Of a stretch of 64,000 nucleotides of DNA, positions 1-64,000 are shown piece by piece. The notes beneath the pieces were generated by a model. It had not been told where the DNA came from. It saw only the letters and a list, made by a program, of their open reading frames with translations, and did no database searches. Within the stretch, counting starts at the first letter, position 1, and every line of letters starts with the position of its first letter. Source of the stretch: Schumannella soli (lineage in GTDB: Bacteria; Actinomycetota; Actinomycetes; Actinomycetales; Microbacteriaceae); assembly GCF_006517435.1 (NCBI RefSeq), contig NZ_VHQG01000005.1, forward strand, positions 265,222 through 329,221, given 5' to 3'. A program made the position numbers and the translations under genes.

Positions 1-1139
1 CGCTGCTGGCGGGGCTCGACGCGATGGACCGCACCCGGGCCTACCGCACGACCGGCCTGCCGGTGAGCGGCAACTACGGGCTGTCGAAGATCGCCTGGGC
101 GCTGCGCGCCGCCGGCCCCGCCGCCCGCGGAGCCCAGTGGCTCAACATCGCCGAGTACATCGCCGCGCGCCTCACCGGCGTGCGCTGGTCGGAGTACTCG
201 CTCGCCAGCCGCACCCTCGCGCTCGACCTGGCGACGGCATCCTGGTCGCAGGATGTCGCGGGGCTGCTCGGCGTGCACGTCGAGGTGCTGCCCGAACTGC
301 GGCGCGCCGGCGATGGCGTGCCGATGCGTCCGGAGTGCGCCCGCGGCTTCGGGCTCGGCGCGGGCGTCATGGTGCACGTCGCCGGGCACGACCACATGGT
401 CGGCGCCGTCGGCGCCGAGCTCGCGCACGGCGAGCTGCTCAACTCGACCGGCACGACCGAGGGGCTGCTGTTCCTGCGCGACGAGCCGAGCGTCGACGAG
501 CACGCCGAGCGCTCGAAGCTCGCCAACGGCATCGGCGTGACGGGCGACGACTTCACCCTCTTCGCCTCCATCCCGACCGGCGGCTCGGCCTTCGCGACGC
601 TGCAGTCGATGCTCGGAGTGGATGCGACATCCCTCGCCGCGCTCTGCTACGAGCTGCACGCCGAGTGGGTCGCCGGCCGCATCGACCTCGACCGCGTGCC
701 GGTCGTGCTGCCGCAGTTCCGCGGCAGCCCCAGCCCGGCCAAGAACCCGCGAGCGCGCGGCGCGATCGCCGGGCTCTCCACCGACACCACCCGCGCCGAG
801 CTCGTCTTCGGCGCCTTCCTCGGCATGGCGTGGCAGTTCGCCGACGTGCTCGAGCTGTTCCGCATCCAGCCCGACCGGGTGAAGGTGATCGGCCCGGCCA
901 GCCGCAACGCGCTCTGGCTGCAGCTCAAGGCCGACCTGCTCGGCGTGCCGCTCAGCGTCTCGAGCCACCCCGAGGTCGTCTCGCGCGGCGCGCAGCTGCT
1001 CGCCTCGGGCGAGACCGGCGCGTGGGCCGACTGCGCCCCCGTCGACGTGCCGGCGGATGCCGCGCGTCACGCCGCGCTCACCGCCTGGGCCGACGCCGCG
1101 CGCCCGGTCTGGGAGCACCTGAAGGCGCTGCCCGCATGA
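1..1139 (+). CDS. FGGY-family carbohydrate kinase (5' truncated by window)
   Basis: The frame is open from base 3 and runs to a TGA at 1137-1139, so the true start lies outside the window; the first internal ATG is at 24. The visible 378 codons hold the C-terminal two thirds of an FGGY sugar kinase: the GHDH motif followed by a Ser/Thr-Gly-Thr-Thr-Glu turn near residue 130 and the ATP-side helix with GPASRNALWLQ. FGGY kinases phosphorylate a sugar or polyol with ATP; the substrate cannot be read from sequence. It resembles the kinase at 2825 (both have GHDH and LLxSxGTxE) more than the xylulokinase between them. It probably shares a transcript with 1204, 64 bases downstream. Confidence 0.85.
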   Translation, partial: LLAGLDAMDRTRAYRTTGLPVSGNYGLSKIAWALRAAGPAARGAQWLNIAEYIAARLTGVRWSEYSLASRTLALDLATASWSQDVAGLLGVHVEVLPELRRAGDGVPMRPECARGFGLGAGVMVHVAGHDHMVGAVGAELAHGELLNSTGTTEGLLFLRDEPSVDEHAERSKLANGIGVTGDDFTLFASIPTGGSAFATLQSMLGVDATSLAALCYELHAEWVAGRIDLDRVPVVLPQFRGSPSPAKNPRARGAIAGLSTDTTRAELVFGAFLGMAWQFADVLELFRIQPDRVKVIGPASRNALWLQLKADLLGVPLSVSSHPEVVSRGAQLLASGETGAWADCAPVDVPADAARHAALTAWADAARPVWEHLKALPA

Positions 1140-1203
1140 GTGCTCTGGCCCACCACTCTGACCCGGCTCACCACCACAGCACCACGAGAACGGAGACCGA
1201 GCG

Positions 1204-2712
1204 ATGAAGCTCGTCGCGGGGATCGACTCCTCCACCCAGAACTGCAAGGTCACCGTGCGCGACCTCGAGACCGGCGCCGCCGTGCGCGAGGGCAAGGCCT
1301 CGCACCCCTCCGGCACGATCATCGACCCGAACCGCTGGTGGGATGCGCTGCTCACGGCCGTGCGACGCGCCGGCGGCCTCGACGACGTCATCGCCGTCTC
1401 GGTGAGCGGCCAGCAGCACACGCCGATCTTCCTCGACGAGTCGGGCGAGGTCGTCGCCGATTCGCCGCAGTGGAACGACACCGGCTCGCACCCGCACATG
1501 ATGGCGCTCAACGCCGAGCTGGGGCGCGACGAGTGGATCCGCCGTACCGGCATCCCGCTCACGCTCTCCGACACGGCGCCGAAGCTGCGCTACATGCGCG
1601 ACCTGCATCCGGAGGCCGTCGCGCGCACCGCCGCCGTCGCGATCGTGCACGACTGGCTCACCTGGCGTCTGCGCGGCTTCGGCCCCGGTTCCGGCCGCCC
1701 CGGGCTCGACGAGCTCGTCACAGATCGCTCCGATGCCTGCGGAACCGGCTACTGGTCGCCCGAGCGCAACGAGTACGAGATGGACCTCTTCGAGCACGCC
1801 TTCGGCCGGTCGGCGATCCTGCCGCGCATCCTCGGCCCGCTCGACCGCGCGGGTGTGACCGGCGCGGGCATCCCGGGCATCCCGGCGGGGATCCCGATCG
1901 GCGTCGGCAGCGGTGACAACGGGGCCGCGGCGCTCGCGCTCGGAATCCAGCCCGGCGACGCCGTGCTCTCGCTGGGCACCTCAGGCGTCGTCTACGCCCG
2001 CTCGGCCCGGCCCGTGCACGACTACGCCGGCTACGTCTGCAACTACGCGGACGCGACCGGCGACCACCTGCCGCTCGTCGCGACGCTCAACGCGGCGCGC
2101 AACTTCGAGCTCGCGACGAGCCTGCTCGGCTGCACCTTCGACGAGCTCAGCGACCTCGCGCTCGCCGCGGCGCCCGGCGCCGGCGGCCTCACGCTGCTGC
2201 CGTACTTCGAGGGCGAGCGCACCCCCGACCTGCCGCACGCCCGCGGCTCGCTGCACGGCGCATCCCTCGCCAACTTCACCCGCGAGAACTTCGCCCGCTC
2301 GGTCATCGAGGGCACGCTCGCGAGCCAGGTGGCGATGCTGGATGCGCTGCACGCCTGCGAGGTGCCGACGAACCGTCTGCTGCTCATCGGCGGCGCCGCT
2401 CAGAGTCCCGCGGTGCAGGCGATCCTCGGCGAGCTCGTCGACATCCCCGTCGCCGTGCCCGCACCCGATGAGTACGTGACGATGGGCGCCGCGATGCAGG
2501 CCGCCGCCGCGGCCGAGGGCGCCTTCCCCGCCTGGCGGGTCGCCGTCGACGAGCTCGCGGCCGTGCCGTTCGAGCCGCAGGTCGGCGCGCAGTACGAGGC
2601 GGCGAAGACCGCGCTCGGCTACGTGGATGTGCTGGCCGCGCCGGCGGACGGCCCGGCGTCGAGCGCGGCGGGCATCCCGTCGGCCTCGGCCTCGGCCTCG
2701 CCGATCGGCTGA
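1204..2712 (+). CDS. xylB: Xylulokinase-like FGGY kinase
   Basis: A 502-residue protein, the usual length for XylB, starting at ATG 1204 behind a GGAGA ribosome site. The N-terminal phosphate loop is GIDSSTQNCKV (residues 6-16), followed by the xylulokinase-like SGQQHTPIFLD stretch near residue 70, the mid-protein GDNGAAALALG and SLGTSGVV segments, and the C-terminal IGGAAQSPAVQ motif. The family converts D-xylulose to xylulose 5-phosphate in the cytoplasm. Two further FGGY kinases flank it, so this locus may process several pentoses or polyols. The last 25 residues are Ala/Ser-rich low complexity. A hairpin terminator follows at 2777-2811. The exact substrate is inferred from motif similarity only. 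Confidence 0.85.
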   Translation: MKLVAGIDSSTQNCKVTVRDLETGAAVREGKASHPSGTIIDPNRWWDALLTAVRRAGGLDDVIAVSVSGQQHTPIFLDESGEVVADSPQWNDTGSHPHMMALNAELGRDEWIRRTGIPLTLSDTAPKLRYMRDLHPEAVARTAAVAIVHDWLTWRLRGFGPGSGRPGLDELVTDRSDACGTGYWSPERNEYEMDLFEHAFGRSAILPRILGPLDRAGVTGAGIPGIPAGIPIGVGSGDNGAAALALGIQPGDAVLSLGTSGVVYARSARPVHDYAGYVCNYADATGDHLPLVATLNAARNFELATSLLGCTFDELSDLALAAAPGAGGLTLLPYFEGERTPDLPHARGSLHGASLANFTRENFARSVIEGTLASQVAMLDALHACEVPTNRLLLIGGAAQSPAVQAILGELVDIPVAVPAPDEYVTMGAAMQAAAAAEGAFPAWRVAVDELAAVPFEPQVGAQYEAAKTALGYVDVLAAPADGPASSAAGIPSASASASPIG

Positions 2713-2776
2713 GCCCGGCGTGATCGCCTGACCTTCCTCCGGCCGCTTCTTCGGGGGAGCGCCGGAGGTCCCGCGC

Positions 2777-2811
2777 CGCCGGGTCCGCTCTTCGGGGAGT
2801 CGGACCCGGCG
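2777..2811 (+). terminator. Hairpin after xylB
   Basis: An 11-bp perfect stem, CGCCGGGTCCG pairing with CGGACCCGGCG, around a 13-base loop. It sits 65 bases past the xylB stop and directly before the next gene's -10. It lacks a clear U tract, as is common in high-GC actinobacteria. Confidence 0.55.
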
Positions 2812-2812
2812 G

Positions 2813-2818
2813 TATCGT
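2813..2818 (+). promoter_or_regulatory. -10 hexamer TATCGT, leaderless start
   Basis: TATCGT ends seven bases before the GTG at 2825, so the predicted transcription start coincides with the start codon. No Shine-Dalgarno sequence is visible between them. Confidence 0.55.
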
Positions 2819-2824
2819 CGCCTC

Positions 2825-4174
2825 GTGGGGATCACGACGCGCACGGCGGTCGCCTGCGGCGTCGACATCGGCTCGACCAACGCGAAGGTCGTGCTGATCG
2901 ATGCCGAGGGCGCGGTGGTCGCCCGCGTGATCCGGCCAACGCCGCGCGACGCCGACGGCCCGCTCATCGACGCCCGCGCCCTGCTCGACGCGATCGAGCA
3001 GATGATCCTCAGCGCCTGCGGCGACCTCTACGAGGTGCACGCGGTCAGCACGGCCGGCATCGGCGAAGACGGCGTGCTGGTGGATGCGGCGCTCACCCCG
3101 CTCACCCGGGCGCTGTCGTGGTTCGATCCGCGGCGGCAGACGGTGTTCCGCGATCTGCAGCCGCGACTGCGCGGCACGGAGCCCTTCGACGCCGACAGCG
3201 ACCCGGTGCGCACCTTCGTCGGCTGGGTGTGGGCGCGCGAGCAGCTCGGCGAGACGAGCGCGCACCGCTGGATCTCGCTCACCGACCTGCCGGCCGCGCA
3301 CTGGTCGGGCCGGCCCTTCCTCAGCGACACGCTCGCCTCGCGCACGGGCGCCTGGCACGCGAGCGACCGCCGCTGGGATGCCGATCGGGTCAGCTCGACG
3401 CTCGGCGACGTCGAGCTGCTGCCGCCGGTCGCGGCGACCGGCGAGGTCGTCGGAGCGCTCGCGTCCGCCCGCCTGCGCGAGGCCGGCGCGGTCTCCGCGG
3501 AGGCGATCACGGTCGTCGGCGGCCACGACCATCCCATCGCCGGCTGGGGCGTCGACCGCATGGTGCCGGGCGCCCTGCTCGATTCGATGGGCACGGCCGA
3601 GGTCGTCGTCGCGCAGACCGCCGCGCCGCCGGCCGACTACACGCGGCAGCCGGCGATCGAGATCGCCCCCGGCATCCGCAGCTCGGGCACGACCGTGCTG
3701 CGCGTCGAGGAGCTCGCCCGCAACGTGCAGTGGGCCTCGCAGAACCCCGAGGTCGCCGGGCACATCCGCGGCCTGCTCGACGGCAGCGCCGAGCCGCTGC
3801 CGGTGCTCGACTCCGGCTGGTTCGTCCCCGGTGTGCACGGCGGCGGCCAGCCGGCGTACGCGCTCGATGCTCCCGCCGATCCGCGGGCTCGCGCCTCGGC
3901 CGTGCTCGGCGCGCTCGCGATCGCCGGACGCGAGGCCGTCGAGGCGGTGCGCCGCGGCGGCGCCGGCGACGGCGAGGTGCGGCTGGCGGGCGGATGGGCG
4001 CGCTCGCCCGGCTGGATCGACATCAAGAACGCGGTCAACGGCTACCGCGCGGCGCCCGTGCTCGAGCCGCAGGTCACCGCTGTCGGCGCGGCGCTGCTCG
4101 CGGCCGAGGCGCTCGGCTGGGCGCCCGATCCGGCCCGCGCGCTCGGCGGCTTCGCGGCCGACCTGCTCGGCTGA
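2825..4174 (+). CDS. FGGY-family carbohydrate kinase
   Basis: A 449-residue kinase starting at GTG 2825, chosen because the TATCGT -10 lies seven bases upstream and the frame has no better start. The N-terminal phosphate loop is GVDIGSTNAKVVLID (about residues 12-26). The central GGHDHPIAGWG and SMGTAEVVV segments and the C-terminal LAGGWARSPGW glycine motif complete the ATPase fold. It is shorter than XylB (about 500) and closer in sequence to the truncated kinase at the window start. The substrate is unknown. It is separated from xylB by a hairpin and has its own promoter, so it is probably regulated separately. The GntR regulator at 4254 converges on it. Confidence 0.8.
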   Translation: MGITTRTAVACGVDIGSTNAKVVLIDAEGAVVARVIRPTPRDADGPLIDARALLDAIEQMILSACGDLYEVHAVSTAGIGEDGVLVDAALTPLTRALSWFDPRRQTVFRDLQPRLRGTEPFDADSDPVRTFVGWVWAREQLGETSAHRWISLTDLPAAHWSGRPFLSDTLASRTGAWHASDRRWDADRVSSTLGDVELLPPVAATGEVVGALASARLREAGAVSAEAITVVGGHDHPIAGWGVDRMVPGALLDSMGTAEVVVAQTAAPPADYTRQPAIEIAPGIRSSGTTVLRVEELARNVQWASQNPEVAGHIRGLLDGSAEPLPVLDSGWFVPGVHGGGQPAYALDAPADPRARASAVLGALAIAGREAVEAVRRGGAGDGEVRLAGGWARSPGWIDIKNAVNGYRAAPVLEPQVTAVGAALLAAEALGWAPDPARALGGFAADLLG

Positions 4175-4179
4175 GCGAG

Positions 4180-4197
4180 CGGTGCCGGGCGGCACCG
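4180..4197 (+). terminator. Short hairpin after third kinase
   Basis: A 7-bp stem CGGTGCC/GGCACCG with a 4-base loop begins six bases after the kinase stop. A second GGTGCC follows at 4206. It may end transcription from both converging genes. Confidence 0.4.
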
Positions 4198-4253
4198 AGC
4201 GGGCGGTGCCGGGCTCCCGGATCGGGATCGCGGACCGCGCCCTGGAAGGGCGG

Positions 4254-5000
4254 TCAGTTCGCGCTGACGCTGACCTCGAGCGGGATGATGTCGGTCAGCA
4301 CCCAGGTCTCGTAGTAGTCGAAGCGGGTGCCCCGCGCATCCCACGACAGCGAGCGCACGCGCAGCACCGGCTGATCGGCATCGATCTGCAGGTGAGCGGC
4401 CACGGCCTCGGTGGGGCGCATGGCGCGGATGACGCGCTTGGCCCCGTTCGAGACGAAGCCGGCGCGGCGCAGGGTCTCGTTGAGCGAGCCGCTGCCGTCC
4501 ATCACGCCGGCATCGGCCGAGACCGTCTCGCCGACGCTCTTCGGGAACCAGTTCGTGCTGAACATCGCGACCTTGCCGTCGAGCGAGCGCACGCGCTGCA
4601 GCGCGAAGACCTGAGCGTCGTCGGCGAGCTCGAGGGCCTCGGCGACGTGCTGGGCGGGGGCGGCGAGCCGCGCATCCACCACCTGGGTGGTCACGCCGGT
4701 CTGGCCTTGGCGCACCTGCGATTCGAGGAAGCCCTCCTCGACGGTCCAGCCGGTCGACTGCTCGGGCGAGGAGGCGAAGACTCCGCGGCGGGCGACGCGG
4801 CGCGCGAAGCCCTCGCTCTCGAGCTTCGACATCGTCTGTCGCACCGTCGCGCGCGAGAGGCCGTACTCGCGGCACAGCTCCATCTCGCTGGGCAGGCGCT
4901 CGTCGGCGGGGATGTCGCCGGAGAGGATCTGGTCGCGCAGGATCACGAACAGCTGCTCGTAGTACGCGACAGGAGAGTCGCGTTCGATCGTCTGCGCCAC
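4254..5000 (-). CDS. GntR-family regulator with UTRA effector domain
   Basis: I start it at the GTG rising from 5000 (248 aa) because a GGGGG ribosome site lies five bases upstream and GntR/HutC proteins normally begin about ten residues before the first helix. The frame extends to another GTG at 5072, which lacks a ribosome site. Residues 8-75 form the winged helix-turn-helix, with LPSEMELCREYGLSRATVRQTM as turn and recognition helix. The rest is a UTRA domain ending in an FDYYETWVLTDIIPLEV-type strand. Such proteins release DNA on binding a sugar phosphate or related effector. Its position between sugar kinases and a GH31 glycosidase suggests it represses this locus. Confidence 0.85.
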   Translation of the reverse strand: MAQTIERDSPVAYYEQLFVILRDQILSGDIPADERLPSEMELCREYGLSRATVRQTMSKLESEGFARRVARRGVFASSPEQSTGWTVEEGFLESQVRQGQTGVTTQVVDARLAAPAQHVAEALELADDAQVFALQRVRSLDGKVAMFSTNWFPKSVGETVSADAGVMDGSGSLNETLRRAGFVSNGAKRVIRAMRPTEAVAAHLQIDADQPVLRVRSLSWDARGTRFDYYETWVLTDIIPLEVSVSAN

Positions 5001-5072
5001 TGCATCCCCCGTCCGTTTCGGGAAGCGTACAGGCTGGCCGTCTGGTTTTGTCGGTACGTCGTGTACGGACAC
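5001..5072 (-). promoter_or_regulatory. GntR gene upstream region with GTAC-rich dyad
   Basis: If the regulator starts at 5000, its leader holds a repeated GTAC pattern (5053-5056, 5063-5066 and 5028-5031) next to an AT-richer stretch. That arrangement would suit an autoregulatory operator. If the 5072 start is used this becomes coding sequence, so the call depends on the start choice. Confidence 0.25.
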
Positions 5073-5091
5073 GCGGGGCTGCGTTCAGGGC

Positions 5092-6756
5092 TCAGATCCG
5101 GCGTAGCACCGGGATGGCGTCGAGATCGACGGAGACGGAGATCTGCAGTCCGCCGTCGCCCGCGACGTGCGTCGATCCGGGGCCGGCCTCGTGACCGTCC
5201 GCCGCTCGGACGACCTCCTGCCACGTTCCCGGCGGCAGCGTGATCGGGCGTGACGTCGCGCCACGCTCCAGCACCGGCGCGACCAGGATGCGCTCGCCGA
5301 GCAGGAACTGGTCGCGCACGTGCTCGAATCCGGGGTGGTGATAGGCGAGCGGACGGAGGATCGGCTCCCCGGTCGCGCCCGCCGCGTCCACCAGCTCGAG
5401 GATCTCGGGCAGCAGGCTGTCGCGGAGGGCCAAGGCCTTCCGCACCGCAGCCAGATGGTCCTCGTCGAGCACCCGAGCCGGCGAGAGCGAGAACTGCATC
5501 ATCGGGAAGAGCGCAGCCACCTGCGCATAGCGCACGAACTGCTGCTGGTCGACCACGGCGCCCGGGCCGAACGAGCCCAGTTCACCGCCGCCGACCATGT
5601 CGGGGCAGACGAAGGGATGCCCGATCAGACCCTGGGCGATCGCCTCCGGGATCAGTCCCGCGAGACCATCCTCGCCCCAGGTCGGCGGCTTGTCGTGCAG
5701 GCGCTGCGCCAGCGGCAGTCCGCCGGATCGCCAGCTCGCCCGGAACTCGTTGAAGGGGAACCGTGCACCCAGAGCGACCCAGGCCTCGACGCGGTCGACG
5801 GGGGAGATGACGGCAGCGGATGCGTCGATCGGGGGCAGGTCGTCGTCGCGGAAGTCGCGCAGGTCGCCGCCGTCGAACTTGAATCCCGAGACTCCCGTCT
5901 CCCGCTGCAACGCCGTCAGGGTGTCGGCGAGCCAGTCGGCGGCGGCGGGCGAGGCGACGTCGAGCAGGGCGCTGTATCCGTTCCACCAGCGGCGGATCGC
6001 GGTGTCGCCGTCGGCGCCGCGCAGCAGCATCCCGCGTTCTTCGAGCTCGCGGAAGACGGCGCCGTCGGGGCTGACGAAGGGCACGAGCCAGAGCATGACG
6101 CGGAAGCCGAGCTGCGCGAGCTCGTCCGTCATCGCTCTGGGGTCGGGGAAGCGCGTTCGGTCGAAGCGCCAGTCGCCGTAGTCGACGGCCCAGTCGTCGT
6201 CGATCATCAGCACCCCTGGCGGGAAGCCCGCATCGATCAGGCCCCGGGCGTAGGTGAGCACTGCCTCCTGCGTCGGCAGGTAGGGCATCTCGATCCAGGT
6301 GTTGTACTGCGGCCCGGCGAACAGCTCGCGAGGCGGTGCGCCGCGACCAGCGGGGAAGTGGGCCGATGAGGAGGCGAGGAAGGCGTCGCGCAGTGCGCCG
6401 CCGGTCTCGATCAGCTGCAACGGGGCTTCCGCGCCGCCGAGTCCGTCGCCGTCGCGAATCTCGGCGTCGGCGGGCCGGCGTCCGAACTCCGCCGGACTCG
6501 CCCGCAGCGCCCGCTGTCGCCCCTCGACGACGAACTCGAACGCGAACGGCCGATCGCACCACAGTGCTCGTCCCGCGCTCGACAGCAGCAGCGGCGCCGA
6601 CTGGTTCGCGCCCGATGTCGCGTCGGCGGCGAGGCCGGCGTTGTGAGCCAGATCCCGGCGGTGCGCGACAGTGCCGAACGGCATGAGCGTGCCATCGGCC
6701 ACGGCGCCTCCCCACCACACCTCGTCGGCGAGCAGGGGGACGTCGACGTCGTTCAT
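5092..6756 (-). CDS. Glycoside hydrolase family 31 protein
   Basis: A 554-residue protein without an obvious signal peptide, so probably cytoplasmic. The family cuts alpha-linked glucosides, xylosides, galactosides or sulfoquinovosides by a retaining mechanism. The catalytic (beta/alpha)8 barrel follows an N-terminal beta domain of about 140 residues. Visible active-site motifs are the GVLMIDDDW strand, the FKFDGGD nucleophile motif (candidate Asp295) and CPDMVGGGE with candidate acid/base Asp386. The C-terminal beta domain contains the RILVAPVLERGA segment typical of the family. It is shorter than classical alpha-glucosidases (650-800). It lies upstream of the GntR gene in the same orientation, with about 90 bases between, so the two may be co-regulated. 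Substrate specificity is not evident. Confidence 0.8.
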   Translation of the reverse strand: MNDVDVPLLADEVWWGGAVADGTLMPFGTVAHRRDLAHNAGLAADATSGANQSAPLLLSSAGRALWCDRPFAFEFVVEGRQRALRASPAEFGRRPADAEIRDGDGLGGAEAPLQLIETGGALRDAFLASSSAHFPAGRGAPPRELFAGPQYNTWIEMPYLPTQEAVLTYARGLIDAGFPPGVLMIDDDWAVDYGDWRFDRTRFPDPRAMTDELAQLGFRVMLWLVPFVSPDGAVFRELEERGMLLRGADGDTAIRRWWNGYSALLDVASPAAADWLADTLTALQRETGVSGFKFDGGDLRDFRDDDLPPIDASAAVISPVDRVEAWVALGARFPFNEFRASWRSGGLPLAQRLHDKPPTWGEDGLAGLIPEAIAQGLIGHPFVCPDMVGGGELGSFGPGAVVDQQQFVRYAQVAALFPMMQFSLSPARVLDEDHLAAVRKALALRDSLLPEILELVDAAGATGEPILRPLAYHHPGFEHVRDQFLLGERILVAPVLERGATSRPITLPPGTWQEVVRAADGHEAGPGSTHVAGDGGLQISVSVDLDAIPVLRRI

Positions 6757-6926
6757 CCGATTCCTCTCACGGGCCGTCGCTGCGACGGCTCCGCCAGCAC
6801 GCTAGGTGCCGCAGCGACCGCGACGGTACGGCCCAGGCCGAATGCGCACCACGATTGCGCGGACGCGCCGTCGGCGGACCTCCTGCGAGTCGGGTGACCG
6901 CGGGGAGTCGCGGCATCCGCGCCGGT

Positions 6927-6932
6927 TACCGT
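6927..6932 (+). promoter_or_regulatory. -10 hexamer TACCGT, leaderless start
   Basis: TACCGT ends seven bases before GTG 6939. This decides the start of the DUF6328 gene against upstream in-frame codons. Confidence 0.55.
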
Positions 6933-6938
6933 GGCGGT

Positions 6939-7508
6939 GTGACCGACGACGCCCGCCCGGCTTCCGGCGATCGACCCGACCGCGAAGCGCATCCCGCCGG
7001 TGAGGACTTCGAGGACGCCGTCGCCGACGGCCGACCCGAGACCGAGAACCAGCGCCTCGACCGCAACTGGGGCGAGCTGCTGCAGGAGCTGCGGGTCACT
7101 CAGACCGGCACACAGATCCTCACCGGCTTCCTGCTGACCCTCGCGTTCCAGCCGCGCTTCGCCGAGCTCGACGGCTACCAGCGCACGCTCTATCTCGTGC
7201 TCGTCGCGGTTGCCGTGCTCGCCACGATCCTCGCGCTCGCACCGGTCAGCCTGCACCGGGTGCTGTTCCGGCACCAGGTGAAGGGGCGCATCGTGCGGGT
7301 CACCGATCAGCTGCTGCGGGTGACGCTGATCGCCGTCGCGCTCGTGCTGACCGGCACGGCGTCGCTGGTGGCGGATGTCGTGCTCGGCCGCGCGGCCGGA
7401 CTGATCGCCGGGGCGGTCGCCCTGGTGGTCGTTACCCTGCTGGGGCTCGCCCTGCCGCTTTCGGCGCGTCGGGCCGCCCGTCGGCTCCCGGAGCCGCCGA
7501 CCCGCTGA
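6939..7508 (+). CDS. DUF6328-type four-helix membrane protein
   Basis: A 189-residue protein from GTG 6939; an in-frame ATG at 6855 is rejected because the -10 TACCGT lies between the two. After an acidic cytoplasmic head comes the NWGELLQELRVTQTGTQILTGFLLTLAFQPRF segment that marks DUF6328, then a YQRTLYLVLVAVAVLATILALAPVSLHR helix and two further hydrophobic helices before a basic C-terminus. Function is unknown; the family is widespread in actinobacteria. Its last 77 bases overlap the end of the convergent gene at 7432-8196, so the two messages are antisense at their 3' ends. No terminator separates them. Confidence 0.75.
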   Translation: MTDDARPASGDRPDREAHPAGEDFEDAVADGRPETENQRLDRNWGELLQELRVTQTGTQILTGFLLTLAFQPRFAELDGYQRTLYLVLVAVAVLATILALAPVSLHRVLFRHQVKGRIVRVTDQLLRVTLIAVALVLTGTASLVADVVLGRAAGLIAGAVALVVVTLLGLALPLSARRAARRLPEPPTR

Positions 7509-8196
7509 GCGACGGCACGAAGCGGTCGATCACGAGGATGACGACGGCCAGCACCACGGCGTAGGCGACGACCGCGAGGGCGCCGAGCGCGGCAGCGCCC
7601 GCCCCGACCTGGTTCACGTCGAGGAACGGGTAGGGATACCAGCCGGTGATCGCGCCGCGCGTGAAGGTGAACGCCAGCCACAGCGCCGGCCAGATGAAGG
7701 CGAGGGCGGCGAGACGGATGCTCCACTGACGTCGCGGGCCGAACAGCAGCCAGGCGAGCGCGAACAGCACCGGCGCGACGTTGTGGAACAGCGCGGTCGC
7801 GACGACGGCCTCGCCGCGCAGCTGCAGCCCGGGCGCCAGGATCAGCCCGAACACCGAGCCGGTCACGACGATGCTGAGCAGCGCATCCAGATGCAGCAGC
7901 CGCCAGCCGCGGCCGGCGCCGGGGCGCACGTCGCGGCCGAGCGCGGCGCCGATCGCCGCGATCAGCACGAGCACGTTGCTGAGGATCGTGAAGAAGCTGA
8001 ACAGGCGTGCGAAGCGCACGGCGAGGGGGATGCTCGAGCCGCTCTCGCCCGAGTTCGCATCCGAGCCGCCCGTGAACAGCAGGTAGAACTGCAGCCCGAA
8101 CGCGACGAGCACGACGATCGCGATCACCGCGTAGCTCACGCGGCGCGCGATCTCGACGCGGGCGAGCGGTGCGGATGCGGCGGGCGAGGTCGTCAC
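7432..8196 (-). CDS. Pr6Pr-type integral membrane protein
   Basis: A 254-residue, six-helix protein starting at GTG 8196, with the -10 TAGCGT seven bases upstream. Family marks are the FFTILSNVLVLIAAIGAALGRD segment after the first helix pair, the ATALFHNVAPVLFALAWLLFG helix, and the loop GWYPYPFLDVNQVG near residue 195. Proteins of this group resemble the FAR-17a/AIG1 fold and are called Pr6Pr in actinobacteria. A substrate has not been established that I can state. The C-terminal 30 residues are a disordered Ala/Pro/Gly tail, and this is the part overlapped by the convergent DUF6328 gene. Confidence 0.75.
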   Translation of the reverse strand: MTTSPAASAPLARVEIARRVSYAVIAIVVLVAFGLQFYLLFTGGSDANSGESGSSIPLAVRFARLFSFFTILSNVLVLIAAIGAALGRDVRPGAGRGWRLLHLDALLSIVVTGSVFGLILAPGLQLRGEAVVATALFHNVAPVLFALAWLLFGPRRQWSIRLAALAFIWPALWLAFTFTRGAITGWYPYPFLDVNQVGAGAAALGALAVVAYAVVLAVVILVIDRFVPSLSGSAAPGADGRPDAPKAAGRAPAG

Positions 8197-8202
8197 GCGC
8201 TC

Positions 8203-8208
8203 ACGCTA
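8203..8208 (-). promoter_or_regulatory. -10 hexamer TAGCGT, leaderless start
   Basis: Read on the complement, TAGCGT ends seven bases before the GTG at 8196. Confidence 0.5.
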
Positions 8209-8231
8209 GCGCCGACGGTCGGAGTCACCTC

Positions 8232-8287
8232 TTGCGCATCCGCTATTCAACGTTACTATCTAGTGGTACTCACTGATGCTGAATAGC
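8232..8287 (+). promoter_or_regulatory. padR promoter and candidate operator
   Basis: A -35 like TTGCGC (8232-8237), a 16-base spacer and a -10 TACTAT (8254-8259) precede padR. The -10 overlaps the small palindrome ACTATCTAGT (8255-8264). Larger 8-base arms GCTATTCA (8242-8249) and TGAATAGC (8280-8287) enclose the start region. Dyads of this kind are expected for PadR autoregulation; direct binding is inferred. Confidence 0.5.
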
Positions 8288-8335
8288 AGCGACGCTGAGT
8301 AGCGGCAGCAGGAGTCACCGACTGAAGGAGAGCCG

Positions 8336-8722
8336 ATGCCGAAGCAGATCACCGAGATGCTCAAGGGAACGCTCGAGGGGATCGTGCTCGCGATCCTCGC
8401 CGGGCGCGCCGCCTACGGCTACGAGATCACCGCCTGGCTGCGCGAGCAGGGCTTCACCGAGATCGCCGAGGGCACCGTCTACGCCCTGCTGCTGCGCATC
8501 GAGCAGCGCGGACTCGTCGACGTCGAGAAGGTGCCGAGCGAGAAGGGCCCGCCGCGCAAGGTGTTCACGCTCAACGCCGCCGGGCGCGACTACCTCGATG
8601 AGTTCTGGCGCAACTGGGGCTTCCTCGCCGAGCGGCTCGAGCACCTGCGCGACGCCTCACCGACCGGCGCCGCCGCATCCACCACCACCGGCGCCACCGG
8701 CACCACCACCGAAGGAGACTGA
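8336..8722 (+). CDS. PadR-family transcriptional regulator
   Basis: A 128-residue winged-helix regulator, ATG 8336 behind GAAGGAGA. Residues 1-95 are the PadR fold: MLKGTLEGIVLAILAGRAAYGYEITAWL as helices 1-2, EGTVYALLLRIEQRGLV as recognition helix and wing, and RKVFTLNAAGRDYLDEF as the last strand and dimer helix. The final 25 residues are a Thr/Gly/Ala tail of repeated TTTG units. It heads an operon with a DUF1048 protein and an ABC exporter, an arrangement in which the PadR protein typically represses the pump until a toxic ligand binds. Only two bases separate it from the next gene. Confidence 0.88.
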   Translation: MPKQITEMLKGTLEGIVLAILAGRAAYGYEITAWLREQGFTEIAEGTVYALLLRIEQRGLVDVEKVPSEKGPPRKVFTLNAAGRDYLDEFWRNWGFLAERLEHLRDASPTGAAASTTTGATGTTTEGD

Positions 8723-8724
8723 CC

Positions 8725-9096
8725 ATGGCCAAGAACCTCATCGAGCTCGTCGTCGGCGACCTCGCCGACAAGAAGAGCTACCGCGAGTACAAGACCCGCG
8801 TGAAGGCGCTGCCGAGCGGATACCGCGAAGCCGAAGCCGCCGTCGCGCGCTACGTGATGAACCTCGGGCCGAACGAGAACGGCGCCACGCTCGTGCGCAT
8901 GCTCGGCGACCTCGCCGAGCTGTTCGAGCAGGCCGTCGCCGACGGCACGACCGTGCGCGAGCTCGTCGGAGCCGAGCCGGTCGAGTTCGCCGAGGCGTTC
9001 ATGGCGAACTACGACGGCGGCAGCTGGATCGGATCCGAACGGGCGCGGCTCGCGAAGTCGATCGACGCCGCTGTCGGGGATGCGGGGGAGTCGTGA
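8725..9096 (+). CDS. DUF1048 protein
   Basis: A 123-residue, all-helical, probably cytoplasmic protein starting at ATG 8725 after GAAGGAGA. The YREYKTRVKALPSGYREAEAAVARYVM helix and the LAELFEQAVADGTTVRELVGAEPVEFAEAFMANY helix pair match DUF1048 proteins, small helical bundles usually encoded beside PadR regulators and ABC transporters. The molecular role is unknown; being between regulator and pump, it may tune either. The stop codon overlaps the GTG of the ATPase gene (GTGA), so translation is coupled. Confidence 0.8.
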   Translation: MAKNLIELVVGDLADKKSYREYKTRVKALPSGYREAEAAVARYVMNLGPNENGATLVRMLGDLAELFEQAVADGTTVRELVGAEPVEFAEAFMANYDGGSWIGSERARLAKSIDAAVGDAGES

Positions 9097-9977
9097 TCGC
9101 GGCAGCGACGGCGACCCCGCCGGCGACGGCCAGAGCGGCATCCGCCGAGCTCGACCCGGCGATCGAGATCGTCGGCCTCACTAAGTCGTACAAGCAGAAC
9201 GCCGTGCTCACCGGCGTCGACCTCACGGTCGGCCGCGGCGAGATCTTCGCCTTGCTCGGCAGCAACGGCGCCGGCAAGACGACGCTCATCCGCATCCTCT
9301 CCACCCTGCTGAAAGCGGATGCCGGCGTGGCGCGCGTCGGCAGCATCGACGTCGCCGAGCGTCCGGCAGCGGTGCGCGAGGTGATCAGCCTGACCGGGCA
9401 GTTCGCCGCCGTGGACGAGAAGCTCAGCGGGCGCGAGAACCTCGCGCTCGTCGCCCGGCTGCGCCACCTGCCGAAGCCGGCTGACGTCGCCGACGCGCTG
9501 CTCGCCCGCTTCGCGCTCACCGAGGCGGGCGGCCGTGGCGCCGCGACCTACTCGGGCGGCATGCGCCGCCGCCTCGACATCGCGATGAGCCTCATCGGCG
9601 ATCCGGACGTGATCTTCCTCGACGAACCCACGACCGGGCTCGACCCTGAGGCGCGGCGCGAGGTGTGGGCGACCGTCCGGCAGCTCGCCGCGGGCGGCAC
9701 CACCGTGCTGCTCACCACCCAGTACCTCGACGAGGCCGAGCAGCTGGCCGACCGCATCGCGATCCTGCACGAGGGCCGCATCCTCGTGAACGGCACGCTC
9801 GCCGAGCTGAAGCGGATGCTGCCGCCGGCGAGAGCCGAGTGGGTCGAGAAGCAGCCCACCCTCGACGACGTGTTCTTCGCCCTCACCGGGCGCGCCACCA
9901 CGGCGCCCGGCGAGCCGCAGGAGCCCGTCGCGTCCACCGAACCGTCCGACCCGCACGACACGAAGGAGCCGAGCTGA
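9093..9977 (+). CDS. ABC exporter ATP-binding protein (DrrA type)
   Basis: A 294-residue ATPase. I start it at GTG 9093, which overlaps the DUF1048 stop and has GGGGGA upstream, rather than the longer open frame. It has Walker A GSNGAGKTT, a Q-loop (LTGQFAAVDEKLSGRENL), signature YSGGMRRRLDIA, Walker B VIFLDEPTTGLDP and the switch His replaced by Gln in LLTTQYLDEAEQL. That T-Q-Y form is typical of daunorubicin-resistance DrrA ATPases. The C-terminal WVEKQPTLDDVFFALTG segment is the DrrA regulatory tail. It powers export with the permease encoded next (ATGA overlap). The exported compound is unknown. Confidence 0.9.
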   Translation: MIAAATATPPATARAASAELDPAIEIVGLTKSYKQNAVLTGVDLTVGRGEIFALLGSNGAGKTTLIRILSTLLKADAGVARVGSIDVAERPAAVREVISLTGQFAAVDEKLSGRENLALVARLRHLPKPADVADALLARFALTEAGGRGAATYSGGMRRRLDIAMSLIGDPDVIFLDEPTTGLDPEARREVWATVRQLAAGGTTVLLTTQYLDEAEQLADRIAILHEGRILVNGTLAELKRMLPPARAEWVEKQPTLDDVFFALTGRATTAPGEPQEPVASTEPSDPHDTKEPS

Positions 9978-10792
9978 TGTCCGCACTCACCGTGCCCGCT
10001 GGCGCAGCGGCGCCGCACCGCGCCCTCGACGCCCTGCGCGACACCGCCGCGCTCACCGGGCGCTCGCTCACACACATCCTGCGCAGCCCCGACACGATCA
10101 TCACGACGGCGCTCCTGCCGATCGCGTTCCTGCTGCTGTTCGTGTTCGTCTTCGGCGGCGCGATCGACACCGGGTCGGGCGCGGGAGCCGGCGGCTACGT
10201 CGACTACCTTCTGCCCGGCATCCTGCTCATCACGGTCGCCTCGGGCATCTCCTACACGGCGTACCGGCTGTTCCTCGACATGCAGGGCGGCATCGTCGAG
10301 CGCTTCCGCTCGATGCCGATCGCCCGCTCGGCGGTGCTCTGGGCGCACGTGCTCACCTCGATCGTCGCGAACCTGGTGTCGCTCGCGATCGTCACGGGCG
10401 TCGCGCTCCTGATGGGGTTCCGCAGCGGCGCGGGCGTCGGCGGCTGGCTGGCCGTCGCCGGCATCCTCGTGCTGTTCACGCTCGCGCTGACCTGGCTGGC
10501 CGTGATCCCGGGCCTGACGGCGAAGTCGGTGGATGGGGCGAGCGCCTTCTCGTACCCGCTGATCTTCCTGCCGTTCCTCAGCTCGGCGTTCGTGCCCACC
10601 GCATCCATGCCCGGCCCTATCGCCTGGTTCGCCGAGCACCAGCCGGTGACGTCGATCGTGAACTCGCTGCGGGCGCTGTTCGCGGGGCGTCCGGTCGGCG
10701 CCGAGCTGTGGATCGCGCTCGCCTGGTGCGTCGCGCTGCTCGTCGTCGCCTACGTCGTCGCGAACCTGATCTACCGACGCCGCCTCGGCTGA
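9977..10792 (+). CDS. ABC-2 type exporter permease (DrrB type)
   Basis: A 271-residue membrane protein starting at ATG 9977 inside the stop of the ATPase gene. Six hydrophobic helices are visible. The first follows DTIITTALLPIAFLLLFVFVFGG, and the ABC-2 hallmark YVDYLLPGILLITVASG is followed by FLDMQGGIVERFRSMPIARSAVLWAH, the cytoplasmic coupling region. It partners the DrrA-type ATPase as a homodimeric export channel. It is the last gene of the PadR operon; 248 bases to the next gene hold a long hairpin at 10849-10906 that could end the transcript. Confidence 0.88.
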   Translation: MSALTVPAGAAAPHRALDALRDTAALTGRSLTHILRSPDTIITTALLPIAFLLLFVFVFGGAIDTGSGAGAGGYVDYLLPGILLITVASGISYTAYRLFLDMQGGIVERFRSMPIARSAVLWAHVLTSIVANLVSLAIVTGVALLMGFRSGAGVGGWLAVAGILVLFTLALTWLAVIPGLTAKSVDGASAFSYPLIFLPFLSSAFVPTASMPGPIAWFAEHQPVTSIVNSLRALFAGRPVGAELWIALAWCVALLVVAYVVANLIYRRRLG

Positions 10793-10848
10793 CCCGCGTT
10801 GTCGCCCGTGCTGTGCTCGGGCGTGAGGTCGCGTGTCGAGCTCTTCTT

Positions 10849-10906
10849 CGAGTTGCCCAGTTCGGTCGGGTTGGGGGCTCCGAACCCGACAGAACTGGGC
10901 AACTCG
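10849..10906. repeat. Long intergenic hairpin A
   Basis: Outer arms of 14 bp (CGAGTTGCCCAGTT and its exact complement AACTGGGCAACTCG) enclose a 3x3 internal loop, a second 7-bp stem (TCGGGTT/AACCCGA) and a 10-base loop. It shares the CGAGTTGCCC arm with the hairpin at 61943. Either a terminator or a member of a dispersed palindrome family. Confidence 0.7.
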
Positions 10907-11040
10907 TGACCCCGGGTGCCGGGTGGCCGGGCCGGGTGGTCCTGCCGCCCCCAGGATCGACGCGGTCCTTCCTGAGCGGATCGCGTCGGCGTGGGATGAG
11001 GCCATGCGGTCGACGGATCGACCGCGGAGGAGGACATCCC

Positions 11041-11823
11041 ATGGACATCAGCTCGCGCACCGCCTGGATCGTCGGCGGAACCTCGGGCATCGGACTCGGC
11101 CTCGCCCGCCGGCTCGTCGCCGAGGGCGGCACCGTGATCGTCGGCGGTCGCGACACGAGCAAGGTGGCCGCGCTCGCCGCGGCGCACCCCGACGACGCCG
11201 ACCTGGCGCGCATCGAGACCGTCGAGATCGATGTCGCCGATCCCGCCTCGATCGCCCGCGCCCGCGACGAGGTGCTGACCGCGCATCCCGACCTCGACCT
11301 CGTGGTCACGATGTCGGGCGTCATGCTGATCGAAGACCTGCGCGACCCGGCTCACGTGGATGCCGCCGAGGCGACCGTCGCGGTGAATCTGCTCGGCACG
11401 ATCCGCGTGATCGACGCCGTCACCCCGCACCTGCTCGCGCGCGGCGCCGGCGACATCGTGACCGTCAGTTCGGGCATCGCGTTCCTGCCGTTCCCGCTCA
11501 TGCCGACCTATGCGGCCACGAAGGCCGGCGTGCACGCCTACAGCGAGGCGCTGCGCGCCCAGCTCGCCGGAACCGGAGTGAACGTCACCGAGCTCGTGCC
11601 GCCGTCGGTCGCGACCGTGCCCGAGGCGCTCGAGCTGAACCCGGCCGCGCTGCCGCTCGACGACTACCTCGACGAGACGCTCGCGCTGCTGGCCTCGGAG
11701 CCGACGCCGCGCGAGATCCTCGTGCAGAAGGTGCAGATGCACCGCTGGGCCGAGCGCGACGGCAGCTACGACGAACTCGTCGCCGCGCGTTCCGCGGCGC
11801 TCGCCTCGCTGCCCGGCCGCTGA
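11041..11823 (+). CDS. Short-chain dehydrogenase/reductase
   Basis: A 260-residue classical SDR, ATG 11041 behind GGAGGACATCCC. The Rossmann nucleotide site is GGTSGIGLGLARRL (residues 13-26). The DVAD adenine-contact motif sits near residue 63, and the catalytic YAATK (Tyr with Lys four residues on) follows VSSGIAFLPFPLMPT, so Ser, Tyr and Lys are all present. The cofactor loop keeps Arg after the second strand (GGRDTSK), which favours NADP. The substrate is unknown; the sequence resembles DltE-like SDRs. It is monocistronic, with its own upstream gap and a hairpin terminator after it. Confidence 0.85.
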   Translation: MDISSRTAWIVGGTSGIGLGLARRLVAEGGTVIVGGRDTSKVAALAAAHPDDADLARIETVEIDVADPASIARARDEVLTAHPDLDLVVTMSGVMLIEDLRDPAHVDAAEATVAVNLLGTIRVIDAVTPHLLARGAGDIVTVSSGIAFLPFPLMPTYAATKAGVHAYSEALRAQLAGTGVNVTELVPPSVATVPEALELNPAALPLDDYLDETLALLASEPTPREILVQKVQMHRWAERDGSYDELVAARSAALASLPGR

Positions 11824-11832
11824 GCCCCGGTT

Positions 11833-11862
11833 CGTCGACACCCCCGGCCGGGGGTTTCGACG
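11833..11862 (+). terminator. Hairpin after SDR gene
   Basis: Arms CGTCGA/TCGACG and, after one mismatch, ACCCCCGG/CCGGGGGT form a 14-bp interrupted stem ten bases past the SDR stop. Confidence 0.6.
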
Positions 11863-11879
11863 TCGGGCCGCGCGTGTTC

Positions 11880-11885
11880 TACACT
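11880..11885 (+). promoter_or_regulatory. -10 hexamer TACACT
   Basis: TACACT ends nine bases before GTG 11894, close to the leaderless arrangement seen elsewhere in the window. Confidence 0.4.
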
Positions 11886-11893
11886 CGCTCGCC

Positions 11894-12199
11894 GTGGGCA
11901 TGAAATGGCTCGGCCGACCGCGCGAGAAGCTGCTGCGTCGGCTGGTGTTCTCGGCGAAGGAGCGCTGCGACTGCGGCGCGGGCCTCGCCTACGACCGCCG
12001 CGCGCGCGACACGGCCTGGGACTGCAGCGCGATCCTGCTCGGCGACGCCCTGCTGGTCGCGGGGGAGCGCGGGGTCGCCGACCACCGCGTCCCGTGCTCG
12101 TTCTTCGAGGTGCTGTCGGAGCGCAGCCCCGCCGCCGACGGCGCGACCACGCGCCCCGTCGCCGACGGCGCGACCACGCGCCCCGTCGCCTCTGCCTGA
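11894..12199 (+). CDS. Small Cys-containing hypothetical protein
   Basis: A 101-residue protein from GTG 11894, placed by the TACACT hexamer just upstream. I do not recognise the family. A basic amphipathic head (GMKWLGRPREKLLRRLVF) is followed by CDCGAGLAYDRRARDTAWDC, a C-x-C plus distal Cys pattern that could bind metal or form a disulfide, then one more Cys near residue 68. The C-terminus carries a duplicated nine-residue unit (ADGATTRPV twice) encoded by an exact 27-bp tandem repeat at 12134-12187. The overlapping reading in the next frame is also open but lacks a start signal. Confidence 0.5.
   Translation: MGMKWLGRPREKLLRRLVFSAKERCDCGAGLAYDRRARDTAWDCSAILLGDALLVAGERGVADHRVPCSFFEVLSERSPAADGATTRPVADGATTRPVASA
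12134..12187 (+). repeat. 27-bp exact tandem duplication
   Basis: Bases 12134-12160 and 12161-12187 are identical. The unit is a multiple of three and adds nine residues in frame to the C-terminus of the 11894 protein. Confidence 0.9.
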
Positions 12200-12252
12200 C
12201 CGCGGAGACCTGCGAAGCCCAGACCCCGCGTCGACGGCGGGTGGATGCGAGC

Positions 12253-12585
12253 TCAGTGCACGAGCGCGGTGACGAGCATCAGCATCCCCGCGACGACCAC
12301 GACGAGCCCGCCCACGATCGTGCCGATCAGCGGACGCACGAGGTAGGGGCTCGCTCCGGTCTCGTGCCGCCGCAGCGCGAGCAGTCCGATGACGACGGCC
12401 GCGATGCCGGGCGCGAGCGAGAGCGCGTCGCCGATGATCGGGATCGCGACCATGATCGCGCCGAGCACCGCGAGGCTCAGCGACCACACCCCGAGGGAGT
12501 CGTGCTGAGCGCGCTGACCTGACCGAGGATGCGCGGGCGCGCCCGTCTCGGGCTGCGGCTCGTCGCTCGGTCGCGGCTCGGGCAT
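12253..12585 (-). CDS. DUF4190-like small membrane protein
   Basis: A 110-residue protein. I use the ATG at 12585, preceded by GAGAGACG, rather than the GTG at 12636, because the TAGCGT hexamer at 12635-12640 would start the message around 12628, inside the longer frame. A Pro/Glu/Gln-rich cytoplasmic head of about 30 residues precedes two hydrophobic segments: SLGVWSLSLAVLGAIMVAIPIIGDALSLAPGIAAVVIGLLAL with internal turn, and a C-terminal GTIVGGLVVVVAGMLMLV helix. The layout resembles DUF4190 proteins, common small actinobacterial membrane proteins of unknown role. It is the last host gene before the island. Confidence 0.6.
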   Translation of the reverse strand: MPEPRPSDEPQPETGAPAHPRSGQRAQHDSLGVWSLSLAVLGAIMVAIPIIGDALSLAPGIAAVVIGLLALRRHETGASPYLVRPLIGTIVGGLVVVVAGMLMLVTALVH

Positions 12586-12698
12586 CGTCTCTCGTCGCTC
12601 GTGTCGTGCGGCCGCGCCTCCGCGGCCTGCGCCCACGCTAGCGGGCGGCCTCGTCGAACCGACAGACGATGTCGTGCCGCATCCGCCCGCACAAAGCG

Positions 12699-12725
12699 AA
12701 AGCCCCCGGGTGACCGGGGGCTTTT
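12699..12725 (-). terminator. Terminator beyond attL (likely original tRNA-Phe terminator)
   Basis: A 10-bp stem AAGCCCCCGG/CCGGGGGCTT with GTGA loop and a run of T on either side. It lies next to the tRNA-Phe 3' fragment, in the place a tRNA terminator would have occupied before integration. Confidence 0.7.
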
Positions 12726-12732
12726 CGTGGAA

Positions 12733-12778
12733 GTGGCTCCGACCGGCGTCGATCCGGTGACCTTCCGATTTTCAGTCG
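12733..12778 (-). repeat. attL: 46-bp copy of tRNA-Phe 3' end
   Basis: Identical to 25609-25654. It covers the anticodon stem-loop 3' side through the discriminator of tRNA-Phe on the complement, then diverges. It is a fragment, not a tRNA gene. Confidence 0.9.
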
Positions 12779-12872
12779 CAACTGGCCGCCCTCGTGACAG
12801 CAGCGGGAGAGCGAAGGGCCCGGTTTTTCAGTGGATTGCCGGTGGTGTGATCAGGCTGTTGATCGTTCGAGT

Positions 12873-12899
12873 GCCCACGATTGTGGGCAAAGCGTGGGC
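12873..12899 (+). repeat. Left arm-type repeat (candidate integrase site)
   Basis: A GCCCAC-N4-GTGGGC palindrome followed by CA-N3-CGTGGGC. Twenty-two of 27 bases match 25510-25536, which sits at the other island end in the same orientation. Confidence 0.65.
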
Positions 12900-12915
12900 G
12901 TGGGCGATCGTGCGA

Positions 12916-13000
12916 GGTCAGAAAGCGACCCGCCTAGGGGGTCACTTCTCGACCTGCTGGCGGGTCAGTTTCTGACCGGCTAGGGGGTCAGTTTGTGACC
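12916..13000 (+). repeat. Array of four 15-bp dyads GGTCA-N5/6-(T)GACC
   Basis: Units at 12916-12930, 12940-12954, 12963-12977 and 12986-13000 each begin GGTCA and end GACC, spaced 24, 23 and 23 bases start to start. Units 2 and 4 are each preceded by CTAGGG, giving a 46-base superperiod. The regular phasing suggests cooperative protein binding, or the multiple terminal repeats of a lost IS21-type element. Confidence 0.75.
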
Positions 13001-13097
13001 CTCGCTCCTTTAAAGAACAGGAAGGATCAGGAAGATCAGTAAGAAGCAGGCGATTCGAGCTGACGCTTCGCACCGATGGGAGGACCCGACTGCAGGT

Positions 13098-13541
13098 TCA
13101 GCGCGGATCACCGTGCGCGTCGACCTCACCCGTCGCAGCGGTGAGGACAGCCGAGGTGCGTATTTCAGCGAGCATCTTCAGCTGCTCCCGATTGATCGCC
13201 ATGAGGGTCTCGATCTCGATCTTCGCCGCGGCGTTGGTCTCGTAGTCGTGCTGTGCCAGAGCGGCAGCTACGCCGTCCTGACGCCGAGCCGCGATGAGCA
13301 GGATCGCTCCTTGCAGTCCGGCGAGCATGGACAGGAAGAGATTGAGCAGGATGAACGGATAGGGATCCCATCGGATGCCGGTGAGGTTCGTCAGCGCCCA
13401 GACGAGCATGAAGGCGACGAAGCCGCCGACGAACGCCCAGCTGCCCATCCCGTTGCGGAGGATGTCAGCTGCGCGATCGCCGCGGGTGAGCCGTTCGCGG
13501 TGCTGATCGTTCCAGTTCGTGATCGGTCGGGACATGGGCAT
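13098..13541 (-). CDS. DUF1003 membrane protein
   Basis: A 147-residue protein. The ATG at 13541 lies one base after the ApbE stop; a second ATG at 13535 has better spacing to AAGTGAG and is possible. The GMGSWAFVGGFVAFMLVWALTNL helix, RWDPYPFILLNLFLSMLAGLQGAILLIAARRQ helix and QHDYETNAAAKIEIETLMAINREQLKMLAEI tail are the DUF1003 pattern: two transmembrane helices and a C-terminal amphipathic or coiled-coil helix. The family has been linked to metal or redox stress loci, but its activity is unknown. It closes the seven-gene operon beginning with the VIT transporter. Confidence 0.85.
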   Translation of the reverse strand: MPMSRPITNWNDQHRERLTRGDRAADILRNGMGSWAFVGGFVAFMLVWALTNLTGIRWDPYPFILLNLFLSMLAGLQGAILLIAARRQDGVAAALAQHDYETNAAAKIEIETLMAINREQLKMLAEIRTSAVLTAATGEVDAHGDPR

Positions 13542-13542
13542 C

Positions 13543-14301
13543 TCACTTCTGGTCGGCCGGCTCAGGAACGCCGGTGGTGAAGCTAGGGTCCGCCAACCGG
13601 ATGCCCGGGGTCGCCGAGATCGCCCCATCCGGCGCGATGACGAGCGCGTCGATGCGGTGCGTCATGGTGAGCGTGTCGAGCAGCTCGGTTCCGCCGGCCA
13701 CGATCGCGGTCGCCAGCACGTCGGCCATGACGATGTCGTCGGCGACGACCGTGGCCTGCGCGATGCCGGTCGCGACACCCCAGATGTGCTCGCCGCGCTC
13801 GGCGCTGCCAGAGGAGGCGACCGCGCGGCGGGGCGCGGCGACTGTCAGAGCCGTGGCGATGCGGCCGGGTGCGTGCGGGTCGGTGATGCCGACGGCGGTC
13901 GGCGCGCTCGAGCGCATCAGCACGTCGCCTCCGCAGTTGAGGATCCAGTCGCCCGTGACCGCGGTGTCGAGGATCGTGCCGGCATCGGCGATCGCCGCGG
14001 CCTTCACGATGCCCGACAGGTCGATCACCCCGTCGGGGCGGTGCGGCGTGAAGAGCCCCGAGGTGGCCGATCGCCACTCGAGCGCGTCGGCGTAGGTGCG
14101 ACGGAATGTGTCGGACGTGTCGCCGAGGCGCAGGTCGCCGGCGGCCAGCCGGCTGATCTCGCTGTCGTCGCGGTAGAGGCTGAACTGCGCATCGAAGCGG
14201 TCGAAGGTCTCGCGCACCCAGTCCACGACCACGTCGGCGAGGGGCTCGTCGGTGCGCAGCGACACCACCGTGCCCATCGTGGTGAAAACCCGGGTCGGCA
14301 T
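13543..14301 (-). CDS. apbE: ApbE-type FAD:protein FMN transferase
   Basis: A 252-residue protein whose ATG overlaps the stop of the FMN-binding gene by one base (TGATG). ApbE enzymes move FMN from FAD onto a Thr or Ser of a target protein on the outer face of the membrane or before export. Visible features are the N-terminal MGTVVSLRT strand, the DRFDAQFSLYRDDSEISRL helix, the DLSGIVKAAAIADA FAD/Mg region, the LNCGGDVL turn and the late VMADVLATAIVAGG segment with the metal-binding Asp. It is somewhat shorter than Gram-negative ApbE (about 330) and has no signal peptide. Its obvious substrate is the adjacent FMN-binding protein with an SGAT motif. Confidence 0.88.
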   Translation of the reverse strand: MPTRVFTTMGTVVSLRTDEPLADVVVDWVRETFDRFDAQFSLYRDDSEISRLAAGDLRLGDTSDTFRRTYADALEWRSATSGLFTPHRPDGVIDLSGIVKAAAIADAGTILDTAVTGDWILNCGGDVLMRSSAPTAVGITDPHAPGRIATALTVAAPRRAVASSGSAERGEHIWGVATGIAQATVVADDIVMADVLATAIVAGGTELLDTLTMTHRIDALVIAPDGAISATPGIRLADPSFTTGVPEPADQK

Positions 14302-14819
14302 CAGCGGGCCTGGTCGAGGGCCGACTGCAGCGAGGTGATGTAGCCCTCCGACGTGTAGGTGGCTCCCGAGACCGTCTGGATCTGCGCCGACTGGGCCTGG
14401 ATGGCCTCCTGACGCAGCACGGGCGCGGCGCGATTGCTGATGCTGACGCTCCGCTGGTCGCGATCGGTCAGGTGTACCGCCTGCACGTCGGTGATCGACC
14501 CGCCCGAGACGGTAATCGCGACCTGCACCGCGCCGAAGCGGGTGTCGGCGCTTTGCCCGGTGTACGAGCCGTCCTTCAGGCCGGATCCGGACCCGGCCGA
14601 CGAGGAGCCGGTGGTCGAGTCGGAGGTTCCCGACCCGCTCGCGGATCCCGACCCGGCGAAGGTTCCCGACCCGGCGGAGCCGGACGTGCCCGAGCCGCCG
14701 GTGCTGCCGGAAGCCGTGGTGGCGGTGGCCGGGTGGGAGGCTGCCGTTCCGGCCTGCCACCCGATGATGAGCACGGCGAGGGCCGCGAAGGCGCCGCCGA
14801 GAGTCGCGCGCACGTTCAC
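14301..14819 (-). CDS. Membrane-anchored FMN-binding protein (flavinylation target)
   Basis: A 172-residue protein from GTG 14819, overlapping the reductase stop (GTGA). Residues 5-28 are a signal anchor or transmembrane helix. Residues 30-85 are a Gly/Ser/Thr linker made of GSG-type repeats. The rest is an FMN_bind domain: DGSYTGQSADTRFGAVQVAITVSGGSITDVQAVHL, then TVSGATYTSEGY near the C-terminus. In this family the Thr or Ser of the SGAT(Y)TS motif is esterified to FMN by ApbE. The protein should therefore carry covalent FMN outside the membrane, on a flexible tether, next to the transmembrane reductase encoded just upstream. An unflavinylated heme-free variant is the alternative. Confidence 0.85.
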   Translation of the reverse strand: MNVRATLGGAFAALAVLIIGWQAGTAASHPATATTASGSTGGSGTSGSAGSGTFAGSGSASGSGTSDSTTGSSSAGSGSGLKDGSYTGQSADTRFGAVQVAITVSGGSITDVQAVHLTDRDQRSVSISNRAAPVLRQEAIQAQSAQIQTVSGATYTSEGYITSLQSALDQAR

Positions 14820-16225
14820 CAGTCGAACCTCTCTCGATGGATGTGACGGGGGTCGGCCGAGCGCTGCTCGAGCTCGGCCTCGACGAGGTCGGCCCAGGCG
14901 TCGGAGCCGCAGATGTAGGTCTCCGCCGCGGCGGCCCTCGGGAACACGCTGTCGAAGGTGACGCCGCGGTCGCGGTCCTCCTGCGACAGCCATCCCGCGG
15001 CGCCGTCGGCGCGGCGGCCGATCGACAGATACGACCGCCATCCCCGCTGTCGGCAGATCTCGTGGATCTCCTGCCAGAGGTAGGTCGAGGTCGCGTCCGA
15101 CGCGCGCACCAGCACCGTCACGGCGCCGGGTGCGGCCTCCAGCCTCTCGAGCAGAGCGCGGGCGGGAGTCATCCCGATGCCGGCCGTCACGACCACGATC
15201 TCGTCGCGGCCGCGCGCGGAGTCGGTGAAGACGCCGTAGGGGCCCTCGAAGCTCACCGGTGTGCCGGGGACGAGCTGCGCCAGGCGGCGGGTTCCGTCGC
15301 CGAGCTCGCGGATCGTGATGCGCGCCGAGTGGTCGGTCGGCGCCGACGACAGCGAGATCGGGTGCGCATGCCACCAGGTGCGCCGCGACCAGAACCGCCA
15401 CTGGAAGAACTGGCCGCCTTCGGCCTTCAGCCGCGAGAGGCCCCGGCCGCGCAGGTGGATCGAGACCGCGTCGGCGCCGATCCGCTCGACGCGGTCGACC
15501 ACGACGCGGTGGCGCAGCGACTGCACGAGCGGCTCGACGAAGCGGAAGGTGACGATGGAGCCGAGAGCGACCACGTAGAGCGCGATCCAGTAGACCCGCT
15601 GCGCCGTGCCCTCGGCGAAGACCTGGCCCTGCGAGAACTGGTGCGGCAGCGCGGCGATCACGGCGCCGTACGAGAGCAGGTGGATGAGGTGCCACACCTC
15701 GTAGCGCAGGCGTCGCCGCACGGCGATCAGCGAGGTGACGATCACCGCGACGAAGAGCGCGATCGAGAGGTACGCCAGGGGCATGTCGGGTGAGCTGAAC
15801 AGGCTCGCGGTCTCGGCGGCGACGTTCACGCGGTCGTTGTAGGCGTACCCCGCGGTCAGCAGGGCGCCGTGACCGAGCAGCAGGTAGAACGCGGGCTTGC
15901 CGAGCCGGCGGTGGCCGGCGATCGCCCGGTCGTGGCCGATCGTGCGGTCGATGAGCGGGATGCGCGCGGCGAGCACCAGCATGATCAGCACGAGGTTGCT
16001 GCCGACCAGCCCGGCGATGATCCCGCCGGCGGTGAGCGCGTCGCCGAGCCCGGTGATGGTCACGCCGTCGGCGAGGAAGAGCGAGACCGCGAGCGCGGTC
16101 GAGGCCCACGCGACGATGGTCAGCAGGTCGGCTCGAGCGTGACGCCGGCGGTGTCGGCGCAGGCGCGACGAGACGGCCGGCGCCGCGGATGCGGTCGCGG
16201 TCGGAGCGGTCAGCAGCCCGGTCAT
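14816..16225 (-). CDS. Ferric-reductase-like transmembrane FAD/NAD oxidoreductase
   Basis: A 469-residue protein. I start it at ATG 16225, with GAGGAAGGA seven bases upstream; the open frame to 16318 lacks that. Six helices (residues about 35-230) carry His pairs in the GHRRLGKPAFYLLLGHG and WHLIHLLSYG helices, expected to ligate b-type haem. Residues 240-340 are an FR-type FAD domain with HPISLSSAP. Residues 345-460 are an NAD(P)-binding module with TAGIGMTPARALLERL and the terminal YICGSDAW. It should move electrons from cytoplasmic NAD(P)H through haem to an outer acceptor, here plausibly the FMN protein that follows. The stop overlaps the next gene. Confidence 0.87.
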   Translation of the reverse strand: MTGLLTAPTATASAAPAVSSRLRRHRRRHARADLLTIVAWASTALAVSLFLADGVTITGLGDALTAGGIIAGLVGSNLVLIMLVLAARIPLIDRTIGHDRAIAGHRRLGKPAFYLLLGHGALLTAGYAYNDRVNVAAETASLFSSPDMPLAYLSIALFVAVIVTSLIAVRRRLRYEVWHLIHLLSYGAVIAALPHQFSQGQVFAEGTAQRVYWIALYVVALGSIVTFRFVEPLVQSLRHRVVVDRVERIGADAVSIHLRGRGLSRLKAEGGQFFQWRFWSRRTWWHAHPISLSSAPTDHSARITIRELGDGTRRLAQLVPGTPVSFEGPYGVFTDSARGRDEIVVVTAGIGMTPARALLERLEAAPGAVTVLVRASDATSTYLWQEIHEICRQRGWRSYLSIGRRADGAAGWLSQEDRDRGVTFDSVFPRAAAAETYICGSDAWADLVEAELEQRSADPRHIHRERFDW

Positions 16226-16314
16226 CGTGAGGTCCTTCCTCGGTGGGTGGATCTCAGTGTCGGAAGGCCGCCTATGGCCGGGCCGCGAGAAACGACGTTC
16301 CCGGGCGAGAGAAC

Positions 16315-17649
16315 TCACATCTTCGGAAGACGCGCCTCGGCGCGGAACCCGGGGGCGAGGTTCTGCACGCGCGCATCGCCACCGGCGGCGACGGCGACGG
16401 CGCGCACCAGGGCGAGGCCGAGCCCGCTGCCCGGTCGGCGCCGCGCGTCGTCGGGGCGTGCGAAGCGCTCGAACGCCCGCGGCAGGAAGTCCTCCGGGGC
16501 TCCGGGCCCGTCGTCGTCGACGCGCAGCAGGATCTCGTCGCCGTGGTCGTCGAGGGTGACCACGATCCGGCCCGTCCGCTCGACGGCGCGGATCGCGTTC
16601 GCGAGCAGGTTGTCGGCGACGCGCGAGAGCGCGAGCGGCTCCACCCGATACCGTGCCGCGGGGTCGTCGAGCTTGACCTCGTCGTCGATCTCGATGTCGA
16701 GGTCGGCGACGCGCACGCGGGCGCGATCGATCGCGGCGAGCACGTCATCCAGCACCTCGGCGCCCGTCTCGCTCGCGTCATGGGCGCCGCCGTCGTCGAG
16801 TCGCGACAGCTCGAGGAGGTTGGTGGCCAGGCCGGTCAGACGATCGACCGAGGTCGTCGCGGCCGCGAGTCCGGCCTCGACGCCGGCCGGGTCGTCGAGT
16901 CGACGCCGGGTCAGCTCCAGTTCGGCCCCCAGCGTCGCCAGCGGAGTGCGCAGCTCGTGCGCGGCGTCGGAGACCATCTGACGCTCGCGATCCGCGCTCG
17001 CGCGCACGCGCTGAACGAAGCCGTTGAGCGTGGCGGCGAGCCGGGCGAGCTCGTCGTCGTTGTCGGCGACGGGCAGCAGCTCGGCGGCGTCGAGCGCCTG
17101 GGCATGGCGCCGCAGCTCCTCGACGGGGCGCAGGGCGCCGCGGGCGAGCATCCACGACGCGCCGATCACGACGACGAGCAGGCCGGCGCCCGTCAGCAGG
17201 AACACGGTGTCGATGCCTGAGACGGCCGAGCGGCTCGACGACACATCGCGCGCGGCCCACATCGACCACACGCCGTCGCTGGTCGCGACGCGCTCGCTCA
17301 CGATCACATAGGAGCGCCCCTCGTCGTCGTCGAGGGTGAAGTCGGTGCCGTCGGCCGTCGCCGCGATGACCTGCCGCACGTCGTGGGGGGCGGTGTCGCG
17401 CACGGTCGTACCGTCGGGCGCGCGGATGACGATCAGCAGTCCGTTCGCGACGGCGTCGGGCCCCTCGTCGGGGTTGCGCTGCAGGTCGGTCGCGAACGAC
17501 GTGAGGTCGGAGCGCGCCAGGCTGACGCCGCTGTCGTGCAGCAGGCGGGTGATCTCGGCACGCGCCACGAGCAGTGCGACGGTCAGCAGCAGGGCCGCCA
17601 TGATCGACGTGCCGACGACCAGTCGGGTGCGGATGCGCCATCGCCTCAC
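16315..17649 (-). CDS. Sensor histidine kinase with HAMP domain
   Basis: A 444-residue kinase starting at GTG 17649, overlapping the regulator's stop by GTGA. Two transmembrane helices (residues about 8-28 and 145-167) bracket an extracytoplasmic sensor domain of about 115 residues without recognisable metal ligands. HAMP follows. The H box is SDAAHELRTPLATL, the N box LADNLLANAIRAVER-like, and the DDDGPGAPEDFLPRAFERF and GSGLGLALVRAV segments are the G boxes. It should autophosphorylate and pass phosphate to the adjacent regulator. It lies inside the redox operon, so the operon probably carries its own control. It ends 89 bases before the reductase gene. Confidence 0.92.
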   Translation of the reverse strand: MRRWRIRTRLVVGTSIMAALLLTVALLVARAEITRLLHDSGVSLARSDLTSFATDLQRNPDEGPDAVANGLLIVIRAPDGTTVRDTAPHDVRQVIAATADGTDFTLDDDEGRSYVIVSERVATSDGVWSMWAARDVSSSRSAVSGIDTVFLLTGAGLLVVVIGASWMLARGALRPVEELRRHAQALDAAELLPVADNDDELARLAATLNGFVQRVRASADRERQMVSDAAHELRTPLATLGAELELTRRRLDDPAGVEAGLAAATTSVDRLTGLATNLLELSRLDDGGAHDASETGAEVLDDVLAAIDRARVRVADLDIEIDDEVKLDDPAARYRVEPLALSRVADNLLANAIRAVERTGRIVVTLDDHGDEILLRVDDDGPGAPEDFLPRAFERFARPDDARRRPGSGLGLALVRAVAVAAGGDARVQNLAPGFRAEARLPKM

Positions 17650-18323
17650 GCGGTCACCTCGACGAGACGGTATCCCTGCCCGCGCACCGTCTCGATCGCG
17701 GCGGTCGATCCGGCGGCATCCAGCTTCTTGCGCACGTAGCGCACGTACTGGTCGACGATGCTCGGGTCGATGTGCGCCGTGCCCCAGACCTCGCCGAGCA
17801 GGTCGGACCGCGACGCGACCTGCGGCGATCGGGTCAGCAGGGCCCTCAGCAGGCCCTGCTCGCGGATGGTCAGCGTGACGGGCGCGTCGCCGACCTGGAT
17901 GCGGTTGGCGACGAGGTCGATGGCGAGATTCCCCAGCTCGAGCCGGGTCTTCGCCTGGCTGGCCTGACGGCGCAGGAGCGCCCGGATGCGCGCCGAGAAC
18001 TCCGGCAGCGCGAACGGCTTGGTCAGGTAGTCGTCGGCTCCGGAGTCGAGGCCGCGCACGCGGTCGTCGACCGCGTCGCGCGCCGTCAGCATGAGGATCG
18101 GGAAGGCGAGCTCGCGTGCCCGCAGCTGCCGACACAGCTCGAATCCGGTCATCTGCGGCAGCATCACGTCGATCGCCGCGGCGTCGAACTCGGTCGACGA
18201 GGCGGCGATCAGCGCCTGGATGCCGTCGCCGCAGACGGTCGCCTCGTGACCGTCGTCGGCGAGCGAGCGAGAGACGACGGCGGCCATGGCCGGATCGTCT
18301 TCGACGACCAGGATCCGGGCCAT
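17646..18323 (-). CDS. OmpR-family response regulator
   Basis: A 225-residue regulator whose ATG directly abuts the VIT stop codon. The receiver domain has the acidic pair EDD (8-10), phosphoacceptor Asp52 in AAIDVMLP, the conserved Thr in LMLTARD and Lys in YLTKPF. The C-terminal winged helix (about residues 128-225) includes LTIREQGLLRALLTRSPQVASRSDLLGEVW and VDQYVRYVRKKL, ending with the GQGYRL wing. It partners the kinase that follows. No repeat resembling its operator was identified, but the VIT promoter region is the natural place to look. Confidence 0.93.
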   Translation of the reverse strand: MARILVVEDDPAMAAVVSRSLADDGHEATVCGDGIQALIAASSTEFDAAAIDVMLPQMTGFELCRQLRARELAFPILMLTARDAVDDRVRGLDSGADDYLTKPFALPEFSARIRALLRRQASQAKTRLELGNLAIDLVANRIQVGDAPVTLTIREQGLLRALLTRSPQVASRSDLLGEVWGTAHIDPSIVDQYVRYVRKKLDAAGSTAAIETVRGQGYRLVEVTA

Positions 18324-19046
18324 TCAGGCCACCCCCGCCGCGCCGACCAGCGACCCGATCGCGAAGGTGGCCGCGAGGGCGAGCGCGCCCCCGACGACGA
18401 CGCGCAGCGTCGGCCGCGCGGCGGGGCTGCCGCCCAGGCGCGCGCCGGTCGCGCCGGTGATCGCCAGCGCGACGAGCACGACGACGACGACCGCGGGCAC
18501 CCGCACCGGCTCGGGCAGCAGCGCCGCGGCGAAGGGGAGCGCGCCGCCGATGGTGAATGCCGCCGCTGAGGCGCCGGCGGCGTGCCACGGGCTCACCAGG
18601 TCGCCGCGGTCGATGCCGAGCTCGACCTCCAGGTGCGCGCCGAGCGCATCGGCCGCGGTCAGCTCGGTCGCCACCTGACGGGCGGTCGCGGCGCTGAGGA
18701 CCTTGCGGCGGTACAGCTCGGTGAGCTCTTCGAGCTCTTCGACGGGCTGCTTGCGCAACTCTCGCTCCTCTTTCGCGATGAGCGCCCGCTCGCTGTCGCG
18801 CTGGCTCGAGACCGACACGTATTCGCCGAGCGCCATCGAGACGGCGCCGCCGATGAGCGCGGCGAGCCCCGCGGCGATGATGGGCGGCAGCGCGGGGGTC
18901 GCGGCGGCCACACCGACGACGATCGCGGCGACCGAGACGATCCCGTCGTTCGCGCCGAGCACCCCGGCGCGAAGCCAGTTCAGGCGCCCGTTCACACCGG
19001 CGGCGTGCGGCTCATCGGCATGGGTCGGCGGTGCTGCGTCGGTCAT
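18324..19046 (-). CDS. VIT1/CCC1-family Fe/Mn transporter
   Basis: A 240-residue membrane protein. ATG 19046 is chosen for its AAGGGGG ribosome site; an earlier in-frame start at 19067 lacks one. The family core is the GRLNWLRAGVLGANDGIVSVAAIVVGVA helix, the ALIGGAVSMALGEYVSVSSQRDSE helix with the EYxS metal-site pattern, an acidic cytoplasmic loop (ALIAKEERELRKQPVEELEELTELY) expected to bind metal, and three C-terminal helices. Relatives transport Fe2+ or Mn2+ against proton flux; bacterial members act in export or storage. It is first in an operon with the two-component system and the flavin/haem reductase genes, tying metal transport to redox. Confidence 0.87.
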   Translation of the reverse strand: MTDAAPPTHADEPHAAGVNGRLNWLRAGVLGANDGIVSVAAIVVGVAAATPALPPIIAAGLAALIGGAVSMALGEYVSVSSQRDSERALIAKEERELRKQPVEELEELTELYRRKVLSAATARQVATELTAADALGAHLEVELGIDRGDLVSPWHAAGASAAAFTIGGALPFAAALLPEPVRVPAVVVVVLVALAITGATGARLGGSPAARPTLRVVVGGALALAATFAIGSLVGAAGVA

Positions 19047-19065
19047 GTGGGCCCCCTTCGCGGTC

Positions 19066-19071
19066 ACAGTA
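19066..19071 (-). promoter_or_regulatory. -10 hexamer TACTGT of the VIT operon
   Basis: On the complement TACTGT lies 20 bases before ATG 19046, giving a predicted short leader with the ribosome site. It would drive the seven-gene island operon. Confidence 0.45.
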
Positions 19072-19174
19072 GACGGATCGAAGGTCCTCCGGGGCTGTCG
19101 AGGGCGCAGATGTGCGGACTCTCATGAGGCGACACGAGCACTACGGAGTCACGACCGCGCGATCGCGGCTTCGG

Positions 19175-19531
19175 TCAGACCGTGCGCAGCAGATCGGCGA
19201 TCTTGTCGAGCGACCCCGGCACGAGCGCGTAGTAGGCCCAGGTGCCGCGCTTCGAGCGGGTGAGGAAGCCCGCCTCCATCAGCACCTTGAGGTGATGCGA
19301 GACGGTGGGCTGAGACAGACCGAGCGGCCCCTGCAGGTCGCAGACGCATGCCTCCTGGCCGACGTGCGACGCGACGATCGAGACGATCCGCACGCGGGTC
19401 GGGTCGGCGAGCGCCTTCAGGGTGCGAGCGACGGTCTCGGCGCCGGCGGGATCGATCGCCTCCTTCGTGAGGGGCGCGCAGCAGGCGGCGGCCGAGACGT
19501 CGGTGATCGGGAGCAGCTCGGCGACAGGCAT
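19175..19531 (-). CDS. arsR: ArsR/SmtB-family arsenic-responsive repressor
   Basis: A 118-residue repressor, divergent from arsC. The winged helix runs from TVARTLKALADPTRVRIVSIV through LSQPTVSHHLKVLMEAGFL (recognition helix) to KRGTWAYYAL (wing). Cysteines sit in an N-terminal CC pair (Cys17-Cys18) and in ACVCDL (Cys62, Cys64). In Corynebacterium glutamicum ArsR an N-terminal Cys pair and a central Cys from the other subunit bind As(III), and the arrangement here fits that type. It should repress both itself and arsC from the 96-base gap between them. Confidence 0.9.
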   Translation of the reverse strand: MPVAELLPITDVSAAACCAPLTKEAIDPAGAETVARTLKALADPTRVRIVSIVASHVGQEACVCDLQGPLGLSQPTVSHHLKVLMEAGFLTRSKRGTWAYYALVPGSLDKIADLLRTV

Positions 19532-19627
19532 GAGGCCATCATGCGCTCATCCATCGACGAATGTCTATATTGACGAGCATCGATGTTCGGGGTCACACTG
19601 GCGCTGACCGATCGTCTGGAGGATCCG
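19532..19627 (+). promoter_or_regulatory. Divergent arsR/arsC control region
   Basis: Contains a -10 like TATATT (19566-19571), flanked by CATCGA (19551-19556) and TCGATG (19580-19585), an interrupted inverted repeat spanning the predicted arsC start site. It is the likely ArsR operator. The GGAG ribosome site of arsC is at 19618-19621. Confidence 0.55.
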
Positions 19628-20047
19628 ATGCCCGACAAGCCCACCGTGCTGTTCGTGTGCGTGCACAACGCCGGCCGCTCGCAGATGGCCGCCGGGTGGC
19701 TGCGCGAGCTGGCCGGCGACCGCGTCGAGGTGCTGTCGGCTGGCAGTGAGCCCGCCGACCAGCTGAACCCGATGGCTGTAGCTGCGATGTCCGAGGTCGG
19801 CATCGACATCGCGAATGCCGAGCCCAAGATCCTGACCGTGGATGCCGTCCGCGAGTCCGACGTCGTCATCACGATGGGCTGCGGCGACACCTGCCCGGTC
19901 TTCCCCGGCAAGCGCTACGAGGACTGGGAGCTCACCGACCCGGCCGGCAAGTCCCTCGACGACGTCCGCCCCATCCGCGACGAGATCCGCGGCCGCATCG
20001 AGGCCCTCATCGCCGAGATCGTCCCCGCCCAGGGGGCGACAGCATGA
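19628..20047 (+). CDS. arsC: Arsenate reductase, low-molecular-weight phosphatase type
   Basis: A 139-residue reductase from ATG 19628, which has GGAGG eight bases upstream; the in-frame ATG at 19583 has none. The phosphate loop is CVHNAGRS (Cys11-Ser18). MGCGDTCPVFPGKRYEDWELTDPAG carries the second-cysteine region and the general-acid Asp. The sequence is of the actinobacterial type that uses mycothiol/mycoredoxin or thioredoxin to reduce arsenate to arsenite. It is first in a three-gene operon; its stop overlaps the next start (ATGA). No arsenite exporter is encoded in the island, so the product must leave by another route. Confidence 0.92.
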   Translation: MPDKPTVLFVCVHNAGRSQMAAGWLRELAGDRVEVLSAGSEPADQLNPMAVAAMSEVGIDIANAEPKILTVDAVRESDVVITMGCGDTCPVFPGKRYEDWELTDPAGKSLDDVRPIRDEIRGRIEALIAEIVPAQGATA

Positions 20048-21426
20048 CCATCACCGACAGCGCGCCTATCGCGGCGGTCGCGGGCCAGCGCGAGACCAGC
20101 CTTCCCGTCGTCATCATCGGAGCAGGTCCGGTCGGCCTCGCCGCGGCCGCTCAACTGCTCGAACGCGGCATCGAGCCGCTCGTCCTCGAGCGCGGCGACC
20201 ACGCCGGCGCGGCGATCAGCGAGTGGGGCCACATCCGGCTCTTCTCGCCGTGGCGGCACGTCACCGACGCCGCCTCGGTGCGGCTGCTCGAAGCGCAGGG
20301 CTGGACGCCGCAGCACCCCGACGCGCTGCCGACGGGCCATGAGCTCGTGAAGCACTACCTCGCGCCGCTCGCTGCGACCCCGCAGCTCGCGTCGCGGATC
20401 CGCTACGGCGTCACCGTCGAGAACGTCTCCCGCGACGGCATGGATCGGACGCGAACGGCTGGTCGCGACACGACCCCGTTCCTCATCCGCGTCGACTCCC
20501 GCGGTGACGCCGACGAGATCCGTGCCCGAGCCGTCATCGACGCCTCCGGCACCTTCTCCACCCCGAACCCGGTGACCACATCCGGACTCGCCCCTCGACA
20601 CAGCGCCGAGGTCGCCGACCGGCTCACCCACGGCCTGCCCGACGTGCTCGGTCGCGACCGCGCGCAGTTCGCCGGGCGCCGCGTCGTGGTCGTCGGGGCG
20701 GGGCACTCGGCCGCCAACGCGCTGATCGCGCTGCGCCGCCTCGCCGAGCAGGAGCCCGGCACGACCATCACCTGGGCGATCCGCTCGGCCGACCCGCACC
20801 GCGTCGTCGGATCCGACGACGATCAGCTGCCGGGACGCGCGTCACTCGGCGCCGCCACGCGCGAGCTCATCGACGACAATGCGGTGACGCTGGTCGATCG
20901 GTTCCTGATCGACGATGTCGAGCCGCGAGGTGATGCCGTGGCGCTGGTCGGCACGCGCGCTGGGGCGCCGACGGCCATCGAAGCCGACGTTGTCGTCGTC
21001 GGGACCGGATTCCGGCCCGACCTCGACGGACTCCGCGAGATCCGGCTGCGCCTCGACGACGTCGTCGAGGCGCCGGAGAAGCTGGCCCCGCTCATCGACC
21101 CCAACGAGCACTCCTGCGGCTCGGTGCCGCCGCACGGCGTCGACGAGCTCAGCCACCCCGAGAAGGGCTTCTGGCTGGCCGGGATGAAGTCCTACGGCCG
21201 CGCGCCGACGTTCCTGCTGCTCACCGGCTACGAGCAGGTGCGCTCGATCGCCGATGAGCTCGCCGGTCGCCACGAGGAGGCCCGCCGCATCGAGCTCGTG
21301 CTCCCCGAGACCGGCGTCTGCTCGACCGACCTCGCCGCCGGTTCCTGCTGCATCGTGCCGGCCGCCAGCGAGCGCAGTGCGGTCTCGGACCTGACGCTGA
21401 CCGCGAAGCCCGCCTCCTGCTGCTGA
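20044..21426 (+). CDS. Arsenic-cluster FAD/NAD(P) oxidoreductase with Cys-rich tail
   Basis: A 460-residue flavoprotein. The FAD site is VVIIGAGPVGLAAAAQLLERG (from about residue 22), and the second Rossmann site is VVVVGAGHSAANALIALRR (about 217). The FxGxxxHS-like and VVVGTGFRPDL segments resemble flavin-containing monooxygenases found in actinobacterial ars operons. The last 45 residues are unusual: CSTDLAAGSCCIVPAA and a terminal SCC, giving two Cys pairs and one further Cys in a flexible tail. These could deliver or bind As(III), but that is inference. Possible reactions are oxidation of arsenite or of an organoarsenical. It overlaps both neighbours, so it is translated with arsC and the acetyltransferase. 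Confidence 0.8.
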   Translation: MTITDSAPIAAVAGQRETSLPVVIIGAGPVGLAAAAQLLERGIEPLVLERGDHAGAAISEWGHIRLFSPWRHVTDAASVRLLEAQGWTPQHPDALPTGHELVKHYLAPLAATPQLASRIRYGVTVENVSRDGMDRTRTAGRDTTPFLIRVDSRGDADEIRARAVIDASGTFSTPNPVTTSGLAPRHSAEVADRLTHGLPDVLGRDRAQFAGRRVVVVGAGHSAANALIALRRLAEQEPGTTITWAIRSADPHRVVGSDDDQLPGRASLGAATRELIDDNAVTLVDRFLIDDVEPRGDAVALVGTRAGAPTAIEADVVVVGTGFRPDLDGLREIRLRLDDVVEAPEKLAPLIDPNEHSCGSVPPHGVDELSHPEKGFWLAGMKSYGRAPTFLLLTGYEQVRSIADELAGRHEEARRIELVLPETGVCSTDLAAGSCCIVPAASERSAVSDLTLTAKPASCC

Positions 21427-21929
21427 TGCGCATCCGCCCCATGGTCGAGGGGGACTGGCCCGCTGTCGAGGAGATCTACCGCGCCGGCATCGCCACCGGC
21501 AACGCGACCTTCGAATCAGAGCCGCCCACCTGGGAACGATTCGACGCCACGCGCCGGCCGGAACTCAGACTCGTCGCCACCGACGAGAGGGGCGACGTCG
21601 TCGGCTGGGCAGCGGTGTCGAGCGTCTCGGCAAGGCTGGTCTACGCCGGAGTCGTCGAGCACTCGGTCTACGTGCACCCCGACCACGCTGGCCGGGGCGT
21701 CGGCCGGGCTCTCGTCGACCAACTCCTGGCGCAGGCGCCGGAAGCCGGAGTCTGGACGATCCAGTCGAGCATCTTCCCCGAGAACACCGCGAGCCTCCGA
21801 CTCCACGCCGAGGCCCGATTCCGAACCGTCGGGACTCGGGAGCGCATCGCGCTCATGACCTACGGTCCGCACGAAGGACAGTGGCGTGACACGATCCTCA
21901 TCGAATGGCGCGCTCGAGCCGACCACTGA
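21426..21929 (+). CDS. arsN: ArsN-like GNAT N-acetyltransferase
   Basis: A 167-residue GNAT protein whose ATG overlaps the previous stop. The sequence matches the phosphinothricin/arsinothricin acetyltransferase group: GIATGNATFESEPPTWERFDA near the start, then RLVYAGVVEHSVYVHPDHAGRGVGRALVDQLLAQA with the acetyl-CoA loop, the SSIFPENTASLRLHAEARFRTVGTRERIA stretch and the final GQWRDTILIEWR. In arsenic clusters this family (ArsN1) acetylates arsinothricin or phosphinothricin. Its third place in an arsR-arsC-flavoprotein operon supports arsinothricin resistance; methionine sulfoximine-type substrates are the alternative. Confidence 0.82.
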   Translation: MRIRPMVEGDWPAVEEIYRAGIATGNATFESEPPTWERFDATRRPELRLVATDERGDVVGWAAVSSVSARLVYAGVVEHSVYVHPDHAGRGVGRALVDQLLAQAPEAGVWTIQSSIFPENTASLRLHAEARFRTVGTRERIALMTYGPHEGQWRDTILIEWRARADH

Positions 21930-22096
21930 GTCTTGATCCGGCTGCGGGAGCTGCGCTCCCTTGCCGCTCGACACGGTGGGGACTCGGTCAGCCGACCACG
22001 ATCCAAGGGCTATGAACCGGGGCACCTGCACCCGTGGCGCCCCTGCGTTTGACCGTGCGCCGGGTGCGAATGGGTAAGCGAACGAATGCAGGTGGT

Positions 22097-22218
22097 TTCG
22101 CCCTGATCTGCCGCGCCTGCCGTCCTTCGGCCGCATCCCAACCTCTGCCACTCCACTGCTCTTCGTTTGTGAATTGACAGAGGTTGGGATGTGCGCAGGC
22201 GCGGCAGATCAGGGCGAA
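22097..22218. repeat. Long two-stem hairpin B at island cargo boundary
   Basis: Outer arms of 24 bp are perfectly complementary (22097-22120 with 22195-22218). Inside is a second perfect 14-bp stem (CATCCCAACCTCTG at 22134-22147 with 22178-22191) and a 30-base loop. The right outer arm contains the stop codon of the KAP gene, so coding and palindrome overlap. It is far larger than a usual terminator. Confidence 0.85.
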
Positions 22219-24314
22219 TCTGGATTGGGTTCTATACGAAGTGAGGCGAGAGCGACGTCGACTCGGTTCTGAGGTGTGTCCGGCGGGCCCTCGAACCGGT
22301 CGGAGCTGAGTTCCGGTGATGTCAAGATCTCAGCCGAGTAAGTGCGCCTGAGTTCGTCGAGCTCAAAGAACTTCGATGCCTCTTCGAAATCTAGGTAGCT
22401 GAGATATGGCGCGCGTTTCGCGCCGAGAGTCACGTAGCTCTGTACGAAGAACCCGAGAGCATTCAGATCGCCGTGTTCGATGCGTTGCGCCTCGAACCAG
22501 TCGGAGAATCCTGATGGATCTAGACGAGACCAGGCCCAAACGGCGGGCCTCAGTTCGCTACGAATGGCAGAGGGAGACGAGCCCTCTCTCAGGAGTTCTT
22601 GGCGCACCACATCCCGAACCATTCTTGTCTGTGATTCGAGGAGTCTGAACTCACTTCCGCGCTGCGGCCGAAGGGCAGTGTCGAGGGTGTTCAGCAAGAG
22701 CGATACGTGTGCCGCTAGAGACTGCAGATAGACCGTCACCAGGCTCTCGTCGAGAGTGCGAAGCCTCGCGCTGAGCGCTGACTCTAGGCGGGCGCCAGGG
22801 CGAATCGCGTCTGCCTTAGCCGGCATCGAGGACCAGAGGTTGGCCAGCCAGTCGAAGAGCTCACGCGAGCTCCGGCTCTCGCGTTCGAGTCCTCTTGCGA
22901 CCTTTTCTAGAACAGCATCCGCATTCGATATCGCAGCAAGCTCGACCAGAGTGACGGCGGACGATCCGGCCTCGCCAGCCGCGAGATCTGATAGCGCTCG
23001 TTCCACTACTGCATCAGCGATGTCCTCAGGTGGAAGCCCAAAGCTGAAGTAGCGATCGAAGTAGCTTTCGTGAGCGAGCCGGAGGGGTTTGGCTGGTTCG
23101 GAGTCTGACGTGGACGATGACCACAAGTACGAAAACCGTGGAAACAGGAATCCAATCGCTGACGCGACGCCTTCGACTTCCGAGTCGCGAGTGCCACCTT
23201 CGATGAGCCGGGATCGCCACTTGGCAACGCGCGCCTTCGATTCCGCGTCATCAGTACGAGAACCGCCGAAGTAGGGCGCACCCACGAGCTCGTCTCGGTG
23301 GCGCTGAATCAGTGCGTAGGCACCGGGCTCGGCCGTTCGAAGCCAGGACAAGACGAGGTAGTCGACGTTGTCAACCTCCCCGAGCATCCCAGGCGAGACC
23401 ATACGAACTTGCGCGAAATAGCGATTGATGGCCCGTGGGGTTGACAGGCGCGCTGCAAGGAAAGCGAAGAACGCGCTCGAGAACCGCGCGGCGTCGGCTT
23501 CGGAGATTCGGATGGTCCCCGACGTCGAGAGTTCCGCGAGCTCGAGGTTGACCAGGGCTCGGACATCAATTGGTCGAAGCGCGGGGACGTCGAACCGCGC
23601 CTGAACGACTTTTTCCAAGTAGTCCCGTGCTCTCGACGCCGAGCTGCGCCCGACGAGTGAGGTATGGGACAGGACGTCGATGAGAGTTTGTTCGTCGTAG
23701 CTCAGCAGGTAGTGCACATGCGGAAGACGCCCGATCTGGCGGACGAGCTTCAGCGTGAGCAGGAGCTCGTCGGCGGATACTCGGTCGAGGTCGTCGATCA
23801 CCACCAGTGTGGGTACCTCTGCTTCTTCCAACGCGGCTTCAAGTGCGGCTCGTGCTCGCGCGACGCTACGGTCACCGTCAAGAAGCTTCGCGAACCCTTC
23901 GACGGCGTGGCTCGGATCAACGCCTAGGAAGCCAGCGATCGACGTGAGGGGAGCCACAGAGCGAGCAAAAGCCGACAGCGCTTCACGCGCCTTCTTGAGC
24001 GGGCTGGACTCGAATGCTCCCGATAGCTCCGCGATGAAGCCGGTTTGCAGCGATGCGTCGTCTTGAAAGTCCCACGGGTTGAACCGAACAAAGTTCCACG
24101 GCAGATCCGATTCTGCCTCGGCCTTTCGTTGCAACCACTGAAGCATCGAGGACTTTCCTGAACCCCACGGGCCGACGAGGCCGAACACGGTGGAGGACTT
24201 AATCGACTGCGCTTGCCGGAGCACGGCCCATGTCGCCTCGAGGAACTGACCCCGTCCGTAGTTGCCGGCGAGATCTGCCGCCGGGTCGTCCGAAAACCAA
24301 GTGTCGACCTTCAT
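22209..24314 (-). CDS. KAP-family P-loop NTPase
   Basis: A 701-residue protein from ATG 24314 with GGGAG five bases upstream. Walker A is GPWGSGKSS (Gly48-Ser56), followed by the family's FNPWDF motif (78-83); Walker B is LVVIDDLDRV (170-179), and a QxxxD/RxIN-type sensor (STPRAINRYFAQ) lies near residue 290. No convincing transmembrane helix lies in the KAP insert, unlike many family members. The C-terminal 350 residues are helical and unrecognised. KAP NTPases occur in eukaryotic membrane signalling and in bacteria on plasmids and phage-like elements, sometimes in exclusion or defence. Codon use and GC are visibly lower than neighbours (one 60-base line counted 55% GC), marking recent acquisition. 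The gene diverges from the integrase, 60 bases apart. Confidence 0.85.
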   Translation of the reverse strand: MKVDTWFSDDPAADLAGNYGRGQFLEATWAVLRQAQSIKSSTVFGLVGPWGSGKSSMLQWLQRKAEAESDLPWNFVRFNPWDFQDDASLQTGFIAELSGAFESSPLKKAREALSAFARSVAPLTSIAGFLGVDPSHAVEGFAKLLDGDRSVARARAALEAALEEAEVPTLVVIDDLDRVSADELLLTLKLVRQIGRLPHVHYLLSYDEQTLIDVLSHTSLVGRSSASRARDYLEKVVQARFDVPALRPIDVRALVNLELAELSTSGTIRISEADAARFSSAFFAFLAARLSTPRAINRYFAQVRMVSPGMLGEVDNVDYLVLSWLRTAEPGAYALIQRHRDELVGAPYFGGSRTDDAESKARVAKWRSRLIEGGTRDSEVEGVASAIGFLFPRFSYLWSSSTSDSEPAKPLRLAHESYFDRYFSFGLPPEDIADAVVERALSDLAAGEAGSSAVTLVELAAISNADAVLEKVARGLERESRSSRELFDWLANLWSSMPAKADAIRPGARLESALSARLRTLDESLVTVYLQSLAAHVSLLLNTLDTALRPQRGSEFRLLESQTRMVRDVVRQELLREGSSPSAIRSELRPAVWAWSRLDPSGFSDWFEAQRIEHGDLNALGFFVQSYVTLGAKRAPYLSYLDFEEASKFFELDELRRTYSAEILTSPELSSDRFEGPPDTPQNRVDVALASLRIEPNPDSP

Positions 24315-24348
24315 TGCCGCTCCCGTATCGCCAAAGTCGTATGCCAGT

Positions 24349-24374
24349 TATAACGTGCATTGCGAGGAGGGCTC
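24349..24374 (+). promoter_or_regulatory. Integrase promoter -10 and ribosome site
   Basis: TATAAC (24350-24355) is followed 20 bases later by the strong ribosome site GAGGAGG (24363-24369), which selects ATG 24375. The upstream ATG at 24360 overlaps that site and would hide it. Confidence 0.5.
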
Positions 24375-25481
24375 ATGGGGTCAATCGCCGCGTACGAGAC
24401 GTCAGCCGGCCGCCGCTATCGGGTTCGCTATCGGACGCCCGACCGGCGGCAGACTGACAAGCGCGGGTTCCGCACGAAGCGCGACGCCGAAGACTTCCTT
24501 GCGACGGTCGAGGTCTCCAAGATCCGCGGCGAGTGGGTCGACCCGACACGGGCGCGCATCACGATCGCCGAGTGGGCGCCCCAGTGGTACGCGGCGCAGC
24601 TGCAGCTGAAGGCGACGACGCTCTCCGGCTACAGGCTCTCGCTCGACCGCCACGTCGTGCCGCGATGGGGCAACTACCGGCTCGCCGACGTCGGCCACGC
24701 CGACGTGCAGTCGTGGGTCACCGAGCTCTCGCAGACGCTCGCGGCGTCGACCGTGCGCCAGATCTTCCTCGTGTTGTCCGGGCTGATGAAGTACGCGATC
24801 CGCGACGGCCGGATGAACCGCAACCCCTGCGACGGAGTGCGCCTGCCCCGTGCGAAAGCGAAGGCCCGCGGTTACCTCACCCATGAGCAGGTCGGGGCGC
24901 TCGCGAGAGCCTGCGGGCAGGAATACGGCGACATCGTGCTGTTCCTCGCCTACACGGGCCTGAGATGGGGCGAGATGGCCGCACTGAAGGTCGGGCGGCT
25001 CGACATGCTGCGGCGGCGCATGGAGGTCGCAGAAGGCGTCACCGCGCCGCGCGGCGAGCTCGTCTGGAGCACGCCCAAGTCGCACGCGAGCCGATCTGTG
25101 CCGTTCCCGGCGTTCCTGACGTCGGCCATCGCGGCGCGCTGCGTCGGGCGGCGGCGGGACGAGCTCGTCTTCGTCGGGCCCGACGGGGGAGTGCTCCGCA
25201 GCAACAACTTCCGCCGTCGGCAGTTCGCCGATGCCGTCGCCGCTTGCAAGGGGGTCGACGCAGACTTCCCGAGCCTGACGTTGCACGATCTGCGCCACAC
25301 GGCCGCGAGCCTGGCAATCTCCGCCGGCGCGAACGTGAAGGCGGTGCAAAGGATGCTCGGCCACGCCAGCGCCGCGATGACTCTCGATGTCTACGCCGAC
25401 CTCTTCGACGACGACCTCGACTCGGTCGCGACGGCGCTCGATTCCCGCGCGGCAGCAGCCGGCGTCACCGCCGTGCTCTGA
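24375..25481 (+). CDS. int: Tyrosine recombinase, phage-type integrase
   Basis: A 368-residue integrase from ATG 24375. Domains in order are an AP2-like N-terminal arm-binding domain (GRRYRVRYRTPDRRQTDKRGFRTKRDAEDFL), a SAM-like core-binding domain (about 60-150) and a catalytic domain. Catalytic residues are intact: Arg197 in TGLRWGE, His304-Asp-Leu-Arg307 in LHDLRHT, the GH at LGHASAAMT and nucleophile Tyr340 in LDVYADLF. It is transcribed toward the tRNA-Phe attachment site 128 bases away and should insert and excise the island. No excisionase gene was recognised nearby, though the dyad array near attL is a possible binding site for one. Confidence 0.93.
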   Translation: MGSIAAYETSAGRRYRVRYRTPDRRQTDKRGFRTKRDAEDFLATVEVSKIRGEWVDPTRARITIAEWAPQWYAAQLQLKATTLSGYRLSLDRHVVPRWGNYRLADVGHADVQSWVTELSQTLAASTVRQIFLVLSGLMKYAIRDGRMNRNPCDGVRLPRAKAKARGYLTHEQVGALARACGQEYGDIVLFLAYTGLRWGEMAALKVGRLDMLRRRMEVAEGVTAPRGELVWSTPKSHASRSVPFPAFLTSAIAARCVGRRRDELVFVGPDGGVLRSNNFRRRQFADAVAACKGVDADFPSLTLHDLRHTAASLAISAGANVKAVQRMLGHASAAMTLDVYADLFDDDLDSVATALDSRAAAAGVTAVL

Positions 25482-25509
25482 CCACGAGCGAGAGCGACGA
25501 GGGCTGTTC

Positions 25510-25536
25510 GCCCACGAGCGTGGGCATTTCGTGGGC
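25510..25536 (+). repeat. Right arm-type repeat (candidate integrase site)
   Basis: GCCCAC-GAGC-GTGGGC followed by a spaced CGTGGGC, between the integrase stop and attR. It matches 12873-12899 at 22 of 27 positions in the same orientation. Confidence 0.65.
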
Positions 25537-25577
25537 ACGGATGGTTATCCACAGCCTAGAGGCGCAGCGGGAAAGCA

Positions 25578-25604
25578 AAAACCCCCGGCATGACCGGGGG
25601 TTTT
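25578..25604 (-). terminator. tRNA-Phe terminator supplied by the island
   Basis: An 11-bp stem AAAACCCCCGG/CCGGGGGTTTT with a CATGA loop directly after the tRNA-Phe 3' end on the complement. It resembles the hairpin next to attL, as expected when an element carries its own tRNA 3' end and terminator. Confidence 0.75.
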
Positions 25605-25608
25605 GTCT

Positions 25609-25654
25609 GTGGCTCCGACCGGCGTCGATCCGGTGACCTTCCGATTTTCAGTCG
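25609..25654 (-). repeat. attR: 46-bp repeat within tRNA-Phe
   Basis: Identical to 12733-12778; forms the 3' part of the intact tRNA-Phe, so integration leaves the gene functional. Confidence 0.9.
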
Positions 25655-25682
25655 GACGCTCTACCAACTGAGCTACAGAGCC
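25610..25682 (-). tRNA. tRNA-Phe (GAA)
   Basis: A 73-base cloverleaf on the complement starting GGCTCTG and ending CGGAGCC plus discriminator A; CCA is not encoded. The anticodon loop is CTGAAAA, anticodon GAA. The D loop AGTTGGTA and a TTC-deviating T loop (GGATCGA) fit a normal tRNA. It is the target of island integration. Confidence 0.93.
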
Positions 25683-25742
25683 TCGGACTCGCACGGAGTC
25701 CGGATGGTGAGAAGCCCCTCGAGAAGAGGGGCTCCGCATCCG

Positions 25743-25816
25743 CGACCCTGACGGGACTTGAACCCGCGACCTCCGCCGTGACAGGGCGGCACGCTAACCA
25801 ACTGCGCTACAGGGCC
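25743..25816 (-). tRNA. tRNA-Asp (GUC)
   Basis: A 74-base cloverleaf on the complement, 5' GGCCCTG pairing with CAGGGTC, discriminator G. The anticodon loop CTGTCAC gives GUC. The T loop contains GTTCAAG. CCA is not encoded. Confidence 0.95.
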
Positions 25817-25864
25817 TTGCTTGTTGAATTGTTCCGGTTGCTGCTCCTGACGGAACCCCACTCG

Positions 25865-25937
25865 TGACCCCAACGGGATTCGAACCCGTGCTGCCGCCGT
25901 GAAAGGGCGGTGTCCTAGGCCACTAAACGATGGGGCC
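25865..25937 (-). tRNA. tRNA-Glu (UUC)
   Basis: A 73-base cloverleaf on the complement, 5' GGCCCCA pairing with TGGGGTC, discriminator A. The anticodon loop CTTTCAC gives UUC. The T loop contains GTTCGAA. It is the first tRNA of the Glu-Asp-Phe transcript. Confidence 0.95.
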
Positions 25938-25996
25938 GTGCAGCACGGACGCGATCTGTCGAGACAGGCGGCGAACCGAACGGCAACCGAGCAGTA

Positions 25997-26002
25997 ACTA
26001 TA
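25997..26002 (-). promoter_or_regulatory. -10 TATAGT of the tRNA cluster
   Basis: On the complement TATAGT lies 60 bases before tRNA-Glu, a canonical strong -10. No clear -35 is visible 17 bases further upstream. Confidence 0.55.
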
Positions 26003-26353
26003 GGTCGCCCCGGGGGAAAACGCGAATCGAGCGCCTCGCGTCGAAACCCGGGCGTGTCGAGGGGGCGCTGCCGGCCGGCCGAGAGCCGGAAGCCGGGGCC
26101 CGGAGGGCGACTTCGGCATGCCCGTTCAGTGGCCCGCGAAACCACCGGGGCGCCTTCGGAGCGCTCTGCGACACGGCCCCAGTCCGGGGGTAGACGCGGG
26201 CTCGGCTAACCCGGTCGGATTCCGCGGCACTCGGGCCGATGTCCCCGACGCCGCCGGGATCGCGGCGTAGTTTCAACCCGACATTGAGGCTTCGCCCCCG
26301 AAGGGCGGGCCCATCCGTCGCGCCGACAGGGTCTGGTCTGACGCCGATACCTG

Positions 26354-26402
26354 TTGTTACTGTGATTGATGTTGTCAATGTGAATAGCGCGAAGAGGGCG
26401 CG
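26354..26402 (+). promoter_or_regulatory. Promoter region of M23 peptidase gene
   Basis: An AT-rich stretch unlike its surroundings with TACTGT (26358-26363) as probable -10, imperfect direct repeats TGTGATTG/TGTGAATA, and the ribosome site GAAGAGGG five bases before ATG 26403. Confidence 0.45.
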
Positions 26403-27650
26403 ATGACAGCGATTCGGGGACACATGCACGACAAGACCGGTCAGGGGATGACCGCGAGCTGGCGGGGACGCGCACTGCGCGGCCTCGCTGTCGTGACCGC
26501 ACTGGCCGTGCTGCCGGTCGTCGCCATCACGGCGCCCGCCGCACCGGCCTACGCCGCGAGCTATCCGAGCTGGCAGGACGTGCAGAACGCCGTCGCCAAC
26601 GTGAACGCCGCGCAGAACCTCGCCAACCAGGTCGCCGCGCAGATCGCCGCCCTCACCGCCGAGGTCGCGCGCACGCAGCAGGTCGCCCAGGAGAAGGGCG
26701 ACCTCTACGGCAAGGCGCAGGACGCCTACGACGAGCAGGTGCTCAAGACCGACAAGCTGCAGGGCCAGGCGGATGCCGCCAAGGCCGAAGCCGACAAGGC
26801 CAAGGGCGTGGCTGACCGGCTCATCGCCGAGCTCGCCAAGCCGGGCGGCGGCAACCTCACCACGAGCCTCATCGCCAAGCCGGGCAAGGCATCCGACCTG
26901 CTGAAGAAGTGGGGCACGATGTCGAAGCTGTCGGAGAGCTCGAAGAGCATCTTCGACCGCGCCTCGCAGCTGCAGGGCACCGCGCAGGCGCTGACCGACC
27001 AGGCCGGCGAGGCGAAGAAGGAGCTCGACACCCGCAAGCAGGCGGCTGAGGCCGCCTTCACGGCGGCGCAGGACGCTGCCGTCGCCGCCGGTGCCGCGCT
27101 CGACGCCCAGAACCAGCACAAGGCTCAGCTCGAGGCCCAGCTCGTCGTGCTCAAGGAGAAGCGCGCGGCGACGCAGGCCGACTACCAGAAGGGTCTCGCG
27201 GCCCAGTACGGACCCGGCGCCGCCGGCGAGGTCGGCCCCAACGGCTACGCGCGCCCCGCCGCCGGCCCGATCACGTCGAGCTACGGTCTGCGCTACCACC
27301 CGATCTACCACGTGTGGAAGCTGCACAGCGGCACCGACATCGGGGCCGGCTGCGGCGCGCCGATCTACGCCACCCACGCGGGAACCGTCACCTACTCCGG
27401 CTGGTTCAGCGACCTCGGCAACTACATCACGATCGATCACGGCAACGGCACGTCGAGCGGCTACGGCCACATCGTCAACGGCGGCCTGCTCGTGCGCGTC
27501 GGCCAGCAGGTCGCGCCAGGTCAGCAGATCGCGCGCGTCGGCAGCACCGGCGGGTCGACCGGCTGCCACCTGCACTTCATGATCCGCATCAACGGAAACC
27601 TCACCGATCCCGTGCCCTTCATGCGCTCGCAGGGAAGCCCGATCGGCTGA
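26403..27650 (+). CDS. Secreted M23 (LytM) peptidoglycan endopeptidase with coiled-coil
   Basis: A 415-residue exported protein. A basic n-region, a hydrophobic GLAVVTALAVLPVVAITAPAAPAYA stretch and cleavage after AYA around residue 51 form the signal peptide. Residues 55-270 are a long Ala/Lys/Glu coiled coil starting SYPSWQDVQNA. The C-terminal M23 domain has zinc ligands in HSGTDIG and the late HLHF motif, so it should be active on peptide cross-links. The coiled-coil part closely resembles that of the NlpC/P60 protein 31 bases downstream (same SYPxWxDV start and the GGG-x4-SL and LSxSS motifs). Such coiled coils in related proteins hold the enzyme inactive until an FtsEX-type partner acts. 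Confidence 0.88.
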   Translation: MTAIRGHMHDKTGQGMTASWRGRALRGLAVVTALAVLPVVAITAPAAPAYAASYPSWQDVQNAVANVNAAQNLANQVAAQIAALTAEVARTQQVAQEKGDLYGKAQDAYDEQVLKTDKLQGQADAAKAEADKAKGVADRLIAELAKPGGGNLTTSLIAKPGKASDLLKKWGTMSKLSESSKSIFDRASQLQGTAQALTDQAGEAKKELDTRKQAAEAAFTAAQDAAVAAGAALDAQNQHKAQLEAQLVVLKEKRAATQADYQKGLAAQYGPGAAGEVGPNGYARPAAGPITSSYGLRYHPIYHVWKLHSGTDIGAGCGAPIYATHAGTVTYSGWFSDLGNYITIDHGNGTSSGYGHIVNGGLLVRVGQQVAPGQQIARVGSTGGSTGCHLHFMIRINGNLTDPVPFMRSQGSPIG

Positions 27651-27681
27651 TGACCTCGAGAAGGGACGGCGAACGGAGCCG

Positions 27682-28929
27682 ATGAATGAACGCAGACGCC
27701 TGTGGGGGGCGGCAGCTGCTCTCGTCGTCGTCGCCCTGATTGTCGGGCTCGAGACTCCGGGGGTCGCCAACGCCGACCCCAGCTATCCCACCTGGGATGA
27801 CGTGAAGCGAGCCCAGGGCAACGAGGCGGCCAAGAAGGCCGAGATCGCGAAGATCCAGAAGCTCATCTCCGGGCTCGAAGGCCAGACGGCCGACCTCGGC
27901 AAGAAGGCCTCCGTCGCCGCCGAGAACGTGCTCCAGGCGCAGGCGGCGCTCGATGCCGCGCAGCGCAAGGAGGACGCGCTGACGGCTCAGGCGAAGAAAG
28001 CCGCCGAGACCGCCGACGCCTCGAGCCTGCGCGCGAAGCGGCTGCTCGTGCAGATGGCGCGCCAGGGCGGCGGGGACATCACGCTGTCGCTGCTGCAGGG
28101 CGACGCGAAGGACACCGACGCGGCGCTGTACAGGCTCGGCGTCATGTCGCGCCTCTCCGACTCGTCGCGCGGCGTGTTCGAGAAGGCGGAGTACGACCGC
28201 AAGAACGCGGCGGCGCTGAGCGATGACGCGGCCGCGGCGAAGAAGGCGCGCGACGCGAAGAAGAAGGCGGCGCAGACCACGCTCGACGCCGCCAAGCAGG
28301 CGCAGAGCGCCGTGCAGACCCGGCTCGCGGCCCAGGACACGGTGTCGACGACCCTCACCGCCCAGCTGGCCTCGCTCAAGAACACGACCGCGGATGTCGA
28401 GCGCGAGTACCAGGCGGGCCTCGCCTGGGAGCGCGCGCAGGAGGCCGCGAAGACCCCGCCCGCGCCGCCGCCCTCGGGCAACACCGGATCTCCATCGAAC
28501 CCGCCGGTGACGCCGGAGACGCCGGTGCCGCCGCCCGTCGCGAGCGTCGTCGACACGGCCATCGCCTACGCCAAGGCGCAGATCGGCGAGCCGTACGTGC
28601 TCGGCGGTGCCGGGCCGAGCAGCTGGGACTGCTCGGGGCTCACGATGATGTCGTACTCGGCGTCCGGCGTCGCGATCGGCGGCCACGGCTCGAACCTGCA
28701 GTACAACTACCTGGCCGCGAAGGGGCGTCTGGTGACGCTCGCGAACATGCAGGCGGGCGATCTGCTCTTCTACTCGAACGGCGGCGCCGTCGGCGGCTCG
28801 AAGTACCACGTGACGATGTACATCGGCGGCGGGCAGATGATCGAGGCGGCCTACCCGGGAACCACCGTGCGCATCCGCGCGGTGCGCTACGGCGACCTCG
28901 TGCCCTACGCGGGTCGCCCCACCGGCTGA
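27682..28929 (+). CDS. Secreted NlpC/P60 peptidoglycan hydrolase with coiled-coil
   Basis: A 415-residue exported protein, ATG 27682 behind GGAGCC. The signal peptide ends near NADPSYPTW (about residue 33). Residues 35-255 form a coiled coil homologous to the preceding protein. A Pro-rich hinge (about 258-285) leads to the NlpC/P60 domain, with the catalytic Cys in SSWDCSGLT and the His in KYHVTMYIGGGQMIEAA. These enzymes cut the D-Glu-mDAP/Lys bond or related stem-peptide bonds. It is likely co-transcribed with the M23 gene. The equal lengths (both 415 aa) and shared scaffold suggest duplication followed by catalytic-domain exchange. A 38-bp palindromic terminator follows. Confidence 0.9.
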   Translation: MNERRRLWGAAAALVVVALIVGLETPGVANADPSYPTWDDVKRAQGNEAAKKAEIAKIQKLISGLEGQTADLGKKASVAAENVLQAQAALDAAQRKEDALTAQAKKAAETADASSLRAKRLLVQMARQGGGDITLSLLQGDAKDTDAALYRLGVMSRLSDSSRGVFEKAEYDRKNAAALSDDAAAAKKARDAKKKAAQTTLDAAKQAQSAVQTRLAAQDTVSTTLTAQLASLKNTTADVEREYQAGLAWERAQEAAKTPPAPPPSGNTGSPSNPPVTPETPVPPPVASVVDTAIAYAKAQIGEPYVLGGAGPSSWDCSGLTMMSYSASGVAIGGHGSNLQYNYLAAKGRLVTLANMQAGDLLFYSNGGAVGGSKYHVTMYIGGGQMIEAAYPGTTVRIRAVRYGDLVPYAGRPTG

Positions 28930-28962
28930 CCCCCCGGATCCCCGTCGTCCGCAGCGGACATG

Positions 28963-29000
28963 ACGAAGGGCCTCGGGATGCGCATCCCGAGGCCCTTCGT
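28963..29000. terminator. 38-bp perfect palindrome, bidirectional terminator
   Basis: Two 19-base arms (ACGAAGGGCCTCGGGATGC and its complement) with no loop lie between the convergent nlpC and ppa genes. Confidence 0.75.
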
Positions 29001-29034
29001 GTTCGCCGGTGCGACCGGCGCAGGGAGTTCCGAC

Positions 29035-29526
29035 TCAGTGCGAGCCGGGCACGTAGGCCGCGATGCCGGCCTCGACGATCTTCTCCGCCTCGGCGGCGTC
29101 GCCCCAGCCCTCGGTCTTGACCCACTTGCCGGGTTCGAGGTCCTTGTAGTGCTCGAAGAAGTGCTCGATCTCCTTGCGGGTGTACTCCGGGATGTCGTCC
29201 ACGTCCTGGATGTGCGACCAGCGCGGGTCCTTCGCGGGCACGGCGATGACCTTGGCGTCGCTGCCGCCGTCATCCGTCATGTTGAAGACGCCGACGGGGC
29301 GCACCTTGACGCCGACGCCGGGGAACAGCGGGTAGTCGAGCAGCACGAGCACGTCGACGGGGTCGCCGTCGAGGCCGAGGGTGTTCTCGAAGAAGCCGTA
29401 GTCGGTGGGGTAGACGAAGCCCGTGAACAGCACGCGGTCGAGGAACACGCGACCGGTCTCGTGGTCGACCTCGTACTTGTTGCGGCTGCCCTTGGGGATC
29501 TCGATGACGGCGTCGTAAGCGGCCAT
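29035..29526 (-). CDS. ppa: Inorganic pyrophosphatase
   Basis: A 163-residue family I pyrophosphatase. ATG 29526 follows GAGGAGAA; the in-frame start at 29601 is ignored. The signature [10 protein letters not shown] gives the metal-binding aspartates, with [13 protein letters not shown] and the KDPRW and KxxEGWGD-like active-site segments. It hydrolyses PPi from biosynthetic reactions in the cytoplasm. It ends convergently with nlpC at the palindromic terminator and is divergent from tilS, 86 bases apart. Confidence 0.95.
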
Positions 29527-29600
29527 GTCGGGGGTTCTCCTCGTTGATCGGATGCGGGTCTCAGAAAACGGCACCGGATGCGGCGGCGCGAGACACCCCA

Positions 29601-29606
29601 TAACGT
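29601..29606 (+). promoter_or_regulatory. -10 hexamer TAACGT, leaderless start
   Basis: TAACGT ends seven bases before GTG 29613 of tilS. Confidence 0.55.
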
Positions 29607-29612
29607 TATCCG

Positions 29613-30665
29613 GTGCCCGATCGACCCCGGCTGACCCCCGCCATCGCCGACGTGCGCCGTGCCGTGCGCGAGCTGCTCGCGGCCCGCGCCGACGCCGGCG
29701 CGCTGCCCGAGGGCTCGCTCGTGCTCGTCGCGCTGAGCGGCGGACCCGATTCGCTCGCGCTCGCCGCCGCGACCGCGTTCGAGGCGCCGCGCGCGGGGTT
29801 CCGCGCGGGCGCCGTCGTCGTCGACCACCGCCTGCAGGAGGGCTCCGCCGCGGTCGCCGAGCGCGCCGCCGAGCAGGCCAGAGCCCTCGGACTCGACCCG
29901 GTCGAGGTGCGGCGCATCCCCGACGGCGACGGCTCCCGCACGGGCAGCGTCGAGGCCTGGGCGCGCACGGGCCGCTACCGCGAGCTGGACGCCGCGCTCG
30001 CCGAGCTCGGCGCCCGCGGCATCCTTCTCGGCCACACCCGCGACGACCAGGCCGAGTCGGTGCTGCTCGGTCTGCTGCGCGGGTCGGGCCCGACGAGCCT
30101 CTCGGGCATGGATGTCGTGAACGGCACTCGCTGGCGTCCCCTGCTCGGCCTGCCGCGCGCGACGACCGTGCAGGCCTGCGCCGACGCCGACCTGCAGCCC
30201 TGGGCCGATCCGCACAACGCGGAGGAGCGCTTCATGCGCGCCCGCGTGCGCAAATCGATCATGCCCGTGCTCGTGAGCGAGCTGGGAGCGCAGATCCCCG
30301 GCTCGCTCGTGCGCACGGCCGAGTTGCTGCGCGAAGACGCCGAGGCGCTCGACGCCATGGCCGCCGAGGTCATGGAGGACGTCGTCGAGCTGGAGGAGGC
30401 CGGGCTCTCGATCGGCGTCGCCGTGCTCGCCGCGAATCCGGCGGCGCTGCGCCAGCGCATCATCCGCCAGGCCGTCGACTCCGAGTTCCACGTCGCGCTG
30501 AGCCGCACGCAGACGCTCGAGGTCGCCCGTCTCGTCACCGACTGGCGCGGGCAGGGGCCGATCGACCTGCCGGGCTTCACCGCCGAGCGGCGTGGCGGCC
30601 GCATCCACCTCATCTCGACCCGCGCCGGCGAGCTCACCGGCGTCAAGCCCCCGCACGACCACTGA
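29613..30665 (+). CDS. tilS: tRNA(Ile)-lysidine synthetase
   Basis: A 350-residue enzyme from GTG 29613, fixed by the TAACGT hexamer. The N-terminal ATP-pyrophosphatase has the PP-loop [11 protein letters not shown] (residues 41-51). [21 protein letters not shown] and [11 protein letters not shown] are the TilS-specific tRNA and lysine site segments. It changes C34 of the tRNA-Ile CAU anticodon to lysidine so that AUA is read. The C-terminal part is a reduced version of the TilS substrate-binding domain, as in other actinobacteria. It begins the tilS-hpt-ftsH block common to this lineage. Confidence 0.93.
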
Positions 30666-30703
30666 GCCGGGTCGCGGCGGGATCGCGTGGCTGCGGGCGC
30701 GAT

Positions 30704-30709
30704 TAGGCT
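30704..30709 (+). promoter_or_regulatory. -10 hexamer TAGGCT, leaderless start
   Basis: TAGGCT ends seven bases before ATG 30716 of hpt. Confidence 0.55.
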
Positions 30710-30715
30710 CGTCGC

Positions 30716-31267
30716 ATGGAGACCTCCGACGTCGCGAACGACCTGGCCGACATCCTCGTCACCGAGGAGGAGATCCACGCGAAGCTGGCCGAGCTGAGCC
30801 GGCGGATCGAAGCCGACTACGAGGGTCGCGAGATCCTGCTCGTGGGTGTGCTGCGCGGCGCCGTGATGGTCATGGCCGACCTCGCCCGCGAGCTGCGCGC
30901 GCACGTCGAGATGGACTGGATGGCGGTCTCCTCCTACGGCTCCGGCACCAAGTCGAGCGGCGTCGTGCGCATCCTGAAAGACCTCGACAGCGACCTGACC
31001 GGCCGCCACGTGCTCATCGTCGAGGACATCATCGACTCGGGCCTCACCCTCTCCTGGCTGCTCGAGAACCTGCGCAGCCGCGGTGCTGCGAGCGTCGAGA
31101 TCTGCGCCCTGCTGCGTAAGCCCGACGCGGTCAAGGTCGAGGTGCCGGTCAAGTACATCGGCTTCGACATCCCCAACGACTTCGTCGTCGGCTACGGCCT
31201 CGACTACGCGGAGAAGTACCGCAACCTGCGCGCCGTCGCGGTGCTCGCGCCGCACGTCTACAGCTGA
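30716..31267 (+). CDS. hpt: Hypoxanthine phosphoribosyltransferase
   Basis: A 183-residue enzyme. The PRPP loop is HVLIVEDIIDSGLTL (from residue 101). The N-terminal LLVGVLRGAVMVMADLAREL and the flexible catalytic loop WMAVSSYGSGTKSSG precede it, and KYIGFDIPNDFVVGYGLDYAEKYRN is the typical C-terminal purine-binding end. It salvages hypoxanthine and guanine to IMP and GMP. It is a leaderless transcript by its TAGGCT hexamer, and lies between tilS and ftsH as in many bacteria. Confidence 0.95.
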   Translation: METSDVANDLADILVTEEEIHAKLAELSRRIEADYEGREILLVGVLRGAVMVMADLARELRAHVEMDWMAVSSYGSGTKSSGVVRILKDLDSDLTGRHVLIVEDIIDSGLTLSWLLENLRSRGAASVEICALLRKPDAVKVEVPVKYIGFDIPNDFVVGYGLDYAEKYRNLRAVAVLAPHVYS

Positions 31268-31348
31268 CCTCCCGGCGGCCTCGACGCGCTCAGCGGGATG
31301 CGGGTGCGCCTCCGGCGAACATGCAGGGGGCGCAAAGAGACAGAGCGT

Positions 31349-31401
31349 TACTCTGACTTCCACGTATTCCTAGGAAGGATGCGGGCACAGCCCGCACAAG
31401 C
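31349..31401 (+). promoter_or_regulatory. ftsH promoter and hairpin between ribosome site and start
   Basis: The -10 TACTCT (31349-31354) is followed by the ribosome site AGGAAGGA (31372-31379), then a hairpin TGCGGGC-ACA-GCCCGCA (31380-31396) and five bases before ATG 31402. With the hairpin folded, the ribosome site comes to about normal spacing; unfolded, it is 22 bases away. Confidence 0.6.
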
Positions 31402-33423
<2,022 letters not shown>

Positions 33424-33428
33424 GCGCG

Positions 33429-34322
33429 ATGACCGACGACTCCGGGCGCAGCGTGGCGGCCGAGCGGCCTGCCGCGCCCGGTGTCGTGCCCGGCTCAGCA
33501 CCCGTCACGGTGCCGCAGATCATGGGCGTGCTCAACGTCACGCCCGACTCGTTCAGCGACGGCGGCGAGTGGTCGGAGGCGCGCGCGGCGATCGAGCGCG
33601 GCGGACTGCTGTTCGAGCAGGGCGCCACGATCATCGACGTCGGCGGCGAGTCGACCCGGCCCGGCGCCACGCGCGTCGACCCGGACGAGGAGCGGCGGCG
33701 CATCCTGCCGGTCATCCGCGAGCTGAGCGACCGGCGCATCCCCGTCAGCGTCGACACCGTCAACGCCCGCACCGCGGCGGAGGCGATCTCGGCCGGCGCG
33801 GTGATCGTCAACGACATCTCCGGCGGGCTCGCCGACCCGGCCATGGCCGAGGTCGTGGCCGACGCGGGAGTGCACTTCGTCGCGATGCACTGGCGGGGCG
33901 GGGCGGATGTGCAGACCGAGTACCGCGACGTCGTCGCCGAGGTGCGCGCCGAGCTGAAGCAGCGGGTCGCTGAGCTCGCGGTCGCCGGCGTCGAACCCGA
34001 CCGCGTCATCCTCGACCCGGGCATCGGCTTCGGCCACACGCCCGAGCAGAACTGGCAGCTGCTGCGGGGCATCCCCGAGCTCGCCTCCCTCGGCCATGGC
34101 GTGCTGGCCGCCGTGTCGCGCAAGCGCTTCGTCGGCGGCGTGCTGCCCGAGACCGCGAGCGTGCTCGACCGCGACCTGCCCACCGCCGTGACCAGCGCCC
34201 TCGCCGCCGAGACCGGGGCCTGGGCCGTGCGCGTGCACGACGTGCCCGCGACCCGCACCGCGCTGACCACCTGGGCGGCCTGGCGCGATGGCGGCGTCAT
34301 CGATCGCGGGGAGCGCGGATGA
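33429..34322 (+). CDS. folP: Dihydropteroate synthase
   Basis: A 297-residue enzyme from ATG 33429. After a disordered 27-residue head, the TIM barrel begins with QIMGVLNVTPDSFSDGGEW (pterin-site signature 1), then IIDVGGESTRPGA (signature 2), VNDISGG, and the late VSRKRFVGG phosphate-binding stretch. It joins p-aminobenzoate to dihydropterin pyrophosphate and is the target of sulfonamides. It overlaps folB by ATGA, forming the folP-folB-folK unit. Confidence 0.95.
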   Translation: MTDDSGRSVAAERPAAPGVVPGSAPVTVPQIMGVLNVTPDSFSDGGEWSEARAAIERGGLLFEQGATIIDVGGESTRPGATRVDPDEERRRILPVIRELSDRRIPVSVDTVNARTAAEAISAGAVIVNDISGGLADPAMAEVVADAGVHFVAMHWRGGADVQTEYRDVVAEVRAELKQRVAELAVAGVEPDRVILDPGIGFGHTPEQNWQLLRGIPELASLGHGVLAAVSRKRFVGGVLPETASVLDRDLPTAVTSALAAETGAWAVRVHDVPATRTALTTWAAWRDGGVIDRGERG

Positions 34323-34780
34323 GCGCCGCCGCCACGAGCCCGCACGACGGCGGGCTCGGCCCGCTGCCGCTCGACCGCATCCGCGTCACCGGCCTGAAGG
34401 CCTTCGCCCACCACGGCGTCTTCGAGCACGAGCGCGAGAACGGCCAGCTCTTCGTCATCGACGTCGAAGTGCGTCTGCCGCTCGGCCCCGCCGCCGGCGG
34501 CGACGACCTCGCGAGCACCGTGCACTACGGCGAGCTGAGCGAGCAGGTCGTCGCCGCGGTCGAGCGCGACCCCGTCGACCTGATCGAGACCGTCGCCGAG
34601 CGCATCGCCGCCGTCGCGCTGAGCTGGCCGGCCGTGCGCGAGACGACCGTCACGGTGCACAAGCCGAGCGCGCCGATCACCGTGCCCTTCGACGACGTGA
34701 GCGTGACGATCACGCGGCGCCCGACGCCCGCCTCGCCCGCCGCCGCGCAGCCCGCATCCGCCCCGGAAGGACCCGCATGA
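34319..34780 (+). CDS. folB: Dihydroneopterin aldolase
   Basis: A 153-residue protein. The core (residues about 18-125) shows the FolB pattern: RIRVTGLKAFAHHGVFEHERENGQLFVIDVEV with the substrate-binding HHGVxxxE, then STVHYGELSEQV and LIETVAERIA with the catalytic Glu, and VTVHKPSAPI with the catalytic Lys. It cleaves dihydroneopterin to 6-hydroxymethyl-dihydropterin. The last 25 residues are a Pro/Ala tail. It overlaps folP at its start and folK at its end. Confidence 0.95.
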   Translation: MSAAATSPHDGGLGPLPLDRIRVTGLKAFAHHGVFEHERENGQLFVIDVEVRLPLGPAAGGDDLASTVHYGELSEQVVAAVERDPVDLIETVAERIAAVALSWPAVRETTVTVHKPSAPITVPFDDVSVTITRRPTPASPAAAQPASAPEGPA

Positions 34781-35265
34781 CCGACGTGCCCCGCACCGCC
34801 GTGATCGCCCTCGGCGCCAACCTCGGCGAGCGTGAGACCACGATCCGCCAGGCGGTCGCCGAGCTCGAGGCCACCGAGCAGATCGACGTGCTGGCGGTGT
34901 CGCCGCTCTACGACTCGGTCGCGCTCACCCTCCAGGGTCGTGACGAGTCGAAGCCCGGCTACCTCAACGGCGTCGCGCTCGTGACCACCACGCTCGACCC
35001 CGAGACGCTGCTCGCCGTGCTGCAGGGGATCGAGACCGCACACGGGCGCGTGCGCGTCGAGCGCTGGGGCGACCGCACCCTCGACCTCGACCTCATCGAC
35101 TTCGCCGGGATGACGCGCGACTCCGACCTGCTGACCCTGCCGCATCCGCGCGCCGTCGAACGCGACTTCGTGCTGCGTCCTTGGCTCGATGTCGACCCGG
35201 ATGCCGAGCTCGTCGGCGAGGGCCGCGTCGCCGACCTGCTCGCCCGCCTCGACCGGAGCCGCTGA
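34777..35265 (+). CDS. folK: 6-hydroxymethyl-dihydropterin pyrophosphokinase
   Basis: A 162-residue HPPK from ATG 34777 (ATGA overlap with folB, ribosome site GGAAGGA). Signature parts are ALGANLGERETTIRQAV near the N-terminus, SPLYDSVAL, YLNGVALVTTTLDPETLLAVLQGIE and RWGDRTLDLDLIDF with the Mg-binding Asp pair, ending LPHPRAVERDFVLRPW. It transfers pyrophosphate from ATP to the pterin, feeding FolP. Genes for folP, folB and folK are thus complete here; folE and folC are not in the window. Confidence 0.95.
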   Translation: MTDVPRTAVIALGANLGERETTIRQAVAELEATEQIDVLAVSPLYDSVALTLQGRDESKPGYLNGVALVTTTLDPETLLAVLQGIETAHGRVRVERWGDRTLDLDLIDFAGMTRDSDLLTLPHPRAVERDFVLRPWLDVDPDAELVGEGRVADLLARLDRSR

Positions 35266-35267
35266 GC

Positions 35268-35747
35268 ATGGGACGCACCACCGCGGGCACGCTCATGGTG
35301 CTCGGCGTGATCGGCGCCGTGGCCACGTTCCTGCTGCAGACCGCCGTCACCTCGGCCGGAGCCGCGCGTTACGAACCGGCGGTGAGCCTGCCGATCGCCG
35401 TCGTCGTGATCGCCGCGATCGTGATCATCCTCGCCGTGCCGATCTACCGCACGACCCGCGGCCACAGCCCCCGACCCGTCGACCCCATCCTCGCCACCCG
35501 GATCGCCCTGCTCGCGAAGTCGAGCTCGCTCGCCGGCGCGCTGCTCGTCGGCGCCGCGCTCGGACTCGTCGGCTACCTGCTCACCCGTTCGGTCGCCGGG
35601 GTAGGGTCGATGCTCATGGCGTTCGCCGCCCTCGGCGGCGCGATCATCCTCCTCGTCGCGGGGCTCGTGGCCGAGTTCCTCTGCACGGTGCCCCCGCACG
35701 ATGACGACGATCACGACCACGATCCCCCGGGCAGCGTGCGCTCCTAG
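35268..35747 (+). CDS. DUF3180 membrane protein
   Basis: A 159-residue protein starting two bases after folK. Four hydrophobic segments are visible: GTLMVLGVIGAVATFLLQTAV, SLPIAVVVIAAIVIILAVPIY, SSLAGALLVGAALGLVGYLL and LMAFAALGGAIILLVAGLVAEFLC. The intracellular loop PVDPILATRIALLAKSSSLAG is characteristic of DUF3180, a family nearly always encoded after folK in actinobacteria. The C-terminus is an Asp/His cluster (DDDDHDHD), a possible metal-binding tail. Function is unknown; constant linkage suggests a link to folate or envelope processes. Confidence 0.85.
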   Translation: MGRTTAGTLMVLGVIGAVATFLLQTAVTSAGAARYEPAVSLPIAVVVIAAIVIILAVPIYRTTRGHSPRPVDPILATRIALLAKSSSLAGALLVGAALGLVGYLLTRSVAGVGSMLMAFAALGGAIILLVAGLVAEFLCTVPPHDDDDHDHDPPGSVRS

Positions 35748-35795
35748 GGACGCGACCCCGCCGGAGCCGTCGGCCGGCCGCAGCGAGAGGATGCC

Positions 35796-36329
35796 GTGAG
35801 CGACACCCCCGAGAACCCGTCCGCCGCCAGCGCGGTCGACGAGCGCCGCCTCGAGCCCGTCGCGGGCGACTGGCGGCGCGTCTCGCCGAAGTACCTGCGC
35901 TACGACCTCGTCTCGACGGCGATCTGGACCGTCATCCTCACCTTCGCGGTCACGCTGCCGTGGCTGCTGAGCGGGCAGCGGATCTGGGGGCTGCTGCTCA
36001 TCCCGGTCGCCGTGTTCATCACCCTTGTGCTCGTGCTCGCGTTCACGCCCCGCCGCGTGCGGGCGATCGGCTACCAGCTGCGCGACGACGACCTCGTGCT
36101 GCGCAAGGGCATCCTGTTCCACCGCACGGTCGCCGTGCCCTACGGGCGCATGCAGCTCGTCGACGTGACGCGCGGACCCATCGAGCGCGCCCTCGGCCTG
36201 AGCCAGCTCAAGCTCGTCACGGCCGCTGCGGCGAGCAACGTGCTCATCCCCGGACTCGCCGAGGCGGATGCGGATGCGCTGCGCGACCACCTCGTCGAGC
36301 TCGCCGAGACGCGTCGGGCGGGTCTGTGA
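35796..36329 (+). CDS. PH domain-containing membrane protein (YdbS-like), first of pair
   Basis: A 177-residue protein from GTG 35796 behind GCGAGAGG. Two transmembrane helices (about residues 38-58 and 63-85) precede a bacterial PH (bPH2) domain: AIGYQLRDDDLVLRKGILFHRTVAVPYGRMQLVDVTRGPIERALGLSQLKLVTAAA. Pairs of short and long YdbS/YdbT-type proteins are common; in Bacillus relatives they protect against certain antimicrobial compounds, but a role here is unproven. It overlaps the long partner by GTGA. Confidence 0.85.
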   Translation: MSDTPENPSAASAVDERRLEPVAGDWRRVSPKYLRYDLVSTAIWTVILTFAVTLPWLLSGQRIWGLLLIPVAVFITLVLVLAFTPRRVRAIGYQLRDDDLVLRKGILFHRTVAVPYGRMQLVDVTRGPIERALGLSQLKLVTAAAASNVLIPGLAEADADALRDHLVELAETRRAGL

Positions 36330-38224
36330 CCGACGGGCCTGTGACTGGCGGGCCTGTGGCTGGCGGGCCGGCGGCTGACGGGCCGGCGGCTGACGGGCCG
36401 GGCGCCGGTTCGCCGTCAGCCTCGGACGACTCCGCCGCGGCGCCGGGCGGAGCTGTCCCGGGCGCGGTCGTGCCCGACGGGGAGCTCGCCGACGACGAGT
36501 GGCACCGCCTGCATCCGGCCACACCTCTGCTGCGCGGCGGACTTCTGCTGATCGCGGTCGGCGGCTTCCTGTTCGCGCAGTTCCGCGAGCGGCTGCTCGA
36601 TTTCGTGATCGGGATCGCCGACGGCCGCGGACAGCGCGGCGGCGGACCCGGTCGCGACGGCGACCCGCTCGACTGGCTCATCCGCTCGGGTTACGTGCCG
36701 CTCGCGCTGGGTGCGCTCGTGCTGCTGGTGCTCGTCGTGATCCTGCTGTTCTGGCTGTCGTGGCGCATGCACACCTACCGCGTCACCGCCGAGCTCGTCG
36801 AGGTGCGCAGCGGGGTGCTGTTCCGCACCCACCGCAAGGCGCGGCTCGACCGCATCCAGGGTGTCGACATCGCGCGACCCGTGCTCGCGCGGCTGCTCGG
36901 TGCGGCCAAGTTCGAGGTGCAGGTGGCCGGCGACGACGCCAACGTGAAGCTCGACTACCTGCGGTCGCGGGATGCAGATGAGCTGCGCCTCGAGATCCTG
37001 CGGCTCGCGTCGGGGGTGCAGGCGGCGAAGCGGGCGTCGGCCGGCGGCAGTGCGGGCGGTGCCGGCGGCGGCGGCGCGGCGGGCATTCCGGGCGCCCCGG
37101 CGACCGCGAGCGCCCGCCTCTCCGGCTTCGTCGACGATCGCGTTCAGGAGTTCCTCGCGCCCGAGCTCGACCCGAACGCGGCGCCGCCGCAGTCGGTCGT
37201 CGAGATGTCGGCGAAGCGGCTCGTCGGCTCGACGATCGCCAGCGACGCGACGCTCTGGCTGCTGCTGCTCATCGCCGGCAGCATCGTGACCGTCGCGCTC
37301 AGCGGCGAGTTCTGGATCCTCTTCACGGCGGTGCCGCTCGTGCTCGGCTTCGGCTCGTACCAGGTGCGCAAGGTGATCAAGTTCCTGCGGTACACGATCG
37401 CGTCGACCGAGCACGGCATCCGCGTCGGCTACGGCGTGCTCGCGACGGCGAACGAGACGATCCCGCCGGGGCGCATCCACTCGATCTCGGTCAACCAGTC
37501 GCTGATCTGGCGGCCGTTCGGCTGGTGGCACATCCGCATCAACCGGGCCGCGCGCTCGGGGCACGGCGGCAACGGCAACCAGCAGCAGCAGCAGAACGCG
37601 ATCGTCCTGCCCGTCGGCAGCCGCGACGACGCGCTGCGCGTGCTGCACCTGCTGCTGCCCGGCCACGACGCCGACGAGCTGCTGCCCGTGCTCGCGAGCG
37701 GATTCGGTCGCGACCGCGGCGCCGGCGACTTCACGACCTCGCCGCGGCGGGCGGCCGTGCTGCGCTGGTTCTCGTGGCGTCGCAACGGCTTCGGTTACCT
37801 CTCCGACGCGGTGCTGCTGCGCCGAGGCGCGATCTGGCGCGAGCTGGTGATCGTGCCCTTCGCGCGCGTGCAGAGCGTCGCCGCGTCCCAGGGTCCGCTC
37901 ACGCGGGCGCTGCGCCTCGGCGTGGTCGACGTGCACACGGTGCAGGGGCCGATCTCGGCGCGGCTCGGCGCACTCGACGTGCGGGATGCCGAGGCGCTGT
38001 TCGCGCATGTCGCCGCCTCGGTCGTCACGGCGGCCGCCGGCGACACCACGCACCGCTGGGGCGTCGCGGCCGCGGCCGGCGCGCCGCCGCTCGTGATCGA
38101 CCGTGCTGGTGCTGGTGCTGGTGCGGTTTCTCAGGAGGGCGCCCCGGCATCCGCCGCTTCGGCAGCAGACGAACCGGATTCTGCCGACAAGCGTGTGCGG
38201 GGCGAGCCGGAGGAGCGCGCATGA
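36326..38224 (+). CDS. PH domain-containing membrane protein (YdbT-like), second of pair
   Basis: A 632-residue protein from GTG 36326 inside the previous stop. The first 50 residues are low complexity built from Gly-Pro-Val/Ala units (VTGGPVAGGPAADGPAADGP), encoded by a degenerate 15-18 bp repeat. Transmembrane pairs (about residues 70-90 and 125-150) lead to a PH domain (YRVTAELVEVRSGVLFRTHRKARLDRIQGVDI), repeated twice more after further helices: ASTEHGIRVGYGVLATANETIPPGRIHSISV and AVLLRRGAIWRELVIVPFARVQSVAASQG. Three bPH2 repeats is normal for YdbT-like proteins. It ends by overlapping the DUF2520 gene (ATGA). Confidence 0.85.
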   Translation: MTDGPVTGGPVAGGPAADGPAADGPGAGSPSASDDSAAAPGGAVPGAVVPDGELADDEWHRLHPATPLLRGGLLLIAVGGFLFAQFRERLLDFVIGIADGRGQRGGGPGRDGDPLDWLIRSGYVPLALGALVLLVLVVILLFWLSWRMHTYRVTAELVEVRSGVLFRTHRKARLDRIQGVDIARPVLARLLGAAKFEVQVAGDDANVKLDYLRSRDADELRLEILRLASGVQAAKRASAGGSAGGAGGGGAAGIPGAPATASARLSGFVDDRVQEFLAPELDPNAAPPQSVVEMSAKRLVGSTIASDATLWLLLLIAGSIVTVALSGEFWILFTAVPLVLGFGSYQVRKVIKFLRYTIASTEHGIRVGYGVLATANETIPPGRIHSISVNQSLIWRPFGWWHIRINRAARSGHGGNGNQQQQQNAIVLPVGSRDDALRVLHLLLPGHDADELLPVLASGFGRDRGAGDFTTSPRRAAVLRWFSWRRNGFGYLSDAVLLRRGAIWRELVIVPFARVQSVAASQGPLTRALRLGVVDVHTVQGPISARLGALDVRDAEALFAHVAASVVTAAAGDTTHRWGVAAAAGAPPLVIDRAGAGAGAVSQEGAPASAASAADEPDSADKRVRGEPEERA

Positions 38225-38952
38225 GCGGCATCGGAACCCCGCCCGACCGCCGCTCGGGTCGCCTCGGCGTCGGGATCGTGGGCGCCGGACGCGTCGGCCC
38301 GGTGCTCGGCGCGGCGCTCGGCGGCGCCGGCCACGCGATCGTCGGCATCAGCGCCGTCTCGCAGGAGAGCCGTGATCGGGCGGATGCGCTGCTTCCGGGG
38401 GTTCCGGTGCTGCCGGTTCCCGAGGTGGTCGAGCGCAGCGAGCTTGTGATCCTCGCCGTGCCCGAAGACCAGCTCGCCGAACTCGTCGCCGGGCTGGCCG
38501 CGACCGGCAGCTGGCAGCCGGGGCAGCTCGTGCTGCACACCGCGCCCGGTCACGGCACCGCCGTGCTGGCGCCCGCGATGGCCGCCGGCGCGATCCCGCT
38601 GGCGCTGCATCCGGCGATGGCGTTCACCGGCACGAGCCTCGACCTCGCCCGCCTGCAGGAGAGCTGGGCCGCCGTCACGGCGCCCGCCCCCGTGCTGCCG
38701 ATCGCCCAGGCGCTCGCCGTCGAGATGGGCGCCGAGCCGATCGTCGTGCCCGAGCAGGACCGGCCCGCCTACGCCGAGGCGATCGCGACCGCATCCTCGT
38801 TCTCGACCGCGATCGTGCAGCAGTCGATCGGACTGCTGCGCGGCATCGGCGTCGAGGAGCCCGGCCGGCTGCTCGGCCCGCTCGTGCGCTCGGCCGTCGA
38901 CAACGCCCTGCGCGGCGCCGCTCCCGCGCCGGTCGAGCCGCCGCGCGACTGA
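38221..38952 (+). CDS. DUF2520/Rossmann-fold putative oxidoreductase
   Basis: A 243-residue protein whose ATG overlaps the PH gene stop. The N-terminal Rossmann domain has GIVGAGRVGPVLGAALGGAGH (from residue 18), and VILAVPEDQLAELVAGL and LHTAPGHGTAVLAPAM are the rest of the nucleotide-binding half. The C-terminal DUF2520 domain contains PLALHPAMAFTGTSLDLARL and ATASSFSTAIVQQSIGLLR. The fold resembles ketopantoate reductase-type dehydrogenases, and the gene normally sits just before panC, so a pantothenate-linked role has been suggested by context. Here panC is separated from it by the opposite-strand helicase. Confidence 0.87.
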   Translation: MSGIGTPPDRRSGRLGVGIVGAGRVGPVLGAALGGAGHAIVGISAVSQESRDRADALLPGVPVLPVPEVVERSELVILAVPEDQLAELVAGLAATGSWQPGQLVLHTAPGHGTAVLAPAMAAGAIPLALHPAMAFTGTSLDLARLQESWAAVTAPAPVLPIAQALAVEMGAEPIVVPEQDRPAYAEAIATASSFSTAIVQQSIGLLRGIGVEEPGRLLGPLVRSAVDNALRGAAPAPVEPPRD

Positions 38953-38985
38953 CGCACGACGTGGATGCGGCGGAGCCGCCGCGGA

Positions 38986-41900
38986 TCAGGCGAGCAGGCC
39001 GCGCAGGTCGTCGGCGGTGAACGGCGCCGAGAACAGCTCTCCGTCGTCGACGACCTCGTCGAAGAGGCGGCGCTTGGCCGCGCCGAGGGCGAGCACCTTC
39101 TCCTCGATCGTGTCGTTCGCGACGATGCGGTAGACGTTCACCGGCTTCGTCTGGCCGATGCGGTGGGTGCGGTCGATCGCCTGCTCCTCGGCCGCGGGAT
39201 TCCACCACGGGTCGAGCAGGAACACGTAGTCGGCCTCGGTCAGGGTTAGTCCGAAGCCGCCGGCGCGCAGGCTGATCAGGAACACGGGGGCGTCGCCCTC
39301 GCGGAAGCGCCGGATGACGTCCTCCCGCCGCAGCGTCGACCCGTCGAGCTGCTCGGTCGCGATGCCGGCCGACTCGAGCCGCGCCCGCACGAGCGACAGG
39401 TACGAGGTGAACTGACTGAAGACGAGCGCGCGGTGCCCCTCCGACCGCAGCTCGTCGAGCTGCTCGACCAGCGCATCCAGCTTCGCCGAGGGGATGCCGG
39501 GGACGGCTCCGGCGGCCCGGGGCCGAGCGGCGGCGACCTCGGCCGCTCGCGCGGCGGCCCGCTCCGCCGCGGCGCCGTACGGCGGCGGCTGGGGCGTCGC
39601 ATCCAGCGCACCCAGCTCGTCGTCGATGAGCCGCGGGTCGAGCGCGAGCAGCCGCAGCAGCGTGAGCGAGCGGAACACGATGAAGCGGTTGCGGTCGAGA
39701 TCGTCGACGAGCCCGAGCAGCTTCTGGCGTTCGCGCTGCAGGTAGCGGTCGTAGAGCGCGCGGTGCTCGGGCGAGAGGTCGACGCCGATCACCTGCTCCT
39801 GTTTGGGCGGCAGCTCGCTCGCGACGGCCGCCTTGGTGCGGCGCAGCAGCAGCGGGCGGATGCGGTGGCGCAGCTCGTCGATCCGCTCGCTCTTCGCGAC
39901 CTTGATGTAGCGCTGGTCGAAGCGGATGCGCGAGGGGAACAGCCCGGGCGCGACGAGCCGGAACAGCGCCCACACGTCGAGCAGGCTGTTCTCGAGCGGG
40001 GTTCCGGTGATCGCGTAGCGCACGGGCGCATCGAGCTCGGCGACGGTCTGGTGGATCTGCGACGCCGGGTTCTTCACGAACTGCGCCTCGTCGAGCCAGA
40101 CGGCGTCCCAGCGGCGGGTGGTCAGTCGGGGTCGGCGTCGTCGGTCCGGCACGCCGGGATGCACAGCCCCGCCGCCGTCGAGGCGCAGCACCGCGTAGGT
40201 GGTGACGACCACATCCACGTCGTCGGGTACGGGTGCCCGCGTGCTGTCGACGACGGCGACGCGCAGCCCCGGGGCGAAGCGGGCGAGCTCGGCCGCCCAG
40301 GTGCCGATGACCGACGACGGGGCGACGACGAGGTGCGGGGGAGCGGTGGAGGCGGCGGGTGCGGCGGCCGAGCGGCCGTCGGCGCCGTCCGAGCGCGCGT
40401 CGGCGCCACCCGAGCGTGCGTGCACCATGAGCGCGATCGCCTGCACGGTCTTGCCGAGCCCCATGTCGTCGGCGAGCACGCCGCCGAGCCGGTGCTGCCA
40501 GAGGTGGGCGAGCCAGCGGAAGCCGTCGAGCTGGTAGGGCCGCAGCTCGGCCGTGAGCTCGAAGGGCGCATCGATCGGCCGCGGCGCGGTGCGCAGCGCG
40601 GCGGCGGTCGCCCGCCAGTCGAGCGCGTCCGGCTGCTGGTCGGCGAGGTCTTCGAAGGGCTCGAGCAGCGTCGCGCGGTAACGGCTGATCCGCGGTCCGG
40701 TCTCCCACTCATCCAGCTCGGCGCCCTCGTCGATCAGCTCGCGCAGCCGGTCGAAGAGGGGCTGGTCGAGGTCGAGGTAGCTCTTGTCGACCATGAGCAT
40801 CTTCGTGCGGCCTTTGCTCAGCGCGGCGAAGAGCTTGGCGAGCGGAACCGTGTACTCGCCGACGGTGACCACGAAACCGAGGTCGAGCCAGTCGTGGTGC
40901 TCGCTCTCGACCGCCGTGAGCTTCAGCTCGGGCGTCTCGGTGCGCCGGCGGTAGGCGGGCCGGGTGCCGGTCTCGACGACGCGGATCCCGTCGAGCTTCA
41001 GCTGCGGGATGCGCTCGGCCGTGAACTCGGCGGCGTCGACCCCGCGCAGCAGCGGCGGCACCTCGGCGGGCACCGGTGCGCTCGCGGGATCGCGCGGCTC
41101 GCGCAGCTCGCCGAACCACGTCTCCCAGCGGGTGACGATGCGGTCGCGCGCGCCGTGCTCGACGATCAGCACCGCTTCGTCGCGCAGCTCGGGCAGGGCG
41201 AGTCCGACGCCCTCGACCGCGATGCGTCGGGCGAGCCGCGGGAACCAGGCGCGCCAGAACTCGTCGGCATCGGCGGCGGGGATGCGCACGGTTCCGCTCC
41301 GCAGCGCTTCGGCGGCGCCGACGGGGGAGTGGCGGCGGGTCGGCGCCGACGTGGAGGCGGATCCGGAGAACGATCCGGAGGCGGTTGAGGGCGTCGCGGC
41401 GAACGGCGCCAGCAGCACGCTCGCCAGCGCCGGGGCCTTGCCGCTCTTCGCGGGCGTGCGCCCCGCATCCCAGACGTAGAGCCCCTGCTCGCCGAGCAGT
41501 CCGCTCGGGGCGACCTCGGCGCCGTCGACGCGGGCGACGGGATGGACGATCACGCCGGTCGCCGCGCCGCTCGCCCCGTCGGACGTCGCGCTGCCACCCC
41601 CGCCCCGCGCATCCCGGTCGGGCAGGATCTCGACGGTCACGTCGGCGGCGCCCGCGAGCCGCACCTCGCCATCGCCACCGCGCACACCGCCGGCGAAGCG
41701 GATGCCGAGCTGCTGCGCCTCGGCGAGCAGCGGCCAGAGCACCGGCCCGGCGAGGTCGTCGAGGTACAGCCAGTCGGGTTCGTGGGCGCGATAGCCGTCG
41801 GAGCCGGCGCGGTGCAGCGCGGCGAACTGCCCGAACCAGCGCACCTGCGCGGGGTCGAGCCGCAGCCGTTCGACTGTGAAGCCGAGCGAGCCCCAGCCGA

Positions 41901-42222
41901 CGGATCCGGTCGTCCAGTTGCCGGTCGCGCTGCGCAGCGCGGGCCGCACGGCGAGCCGGTGCTCGCGCCCGGGTTCGAGCGCGGCGGCGGGCTCGGCCTT
42001 CGGGGCCGTCCACTGGCTGCCGGTGCGCGTGATCGCCCGCAGCTGGAACAGCAGCGCGAGCTCGGCGTTCGGCGGCGGCGGGATGCTGGGCCCGGCCGCG
42101 CCAGCCGCGGCAGCTGTGCCCGACCCGGCGCCGCCCGCCCGCGCACCGCCCGTGCCCGATCCGTTCGCCCCGCCCCGCCCGAGCCGCGCGCGCCAGTCGG
42201 CGGAGGGCTCGGGATCGATCAC
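38986..42222 (-). CDS. SNF2/RapA-type DEAD-like helicase
   Basis: A 1078-residue protein from GTG 42222; upstream frame continuation has no ribosome site. Residues 1-560 hold the SNF2 helicase-associated region ([30 protein letters not shown] and the [19 protein letters not shown] strand). The motor begins with [33 protein letters not shown] (motif I), DEAQFVKNP (motif II), [15 protein letters not shown] (III), then the C-lobe with [67 protein letters not shown] (V-VI). The usual N-terminal SWIM zinc motif is absent. Several Gly/Ala/Ser linkers are inserted. It remodels protein-DNA complexes; the specific target is unknown. It interrupts the DUF2520-panC pairing. Confidence 0.9.
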   Translation of the reverse strand: [1078 protein letters not shown]

Positions 42223-42237
42223 GCCTTCATGCTGACA

Positions 42238-42261
42238 CGCGCCGCCGACGTCGGCGGCGCG
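42238..42261. repeat. 24-bp perfect GC palindrome
   Basis: CGCGCCGCCGAC and its exact complement, no loop, lie between the helicase start and the small ORF at 42265. It could terminate the small ORF's transcript or occlude helicase translation. Confidence 0.6.
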
Positions 42262-42264
42262 CAG

Positions 42265-42408
42265 TCAGATCCCCCGCGCCTCCGTCAGCGACCACGACAC
42301 GAGGGCGCGGGTCGTGAGCAGCAACGCCGCCGCGAGCACGGCGAAGGCGAGAGGAGCCCAGGGCGCCGAGCCGCGCGCACCGCTCCTCCTCATCCCGGGC
42401 CGGAGCAC
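42265..42408 (-). CDS. Possible small single-helix membrane protein
   Basis: A 47-residue frame from GTG 42408 (or 42 from ATG 42393). A basic head ([13 protein letters not shown]) precedes [21 protein letters not shown], a good membrane helix. A TAGCGT hexamer at 42429-42434 points toward it on the complement. I do not recognise a family and codon evidence is slight at this length. Confidence 0.35.
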
Positions 42409-42473
42409 GCCCGCGTCGACTGCGACGCACGCTACGCGCGAAGCTGACGCGAACTCGCCTGCTCCCAGGCGAC

Positions 42474-42479
42474 TACCAT
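42474..42479 (+). promoter_or_regulatory. -10 hexamer TACCAT of panC
   Basis: TACCAT ends nine bases before GTG 42488, so the message is leaderless or has a two-base leader. It divides panC from the helicase on the other strand. Confidence 0.45.
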
Positions 42480-42487
42480 CGTTCCCC

Positions 42488-43381
42488 GTGCCCGCCGCAT
42501 CCGACCGCCCCGAGGTGATCACGTCGATCGCTGCTCTGCGCGAGCGCTTCCCGGCCGGAACCACCGCCCTCGTGCCGACGATGGGGGCGCTGCACGCGGG
42601 GCACGTCGCGCTCGTCGATCACGCGGCCGCACTCGCCGGCGAGACCGGCGGCGAGGTCGTGGTCTCGATCTTCGTGAACCCGCTGCAGTTCGGTCCGAAC
42701 GAGGATCTCGCGCGCTACCCGCGCGACCTCGACGCCGACCTCGACACGCTCGCCGGGCACGGCGTCGCGGCGGTCTTCCACCCGGACGTCGAGGAGATGT
42801 ACCCGGCCGGTCCGTCGCAGACGCGCGTCACCGCCGGCGAGGTCGGCGGTCTGTGGGAGGGCGCGAGCCGCCCCGGCCACTTCGACGGGATGCTGACTGT
42901 CGTCGCGAAGCTGCTCGGCATCGTGCGCCCCGCCGTCGCCGTGTTCGGGCAGAAGGATGCGCAGCAGCTCTTCCTGGTCGAGCGCATGGTGCGCGACCTC
43001 GACATCCCGAGCCGCATCGTCGGCGTCGACACGGTGCGGGCGGATGACGGACTCGCGCTCTCCAGCCGCAACCGCTACCTCGGCGACGACGAGCGCATCG
43101 CGGCCCGGGTGCTCAGCGCGGCGCTCGCCGCGGCCCGCGCGACGGCCGCCGACCCCGCGCTCCGCCCCGCCGCATCCGCCGTGCGCGCCGCCGCCGAGGC
43201 GGTGATCACGGCCGAGCCGCTCGCCGCCCTCGACTACCTTGGGATCGTCGACCCCGCCACGTTCCTCCCGGTCGACGACGACTTCCGGGGCGAGGCCCGC
43301 GTGATCATCGCGGCGAAGGTCGGTCCGGCCCGTCTGATCGACAACGGAACCCTCGAGCTCCGCCCCGGCACCACCGCCTGA
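42488..43381 (+). CDS. panC: Pantoate-beta-alanine ligase
   Basis: A 297-residue enzyme from GTG 42488. Adenylation-site motifs are [10 protein letters not shown] (HIGH-like, residues 29-38), [18 protein letters not shown], the FGQKDAQQ segment and LSSRNRYL (KMSKS-equivalent region). It condenses pantoate and beta-alanine with ATP to give pantothenate. panB and panD are not adjacent. It is followed 26 bases later by lysS, the same order as in other Microbacteriaceae. Longer frames upstream of the GTG are open but lie before the promoter. Confidence 0.95.
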
Positions 43382-43407
43382 ACCGCCCGCGAACCGAACT
43401 GAGAAGC

Positions 43408-44964
43408 ATGACCTCCGAGCGCGACGCCCAGCCCACCGCATCCACCGACGCACCGGCCGCAGACAGCGCGCCCGAGACGAGCGCGCCCGAGACGAGCGCC
43501 GAGGAGATCGCCGAGCAGAAGGCCGTGCGTCTCGCCAAGCGCGAGCGCCTCATCGCCGAGGGCGACGAGGCCTACCCGGTGAGCCTGCCGATCACGACCA
43601 CGATCCCCGAGCTGCGGGCGCGGTTCGGCGACATCGAGGCGGATGCGAGCACCGGCGAGCAGGTCGGCGTCGCCGGCCGTGTCGTGCACCTGCGCAACAC
43701 GGGCAAGCTCTGCTTCGCGGCGCTGCAGTCGGGTGACGGCAGCCGCATCCAGGCCATGATCTCGCTCGCCGAGGTCGGCGAGGAGTCGCTGCAGCGCTGG
43801 AAGGAGCTCGTCGACCTCGGCGATCACCTCTTCGTCGCCGGCGAGGTCATCTCGAGCCGCCGCGGTGAGCTCAGCATCATGGCGACCGGGTGGCGCATCG
43901 CGTCGAAGGCGATCCTGCCGCTGCCGAACCTGCACTCCGAGCTGAGTGAGGAGACGCGGGTGCGCCAGCGCTACCTCGACCTGATCAGCCGCGAGCAGGC
44001 GCGCCAGGTCGTGCAGACCCGCGCGACCGTCATGAAGAGCCTGCGCAGCACCTTCGACGCCCGCGGCTACACCGAGGTCGAGACGCCGATGCTGCAGACG
44101 ATCCACGGCGGCGCGAGCGCCCGTCCGTTCTCGACGCACTCGAACGCCTTCGACACCGAGCTGTTCCTGCGCATCGCGCCCGAGCTCTACCTGAAGCGCG
44201 CGGCGGTCGGCGGCATCGACCACGTGTTCGAGATCAACCGCAACTTCCGCAACGAGGGCGCCGATTCGACCCACAGCCCCGAGTTCGCGATGCTCGAGGC
44301 GTACCAGGCCTATGGCGACTACGAGTCGATCGCCGAGCTGACGCAGACGCTGATCCAGGATGCGGCGCGCGCCGTGTTCGGCTCGACGACCGTGATCCTG
44401 CACGACGGCACCGAGTTCGACCTCGGCGGCGAGTGGCGGCGCATCCGCATGTACGAGTCGCTGAGCGAGAACGCCGGCGTCGAGATCACGCCGCAGACGA
44501 GCGTCGACGAGCTGGCGAAGCTGGCGGCGAAGCTGGATGTCGAGGTCAAGACCCCGACGCACGGCAAGTACGTCGAGGAGCTGTGGGAGCACTTCGCGGG
44601 CGACGACCTCGTGCAGCCGACCTTCGTCATGGACTTCCCGCTCGACACGAGCCCGCTCGTGCGCGAGCACCGCGACACCCCCGGCGTCGTGGAGAAGTGG
44701 GACCTCTACACGCGCGGCTTCGAGCTGGCCACCGGCTACTCCGAACTGGTCGACCCGGTCATCCAGCGCGAGCGCTTCGTCGAGCAGGCGAAGCAGGCCG
44801 CGCGCGGCGACGACGAGGCCATGCGCCTCGACGAGGAGTTCCTGCGCGCGATGGAGCACGGCATGCCCCCGATGGGCGGAATGGGCATGGGCATCGACCG
44901 CCTGCTCATGGCGCTGACCGGCCTCGGCATCCGCGAGACGATCCTGTTCCCGCTGGTCAAGTAG
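43408..44964 (+). CDS. lysS: Lysyl-tRNA synthetase, class II
   Basis: A 518-residue synthetase, ATG 43408. An Ala/Glu-rich head of about 35 residues precedes the OB-fold anticodon domain ([22 protein letters not shown]). Class II motifs follow: motif 1 around [25 protein letters not shown], motif 2 [20 protein letters not shown] and motif 3 [15 protein letters not shown]. It charges tRNA-Lys. The N-terminal repeat [11 protein letters not shown] is slight low complexity. It ends the conserved panC-lysS block. Confidence 0.96.
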
Positions 44965-45047
44965 CCACCGTGACCGCGCGCAGCCGCCGCCACGCCGGGC
45001 ACCCGTCCCCATCGTCGCGCGGCTGAGCCGTGCTCGATACTGAGCAC

Positions 45048-45650
45048 ATGACTGATCCGGCCTCGTTCCCTCCGCTCGTCGTCGGCACCGACATCACGGC
45101 CGTGCGGCGGGCCTTCCGGCCGTCGCTCGTGATCGCCGGGATCGGATTGCCGCTCACCCTGTTCGGCGCGGTCGCCGTCGCGGCGCTGACCGCATCCACG
45201 ATGTCGGTCGGGTCGACGAGCGGCTTCGGCTCCGGATTCGCGATCGGCATGCTCGCCGGCAGCGGCCTGCTCTTCACTTCGCTGTTCTTCATCTACACGC
45301 TCGTGCGGTTCTCGTCGCTGCTCGCGGTGCGCGTCGCGGTCAAGCGGCCGCTGATCCTCGACGCGAACGGGATGTCGTGGACCGCGGACTGGGGCGAGCT
45401 GTTCCTGCCGTGGGCGGCGGTCGCGGGGGTCACGGTGCGCGACGGCGGGCGTCGCCGCATCGTCAGCTTCCTTCTCGACCCGGCGGCGCATCCGGATGCC
45501 CCGGGCGTGCGCAGCGACGTGACTCCGGGCCAGTGGCGGCAGATCGCGCGCAACGGCCTGCGTCTCGGTTCGGTGGGCATCGACACGCCCATCGAGACGG
45601 TGCTCGCGGCCACGGCCGCGTTCAGCGGCGGGCGGCTGGTCGCGCGTTGA
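45048..45650 (+). CDS. Two-helix membrane protein of unknown function
   Basis: A 200-residue protein. I start at ATG 45048, because the GTG at 45030 adds six residues without a ribosome site. Two hydrophobic segments, SLVIAGIGLPLTLFGAVAVAALT and FAIGMLAGSGLLFTSLFFIYTLVRF, precede a cytoplasmic beta-rich domain (KRPLILDANGMSWTADWGELFLPWAAVAGVTVRDGG), reminiscent of PH-like or DUF2982-type folds. I do not recognise a named family. It lies just after lysS, four bases before the next membrane gene, so the two are probably co-transcribed. Confidence 0.7.
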   Translation: MTDPASFPPLVVGTDITAVRRAFRPSLVIAGIGLPLTLFGAVAVAALTASTMSVGSTSGFGSGFAIGMLAGSGLLFTSLFFIYTLVRFSSLLAVRVAVKRPLILDANGMSWTADWGELFLPWAAVAGVTVRDGGRRRIVSFLLDPAAHPDAPGVRSDVTPGQWRQIARNGLRLGSVGIDTPIETVLAATAAFSGGRLVAR

Positions 45651-45654
45651 CCCG

Positions 45655-46848
45655 ATGACCGCCACCTCCTCCGACCGGCTGGCCCGCGATCGCGCCGTCG
45701 GCCGCGTCGCCGCGGTCGCATTCGCGATCGCGGTGGGATGCGCGCTGCTGGTCGGCCCGATCGGGTCGACGATCGGCGGCGTGCTCGGCCTCGGCCCGCT
45801 GCCGTGGCCGTTCTTCCTCGCGGTCGCCGTCGCCTTCGGCGTGCTGACGGTCGTGACCTGGGCGCCCGGTCGCCGCAACGTCGGATCCCGGGCGCAGGGC
45901 CGAGTTCTGCTCGGCATCTCGCCGGGTCTGGTCGCCTTCGCGGCCGCGAGCTGGGGCCTGACCTGCTTCCTGACCGCCGGGCGCGTGCCGATCGGCGTCT
46001 CCGGTTCCCCCTACGCGGTGATCGCGCTCCTCGCCTTGGCGATCGGCGTCGTGGCCGGGGCGCGCACGAAGTCGCCCACGCCGAAGCCTCCGCCTCCGGT
46101 GCGTCGCCGCGTGCTGACGAAGCTGCCGCGCTTCGCCTTCGACCGCTTCACCCCGGCCGCCGCCGGCTTCTCGCTGGATGCCCCGCCCGAATGGATCGAG
46201 GTGCAGCGCCTCGCCCGCCCCGATCCGTGGATCGCGCACGTCGTCGGCGAGATCGAGCAGGCCCAGCCGACCGGCTTCACGGATGCCGAGCGCACCGCCG
46301 TCACCACGGCGCTCGCAGCGGCGTGCGCGCGGTGCACGGCCGAGGGCGTCGACGGCTTCCTCGGCTTCGCCGGCTGGGATGCGCCCGTGCTGGCCACGGC
46401 CCGCGTCGTCGGTCGCGAGGAGCGCGGCGCGCGCACGCCGGGGGAGTGGATGACACGGGGCGACGGTCGTCCGGCTCCGCGCATCCACTCGTTCACCACC
46501 CGCAGCGGGATCACCGGCCGGTCGGCGTACCGGCAGGTCGGCCCGGTGCCCGAGCCGATGGCTGGCGCGCCTGCACACCGCGCAGAGCCGCTGCTCGCGG
46601 ATGGCCCGGGTCGCGCCGACTTCGCCTTCGAGGTCGACGACGAGCTGTTCGTGCTGACGCTCGAGATGCCGAGCTGGTCTCAGCTGCGTCGGGTTCTCGA
46701 GGATGCGAAGCGCCTCGCTCGCAGGGTCGATCACGGCGCGGTCGACCACGGCGCAGTCGACCACAGCGCGGCCGACCACGGCGCAGCCGACCGGAAGCCG
46801 ACCGCGAAGCGGAGCCGTGCCGGCGGCGCCCGGAAGCCGAGAGCGTAA
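45655..46848 (+). CDS. Membrane protein with C-terminal VDHGA repeats
   Basis: A 397-residue protein, ATG 45655. Four N-terminal helices (residues about 17-140) lead to a soluble domain (FAFDRFTPAAAGFSLDAPPEWIEVQRLARP through SYRQVGPVP-like strands and FAFEVDDELFVLTLEMPSWSQLRRVLEDAKRLARR) that I cannot place in a family. The tail repeats VDHGA, VDHGA, VDHSA, ADHGA, ADRKP, encoded by five near-copies of a 15-base unit at 46727-46801, and ends with a basic cluster. The His/Asp repeats could bind metal, but they may only be slippage product. It is co-transcribed with the 45048 gene. Confidence 0.65.
   Translation: MTATSSDRLARDRAVGRVAAVAFAIAVGCALLVGPIGSTIGGVLGLGPLPWPFFLAVAVAFGVLTVVTWAPGRRNVGSRAQGRVLLGISPGLVAFAAASWGLTCFLTAGRVPIGVSGSPYAVIALLALAIGVVAGARTKSPTPKPPPPVRRRVLTKLPRFAFDRFTPAAAGFSLDAPPEWIEVQRLARPDPWIAHVVGEIEQAQPTGFTDAERTAVTTALAAACARCTAEGVDGFLGFAGWDAPVLATARVVGREERGARTPGEWMTRGDGRPAPRIHSFTTRSGITGRSAYRQVGPVPEPMAGAPAHRAEPLLADGPGRADFAFEVDDELFVLTLEMPSWSQLRRVLEDAKRLARRVDHGAVDHGAVDHSAADHGAADRKPTAKRSRAGGARKPRA
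46727..46801 (+). repeat. Five degenerate 15-bp tandem repeats
   Basis: The unit gtcgaccacggcgcg and close variants repeat in frame, coding VDHGA-type pentapeptides at the end of the 45655 protein. Confidence 0.85.
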
Positions 46849-46877
46849 GCGCGCGCCGAGAGTCGCATCCGCGCGGT

Positions 46878-46883
46878 TAGGGT
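46878..46883 (+). promoter_or_regulatory. -10 hexamer TAGGGT, leaderless start
   Basis: TAGGGT ends seven bases before GTG 46890. It is the main evidence that the 48-residue frame is a real gene. Confidence 0.5.
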
Positions 46884-46889
46884 TGCGGG

Positions 46890-47036
46890 GTGAGTGATCT
46901 GAACGGCCCGGGCGGCGACAAGCAGCCGCAGAAGCCCTCGATGGCGCGCATCCTCATCTGGGTCGGCGTCGCCGCCGTGGCGGTGTGGCTGATCATCTCG
47001 GGCATCTCGGGCATGATCGCCCGCGGAGACCTCTGA
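46890..47036 (+). CDS. Small single-helix membrane protein (48 aa)
   Basis: GTG 46890 to TGA 47034-47036. A 25-residue polar head (SDLNGPGGDKQPQKPSMAR) is followed by ILIWVGVAAVAVWLIISGISGMI, a clear transmembrane helix, and a short polar end. Too short for most gene finders, but it has the leaderless -10 seven bases upstream and high-GC third-position use. Only one base separates it from another tiny membrane gene. No family recognised. Confidence 0.6.
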   Translation: MSDLNGPGGDKQPQKPSMARILIWVGVAAVAVWLIISGISGMIARGDL

Positions 47037-47037
47037 C

Positions 47038-47133
47038 GTGGATCGCAAGAGCTCGCGCTTCATCGCGATCGCCGGCCTCGTGGTGATCGTCGCCGTGGTC
47101 GCCGTCGCGTACGCGCTCGGCGTCGGGCGCTGA
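47038..47133 (+). CDS. Tiny membrane protein (31 aa)
   Basis: GTG 47038 to TGA 47131-47133. The product is a basic head (MDRKSSRF) plus IAIAGLVVIVAVVAVAYALGVG, one transmembrane helix. Its start lies one base after the stop of the 48-residue gene, so translation would be coupled. It is supported by position and helix rather than homology. Confidence 0.5.
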   Translation: MDRKSSRFIAIAGLVVIVAVVAVAYALGVGR

Positions 47134-47193
47134 CCCGGCCCAGCCGCCGAGCAGCGCCGACCGCCGCCGGGCCGACGCGCATCCTGCCCGGGT

Positions 47194-47199
47194 TATCCT
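47194..47199 (+). promoter_or_regulatory. -10 hexamer TATCCT, leaderless start
   Basis: TATCCT ends seven bases before ATG 47206. Confidence 0.55.
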
Positions 47200-47205
47200 G
47201 AGCGC

Positions 47206-47400
47206 ATGACCCCCTGGAACACCGCGCTGCTGTCGATCCTGCCGACGCTCGTGGTCGGGGGCATCTTCTGGTTCACGATCCGCGCGATCATCCGCGCCGA
47301 CCGCACCGAGCGCAAGGTCTACAGCCGCATCGAGGCCGAGGAGCGTGCGAAGCTCGGCCTGCCGCCCGTCGCCGAGAAGGCGGCTCCGCCCGCGAGCTGA
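47206..47400 (+). CDS. Conserved small membrane protein (64 aa)
   Basis: ATG 47206. TALLSILPTLVVGGIFWFTIRAIIRADRTERKVYSRIEAEERAKLGLP is one transmembrane helix followed by an amphipathic, charged helix; the type is common near lysS in this family of actinobacteria, without known function. It has its own leaderless hexamer. It ends convergently with the HTH gene 23 bases away. Confidence 0.65.
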   Translation: MTPWNTALLSILPTLVVGGIFWFTIRAIIRADRTERKVYSRIEAEERAKLGLPPVAEKAAPPAS

Positions 47401-47423
47401 GCCCGCCGGCGCGGAGATCCCGC

Positions 47424-47654
47424 TCAGCGGACGACGAGCAGCTCGCCGACCTCGCAGTCGAGCGCGTCGCAGATCGCCGTCAGCGTCGAGAAGCGGATCG
47501 CCCGCGCCCGGTCGTTCTTCAGCACGCTGAGGTTCACGATCGAGACGCCGACGAGCTCGCTGAGCCGGGTGAGCGTCATCCCGCGTTCGGCGAGCAGCTC
47601 GTCGAGTCGGCAGTGGATGCGCCCCGCCTCCTCGTCGGGCTCGGCCGGCGCCAT
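47424..47654 (-). CDS. Small XRE-family helix-turn-helix regulator
   Basis: A 76-residue Cro/CI-type protein. The HTH is LDELLAERGMTLTRLSELVGVSIVNLSVLKNDRARAIRFSTLTAICDALDCEVGELLVVR, the form of the YozG-like regulators that control small membrane-protein operons. ATG 47654 overlaps the stop of a 22-codon frame (TGATG), which in turn overlaps the stop of the membrane gene at 47722, giving a coupled chain. The dyads at 47949-47982 upstream of the operon are its likely autoregulatory operator. Confidence 0.82.
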   Translation of the reverse strand: MAPAEPDEEAGRIHCRLDELLAERGMTLTRLSELVGVSIVNLSVLKNDRARAIRFSTLTAICDALDCEVGELLVVR

Positions 47655-47722
47655 CAGCCCAGGCCCCGGGCGGCGAGCGCCTCCCGGACGCCGAGGCGGC
47701 GCGTCGGCGCGGTGGCGCCCAT
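47654..47722 (-). CDS. 22-codon coupling frame between membrane and HTH genes
   Basis: ATG 47722 overlaps the preceding stop as TGATG and its own stop overlaps the next ATG in the same way. The product (MGATAPTRRLGVREALAARG, then LG) is not recognisable. It may exist only to carry ribosomes from the membrane gene to the regulator gene. Confidence 0.35.
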   Translation of the reverse strand: MGATAPTRRLGVREALAARGLG

Positions 47723-47934
47723 CACACGAGCCCGTCGCTGTCGCGCTCGGCGCGTTCGGCGCGGGCGCGCTGCTCGGCGACCTCGCGTTGCAGTCGCGCG
47801 CGCTCCGGGTCGGGCGCGACGCGGCGCGCGACGACCCGTGCGAGCAGGACGATGCCGACGATGATCGCGGCGAAGAACAGCAGCACGCCGATCACCAGCA
47901 TGAGGTGCCATCCCACGAAGGAGTTGCCGAACAT
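47722..47934 (-). CDS. Small membrane protein with coiled tail (70 aa)
   Basis: ATG 47934 behind AAAGGGAGA. MFGNSFVGWHLMLVIGVLLFFAAIIVGIVLLARVVA is a single long transmembrane helix. RRVAPDPERARLQREVAEQRARAERAERDSDGLV is a charged helix likely to coil. Small membrane proteins of this kind are often paired with YozG-like HTH regulators, the arrangement here. Function unknown. Confidence 0.7.
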   Translation of the reverse strand: MFGNSFVGWHLMLVIGVLLFFAAIIVGIVLLARVVARRVAPDPERARLQREVAEQRARAERAERDSDGLV

Positions 47935-47948
47935 CCCGTCTCCCTTTC

Positions 47949-47982
47949 TTATCGATCGTCGATAACATAACGACTATCGATA
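47949..47982 (-). promoter_or_regulatory. Twin TATCGA dyads upstream of membrane/HTH operon
   Basis: TTATCGA-N3-TCGATAA (47949-47965) and the 8-bp palindrome TATCGATA (47975-47982) bracket an AT-rich TTATGTTA stretch likely to include the -10. Operator candidates for the downstream XRE protein. Confidence 0.55.
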
Positions 47983-48075
47983 TGCCGCGCAAGGTCCCGG
48001 TCGCTCGACACGACGCCGCGCGCAACCCGGTCACGCCCACGGCGAACAGGGGCAGGAAGGGCCGTACCCGCTGGT

Positions 48076-48127
48076 TACTCTCTTTCGTATCGGCGCCGCC
48101 TCCGTGTGCGGCGCCGGAGGAGTGGAC
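48076..48127 (+). promoter_or_regulatory. clpC promoter and structured leader
   Basis: -10 TACTCT (48076-48081), then two CGGCGCCG octamers (48091-48098 and 48109-48116) that can pair with each other around a 10-base loop, ending where the GGAG ribosome site begins (48117). The -10 is identical to that of ftsH. Confidence 0.5.
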
Positions 48128-50617
48128 ATGTTCGAGAGATTCACCGACCGGGCCCGACGGGTCGTGGTGCTCGCCCAGGAAGAGGCGAAGCTTCTCAACC
48201 ACAACTACATCGGCACCGAGCACATCCTTCTGGGCCTCATCCACGAGGGCGAAGGCGTCGCCGCGAAGGCACTCGAGAGCCTCGGCATCTCGCTGGATGC
48301 CGTGCGCGAGCAGGTGCAGGACATCATCGGCCAGGGTCAGCAGCAGCCGACCGGCCACATCCCCTTCACCCCGCGCGCCAAGAAGGTGCTCGAGCTGAGC
48401 CTGCGCGAGGCGCTGCAGCTCGGTCACAGCTACATCGGCACCGAGCACATCCTGCTCGGGCTCATCCGCGAGGGCGAGGGCGTCGCCGCTCAGGTGCTCG
48501 TCAAGCTCGGCGCCGACCTGAACCGCGTGCGCCAGCAGGTCATCCAGCTGCTCAGCGGCTACCAGGGCAAGGAGCAGGTCGCCGTCGGCGGCAACGACCA
48601 GGCCCCCGACAAGGGATCGCAGATCCTCGACCAGTTCGGGCGCAACTACACGCAGCTCGCCCGCGACGGCAAGCTCGACCCGGTCATCGGGCGCGAGAAG
48701 GAGATGGAGCGGGTCATGCAGATCCTCTCCCGCCGCTCGAAGAACAACCCCGTGCTGATCGGCGAGCCCGGCGTCGGCAAGACCGCCGTCGTCGAGGGCC
48801 TCGCCCAGGCGATCGTGCGCGGCGACGTGCCCGAGACGCTGAAGGACAAGCAGCTCTACACGCTCGACCTCGGCTCGCTCATCGCCGGATCCCGCTACCG
48901 CGGAGACTTCGAGGAGCGCCTCAAGAAGGTCACCAAGGAGATCCGCACCCGCGGTGACATCATCACCTTCATCGACGAGATCCACACGCTCGTCGGCGCG
49001 GGTGCCGCCGAGGGCGCGATCGACGCGGCCAGCATCCTCAAGCCGATGCTCGCCCGCGGCGAGCTGCAGACGATCGGCGCGACCACGCTCGACGAGTACC
49101 GCAAGCACTTCGAGAAGGATGCGGCCCTCGAGCGCCGCTTCCAGCCGGTGCGCGTCGAGGAGCCCTCGCTGCCGCACACGATCAACATCCTCAAGGGCCT
49201 GCGCGACAAGTACGAGGCCTTCCACAAGGTGTCGATCACGGATGGCGCCCTGGTCGCGGCGGCGAACCTCGCCGACCGCTACATCCAGGACCGCTTCCTG
49301 CCCGACAAGGCCATCGACCTGATCGACGAGGCCGGCGCGCGCCTGCGCCTGTCGATCCTGTCGGCCCCGCCGGAGCTGCGCGAGTTCGACGACAAGATCG
49401 CCGAAGTCCGCGTCGGCAAGGAGTCGGCGATCGAAGACCAGGACTTCGAGAAGGCCGCGAGCCTGCGCGACGAGGAGAAGAAGCTGCTCGGCGAGCGGCT
49501 GCGCCTCGAGAAGCAGTGGCGTTCGGGTGACGTGGCCGCGAGCGGCACCGTCGACGAGGGCGTCATCGCCGAGGTTCTGGCGAACGCGACCGGCATCCCC
49601 GTGTTCAAGCTCACGGAGGAGGAGTCGAGCCGCCTCATCTTCATGGAGAAGGCCCTGCACGAGCGGGTCATCGGCCAGGAGGAGGCCATCTCGGTCCTCG
49701 CCAAGACGATCCGCCGCACCCGCGCCGGACTCAAGGACCCGAAGCGCCCCTCGGGCTCGTTCATCTTCGCCGGCCCCACCGGCGTCGGGAAGACCGAGCT
49801 CGCCAAGGCGCTCGCCGAGTTCCTCTTCGACGACGAGGGTGCGCTGATCTCGCTCGACATGTCGGAGTACGGCGAGAAGCACACGGTCTCGCGCCTGTTC
49901 GGAGCCCCTCCCGGGTTCGTCGGCTTCGAGGAGGGCGGCCAGCTCACCGAGAAGGTGCGCCGCAAGCCCTTCAGCGTCGTGCTCTTCGACGAGATCGAGA
50001 AGGCGCACCCCGACATCTTCAACTCGCTGCTCCAGATCCTGGAGGAGGGACGTCTGACGGATGGTCAGGGTCGCGTCGTCGACTTCAAGAACACCGTGAT
50101 CATCATGACCACGAACCTCGGCACGAAGGACATCACCGGCGGCCCCGTCGGCTTCACGCTCGAGGGCAACACCGAGAACAGCTACCGGGCCATGCGCGCC
50201 AAGGTGGTCGAGGAGCTGAAGAAGCACTTCAAGCCGGAGTTCCTGAACCGCGTCGACGAGACGATCGTGTTCCCGCAGCTCTCGCAGGACGAGCTCAAGC
50301 AGATCGTCGGCCTCTTCATCAAGCGCCTGCAGGACCGCCTGCTCGACCGCGACATGACGATCGAGATCTCGGAGCTCGCCCGCGAGGAGCTCATCAAGAT
50401 CGGATGGGAGCCGACCCTCGGCGCCCGCCCGCTGCGCCGCGCGGTGCAGCACGAGATCGAGGACCGGCTCTCGGAGGAGATCCTGCACAACCGCCTCGTC
50501 GCGGGCGACCACGTGCAGGTCGACTTCAAGGACGGCGAGTTCACCTTCGCGACCGGGCGTCAGCCGGGCCGCGAGCTCACCGAGGCCGCGGCCGCGATCG
50601 AGGGCTCGGCCTCCTAG
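48128..50617 (+). CDS. clpC: ATP-dependent Clp protease ATPase subunit ClpC
   Basis: An 829-residue unfoldase from ATG 48128. Two Clp-N repeats ([34 protein letters not shown] and [30 protein letters not shown]) precede AAA domain 1 (Walker A GEPGVGKT, Walker [13 protein letters not shown]). The UVR-containing middle domain ([32 protein letters not shown]) separates it from AAA domain 2 ([20 protein letters not shown], and the ClpP-docking VGF-type loop). It feeds proteins to ClpP. It is monocistronic with a structured leader and a UUCG terminator. Confidence 0.97.
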
Positions 50618-50683
50618 GCCGCGTCGGGCCGTTGCGGCCCGCGGCGCGAGCCGCGCATCCACTCCCGGGCTCCGGCTCGAACC

Positions 50684-50717
50684 ACAGGGGCGGGGATCTT
50701 CGGATCCCCGCCCCTGT
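50684..50717 (+). terminator. clpC terminator with TTCG tetraloop
   Basis: A 15-bp perfect stem ACAGGGGCGGGGATC/GATCCCCGCCCCTGT closed by TTCG, 66 bases past the clpC stop. Confidence 0.8.
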
Positions 50718-50764
50718 CGTGCATCCGGGCATGCCTGCGGCATCGGCCACCCTCGCGCCGGTTC

Positions 50765-50770
50765 TAGGCT
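50765..50770 (+). promoter_or_regulatory. -10 hexamer TAGGCT, leaderless start
   Basis: TAGGCT ends seven bases before GTG 50777. Confidence 0.55.
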
Positions 50771-50776
50771 GGGTCG

Positions 50777-51286
50777 GTGCCCTCCGAGTTCCAGGTGCGC
50801 CGCGCGCGCACGAGCGACGTGCCCCGCATCCTCGAGCTGATCGAGCCGCTCGTGCAGTCGCGCATCCTGCTCGGCAAGGAGCGCGTCGTGCTCTACGAGG
50901 CGGTGCAGGAGTTCCGGGTCGTCGAGGCGCCGGACGGCGAGCTGCTGGGATGCGGCGCCCTGCACGTCATGTGGGAGGACCTCGGCGAGGTGCGCACCCT
51001 CGCGGCCGCCGACGGCATGCGCGGCCGCGGTGTCGGGCACGCGCTGCTCGAACGACTCGAGGCGGACGCGCTCGAGCTCGGCCTGACGCGGCTGTTCTGC
51101 CTGACCTTCGAGACCGACTTCTTCCAGCGCCACGGCTTCACCGAGATCGGCGAGGGCGTGGTGCCGCCCGAGGTCTACGCCGAGCTGGTGCGCTCGACCG
51201 ACGACGGCGTCGCCGAGTTCCTCGACCTCGCCCGCGTGAAGCAGAACACCCTCGGCAACACGCGCATGCTCAAGACGCTCGTCTGA
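50777..51286 (+). CDS. argA: Amino-acid N-acetyltransferase (N-acetylglutamate synthase)
   Basis: A 169-residue GNAT from GTG 50777. RRARTSDVPRILELIEPLVQSRILLGKERVVLYEAVQEFRV is the substrate-side N-terminus. LLGCGALHVMWEDLGEVRTLAAADGMRGRGVGHALLERLEADALELGLTRLFCLTFETDFFQRHGFTEI contains the acetyl-CoA loop RGRGVG and is close to short actinobacterial NAGS proteins (the Rv2747 type), which make N-acetylglutamate for arginine synthesis without the amino-acid kinase domain. It is monocistronic, outside any arg cluster. Confidence 0.85.
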   Translation: MPSEFQVRRARTSDVPRILELIEPLVQSRILLGKERVVLYEAVQEFRVVEAPDGELLGCGALHVMWEDLGEVRTLAAADGMRGRGVGHALLERLEADALELGLTRLFCLTFETDFFQRHGFTEIGEGVVPPEVYAELVRSTDDGVAEFLDLARVKQNTLGNTRMLKTLV

Positions 51287-51387
51287 GCGCGGCGGCGTGC
51301 CGTGACCGTGATCGCGTGCCGCGCATCCGATTCCTGGGGGCTTGAGCGAACCGCGCGTGCCCTGCGGGGCTGGGCGAGCGGCGGGCT

Positions 51388-51393
51388 TACCCT
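51388..51393 (+). promoter_or_regulatory. -10 hexamer TACCCT, leaderless start
   Basis: TACCCT ends seven bases before ATG 51400. Confidence 0.55.
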
Positions 51394-51399
51394 GAGCGC

Positions 51400-52026
51400 A
51401 TGTCGACGCCCGAGCACCCGCGTCCGCTGCCGCCGGAGGTCTACCGCCGTCGCCGACTGCTGGTGTTCGGCGGTCTCGCGGTCGTCATCGTCGTGCTGGC
51501 GCTCATCCTCTGGCCTCGCGGCGGCGGTGACGCGGCCGGCGGCAAGAGCCCCTCGCCGTCGCCGACCGTCTCGAAGGGGCTCGCCGACCTGAACCCCAGC
51601 GGCAAGGCCTCGGGTGCCGCCGCCACGACCTGCTCGCCGTCGGCGATCACCGTCACCGCCGTGCTCGACAAGACCAACTACGGCGCCGACCAGCAGCCGC
51701 AGATGTCGATGACGATCACGAACTCGAGCGCGACCGCCTGCAGCGTGGATGTCGGCACGGCCGCTCAGGAGTTCACGATCACCTCGGGTGAGGACCGCAT
51801 CTGGGATTCGAAGGACTGCCAGACCGATCCGACCAACGACGTCCGCACGATCGATGCCGGGCAGTCGCTGAGCACGGCGGCGCTGCCGTGGGAGCGGGTG
51901 CGTTCGGATCCGTCGACCTGCGACCAGACGAACCGCACCCCGGCGACCGGCGGCGGGGCGACCTACCGCCTGCAGGTGAAGCTCGGCGCGATCCAGTCGG
52001 AGCAGCTGCTCTTCGTGCTCGCCTGA
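51400..52026 (+). CDS. Membrane-anchored extracytoplasmic protein (DUF4232-like)
   Basis: A 208-residue protein. A Pro/basic cytoplasmic head (residues 1-20), the LLVFGGLAVVIVVLALILW anchor (21-39), a Gly/Ser/Pro linker, then an Ig-like beta domain from CSPSAITVTAVLDKTNYGADQQPQMSMTITNSSATACSVDVGTAAQEFTITSG to the C-terminus. Four Cys in the domain can form two disulfides. The strand pattern resembles DUF4232-type domains of secreted actinobacterial proteins. No enzymatic motif; a binding or wall-structural role is possible. Confidence 0.65.
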   Translation: MSTPEHPRPLPPEVYRRRRLLVFGGLAVVIVVLALILWPRGGGDAAGGKSPSPSPTVSKGLADLNPSGKASGAAATTCSPSAITVTAVLDKTNYGADQQPQMSMTITNSSATACSVDVGTAAQEFTITSGEDRIWDSKDCQTDPTNDVRTIDAGQSLSTAALPWERVRSDPSTCDQTNRTPATGGGATYRLQVKLGAIQSEQLLFVLA

Positions 52027-52034
52027 GCGTTCCG

Positions 52035-52080
52035 GGCGCGGGATCCTCACGTCCAGACTGACACCTGACGGTCCCGCGCC
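52035..52080 (+). terminator. Hairpin after the DUF4232-like gene
   Basis: A 9-bp stem GGCGCGGGA/TCCCGCGCC with a 28-base loop, starting nine bases past the stop. Weak as a terminator because of the long loop. Confidence 0.35.
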
Positions 52081-52108
52081 GTCCACTGTCCGTCATCTGT
52101 CGTTCATC
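52080..52108 (+). promoter_or_regulatory. PHO-box-like repeats phased by 11 bases
   Basis: CGTCCAC (52080-52086), CGTCATC (52091-52097) and GTTCATC (52102-52108) recur every 11 bases. PhoP/RegX3-type boxes in actinobacteria are direct repeats of GTTCAYC-like 7-mers with 4-base spacers. They lie about 100 bases before the -10 of a gene encoding a phosphatase domain. Binding is inferred. Confidence 0.4.
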
Positions 52109-52205
52109 TGACGCGGGCACTGTCGTCGCGAGCCACCCGGCCGCGACCCCGATCGCGCTCGGACGACTTCGACGCCCGACTCTGGTGCTGAACCCTGCTC
52201 ATGGG

Positions 52206-52233
52206 TATGGTTCACACCATGACAGCGCTGTCA
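52206..52233 (+). promoter_or_regulatory. Promoter -10 and LacI-type operator of GH92-PAP2 gene
   Basis: TATGGT (52206-52211) is a likely -10. The perfect 14-bp palindrome TGACAGCGCTGTCA (52220-52233) covers the expected start of transcription; its AGCGCT core is the classic half-site junction of LacI/CcpA-family operators. A second dyad, ATGGT-tcac-ACCAT (52207-52220), overlaps the -10. Confidence 0.6.
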
Positions 52234-52317
52234 CCCGCTCCGGCGGGCGCGCGTCGCACCACCAGCACCACCACCATCTCGGCGTCGCGCCCGTCGCGGC
52301 CACACGAAGGAACCCCC

Positions 52318-55300
52318 GTGTCGCTCCAGCACGTCCTGCCCGCTCCCGCGCGCGCCCTCGCCGGCGTCGTCGCTTTCGCGATCGCCGCCGGCGGCGCCCT
52401 CGCCGTCGGCCTGCCGGCCGGCGCCGCTCAGGCCGCGCCCGCGCCGACCGACTACGCCTCCTACGTCGACCCATTCGTGTCGACCGCGGCCGACGACGGC
52501 AACGACCTCCCCGGTGCGCAGGCGCCGAACGGCCTCGCCAAGGTCAACCCGATGACGGTGCCGAACCGCAACCACTCGGGCTACGACTACACGCAGAGCA
52601 AGATCGCCGGCTTCACCAACACGAACCTCGACGGCGTCGGCGGCTCGGGCGGCGGCGGCGACATCCTCGTCGTCCCGACCTCGGTCGACTACACCTCGCG
52701 CCCCAGCACCGGCTCGTACGCGCACAGCTTCTCGCACAGCGACGAGGAAGCCGCGCCCGGCTACTACCGCGTCGGCCTCGACGCGATCGCCGGTAAGGAC
52801 GGCGCCGTCACGACGCCGGGCGGCACCATCCAGTCGGAGCTGACTGCGACCACCCGCACGGGACTGCACCGCTACGCCTTCCCGGCCGGGTCGGCGCCCT
52901 CGCTCGTGGTCGACCTCGCGAACAACTACACGAGCCGCACGGCCTCGTCGCTGACCGTGACGAAGCTCGCCGACCAGCGCGCCGCGATCTCGGGCCGCAT
53001 CGCGGGCTCGTTCAACGGCGCCGCCTACCAGCTCTACTACTACGCCGAGACGACGAAGCCGGTCACCTCGGTGCAGACCTGGGGCGCCGCCGGCGCGGCC
53101 CTCAGCTCGGCCACGACGCAGGACGGCGTCGACACCGGTGCCGTGCTGAAGTTCGCCACGGCGGATGCCGCCGACGTCGAGCTGCGCGTCACCCTCTCGC
53201 CGATCAGCGCCGACCAGGCCCGCATCGACCAGCAGGCCGAGATCGCCGGCGCCACCTTCGACCAGGTGCGCGCCGCCACCCGCGCCGTCTGGAACGGCCG
53301 TCTCGGCTCGGTCGACGTGACCGCCTCGACCACGAGCGACCCCGACGGCTCGCTCACGAAGCTCTTCTACACGCACCTGTACCGCATGTTCGCGCTGCCG
53401 ATGAACGCGACCAGCACCTCCGGCACCTACCGCGGCGTCGACGGCGCCGTGCACCGCGCCGAGGGCTTCACCTACTACGACGCGTGGTCGTCGTGGGATG
53501 ACTTCCGCAAGTACTCCGTCTTCGCCTACGTCGCGCCCGAGATGTACCGCGACATGGTGCAGTCGCTGATCTACCTCTTCGCCGACTCGGCATCCAGCGG
53601 AACCGCGCTCAGCTCGGCCGTGCACTCGGTGCCGACCGTGCGCTGGGAGCGCTCGTCGGTCATCATCGCCGATGCGATCTCGAAGGGCTTCACCGGCTTC
53701 GACCGTCTCGGCGAGGCGTATCCCGCGATCGACACCCTCGTCGGCCGCTACACCGGCGCCCAGCTGCGCGCCGGCTACATCGCGAACGACCCCGGCAACA
53801 GCGTGCAGCGCGGCTACGACCAGTGGGCGCTCGCGATCATCGCCGACGCGCTCGGCCGCACGGATGACGCGACGAAGCTGCGCGAGCAGGCCGCCTTGCC
53901 GATCGCGAACCTGATCAAGCCGGGCGCGTTCACCGCGGCCGACGGCACCCAGGCCGGCCTCCTCACCCCGCGTGACGCGAACGGCAACTGGACCAGCGTC
54001 GACTACGAGCGCTTCGAGGCCGCGAGCCTCTACCAGGGCACGCTCTGGCAGTACAACTGGTACGACGCCTACGACATGGACGGCCTCATCCAGGCCATGG
54101 GCGGCACCGACGCGACCCGTCTCGCGCTCGAGCACATGTTCGGCGAAGACCGTCCGAACGACGGCAAGGGGATGCTGCACTCGAACGCCAACGAGATCGA
54201 CCTGCAGGCGCCCTACCTCTTCAACTACGTGGGCGAGCCGAGCCTGACCCAGAAGTGGGTGCGCTCGATCTACACGAAGGAGACCTGGAACCGGTACATC
54301 GCGACCGGCAGCACGGGCGAGGCGCCGAGCGCGAACGGCGAGTTCACCCCGCCGATCAAGACCAAGGTCTACAAGCTCGACCCGGCCGGCTTCCTGCCGA
54401 CCATGGACAACGACGCGGGCACCATGTCGACGATGTTCGTCGCCGCATCCATCGGCCTGTTCCCGGTGACCGCGGGCTCGTCGCAGTTCCAGATCGGCTC
54501 GCCGTTCTTCGACAAGACCACGATCAACTACGCGAGCGGACGCAGCTTCAGCGTCAGCGCGAAGGGCGTCAGCGCCGACGACTACTACGTGCAGTCGGCC
54601 ACGCTGAACGGCGAGGCCTTCGGCAACACCTGGCTCGACTACGCGGATGTCGTGGGCGGCGGCAGCCTCGACTTCCAGATGGGCGCGACGCCGTCGAGCT
54701 GGGGATCGACGACGGCGCCGGCCTACTCGCTGAGCACGGCCGATGAGGGCGGATCGCAGCCGGGCGCCGCGACCGTCGCGGTCGACGCGAACACCGTGCA
54801 AGCGGCCGCGAACGGCGCCGTCGACGGCACAGTCACCATGACGCTGAGCGGAGGCCGCTTCGCCGGCGCCGCCGGCACGAACCTCACCGGCTCGGGCGCC
54901 GCGACCGTCGCGGGCCTGCCCGCCGGCCTCGCCGCCGACGTGACCGTCGCCGACGCGACCTCGGTGCGCATCCACGTCACCGGAACCGCGACCGAGGCCG
55001 CGCGCTTCTCGATCGGCTTCGCCGACAGCGCCTTCGCCGATGGCCTGACGGCCCGCGAGGTGACCGGACCCGGACTCTCGAGCCGTGACCCGCTCATCGT
55101 CTCGGTCGCCTCGGCCGAGCGCGTCGCGCTGCAGCAGCTCATCGACCAGGCTGCGCTCGTGCGCCCCGGCAACTACTCGGCCGCGAGCTACCGCGCGCTG
55201 ACCTCGGCGCTCGAGAACGCGCGCACCGTCGTCGACGCGGCCACCGCCTCCACCGCCGACCTCCGCGCCGCCGCCGACCGCCTGAACGGCGCGATCGCGG

Positions 55301-58300
55301 GCCTCGCGCTCGACCAGGGCGCCTACCGCACCCTGCAGGCCGAGGCCTCCGACGCCTGGTCGGCCGGTCAGCTCAAGAACGAGAGCTTCCAGTCGGGCGG
55401 CAACCTCGGCGGCGTGACCACGGGCTCGTGGGTGCGCTACGACGACCTCGACTTCGCCGGGGCGTCGCCGCAGAGCGTCGCCATCCGCTACTCCAGCAGC
55501 GCCTCGAGCACGGGTGCGCCGAGCCGGGTGGATGTGCGCGCGGGCGACGCGAACGGACCGATCGTCGCGACCGCATCCCTGCCCGGCACGAACGGCTGGG
55601 GCAACTACACGACCGTGACCGTCGCGATCACCGACCCGGCCGCACTGGCCGCCGCGAAGCAGGCGTCGTTCACCTTCACCGCGCCCTCGGGCCAGCAGTG
55701 GGTGTCGAACTTCGACTGGTTCCAGTTCTCCACCGACCCGGTCGGCGGAGCCCCGGTGACCACGATCAAGCTCACCGCGCCCAACGCCACCGCGACCGGC
55801 GGCGGCTCGCTCGCCCTCAACCTCGCGAACGGCAAGTTCGAGAACGTCACCAACGGCGCCTGGGCGCAGTGGAACGGCGTCGAGCTCGGATCCGGCGTCG
55901 TGAAGGTGTCGGTCGAGTACGACAAGCCGCAGTCGCGCGCCGCCGCCGACTCGGCGATCGAGCTGCGCCTCGGCTCGCGCACCGGAACCGTCGTCGCCAA
56001 GATCGCGCTGCCCTACACGGGCAGCGGATGGGGCACGACCGGCACCGCGACCGCCGACCTCGACCCGGCCGTCTTCGCCGGCACTCAGACCGTGTTCGCG
56101 GTCTTCACCTCGACGACGCAGAACTCGAACCAGCCCTACGTCGCCAACGTGAACTCCTTCGAGCTCATCCCGAAGCCGGCATCCTCGTCGGTCGCGAACG
56201 AGCTCGAGGCCGAGAAGTGGGTGACCAAGAGCACCGCCGACCTCAAGAGCGAGAACAGCACCTGGAACAACGCCGGGCCCGTCACCAACCTCGGCGGCAC
56301 CGCGAACGGCGCCTGGCTCGACTACGGCACGCTCGACTTCGGCGACAAGGCGGTGACCGCGATCACGGTGCGCTACGTCAACAACTCGAGCCGTGTCGGC
56401 GACAACACCTCGATCGACGTCGTGCTCGACGGCTATGACCCGGCGAAGCTCGGCACTCCGGCCGTCAACATCCCGCTGCCCGTGACCGGGTCGTCGTGGA
56501 GCGCCGACGGGACCGTCACCGCGAAGCTCGCGGCGCCGATCACCGGCAAGCACAGCGTGCAGCTCGTGTTCCACACCACCCCGGCGGCGAACCGGCCCTA
56601 CGCCGGCAACGTCGACAAGCTCGTCTTCGAGCGCGGCATCGTGACGACCGGCCTCGCGGCCGCGATCACGGCGACCGAGGGTCTCGCCGCCGACGGCGCG
56701 CGCTACTCGGCGATCGACTTCGCTGTGTTCCAGCGCGAGCTCGCCGCGGCGAAGAAGCTCCTCGCCGCGCCGACGACGCAGAGCGCCGTGGATGCCCAGG
56801 CCCGCAGCCTGCGCCTCGCCGCCGGCCAGCTCGTGCCGGTGTCGAGCATCCGACTGGATGACGCCATCGCCCAGGCGGCGGCCATCGACGCCGACCGCTA
56901 CACGGCGGACTCGTTCGACGCCGTCGCGTCGTCGCTCGCCGCGGCGAAGCGCGTCGCGGGCGACACCGCGGCGAGCGACGCGGACCGTGACGCGGCCACG
57001 GCGGCCCTGACCGCCGCGCTCGCCGGGCTCGTCGTGAAGCCGGCCGCGGCCCCCGCCGCCCCGGTCGCCGCCTCGGCGGTCGCGGCCGACTCCAGCGTCA
57101 CCGTGCGCTGGGCCGCCGTCATCGACGCGACCACCCCGGTCACGAGCTACCTCGTCGACCTCGACGACAGCCACCAGGTGACGGTGGAGGCGAGCCAGAC
57201 CTCGGTCGTCTTCACCTGGCTGAAGGCGGGCGAGACGGTGCGAGCGCGGGTCACCGCGATCAACGCCGCGGGCGCCTCGACGCCCACCGAGTGGACGACG
57301 CCGGTCGTCATCGGCGCCCCGGCTCCGGCGGCGAACCAGCCGCGCGTGGCCGCCGCCGGTGCTTCCGCTGACGGCGCCGCCGCATCCGCCTCGCCGTTCG
57401 CGGCCAGCGCGCTCGCGGCCGGCTACAGCTCCGACGCCTGGCCCGCCACGTCGAACGGCAAGGACTACCTGGTCAACCTGCTCAGCGGCGTCAGCACGCT
57501 CGGCACCGACGTGCTCGGCGCGAACAAGGCCCTGCCCAACTCGGCCGCGGTGACCGCCGCGAACGACCAGGTCGCCATCCGCATCAACAACTCCGCCTCG
57601 ACCGCGCAGGTGAAGAAGGCCGAGATCGACGCCGACAACAGCCCCACGGTCACCATGGCCGACGGCTTCGGCTCGCGTCTCGGCTCGCTCTACCTGACGG
57701 CCCTCAACGGCGGCAAGCTGCCCAAGACCTCGGCGCTGTTCGGCCGGGTCACGCAGGGTCTCGACTCGACCGGCACGGCGAAGGACACCTACAACTACCT
57801 GCGCCCCTACGTGCGCCTGGGCTTCGTGGGCGACGGCGGACGCATCTACGAGTCGAGCAACGGCTCATACGCGGGGCTCGCCGGCAACGGCTCGTTCCCG
57901 AGCGGCCACACCTACTCGGGCTACGTCACCGGCACCCTGTTGGCGACCCTGCTGCCCGAGCTGGCGCCGCAGATCCTCGCCCGCGCCTCGGAGTACGGCG
58001 ACAACCGCATCGTGCTCGGCTTCCACTACCCGATCGACGTGATGGGCGGACGCATGGCCGCGCAGGCGACGATCGCGCACCGCTGGGCCGACCCCGAGTT
58101 CGCGGCGCTCATGACCGAGGCGCACCAGGAGCTCGAGAGCGTTCTCGGCGCCGCCTGCACCGACGGCGGCTACGGCGACGACCTCAACGCCTGCGCCGGC
58201 GCGCTCTACGACGGCCTCGACGACACCGCGGCGACGAAGCTCTACACCGAGCGCCTCAGCTACGGCCTGCCGCAGAACGGCGTCGCCGGGCAGAAGATCA

Positions 58301-59190
58301 CGGTTCCGGATGACGCGGTCGCGCTGCTGGCCTCCTCGTTCCCCGAGCTGAACGACGCGCAGCGCCGCCAGATCCTCGAGCAGACCGCCCTCGACTCCGG
58401 CTACCCGCTCGACGTCACCGCGCAGGGCGACGCGAGCTGGCAGCGCATCGACCTGGCCCGGGCGATGACCGCGAAGTACACGCTCGACGCGGCCGGAAAC
58501 GTCACGGTCGGCAGCGGCGTCTCCGACACGGATGCGTCGATCGCGGCGGTCGCCGACCTCCGGGTGGCCGGCGTCACGCTCGACGGCTTCGACCCGAGCA
58601 TCCGCACCTACGTCGTCGACTGGCCGACCGGGCACGCGCTGCCCGCCGTCTCGGCGAGCGCGAGCGTCGACGGCGCCTCGGTGTCGGTGACCTCGGGGGC
58701 TGCTTCGGCGGGGCGCTCGGCGGCGGGTCCGTCTGGATCGTCGGCGCGCACGCTGTTCGCGGCGGCGACGACCCAGGCGCTGCTGCAGGCTCCGCTCGCG
58801 GCGGCCACGGATGCGCGCACCGTCACGGTCACTTCGGCCAACGGGCAGCACGCGCAGCAGTACACGGTGCTGTTCAACGTGACGGCCGACGACCACCTGC
58901 CGGCCGCGGTCGACCCCGGCGCGGGCGACCCGGGCGACGGCGGGCCGGGCACTGGTGAACCGGGAACGGGGACGCCGGGCACGGGGACGCCGGGCACCGG
59001 CTCGGGCGGCACCGGAGCGGGCTCGATCCAGCCCGCCGCGGGCGGACGCGGATCGGCGGCCGGCGACGACCTCGCCGCGACCGGCGTGAGCGGACTGCCC
59101 GAGGCTCTCGCTGCGGCGCTGCTGCTGCTCGCGGCCGGCGCCGGGCTCGTCATGGCGCGTCGCCGCCGCGCGGCTCGCGCCGGAGCCTGA
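52318..59190 (+). CDS. Wall-anchored GH92 alpha-mannosidase fused to PAP2 acid phosphatase
   Basis: A 2290-residue exported protein. I start it at GTG 52318, with GAAGGA seven bases upstream; the frame is open to 52201 but that stretch holds the promoter. Signal peptide 1-41 (ends GAAQAAP). GH92 spans about 45-800: YVDPFVSTAADDGNDLPGAQAPNGLAKVNP, WSSWDDFRKYSVF, candidate acid Glu626 in NANEIDLQAPYLFNY and candidate base pair Asp697/Asp699 in MDNDAGTMS. Then FIVAR (931-998), three CBM6-like modules (about 1003, 1147 and 1294 onward), FIVAR 2 (about 1510-1575) and Fn3 (about 1580-1668). The PAP2 class A phosphatase (about 1700-1930) has K1822-x6-R1829-P, PSGH1864 and R1897-x5-H1903-x3-D1907, all intact. 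A Gly/Thr/Pro hinge, LAATG (2252-2256) sortase site, helix and basic tail end it. Enzyme order suggests sequential attack on phosphomannan. Confidence 0.87.
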   Translation: MSLQHVLPAPARALAGVVAFAIAAGGALAVGLPAGAAQAAPAPTDYASYVDPFVSTAADDGNDLPGAQAPNGLAKVNPMTVPNRNHSGYDYTQSKIAGFTNTNLDGVGGSGGGGDILVVPTSVDYTSRPSTGSYAHSFSHSDEEAAPGYYRVGLDAIAGKDGAVTTPGGTIQSELTATTRTGLHRYAFPAGSAPSLVVDLANNYTSRTASSLTVTKLADQRAAISGRIAGSFNGAAYQLYYYAETTKPVTSVQTWGAAGAALSSATTQDGVDTGAVLKFATADAADVELRVTLSPISADQARIDQQAEIAGATFDQVRAATRAVWNGRLGSVDVTASTTSDPDGSLTKLFYTHLYRMFALPMNATSTSGTYRGVDGAVHRAEGFTYYDAWSSWDDFRKYSVFAYVAPEMYRDMVQSLIYLFADSASSGTALSSAVHSVPTVRWERSSVIIADAISKGFTGFDRLGEAYPAIDTLVGRYTGAQLRAGYIANDPGNSVQRGYDQWALAIIADALGRTDDATKLREQAALPIANLIKPGAFTAADGTQAGLLTPRDANGNWTSVDYERFEAASLYQGTLWQYNWYDAYDMDGLIQAMGGTDATRLALEHMFGEDRPNDGKGMLHSNANEIDLQAPYLFNYVGEPSLTQKWVRSIYTKETWNRYIATGSTGEAPSANGEFTPPIKTKVYKLDPAGFLPTMDNDAGTMSTMFVAASIGLFPVTAGSSQFQIGSPFFDKTTINYASGRSFSVSAKGVSADDYYVQSATLNGEAFGNTWLDYADVVGGGSLDFQMGATPSSWGSTTAPAYSLSTADEGGSQPGAATVAVDANTVQAAANGAVDGTVTMTLSGGRFAGAAGTNLTGSGAATVAGLPAGLAADVTVADATSVRIHVTGTATEAARFSIGFADSAFADGLTAREVTGPGLSSRDPLIVSVASAERVALQQLIDQAALVRPGNYSAASYRALTSALENARTVVDAATASTADLRAAADRLNGAIAGLALDQGAYRTLQAEASDAWSAGQLKNESFQSGGNLGGVTTGSWVRYDDLDFAGASPQSVAIRYSSSASSTGAPSRVDVRAGDANGPIVATASLPGTNGWGNYTTVTVAITDPAALAAAKQASFTFTAPSGQQWVSNFDWFQFSTDPVGGAPVTTIKLTAPNATATGGGSLALNLANGKFENVTNGAWAQWNGVELGSGVVKVSVEYDKPQSRAAADSAIELRLGSRTGTVVAKIALPYTGSGWGTTGTATADLDPAVFAGTQTVFAVFTSTTQNSNQPYVANVNSFELIPKPASSSVANELEAEKWVTKSTADLKSENSTWNNAGPVTNLGGTANGAWLDYGTLDFGDKAVTAITVRYVNNSSRVGDNTSIDVVLDGYDPAKLGTPAVNIPLPVTGSSWSADGTVTAKLAAPITGKHSVQLVFHTTPAANRPYAGNVDKLVFERGIVTTGLAAAITATEGLAADGARYSAIDFAVFQRELAAAKKLLAAPTTQSAVDAQARSLRLAAGQLVPVSSIRLDDAIAQAAAIDADRYTADSFDAVASSLAAAKRVAGDTAASDADRDAATAALTAALAGLVVKPAAAPAAPVAASAVAADSSVTVRWAAVIDATTPVTSYLVDLDDSHQVTVEASQTSVVFTWLKAGETVRARVTAINAAGASTPTEWTTPVVIGAPAPAANQPRVAAAGASADGAAASASPFAASALAAGYSSDAWPATSNGKDYLVNLLSGVSTLGTDVLGANKALPNSAAVTAANDQVAIRINNSASTAQVKKAEIDADNSPTVTMADGFGSRLGSLYLTALNGGKLPKTSALFGRVTQGLDSTGTAKDTYNYLRPYVRLGFVGDGGRIYESSNGSYAGLAGNGSFPSGHTYSGYVTGTLLATLLPELAPQILARASEYGDNRIVLGFHYPIDVMGGRMAAQATIAHRWADPEFAALMTEAHQELESVLGAACTDGGYGDDLNACAGALYDGLDDTAATKLYTERLSYGLPQNGVAGQKITVPDDAVALLASSFPELNDAQRRQILEQTALDSGYPLDVTAQGDASWQRIDLARAMTAKYTLDAAGNVTVGSGVSDTDASIAAVADLRVAGVTLDGFDPSIRTYVVDWPTGHALPAVSASASVDGASVSVTSGAASAGRSAAGPSGSSARTLFAAATTQALLQAPLAAATDARTVTVTSANGQHAQQYTVLFNVTADDHLPAAVDPGAGDPGDGGPGTGEPGTGTPGTGTPGTGSGGTGAGSIQPAAGGRGSAAGDDLAATGVSGLPEALAAALLLLAAGAGLVMARRRRAARAGA

Positions 59191-59233
59191 CGCCCCGCAC
59201 CTCGCGCGGACCACACCCGACCCCATGCCACGA

Positions 59234-59290
59234 CGATCGGTCGCAACGCGCCGTCATCCGCAAACCGGAACGGCGCGTTGCGACCGATCG
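59234..59290. repeat. Long intergenic hairpin C
   Basis: A perfect 21-bp stem (59234-59254 with 59270-59290) around a 15-base loop, between the convergent GH92-PAP2 and radA genes. Arms include CGGTCGCAACGCGCC. No U tract follows. Confidence 0.8.
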
Positions 59291-59337
59291 ATGGCGTGCC
59301 CGCGGGCGACAGATCCAGCGCGCGAACGCGCCGTCGC

Positions 59338-60693
59338 CTAGAACTCGGGGATGTCGGGGCGCGGCTCGGCGACCGCGTTGCGGAAGGCGCGGCCCAGGGC
59401 ATCCCGCAACGGTCCGGCGGAGTTGTCGAGCAGGGTCGTGTAGCCGAGGCGGCGGCCTTCGGAGACGCGCTGCTTCGCCGAGCTGACCGGACGGATCTCG
59501 CCCGCGAGCGAGATCTCGCCGACGGCCGCGAGCTCGTGCGGCAGCGCCTTGTCGCGGTAGGCGCTCGCGATCGCGAGGGCGATCGCGAGGTCGGCGCCGG
59601 GTTCGGTGAGCCGGATGCCGCCCACGGTCGAGACGTAGACGTCGGCGGCCGAGAGCTTGAGCCCGCACCGGCGCTCGAGCACCGCGAGCAGCATCGCGAC
59701 GCGCGAGGCGTCGACGCCGTTGACGACGCGGCGGGGCTGCGGCGCCTGCGAGCCGACGATGAGCGCCTGCACCTCGACCGGGATCGCTCGGCGGCCCTCG
59801 ACCGCGATCGTCACGCAGGTGCCGCTCACGGGCGTCGCCGCACGCGAGAGGAACAGGCCGGAGGGATCCGGCACCTCGGCGATGCCGTCGCCGGTCATCT
59901 CGAAGCAGCCGACCTCGTCGGTCGGGCCGAAGCGGTTCTTGAGCGCGCGGATGAAGCGCAGCGCGGTCTGGCGGTCTCCCTCGAAGCTGCAGACGACATC
60001 CACCAGGTGCTCGAGCAGCCGCGGGCCCGCGATCGAGCCGTCTTTCGTGACGTGGCCGACGAGCAACACCGGCAGGTCGCGCTCCTTGGCGACGCGGATG
60101 AGCGTGCCCGCCACCTCGCGCACCTGCGCCGGCTGGCCGGCCGCGCCGTCGCTCATCGCCGACGACACCGTCTGCACCGAGTCGACGATGAGCAGCTGGG
60201 GCTTCACGGCATCCACCTGGCCGAGGATCGTCGCCAGGTCGGTCTCGCTCGCGAGGTAGAGCTCGTCGTGCAGCGCGTTCGTGCGCTCGGCCCGCAGGCG
60301 CACCTGGTTCGCCGACTCCTCGGCGCTGACGTAGAGCACGCGCGCGCCCGCGCGGGCGGCGCGGGAGGCGACCTCGAGCAGCAGGGTCGACTTGCCGACG
60401 CCGGGTTCGCCGCTGAGCAGGATCGCCGCGCCGGGGACGACGCCGCCGCCCAGAACGCGGTCGAACTCCGCGATGCCGCTCGCCGAGCGCCGCACCTCGG
60501 TCGTGCCGAGCTGCGTGATCGGACGGGCGACGCGGGCGTCGCTCACGCGGGCCGGCGCGACGGCGGCGCGCGGCGCATCCCGCTCGACGACCGTGCCCCA
60601 GGCCTGGCATTCCGGGCAGCGGCCCATCCACTTCGCGCCGCCCCAGCCGCACTCGGAGCAGACGTAGGCGGAGGGAACTGCGGGGCGGGCCAT
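59338..60693 (-). CDS. radA: DNA repair protein RadA
   Basis: A 451-residue protein from ATG 60693, leaderless by its TAGCCT hexamer. The N-terminal zinc finger uses Cys12, Cys15, Cys26 and Cys29 (CSECGWGGAKWMGRCPEC). The RecA-like core has Walker A GEPGVGKS, Walker B LLIVDSVQT and the RadA-specific KNRFG motif (ALKNRFGPTDEVG). The C-terminal part is the Lon-like domain (GIRLTEPGADLAIALAIASAYRDKALPHELAAVGEISLAGEIRPV). It drives branch migration in recombination. It is convergent with the GH92-PAP2 gene across hairpin C. Confidence 0.96.
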   Translation of the reverse strand: MARPAVPSAYVCSECGWGGAKWMGRCPECQAWGTVVERDAPRAAVAPARVSDARVARPITQLGTTEVRRSASGIAEFDRVLGGGVVPGAAILLSGEPGVGKSTLLLEVASRAARAGARVLYVSAEESANQVRLRAERTNALHDELYLASETDLATILGQVDAVKPQLLIVDSVQTVSSAMSDGAAGQPAQVREVAGTLIRVAKERDLPVLLVGHVTKDGSIAGPRLLEHLVDVVCSFEGDRQTALRFIRALKNRFGPTDEVGCFEMTGDGIAEVPDPSGLFLSRAATPVSGTCVTIAVEGRRAIPVEVQALIVGSQAPQPRRVVNGVDASRVAMLLAVLERRCGLKLSAADVYVSTVGGIRLTEPGADLAIALAIASAYRDKALPHELAAVGEISLAGEIRPVSSAKQRVSEGRRLGYTTLLDNSAGPLRDALGRAFRNAVAEPRPDIPEF

Positions 60694-61020
60694 GCCCTCA
60701 GGCTAGGCGGCACCGCCGACGTCGGGCGCGCGCCGTGCACAGGGGGCGTGCTGCAACTCGGAGGGGGAGGCGGATGCTTCGAGACCACGAGGAGGCCGCC
60801 GGCGTCGGGTGGGGCATCCACCTGCCGACGACGACGGCCTCCTTCGCGTCGGGCGGCGCGGACCCCCGTCCGCCCGGCGCGCCCTCCCGATCCTCATCAG
60901 GGAGGGCTCCGCTTCTCGTGGGCCCTTCGTGCGCGACCGGCCGTGGGGGAGATGTGCCGGCCGCGCACGCGCGGCTCGCGGGGAGCGGAAGTGTTGAGTT
61001 GTGCGGATGCCGGAGCGGCG
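60694..61020. other. Gene-free stretch between radA and Ser/Gly-rich gene
   Basis: 327 bases. It holds the radA -10 at its left end. I see no gene, long hairpin or repeat; open frames crossing it look like high-GC chance frames. Confidence 0.5.
60700..60705 (-). promoter_or_regulatory. -10 hexamer TAGCCT of radA, leaderless start
   Basis: On the complement TAGCCT ends seven bases before ATG 60693. Confidence 0.55.
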
Positions 61021-61797
61021 TCAGCTGTCGGAGGTGCCCGAGCTGCTCGACGAGGACGAGCTGGAGCCGTCGGAGCCGGAGCTCCCCGAACCGGAGTCCG
61101 AGCTGCCGGAGCTGCCCGAGTCCGAGTCCGAACCGCTGTCCGAGCCGGAACCCGATCCGGAATCGCCCGAACTCGACCCCGGCGCGCTCTGGCCCGGACC
61201 ACCCTGGCCGAAGCCGGGCCCAGCCTGTCCGGAACCCGGACCGAAGCCGTTCTGCGATCCGCCCGAGCCGTCCGAACCCGAACCGTCCGAGCTCTGCCCG
61301 GAGCCGTCCGAACTCTGGCCAGATCCCGAGCCCGGACCGCCCTGCCCGCCGAAGCCGCCGCCGTATCCGGTCGTCGAGTCGGGCCCGAACTGCCCGGCGT
61401 TGACGGCATCCACCCCGCGGGGCACGCCGTAGCCGATGAGGCCGCCGGCGACGCCGCCGACGACGAGCGCGATCGCTGCGGCGGCGGCCGGCACCCGGTA
61501 GCGCTTGGCTCTCGACGAGAGCGTCAGCGTGGGGCCGGCCACCGCCTGCGGGAGCGGCGACGGCGCGCCGGGAGCTTCGGGCATCACGGTCGTCGGCTGC
61601 TCGTCGGCGATGCCGGTCGGCTGATCGCCGTCCGTCGTCGCCGCCACCGAGCCGACCACCTGCGGTGCCTCGCTCTCCGGCGCGACCCCGGTCGGCGGCT
61701 GCACTCCGCTCTCCGGGGCGGTGTCGCCCACCCGGGTCTCGGGCTCGATGGCGGCGTCCTCGACCGGTTCACCATTCCGGCGGTCCTGCTCGTCCAT
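61021..61797 (-). CDS. Single-pass membrane protein with Ser/Gly/Asp-rich exterior
   Basis: A 258-residue protein from ATG 61797, behind GGAGG; the in-frame ATG at 61833 has no such site. An acidic, Pro/Thr-rich cytoplasmic head of about 95 residues precedes a basic SSRAKRYR and the AAAAAIALVVGGVAGGLIGYGV anchor. About 120 exterior residues are almost only Gly, Ser, Asp, Gln and Pro (GQSSDGSGQSSDGSG, then GSDSGSDSDSG and a run of Ser). No folded domain is visible. The head-anchor plan resembles the membrane part of actinobacterial HtrA-like proteases without the protease, so a truncated relative is possible. Confidence 0.6.
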   Translation of the reverse strand: MDEQDRRNGEPVEDAAIEPETRVGDTAPESGVQPPTGVAPESEAPQVVGSVAATTDGDQPTGIADEQPTTVMPEAPGAPSPLPQAVAGPTLTLSSRAKRYRVPAAAAAIALVVGGVAGGLIGYGVPRGVDAVNAGQFGPDSTTGYGGGFGGQGGPGSGSGQSSDGSGQSSDGSGSDGSGGSQNGFGPGSGQAGPGFGQGGPGQSAPGSSSGDSGSGSGSDSGSDSDSGSSGSSDSGSGSSGSDGSSSSSSSSSGTSDS

Positions 61798-61942
61798 GTC
61801 TGCCTCCGAGATCCTCGCCCGTCGATCGGGCATGTCCTGAAGATAGAAACGGAGTCTGTGCCGTTCCTATGGTCCCGGTGCATCACCGCCCCGAGCCCCG
61901 TGAGCAGACTCTCAATGAGTGGATGCGCGCCACCCTGACACG

Positions 61943-62000
61943 CGAGTCGCCCGCTTCCGCGGCATGTCGGATGCGACACACCGCGGAAGCGGGCAACTCG
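61943..62000. repeat. Long intergenic hairpin D
   Basis: A 20-bp stem with one mismatch (61943-61962 with 61981-62000), a 2x2 internal loop, then TGTCG/CGACA closed by GATG. Arm end CGAGTYGCCC is shared with hairpin A at 10849. Confidence 0.8.
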
Positions 62001-62057
62001 GGATACTGCACGGGGCGGATGGGCGGATGCGGTCGCCGCCCGCGAGCCCCGCCCCGC

Positions 62058-63860
62058 CTACGGCAGGTAGTACGTCGGGTTCGGCAGCTTCACCGCGCTG
62101 AGCGACGATCCGCCGAGCAGGTCGCTGAACTGATCGCCGAAGTTCGCGACGATCGTGTACTTGCCGCCGTCACGCGACTGCACGTGCGCGCGCGTCTGCG
62201 ACTTGTACTCGACGGTCGTGCACTTCGCGGCGGCGCAGCGGATATACGACGGCTGCTGCGAGGCTCCGACGCCCGTCCACTTCGTGTAGTAGTTAGCGGC
62301 CGTGAATCCGGAGTAGCCGACCTTCGCCAGGTTGGCGATCGTCGCATCCTTCTGGTCGTCGTTGCGGCCCGTCAGCCCGACGATCGTGCAGCCGGCTTTC
62401 TTCGCGATCGAGACGAGCGACTGCATGCTCGGCGTGGCCGGGAAGCGCTGCTCCTGCACCCAGACGTCCTGCTTCGCGGGGTCGAAGACGAACTTCATGT
62501 CGGCGACCTCCATGTCGTAGGTCCACAGGGTGGTGTCGTCGGCATCCAGCACGATCGCCGGGTTCTTGTGCAGCTTCGACCCGAGGTAGCAGGCAGCCGC
62601 GACGCGGGGGATCTGCTTCGACACGATGGAGCGCATCTCGCGGATGTAGGGCGAGTCGGCCTTGTTCGCGATGCCCGTGCCGGGGTCGCCGTAGTAGGCG
62701 TAGATCGTCGACTTGACGCTGTCGATGTTCGGGATGCCCTCGCCGCCCTGCGTCGCGCCGCTCGATCCGTCGGCCGCCATCGTGAAGGTCGAGCGCGGCG
62801 CCAGGTTCGGCTCGCTCACGCCCGGGAGGTTCGCCGACGGCAGGTAGTAGGTCGGGTTCGGCAGCTTCAGCGTGCGCTCGGCGTAGCCGCCCTGCAGGTC
62901 GCTGAACTGGTCGCCGATGTTGAGCGTGATCGTGTAGCCGAGGTCCTGCTCGATGTGCTTGCGGGTGCCGGCCTTGAACTCGACCGTCGTGCACTTCGCG
63001 ATGGCGCAGCTGATGTACGAGGGCTGCTGGGATGCGCCCACGCCGGTCCACTTGGTGAAGAAGTTCTCGGCGGTGAAGCCCTCGTAGCCGAGCTTGTCGA
63101 GGTTGCCGATCGTCGCGGACTTCTGGTCGTCGTTGCGGCCGGTCACGCCGAAGATCGTGAACCCGAGATCGTGGGCGGCGTTGACGTAGGCGAGCATGCC
63201 CGGGGTCGCGGGGAAGCGCTGCGCCTGCACCCAGACGTCCTGCTCGGCGGGGGTGAAGACGAACTTCATGTCGCCCACCTCCATGTCGTAGGTCATGAGG
63301 GTGGTGTCGTCGGAGTCGAACACGATCGCGGGCTTCTGGCCGGCGGCGATCGCGGCGTCGTAGGCGGGCTTCAGCTTCGCGGTCTCCGCGGCGGTGAGCG
63401 CATCCATCTCGCGGATGTAGGGGGAGTCGGTCTTGTTCGCGATGCCCGTGCCGGGGTCGCCGTAGTAGGTCGCGATCGTCTTCTTCACGACGTCGATGTT
63501 CGGGATGCCCTCGCCGCCCTGCGTCGTGCCGCTCGAGCCGTCGGGCTTCATCGTGAACCGGGTGCGCGGGGTGAGCGTGCGGTCGTCCACGCCCCAGCCG
63601 GCGCCGCCGGACCAGGGCCTGCTGCCGTTGCCCGAGCCGCCGCCCTGCCACCCGTACCCGCCCGAGCCGTACCCGCCGCCTCCGCTCCCGCCTCCCTGGT
63701 CGGCGCCGTGCGCCTGGGCGGCGGTCGCGCCGGTGAGCGCGGCGCCGAGGCCGAGCGCGACGGCCGCGGCGACGGCGATGCCGCGGCGGGCGCGGTTCGC
63801 GCCGCCCGTGCGGCTCGCGTGGGCTTCGGTGGCGGATGAGTGGGATCGGACGAACGTCAC
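62058..63860 (-). CDS. Secreted tandem HAD acid phosphatase
   Basis: A 600-residue exported protein from GTG 63860 behind AGGGAGAG. The signal peptide ends near AQAHG (about residue 51), followed by a Gly/Ser/Trp linker to residue 90. Two homologous HAD (class B acid phosphatase-like) domains follow, offset by 257 residues. Motif I is FDSDDTT (Asp182, Asp184) and LDADDTT (Asp439, Asp441); motif II is GVTGRNDDQK and GLTGRNDDQK; motif IV is IGDQFSDLQGG and FGDQFSDLLGG. Both halves keep all catalytic residues and share ATYYGDPGTGIANK-like and KWTGVGASQQPSYI segments. It should release phosphate outside the cell. It lies close to the PAP2-bearing protein. Confidence 0.85.
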   Translation of the reverse strand: MTFVRSHSSATEAHASRTGGANRARRGIAVAAAVALGLGAALTGATAAQAHGADQGGGSGGGGYGSGGYGWQGGGSGNGSRPWSGGAGWGVDDRTLTPRTRFTMKPDGSSGTTQGGEGIPNIDVVKKTIATYYGDPGTGIANKTDSPYIREMDALTAAETAKLKPAYDAAIAAGQKPAIVFDSDDTTLMTYDMEVGDMKFVFTPAEQDVWVQAQRFPATPGMLAYVNAAHDLGFTIFGVTGRNDDQKSATIGNLDKLGYEGFTAENFFTKWTGVGASQQPSYISCAIAKCTTVEFKAGTRKHIEQDLGYTITLNIGDQFSDLQGGYAERTLKLPNPTYYLPSANLPGVSEPNLAPRSTFTMAADGSSGATQGGEGIPNIDSVKSTIYAYYGDPGTGIANKADSPYIREMRSIVSKQIPRVAAACYLGSKLHKNPAIVLDADDTTLWTYDMEVADMKFVFDPAKQDVWVQEQRFPATPSMQSLVSIAKKAGCTIVGLTGRNDDQKDATIANLAKVGYSGFTAANYYTKWTGVGASQQPSYIRCAAAKCTTVEYKSQTRAHVQSRDGGKYTIVANFGDQFSDLLGGSSLSAVKLPNPTYYLP

Positions 63861-64000
63861 GGAGCTCTCCCTGAGTCGGCCCCGCGTGCGCGCGGGACTC
63901 TGCCGGTGATGTGGTGGGTGTGGCCGGCGTTCGACGGGCGCGCGCCGAGCGGGAGGTCGGGGCCGTGCAGTGGCGGCGGCATCGCTCGGGTGGCCCCCCG

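Follow-up and report, generated by a model that had tools for sequence, protein, structure and literature searches.

The GH92-PAP2 gene and its neighbours

The window, by which is meant the whole stretch of 64,000 nucleotides that was analysed, contains a gene for a protein of 2290 aa in which a glycoside hydrolase of family 92 (GH92), three CBM6 modules, a fibronectin type III (fn3) domain and a predicted phosphatase of the PAP2 kind follow each other on one chain. The gene and its neighbours are:

52318..59190, forward strand: whole gene, GH92-CBM6(x3)-fn3-PAP2 protein, 2290 aa (translation, Pfam)
48104-50617: ClpC/ClpB-like ATPase gene
50777-51286: N-acetyltransferase gene
51400-52026: 208-aa frame, no family given
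59338-60693, strand opposite to the GH92-PAP2 gene: radA

Translation of 52318-59190 (+) gives 2290 stop-free codons and then a stop codon. The GTG at 52318 is preceded, just 5', by a purine-rich GAAGGA, and the residues that follow it resemble, by eye, a signal peptide; an ATG further upstream, at 52201, opens a longer frame. A promoter and terminator scan of 51900-59400 returned no match. The unbroken frame of 2290 residues described in the earlier note is borne out: third-position GC stays between 0.85 and 0.99 across all 100-codon blocks, and a second genome of the genus (G118) carries an orthologue that is 96.4% identical, forms an intact frame of 2330 aa and has the same flanking genes. 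Because of this even codon pattern and of the intact orthologue in the same gene order, the gene is regarded as a real frame, and a frameshift or assembly join inside it, which is unlikely, was rejected.

Past radA, a 600-aa frame (62058-63860, reverse strand) holds an HAD class IIIB acid phosphatase domain (Acid_phosphat_B, 195 bits) and is a further phosphatase gene near the GH92-PAP2 gene.

The GH92 domain

52435..54744, forward strand: GH92 domain of the CcMan5 type, residues 40-809 (phmmer to 4aq0/2xsg, 1188 bits)
54034..54036, forward strand: Gln573 in the motif YQGTLWQY, aligned with the general acid Glu of GH92 (alignment to BT3130)
54412..54414, forward strand: Asp699, at the position of the general base (alignment to BT3130)

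The protein can be assigned to glycoside hydrolase family 92, since both Pfam domains, GH92N (PF17678; residues 49-294, 183.1 bits, cut-off 34.5) and GH92 (PF07971; residues 300-654 and a second stretch, 294.5 bits, cut-off 24.6), as well as the NCBIfam subfamily TIGR01180 (289.7 bits, cut-off 249.55), score over their cut-offs. Its best match in the PDB is CcMan5 from Cellulosimicrobium cellulans, with 527 of 766 aligned residues identical. The general acid and base residues of another member, BT3130, are identified in passages of PMC5930347, and in the alignment to this enzyme (6f8z; we counted the shift from chain to protein numbering ourselves) Gln573 is aligned with the acid Glu535, and Asp699 with the base Asp637. 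Asp699, proposed earlier as a catalytic residue, is therefore placed on the general base; Glu626, proposed likewise, lies off the general-acid position, which is that of Gln573.

The phmmer alignment puts a Gln at the acid site of the CcMan5 chain as well, and Gln together with the Asp base was read in all 44 CcMan5-type rows (three genomes counted twice). Control GH92 loci had Glu at the acid position in 18 of 22 readable cases (six of them one alignment column off) and Gln in the other four. Judged from its Gln acid site, Asp base and high identity to CcMan5, the window GH92 is of the CcMan5 uncapping type, and not an ordinary GH92 alpha-mannosidase with a Glu general acid. A Gln at position 573 is incapable of the general-acid role, and a GH92 with Gln at this site can be expected to depend on a good leaving group, phosphate for instance; the same Gln is presumably the basis of the phosphodiester preference of CcMan5. 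That enzyme targets Man-P-Man linkages and has a mannan-specific decapping activity, according to excerpts of PMC5930347.

Binding modules and candidate wall anchor

55126..55305, forward strand: FIVAR-like repeat, residues 937-996 (Pfam 21.2, below the cut-off of 29.2)
55324..56613, forward strand: three CBM6 modules, about residues 1003-1432 (Pfam 144.9 bits; outer limits set by the author)
57067..57300, forward strand: fibronectin type III domain, residues 1584-1661 (Pfam fn3 35.1 bits)
59071..59085, forward strand: LAATG sorting-signal candidate, residues 2252-2256, followed by a hydrophobic stretch and RRRR

The carbohydrate-binding-like modules noted earlier hold up as far as the three CBM6 stretches are concerned, which Pfam finds; the FIVAR repeat appears only under its cut-off. 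Over the whole set, the CBM6 modules are 43-44% identical to those of two Cellulosimicrobium GH92 proteins. In CcMan5, the first of these modules, CBM6a, binds yeast mannan, which neither CBM6b nor the bc pair does by itself (excerpts of PMC5798181).

The proposed LAATG anchor has its motif, hydrophobic stretch and RRRR in place; on the other side, the NCBIfam LAVTG-anchor domain scores 24.2, below its cut-off of 27, and of the 16 fused proteins examined two have the motif, the window protein and its sister in G118. The host genome has two sortase-domain matches over the cut-off.

The predicted phosphatase domain

57385..58542, forward strand: residues 1690-2075, PAP2 unit of the class A acid phosphatase type, extended at its C-terminus (Pfam, motifs, predicted fold)
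57781..57807, forward strand: PAP2 motif 1, KDTYNYLRP (K1822-P1830)
57898..57909, forward strand: PAP2 motif 2, PSGH, residues 1861-1864 (Ser1862, His1864)
58006..58038, forward strand: PAP2 motif 3, R1897-x5-H1903-x3-D1907

Pfam places PAP2 at residues 1818-1922 (45.1 bits, cut-off 27.2). The phosphatase unit and the GH92 domain are separated by roughly 880 residues. All three PAP2 motifs announced in the earlier note were recovered, at residues 1822-1830, 1861-1864 and 1897-1907, and Lys1822, Arg1829, Ser1862, His1864, Arg1897, His1903 and Asp1907 are invariant in 19 sequences. An AlphaFold2 model of residues 1690-2125, built from an alignment of 19 sequences, reached a mean pLDDT of 88.2 and a pTM of 0.83, being less sure past about residue 2060. 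In a Foldseek comparison against the PDB, all 29 matches with E <= 0.001 were soluble acid phosphatases of the PhoC/PhoN/E. blattae/M2-32 kind (TM by target 0.55-0.71), with class A named in some of the titles; membrane PAP2 proteins and haloperoxidases matched solely at E 0.018 and above. On the basis of the model and these matches, a non-PAP2 fold for residues 1700-1930 was rejected.

The class A motif is given in passages of PMC12356135 as KX6RP-(X12-54)-PSGH-(X31-54)-SRX5HX3D. The 16 fused proteins all match it, with allowed spacing, except that each has an Asn in place of the Ser before Arg. The same passages report His174, Arg207, His213 and Asp217 of M2-32 as essential by mutation, and by motif these correspond to His1864, Arg1897, His1903 and Asp1907 of the window protein. 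The NCBIfam equivalog model for PhoC scores 60.6 bits on it, far under the cut-off of 430. Its motifs, sequence and predicted fold mark the C-terminal domain as a predicted acid phosphatase of the class A type.

The fused layout in relatives

A scan of named genomes yielded 36 loci with a CcMan5-type GH92, one of which (L055, on a 4.4-kb contig) was dropped, leaving 35 usable. Twelve of these encode a fused GH92-PAP2 chain: a motif search found all three PAP2 motifs in the GH92 frame at 11 loci, and at the twelfth, from Streptomyces acidipaludis (L054), the GH92 is split by a frameshift and PAP2 lies on the second part. The hosts are Mangrovihabitans, Micromonospora, Actinoplanes, Streptomyces, Actinacidiphila and an Actinomycetales bin. 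When the window protein was taken together with the 11 fused loci, GH92N, GH92, CBM6, fn3 and PAP2 were present in 12 of 12 and FIVAR in 11 of 12 (E <= 0.001). Two further fusions came from class genomes (G298 and G392).

The layout, which had been put forward as new, recurs beyond this genome in Streptomyces, Actinacidiphila, Micromonosporaceae and others; what stands of the claim is that no earlier report was found. In the literature searched, to which most subscription papers were external, no description of a single GH92-phosphatase chain or of partner swapping was found, and an earlier report is possible. The enzymes and the pathway steps are already known; it is the single-chain layout and the partner swapping for which this literature holds no earlier report.

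Inside the fused clade, the GH92 proteins of two Salinispora loci (L039:9821-13732 and L044:9821-13732, both forward strand) stop just past FIVAR, where fn3 and PAP2 would come next, probably through loss of the phosphatase part. In the deposited assemblies, the CcMan5-type GH92 extends over two frames in S. acidipaludis (L054:9680-16665, forward strand) and in Luteimicrobium album (L056:9815-14787, forward strand).

Phosphatase partners of non-fused GH92 genes

A separate PAP2 gene adjoins the CcMan5-type GH92 at 3 of the 35 loci. In two Cellulosimicrobium species it lies about 100 bases downstream of GH92, and in Bifidobacterium psychraerophilum it lies upstream, ending about 0.7 kb before the GH92 frame. 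The PAP2 phosphatase of Cellulosimicrobium arenosum carries CBM6 modules of its own, and that of C. terreum shows none. At eight further loci, all from Microbacteriaceae, a gene for a purple-acid-type metallophosphatase is found upstream on the same strand; at one of them (L036) some 1.8 kb separate its end from the GH92 gene. A Pfam scan of two metallophosphatase genes, those of L036 and of L015 (outside the eight), showed CBM6 in both. In total, a phosphatase is fused to or near the CcMan5-type GH92 at 23 of 35 usable named loci (12 + 3 + 8). The window and the 11 fused loci went into the PAP2 profile and so match it by construction (the loci had first been found by motif); finds from outside this set are L013, L024, L028, L053, L054, L070 and L071. 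L015 and L036 supplied the metallophosphatase profile, so that L036, among the eight, matches by construction.

The controls consisted of 20 loci picked by the author from 55 GH92 matches and of the three other GH92 genes of the host, 22 of the 23 being readable at the acid position (the exception is L120). None of the 23 had the window-type PAP2, and one had a metallophosphatase (L121). Fisher's test of 23/35 against 1/23 gives p = 1.8e-6, a value to be read with the relatedness of the loci in mind, because the tree needs few origins and the 23 are not independent events. The one positive control, L121:7896-13667 (forward strand), comes from another genome of the host's genus (G048) and encodes a Gln-type GH92 (FNQSTGYQY) and a purple-acid-type metallophosphatase in one frame of 1923 aa with an LAATG end. 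Its phosphatase domain, used as a query (E <= 1e-25), matched 23 of 299 family genomes; among the 12 matched frames of at least 1100 aa, GH92 is present in L121 itself and absent from the other 11. A widespread GH92-metallophosphatase fusion was not found in the family genomes sampled, L121 being the sole case.

Neither phosphatase kind was present in the fetched flanks (up to 10 kb) of 12 of the 35 relatives: Compostimonas, two Salinispora and nine of a deeper group (Cellulomonas, Nakamurella, Luteimicrobium, Agromyces lapidis, strain KH10 and Solimonas). Pfam found no other phosphatase on one or two neighbours at eight of these 12 loci (L039, L045, L046, L047, L049, L050, L051 and L052), and no phosphatase domain in the GH92 frames of L033, L039, L043, L046 and L049. 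Three of the four Gln-type controls likewise have neither phosphatase. At L104:8871-11339 (reverse strand) and L106:8231-10678 (forward strand), the GH92 motif is FAQGTSAQY, with Gln at the acid position and neither kind nearby. Compostimonas suwonensis carries tandem CcMan5-type GH92 genes (L033:3879-9512 and L033:9692-15676, both forward strand), again with neither kind nearby.

Among 394 class genomes, the GH92 type (E <= 1e-100) occurs in 6, the PAP2 type (E <= 1e-20) in 8 and both in 3, always on one chain, so that the PAP2 type is found in 3 of 6 genomes with this GH92 versus 5 of 388 without it. The remaining three GH92 genomes comprise one with an adjoining metallophosphatase (G481), one with it about 5 kb upstream (G340) and one with neither kind within 18 kb (G350).

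The evidence leans modestly towards a general pattern in which Gln-for-Glu GH92s recruit a phosphatase, drawn from two or more unrelated folds (PAP2 and purple-acid-type metallophosphatase) and either encoded next door or joined to the GH92 chain. Cap and phosphate would then come off together in the extracellular space. The phosphatase might instead be a general extracellular phosphate scavenger, with the fusion a convenience of shared secretion and the two domains not acting on the same molecule. Class A acid phosphatases can indeed be broad, as M2-32, profiled on nucleotides and sugar phosphates, has a broad substrate specificity (excerpts of PMC12356135), and in five of the eight class genomes where this PAP2 type occurs, no GH92 of this type accompanies it. 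A scavenger is nevertheless unlikely in view of the two unrelated folds that accompany Gln-type GH92, some of each with CBM6, and of the controls, which lack this PAP2 throughout and whose only metallophosphatase sits on a Gln-type GH92.

Phylogeny, origin and selection

In a tree made by a quick method, with SH-aLRT supports only, the PAP2-partnered rows form one clade (support 86 with L053 and 98 without it) and the metallophosphatase-partnered rows another (support 100), which suggests about one origin for the PAP2 partnership and one for the metallophosphatase partnership. The genes of the window and of G118 group with fusions from Micromonosporaceae and Streptomycetaceae, apart from the GH92 genes of their own family. 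Within 199 family genomes, the CcMan5-type GH92 occurs in six, and its fused version in two only, the host's own and G118. Horizontal gain of the fused gene by the host lineage would be the simplest reading.

Between the window and G118, dN/dS is 0.112 for GH92, 0.117 for CBM6 and 0.086 for the PAP2 core, with comparison genes at 0.045 (radA) and 0.075 (clpC); the C-terminal extension of PAP2 gives 0.327, from 16 changes in all. These ratios indicate purifying selection on both catalytic parts.

Proposed function

The protein is likely to be a secreted, probably wall-anchored two-step enzyme, in which one chain uncaps fungal phosphomannan and then dephosphorylates it. Sequence and comparison supply the domains, the residues, the predicted fold, the conserved fusion and the partnership, and from these we infer the substrate, the order of the steps, the anchoring and a benefit of tethering. 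The CBM6 modules would dock the chain on alpha-mannan. The GH92 domain, with Gln for the acid Glu and Asp699 as base, would hydrolyse the mannosyl-phosphate bond of Man-alpha-1-P-6-Man, phosphate being a leaving group good enough to depart without help from an acid. Uncapping would leave a mannose-6-phosphate end, a block to exo-mannosidases, from which the class A-type acid phosphatase domain of the same chain would then remove the phosphate; the glycan would thus be opened to other mannosidases, and mannose and Pi would become available to the cell. The core of this scheme, uncapping of Man-P-Man by GH92 followed by the same-chain phosphatase, was already in the earlier note; the CcMan5-type GH92, the predicted phosphatase fold and the partnership in relatives speak for it, and the parts that have to be given up are Glu626 and uniqueness.

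The host is not obviously a complete mannan degrader, because its genome gives no GH125 match and solely a weak GH76 match split over two frames; three GH92 genes are present besides that of the window. The GH76 match (alpha-1,6-mannanase family; host contig C1:481843-482557, L142 and L143) lies in two different frames and is possibly a broken gene or an assembly error.

The lack of an obvious mannan-degrading set, together with a gene that seems to move between lineages, would suit a pair acting on some other mannosyl-phosphate glycan than yeast-wall N-glycan mannan, for instance a polymer of bacterial walls or capsules, or the capsular phosphomannan of yeasts. Mannosyl-1-phosphate polymers occur in actinobacterial walls; nothing usable on bacterial mannosyl-phosphate polymers as a target was found in the literature searched. 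Such a substrate appears quite improbable, since CcMan5 has a mannan-specific decapping activity (excerpts of PMC5930347), its CBM6a binds yeast mannan (excerpts of PMC5798181) and no alternative target has direct support. That one of the two domains is inactive, for example a GH92 dead through the loss of an acid that Gln573 cannot replace, is very hard to reconcile with a CcMan5 that also has Gln yet is active on Man-P-Man (excerpts of PMC5930347), with purifying selection on both domains and with the retained phosphatase motif residues.

The two-step reading connects CcMan5, a glycan-engineering enzyme used for mannose uncapping, with a step that seems to be its partner in nature. It offers a sequence rule by which further enzymes of phosphorylated mannan could be sought: Gln for Glu, accompanied by a phosphatase. 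A tethered remover of cap and phosphate would also be a tool to rid yeast-made glycans of phosphate; CcMan5 is used to the opposite end, with the phosphate retained.

Comparison with known systems

The closest known relative is CcMan5 (PDB 2xsg, 4aq0), whose GH92 is 68.8% identical to that of the window protein and shares the Gln at the acid site. Full-length CcMan5 also has three tandem CBM6 modules behind GH92 (excerpts of PMC5798181); unlike the window protein, it is not known to carry a phosphatase on the same chain. Two other Cellulosimicrobium species encode their phosphatase apart from GH92, about 100 bases downstream; in the window the two belong to one chain.

With the class A acid phosphatases (PhoC, PhoN, the Escherichia blattae enzyme 1d2t and M2-32, 9htz), the window PAP2 has in common KX6RP, PSGH, RX5HX3D and a helical predicted fold. 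It differs from them in the Asn for Ser before Arg, in its C-terminal extension and in being part of a multidomain chain of 2290 aa.

The pathway for yeast mannan in Bacteroides thetaiotaomicron resembles the proposal in that mannose attached through phosphate is removed first and the phosphate is then taken off by phosphatases, as described in passages of PMC10154615. According to the same passages it differs in that uncapping is credited to a GH38, the phosphatases are named separately from it and both steps follow import into the cell, whereas in the window protein the two activities would share a single secreted chain.
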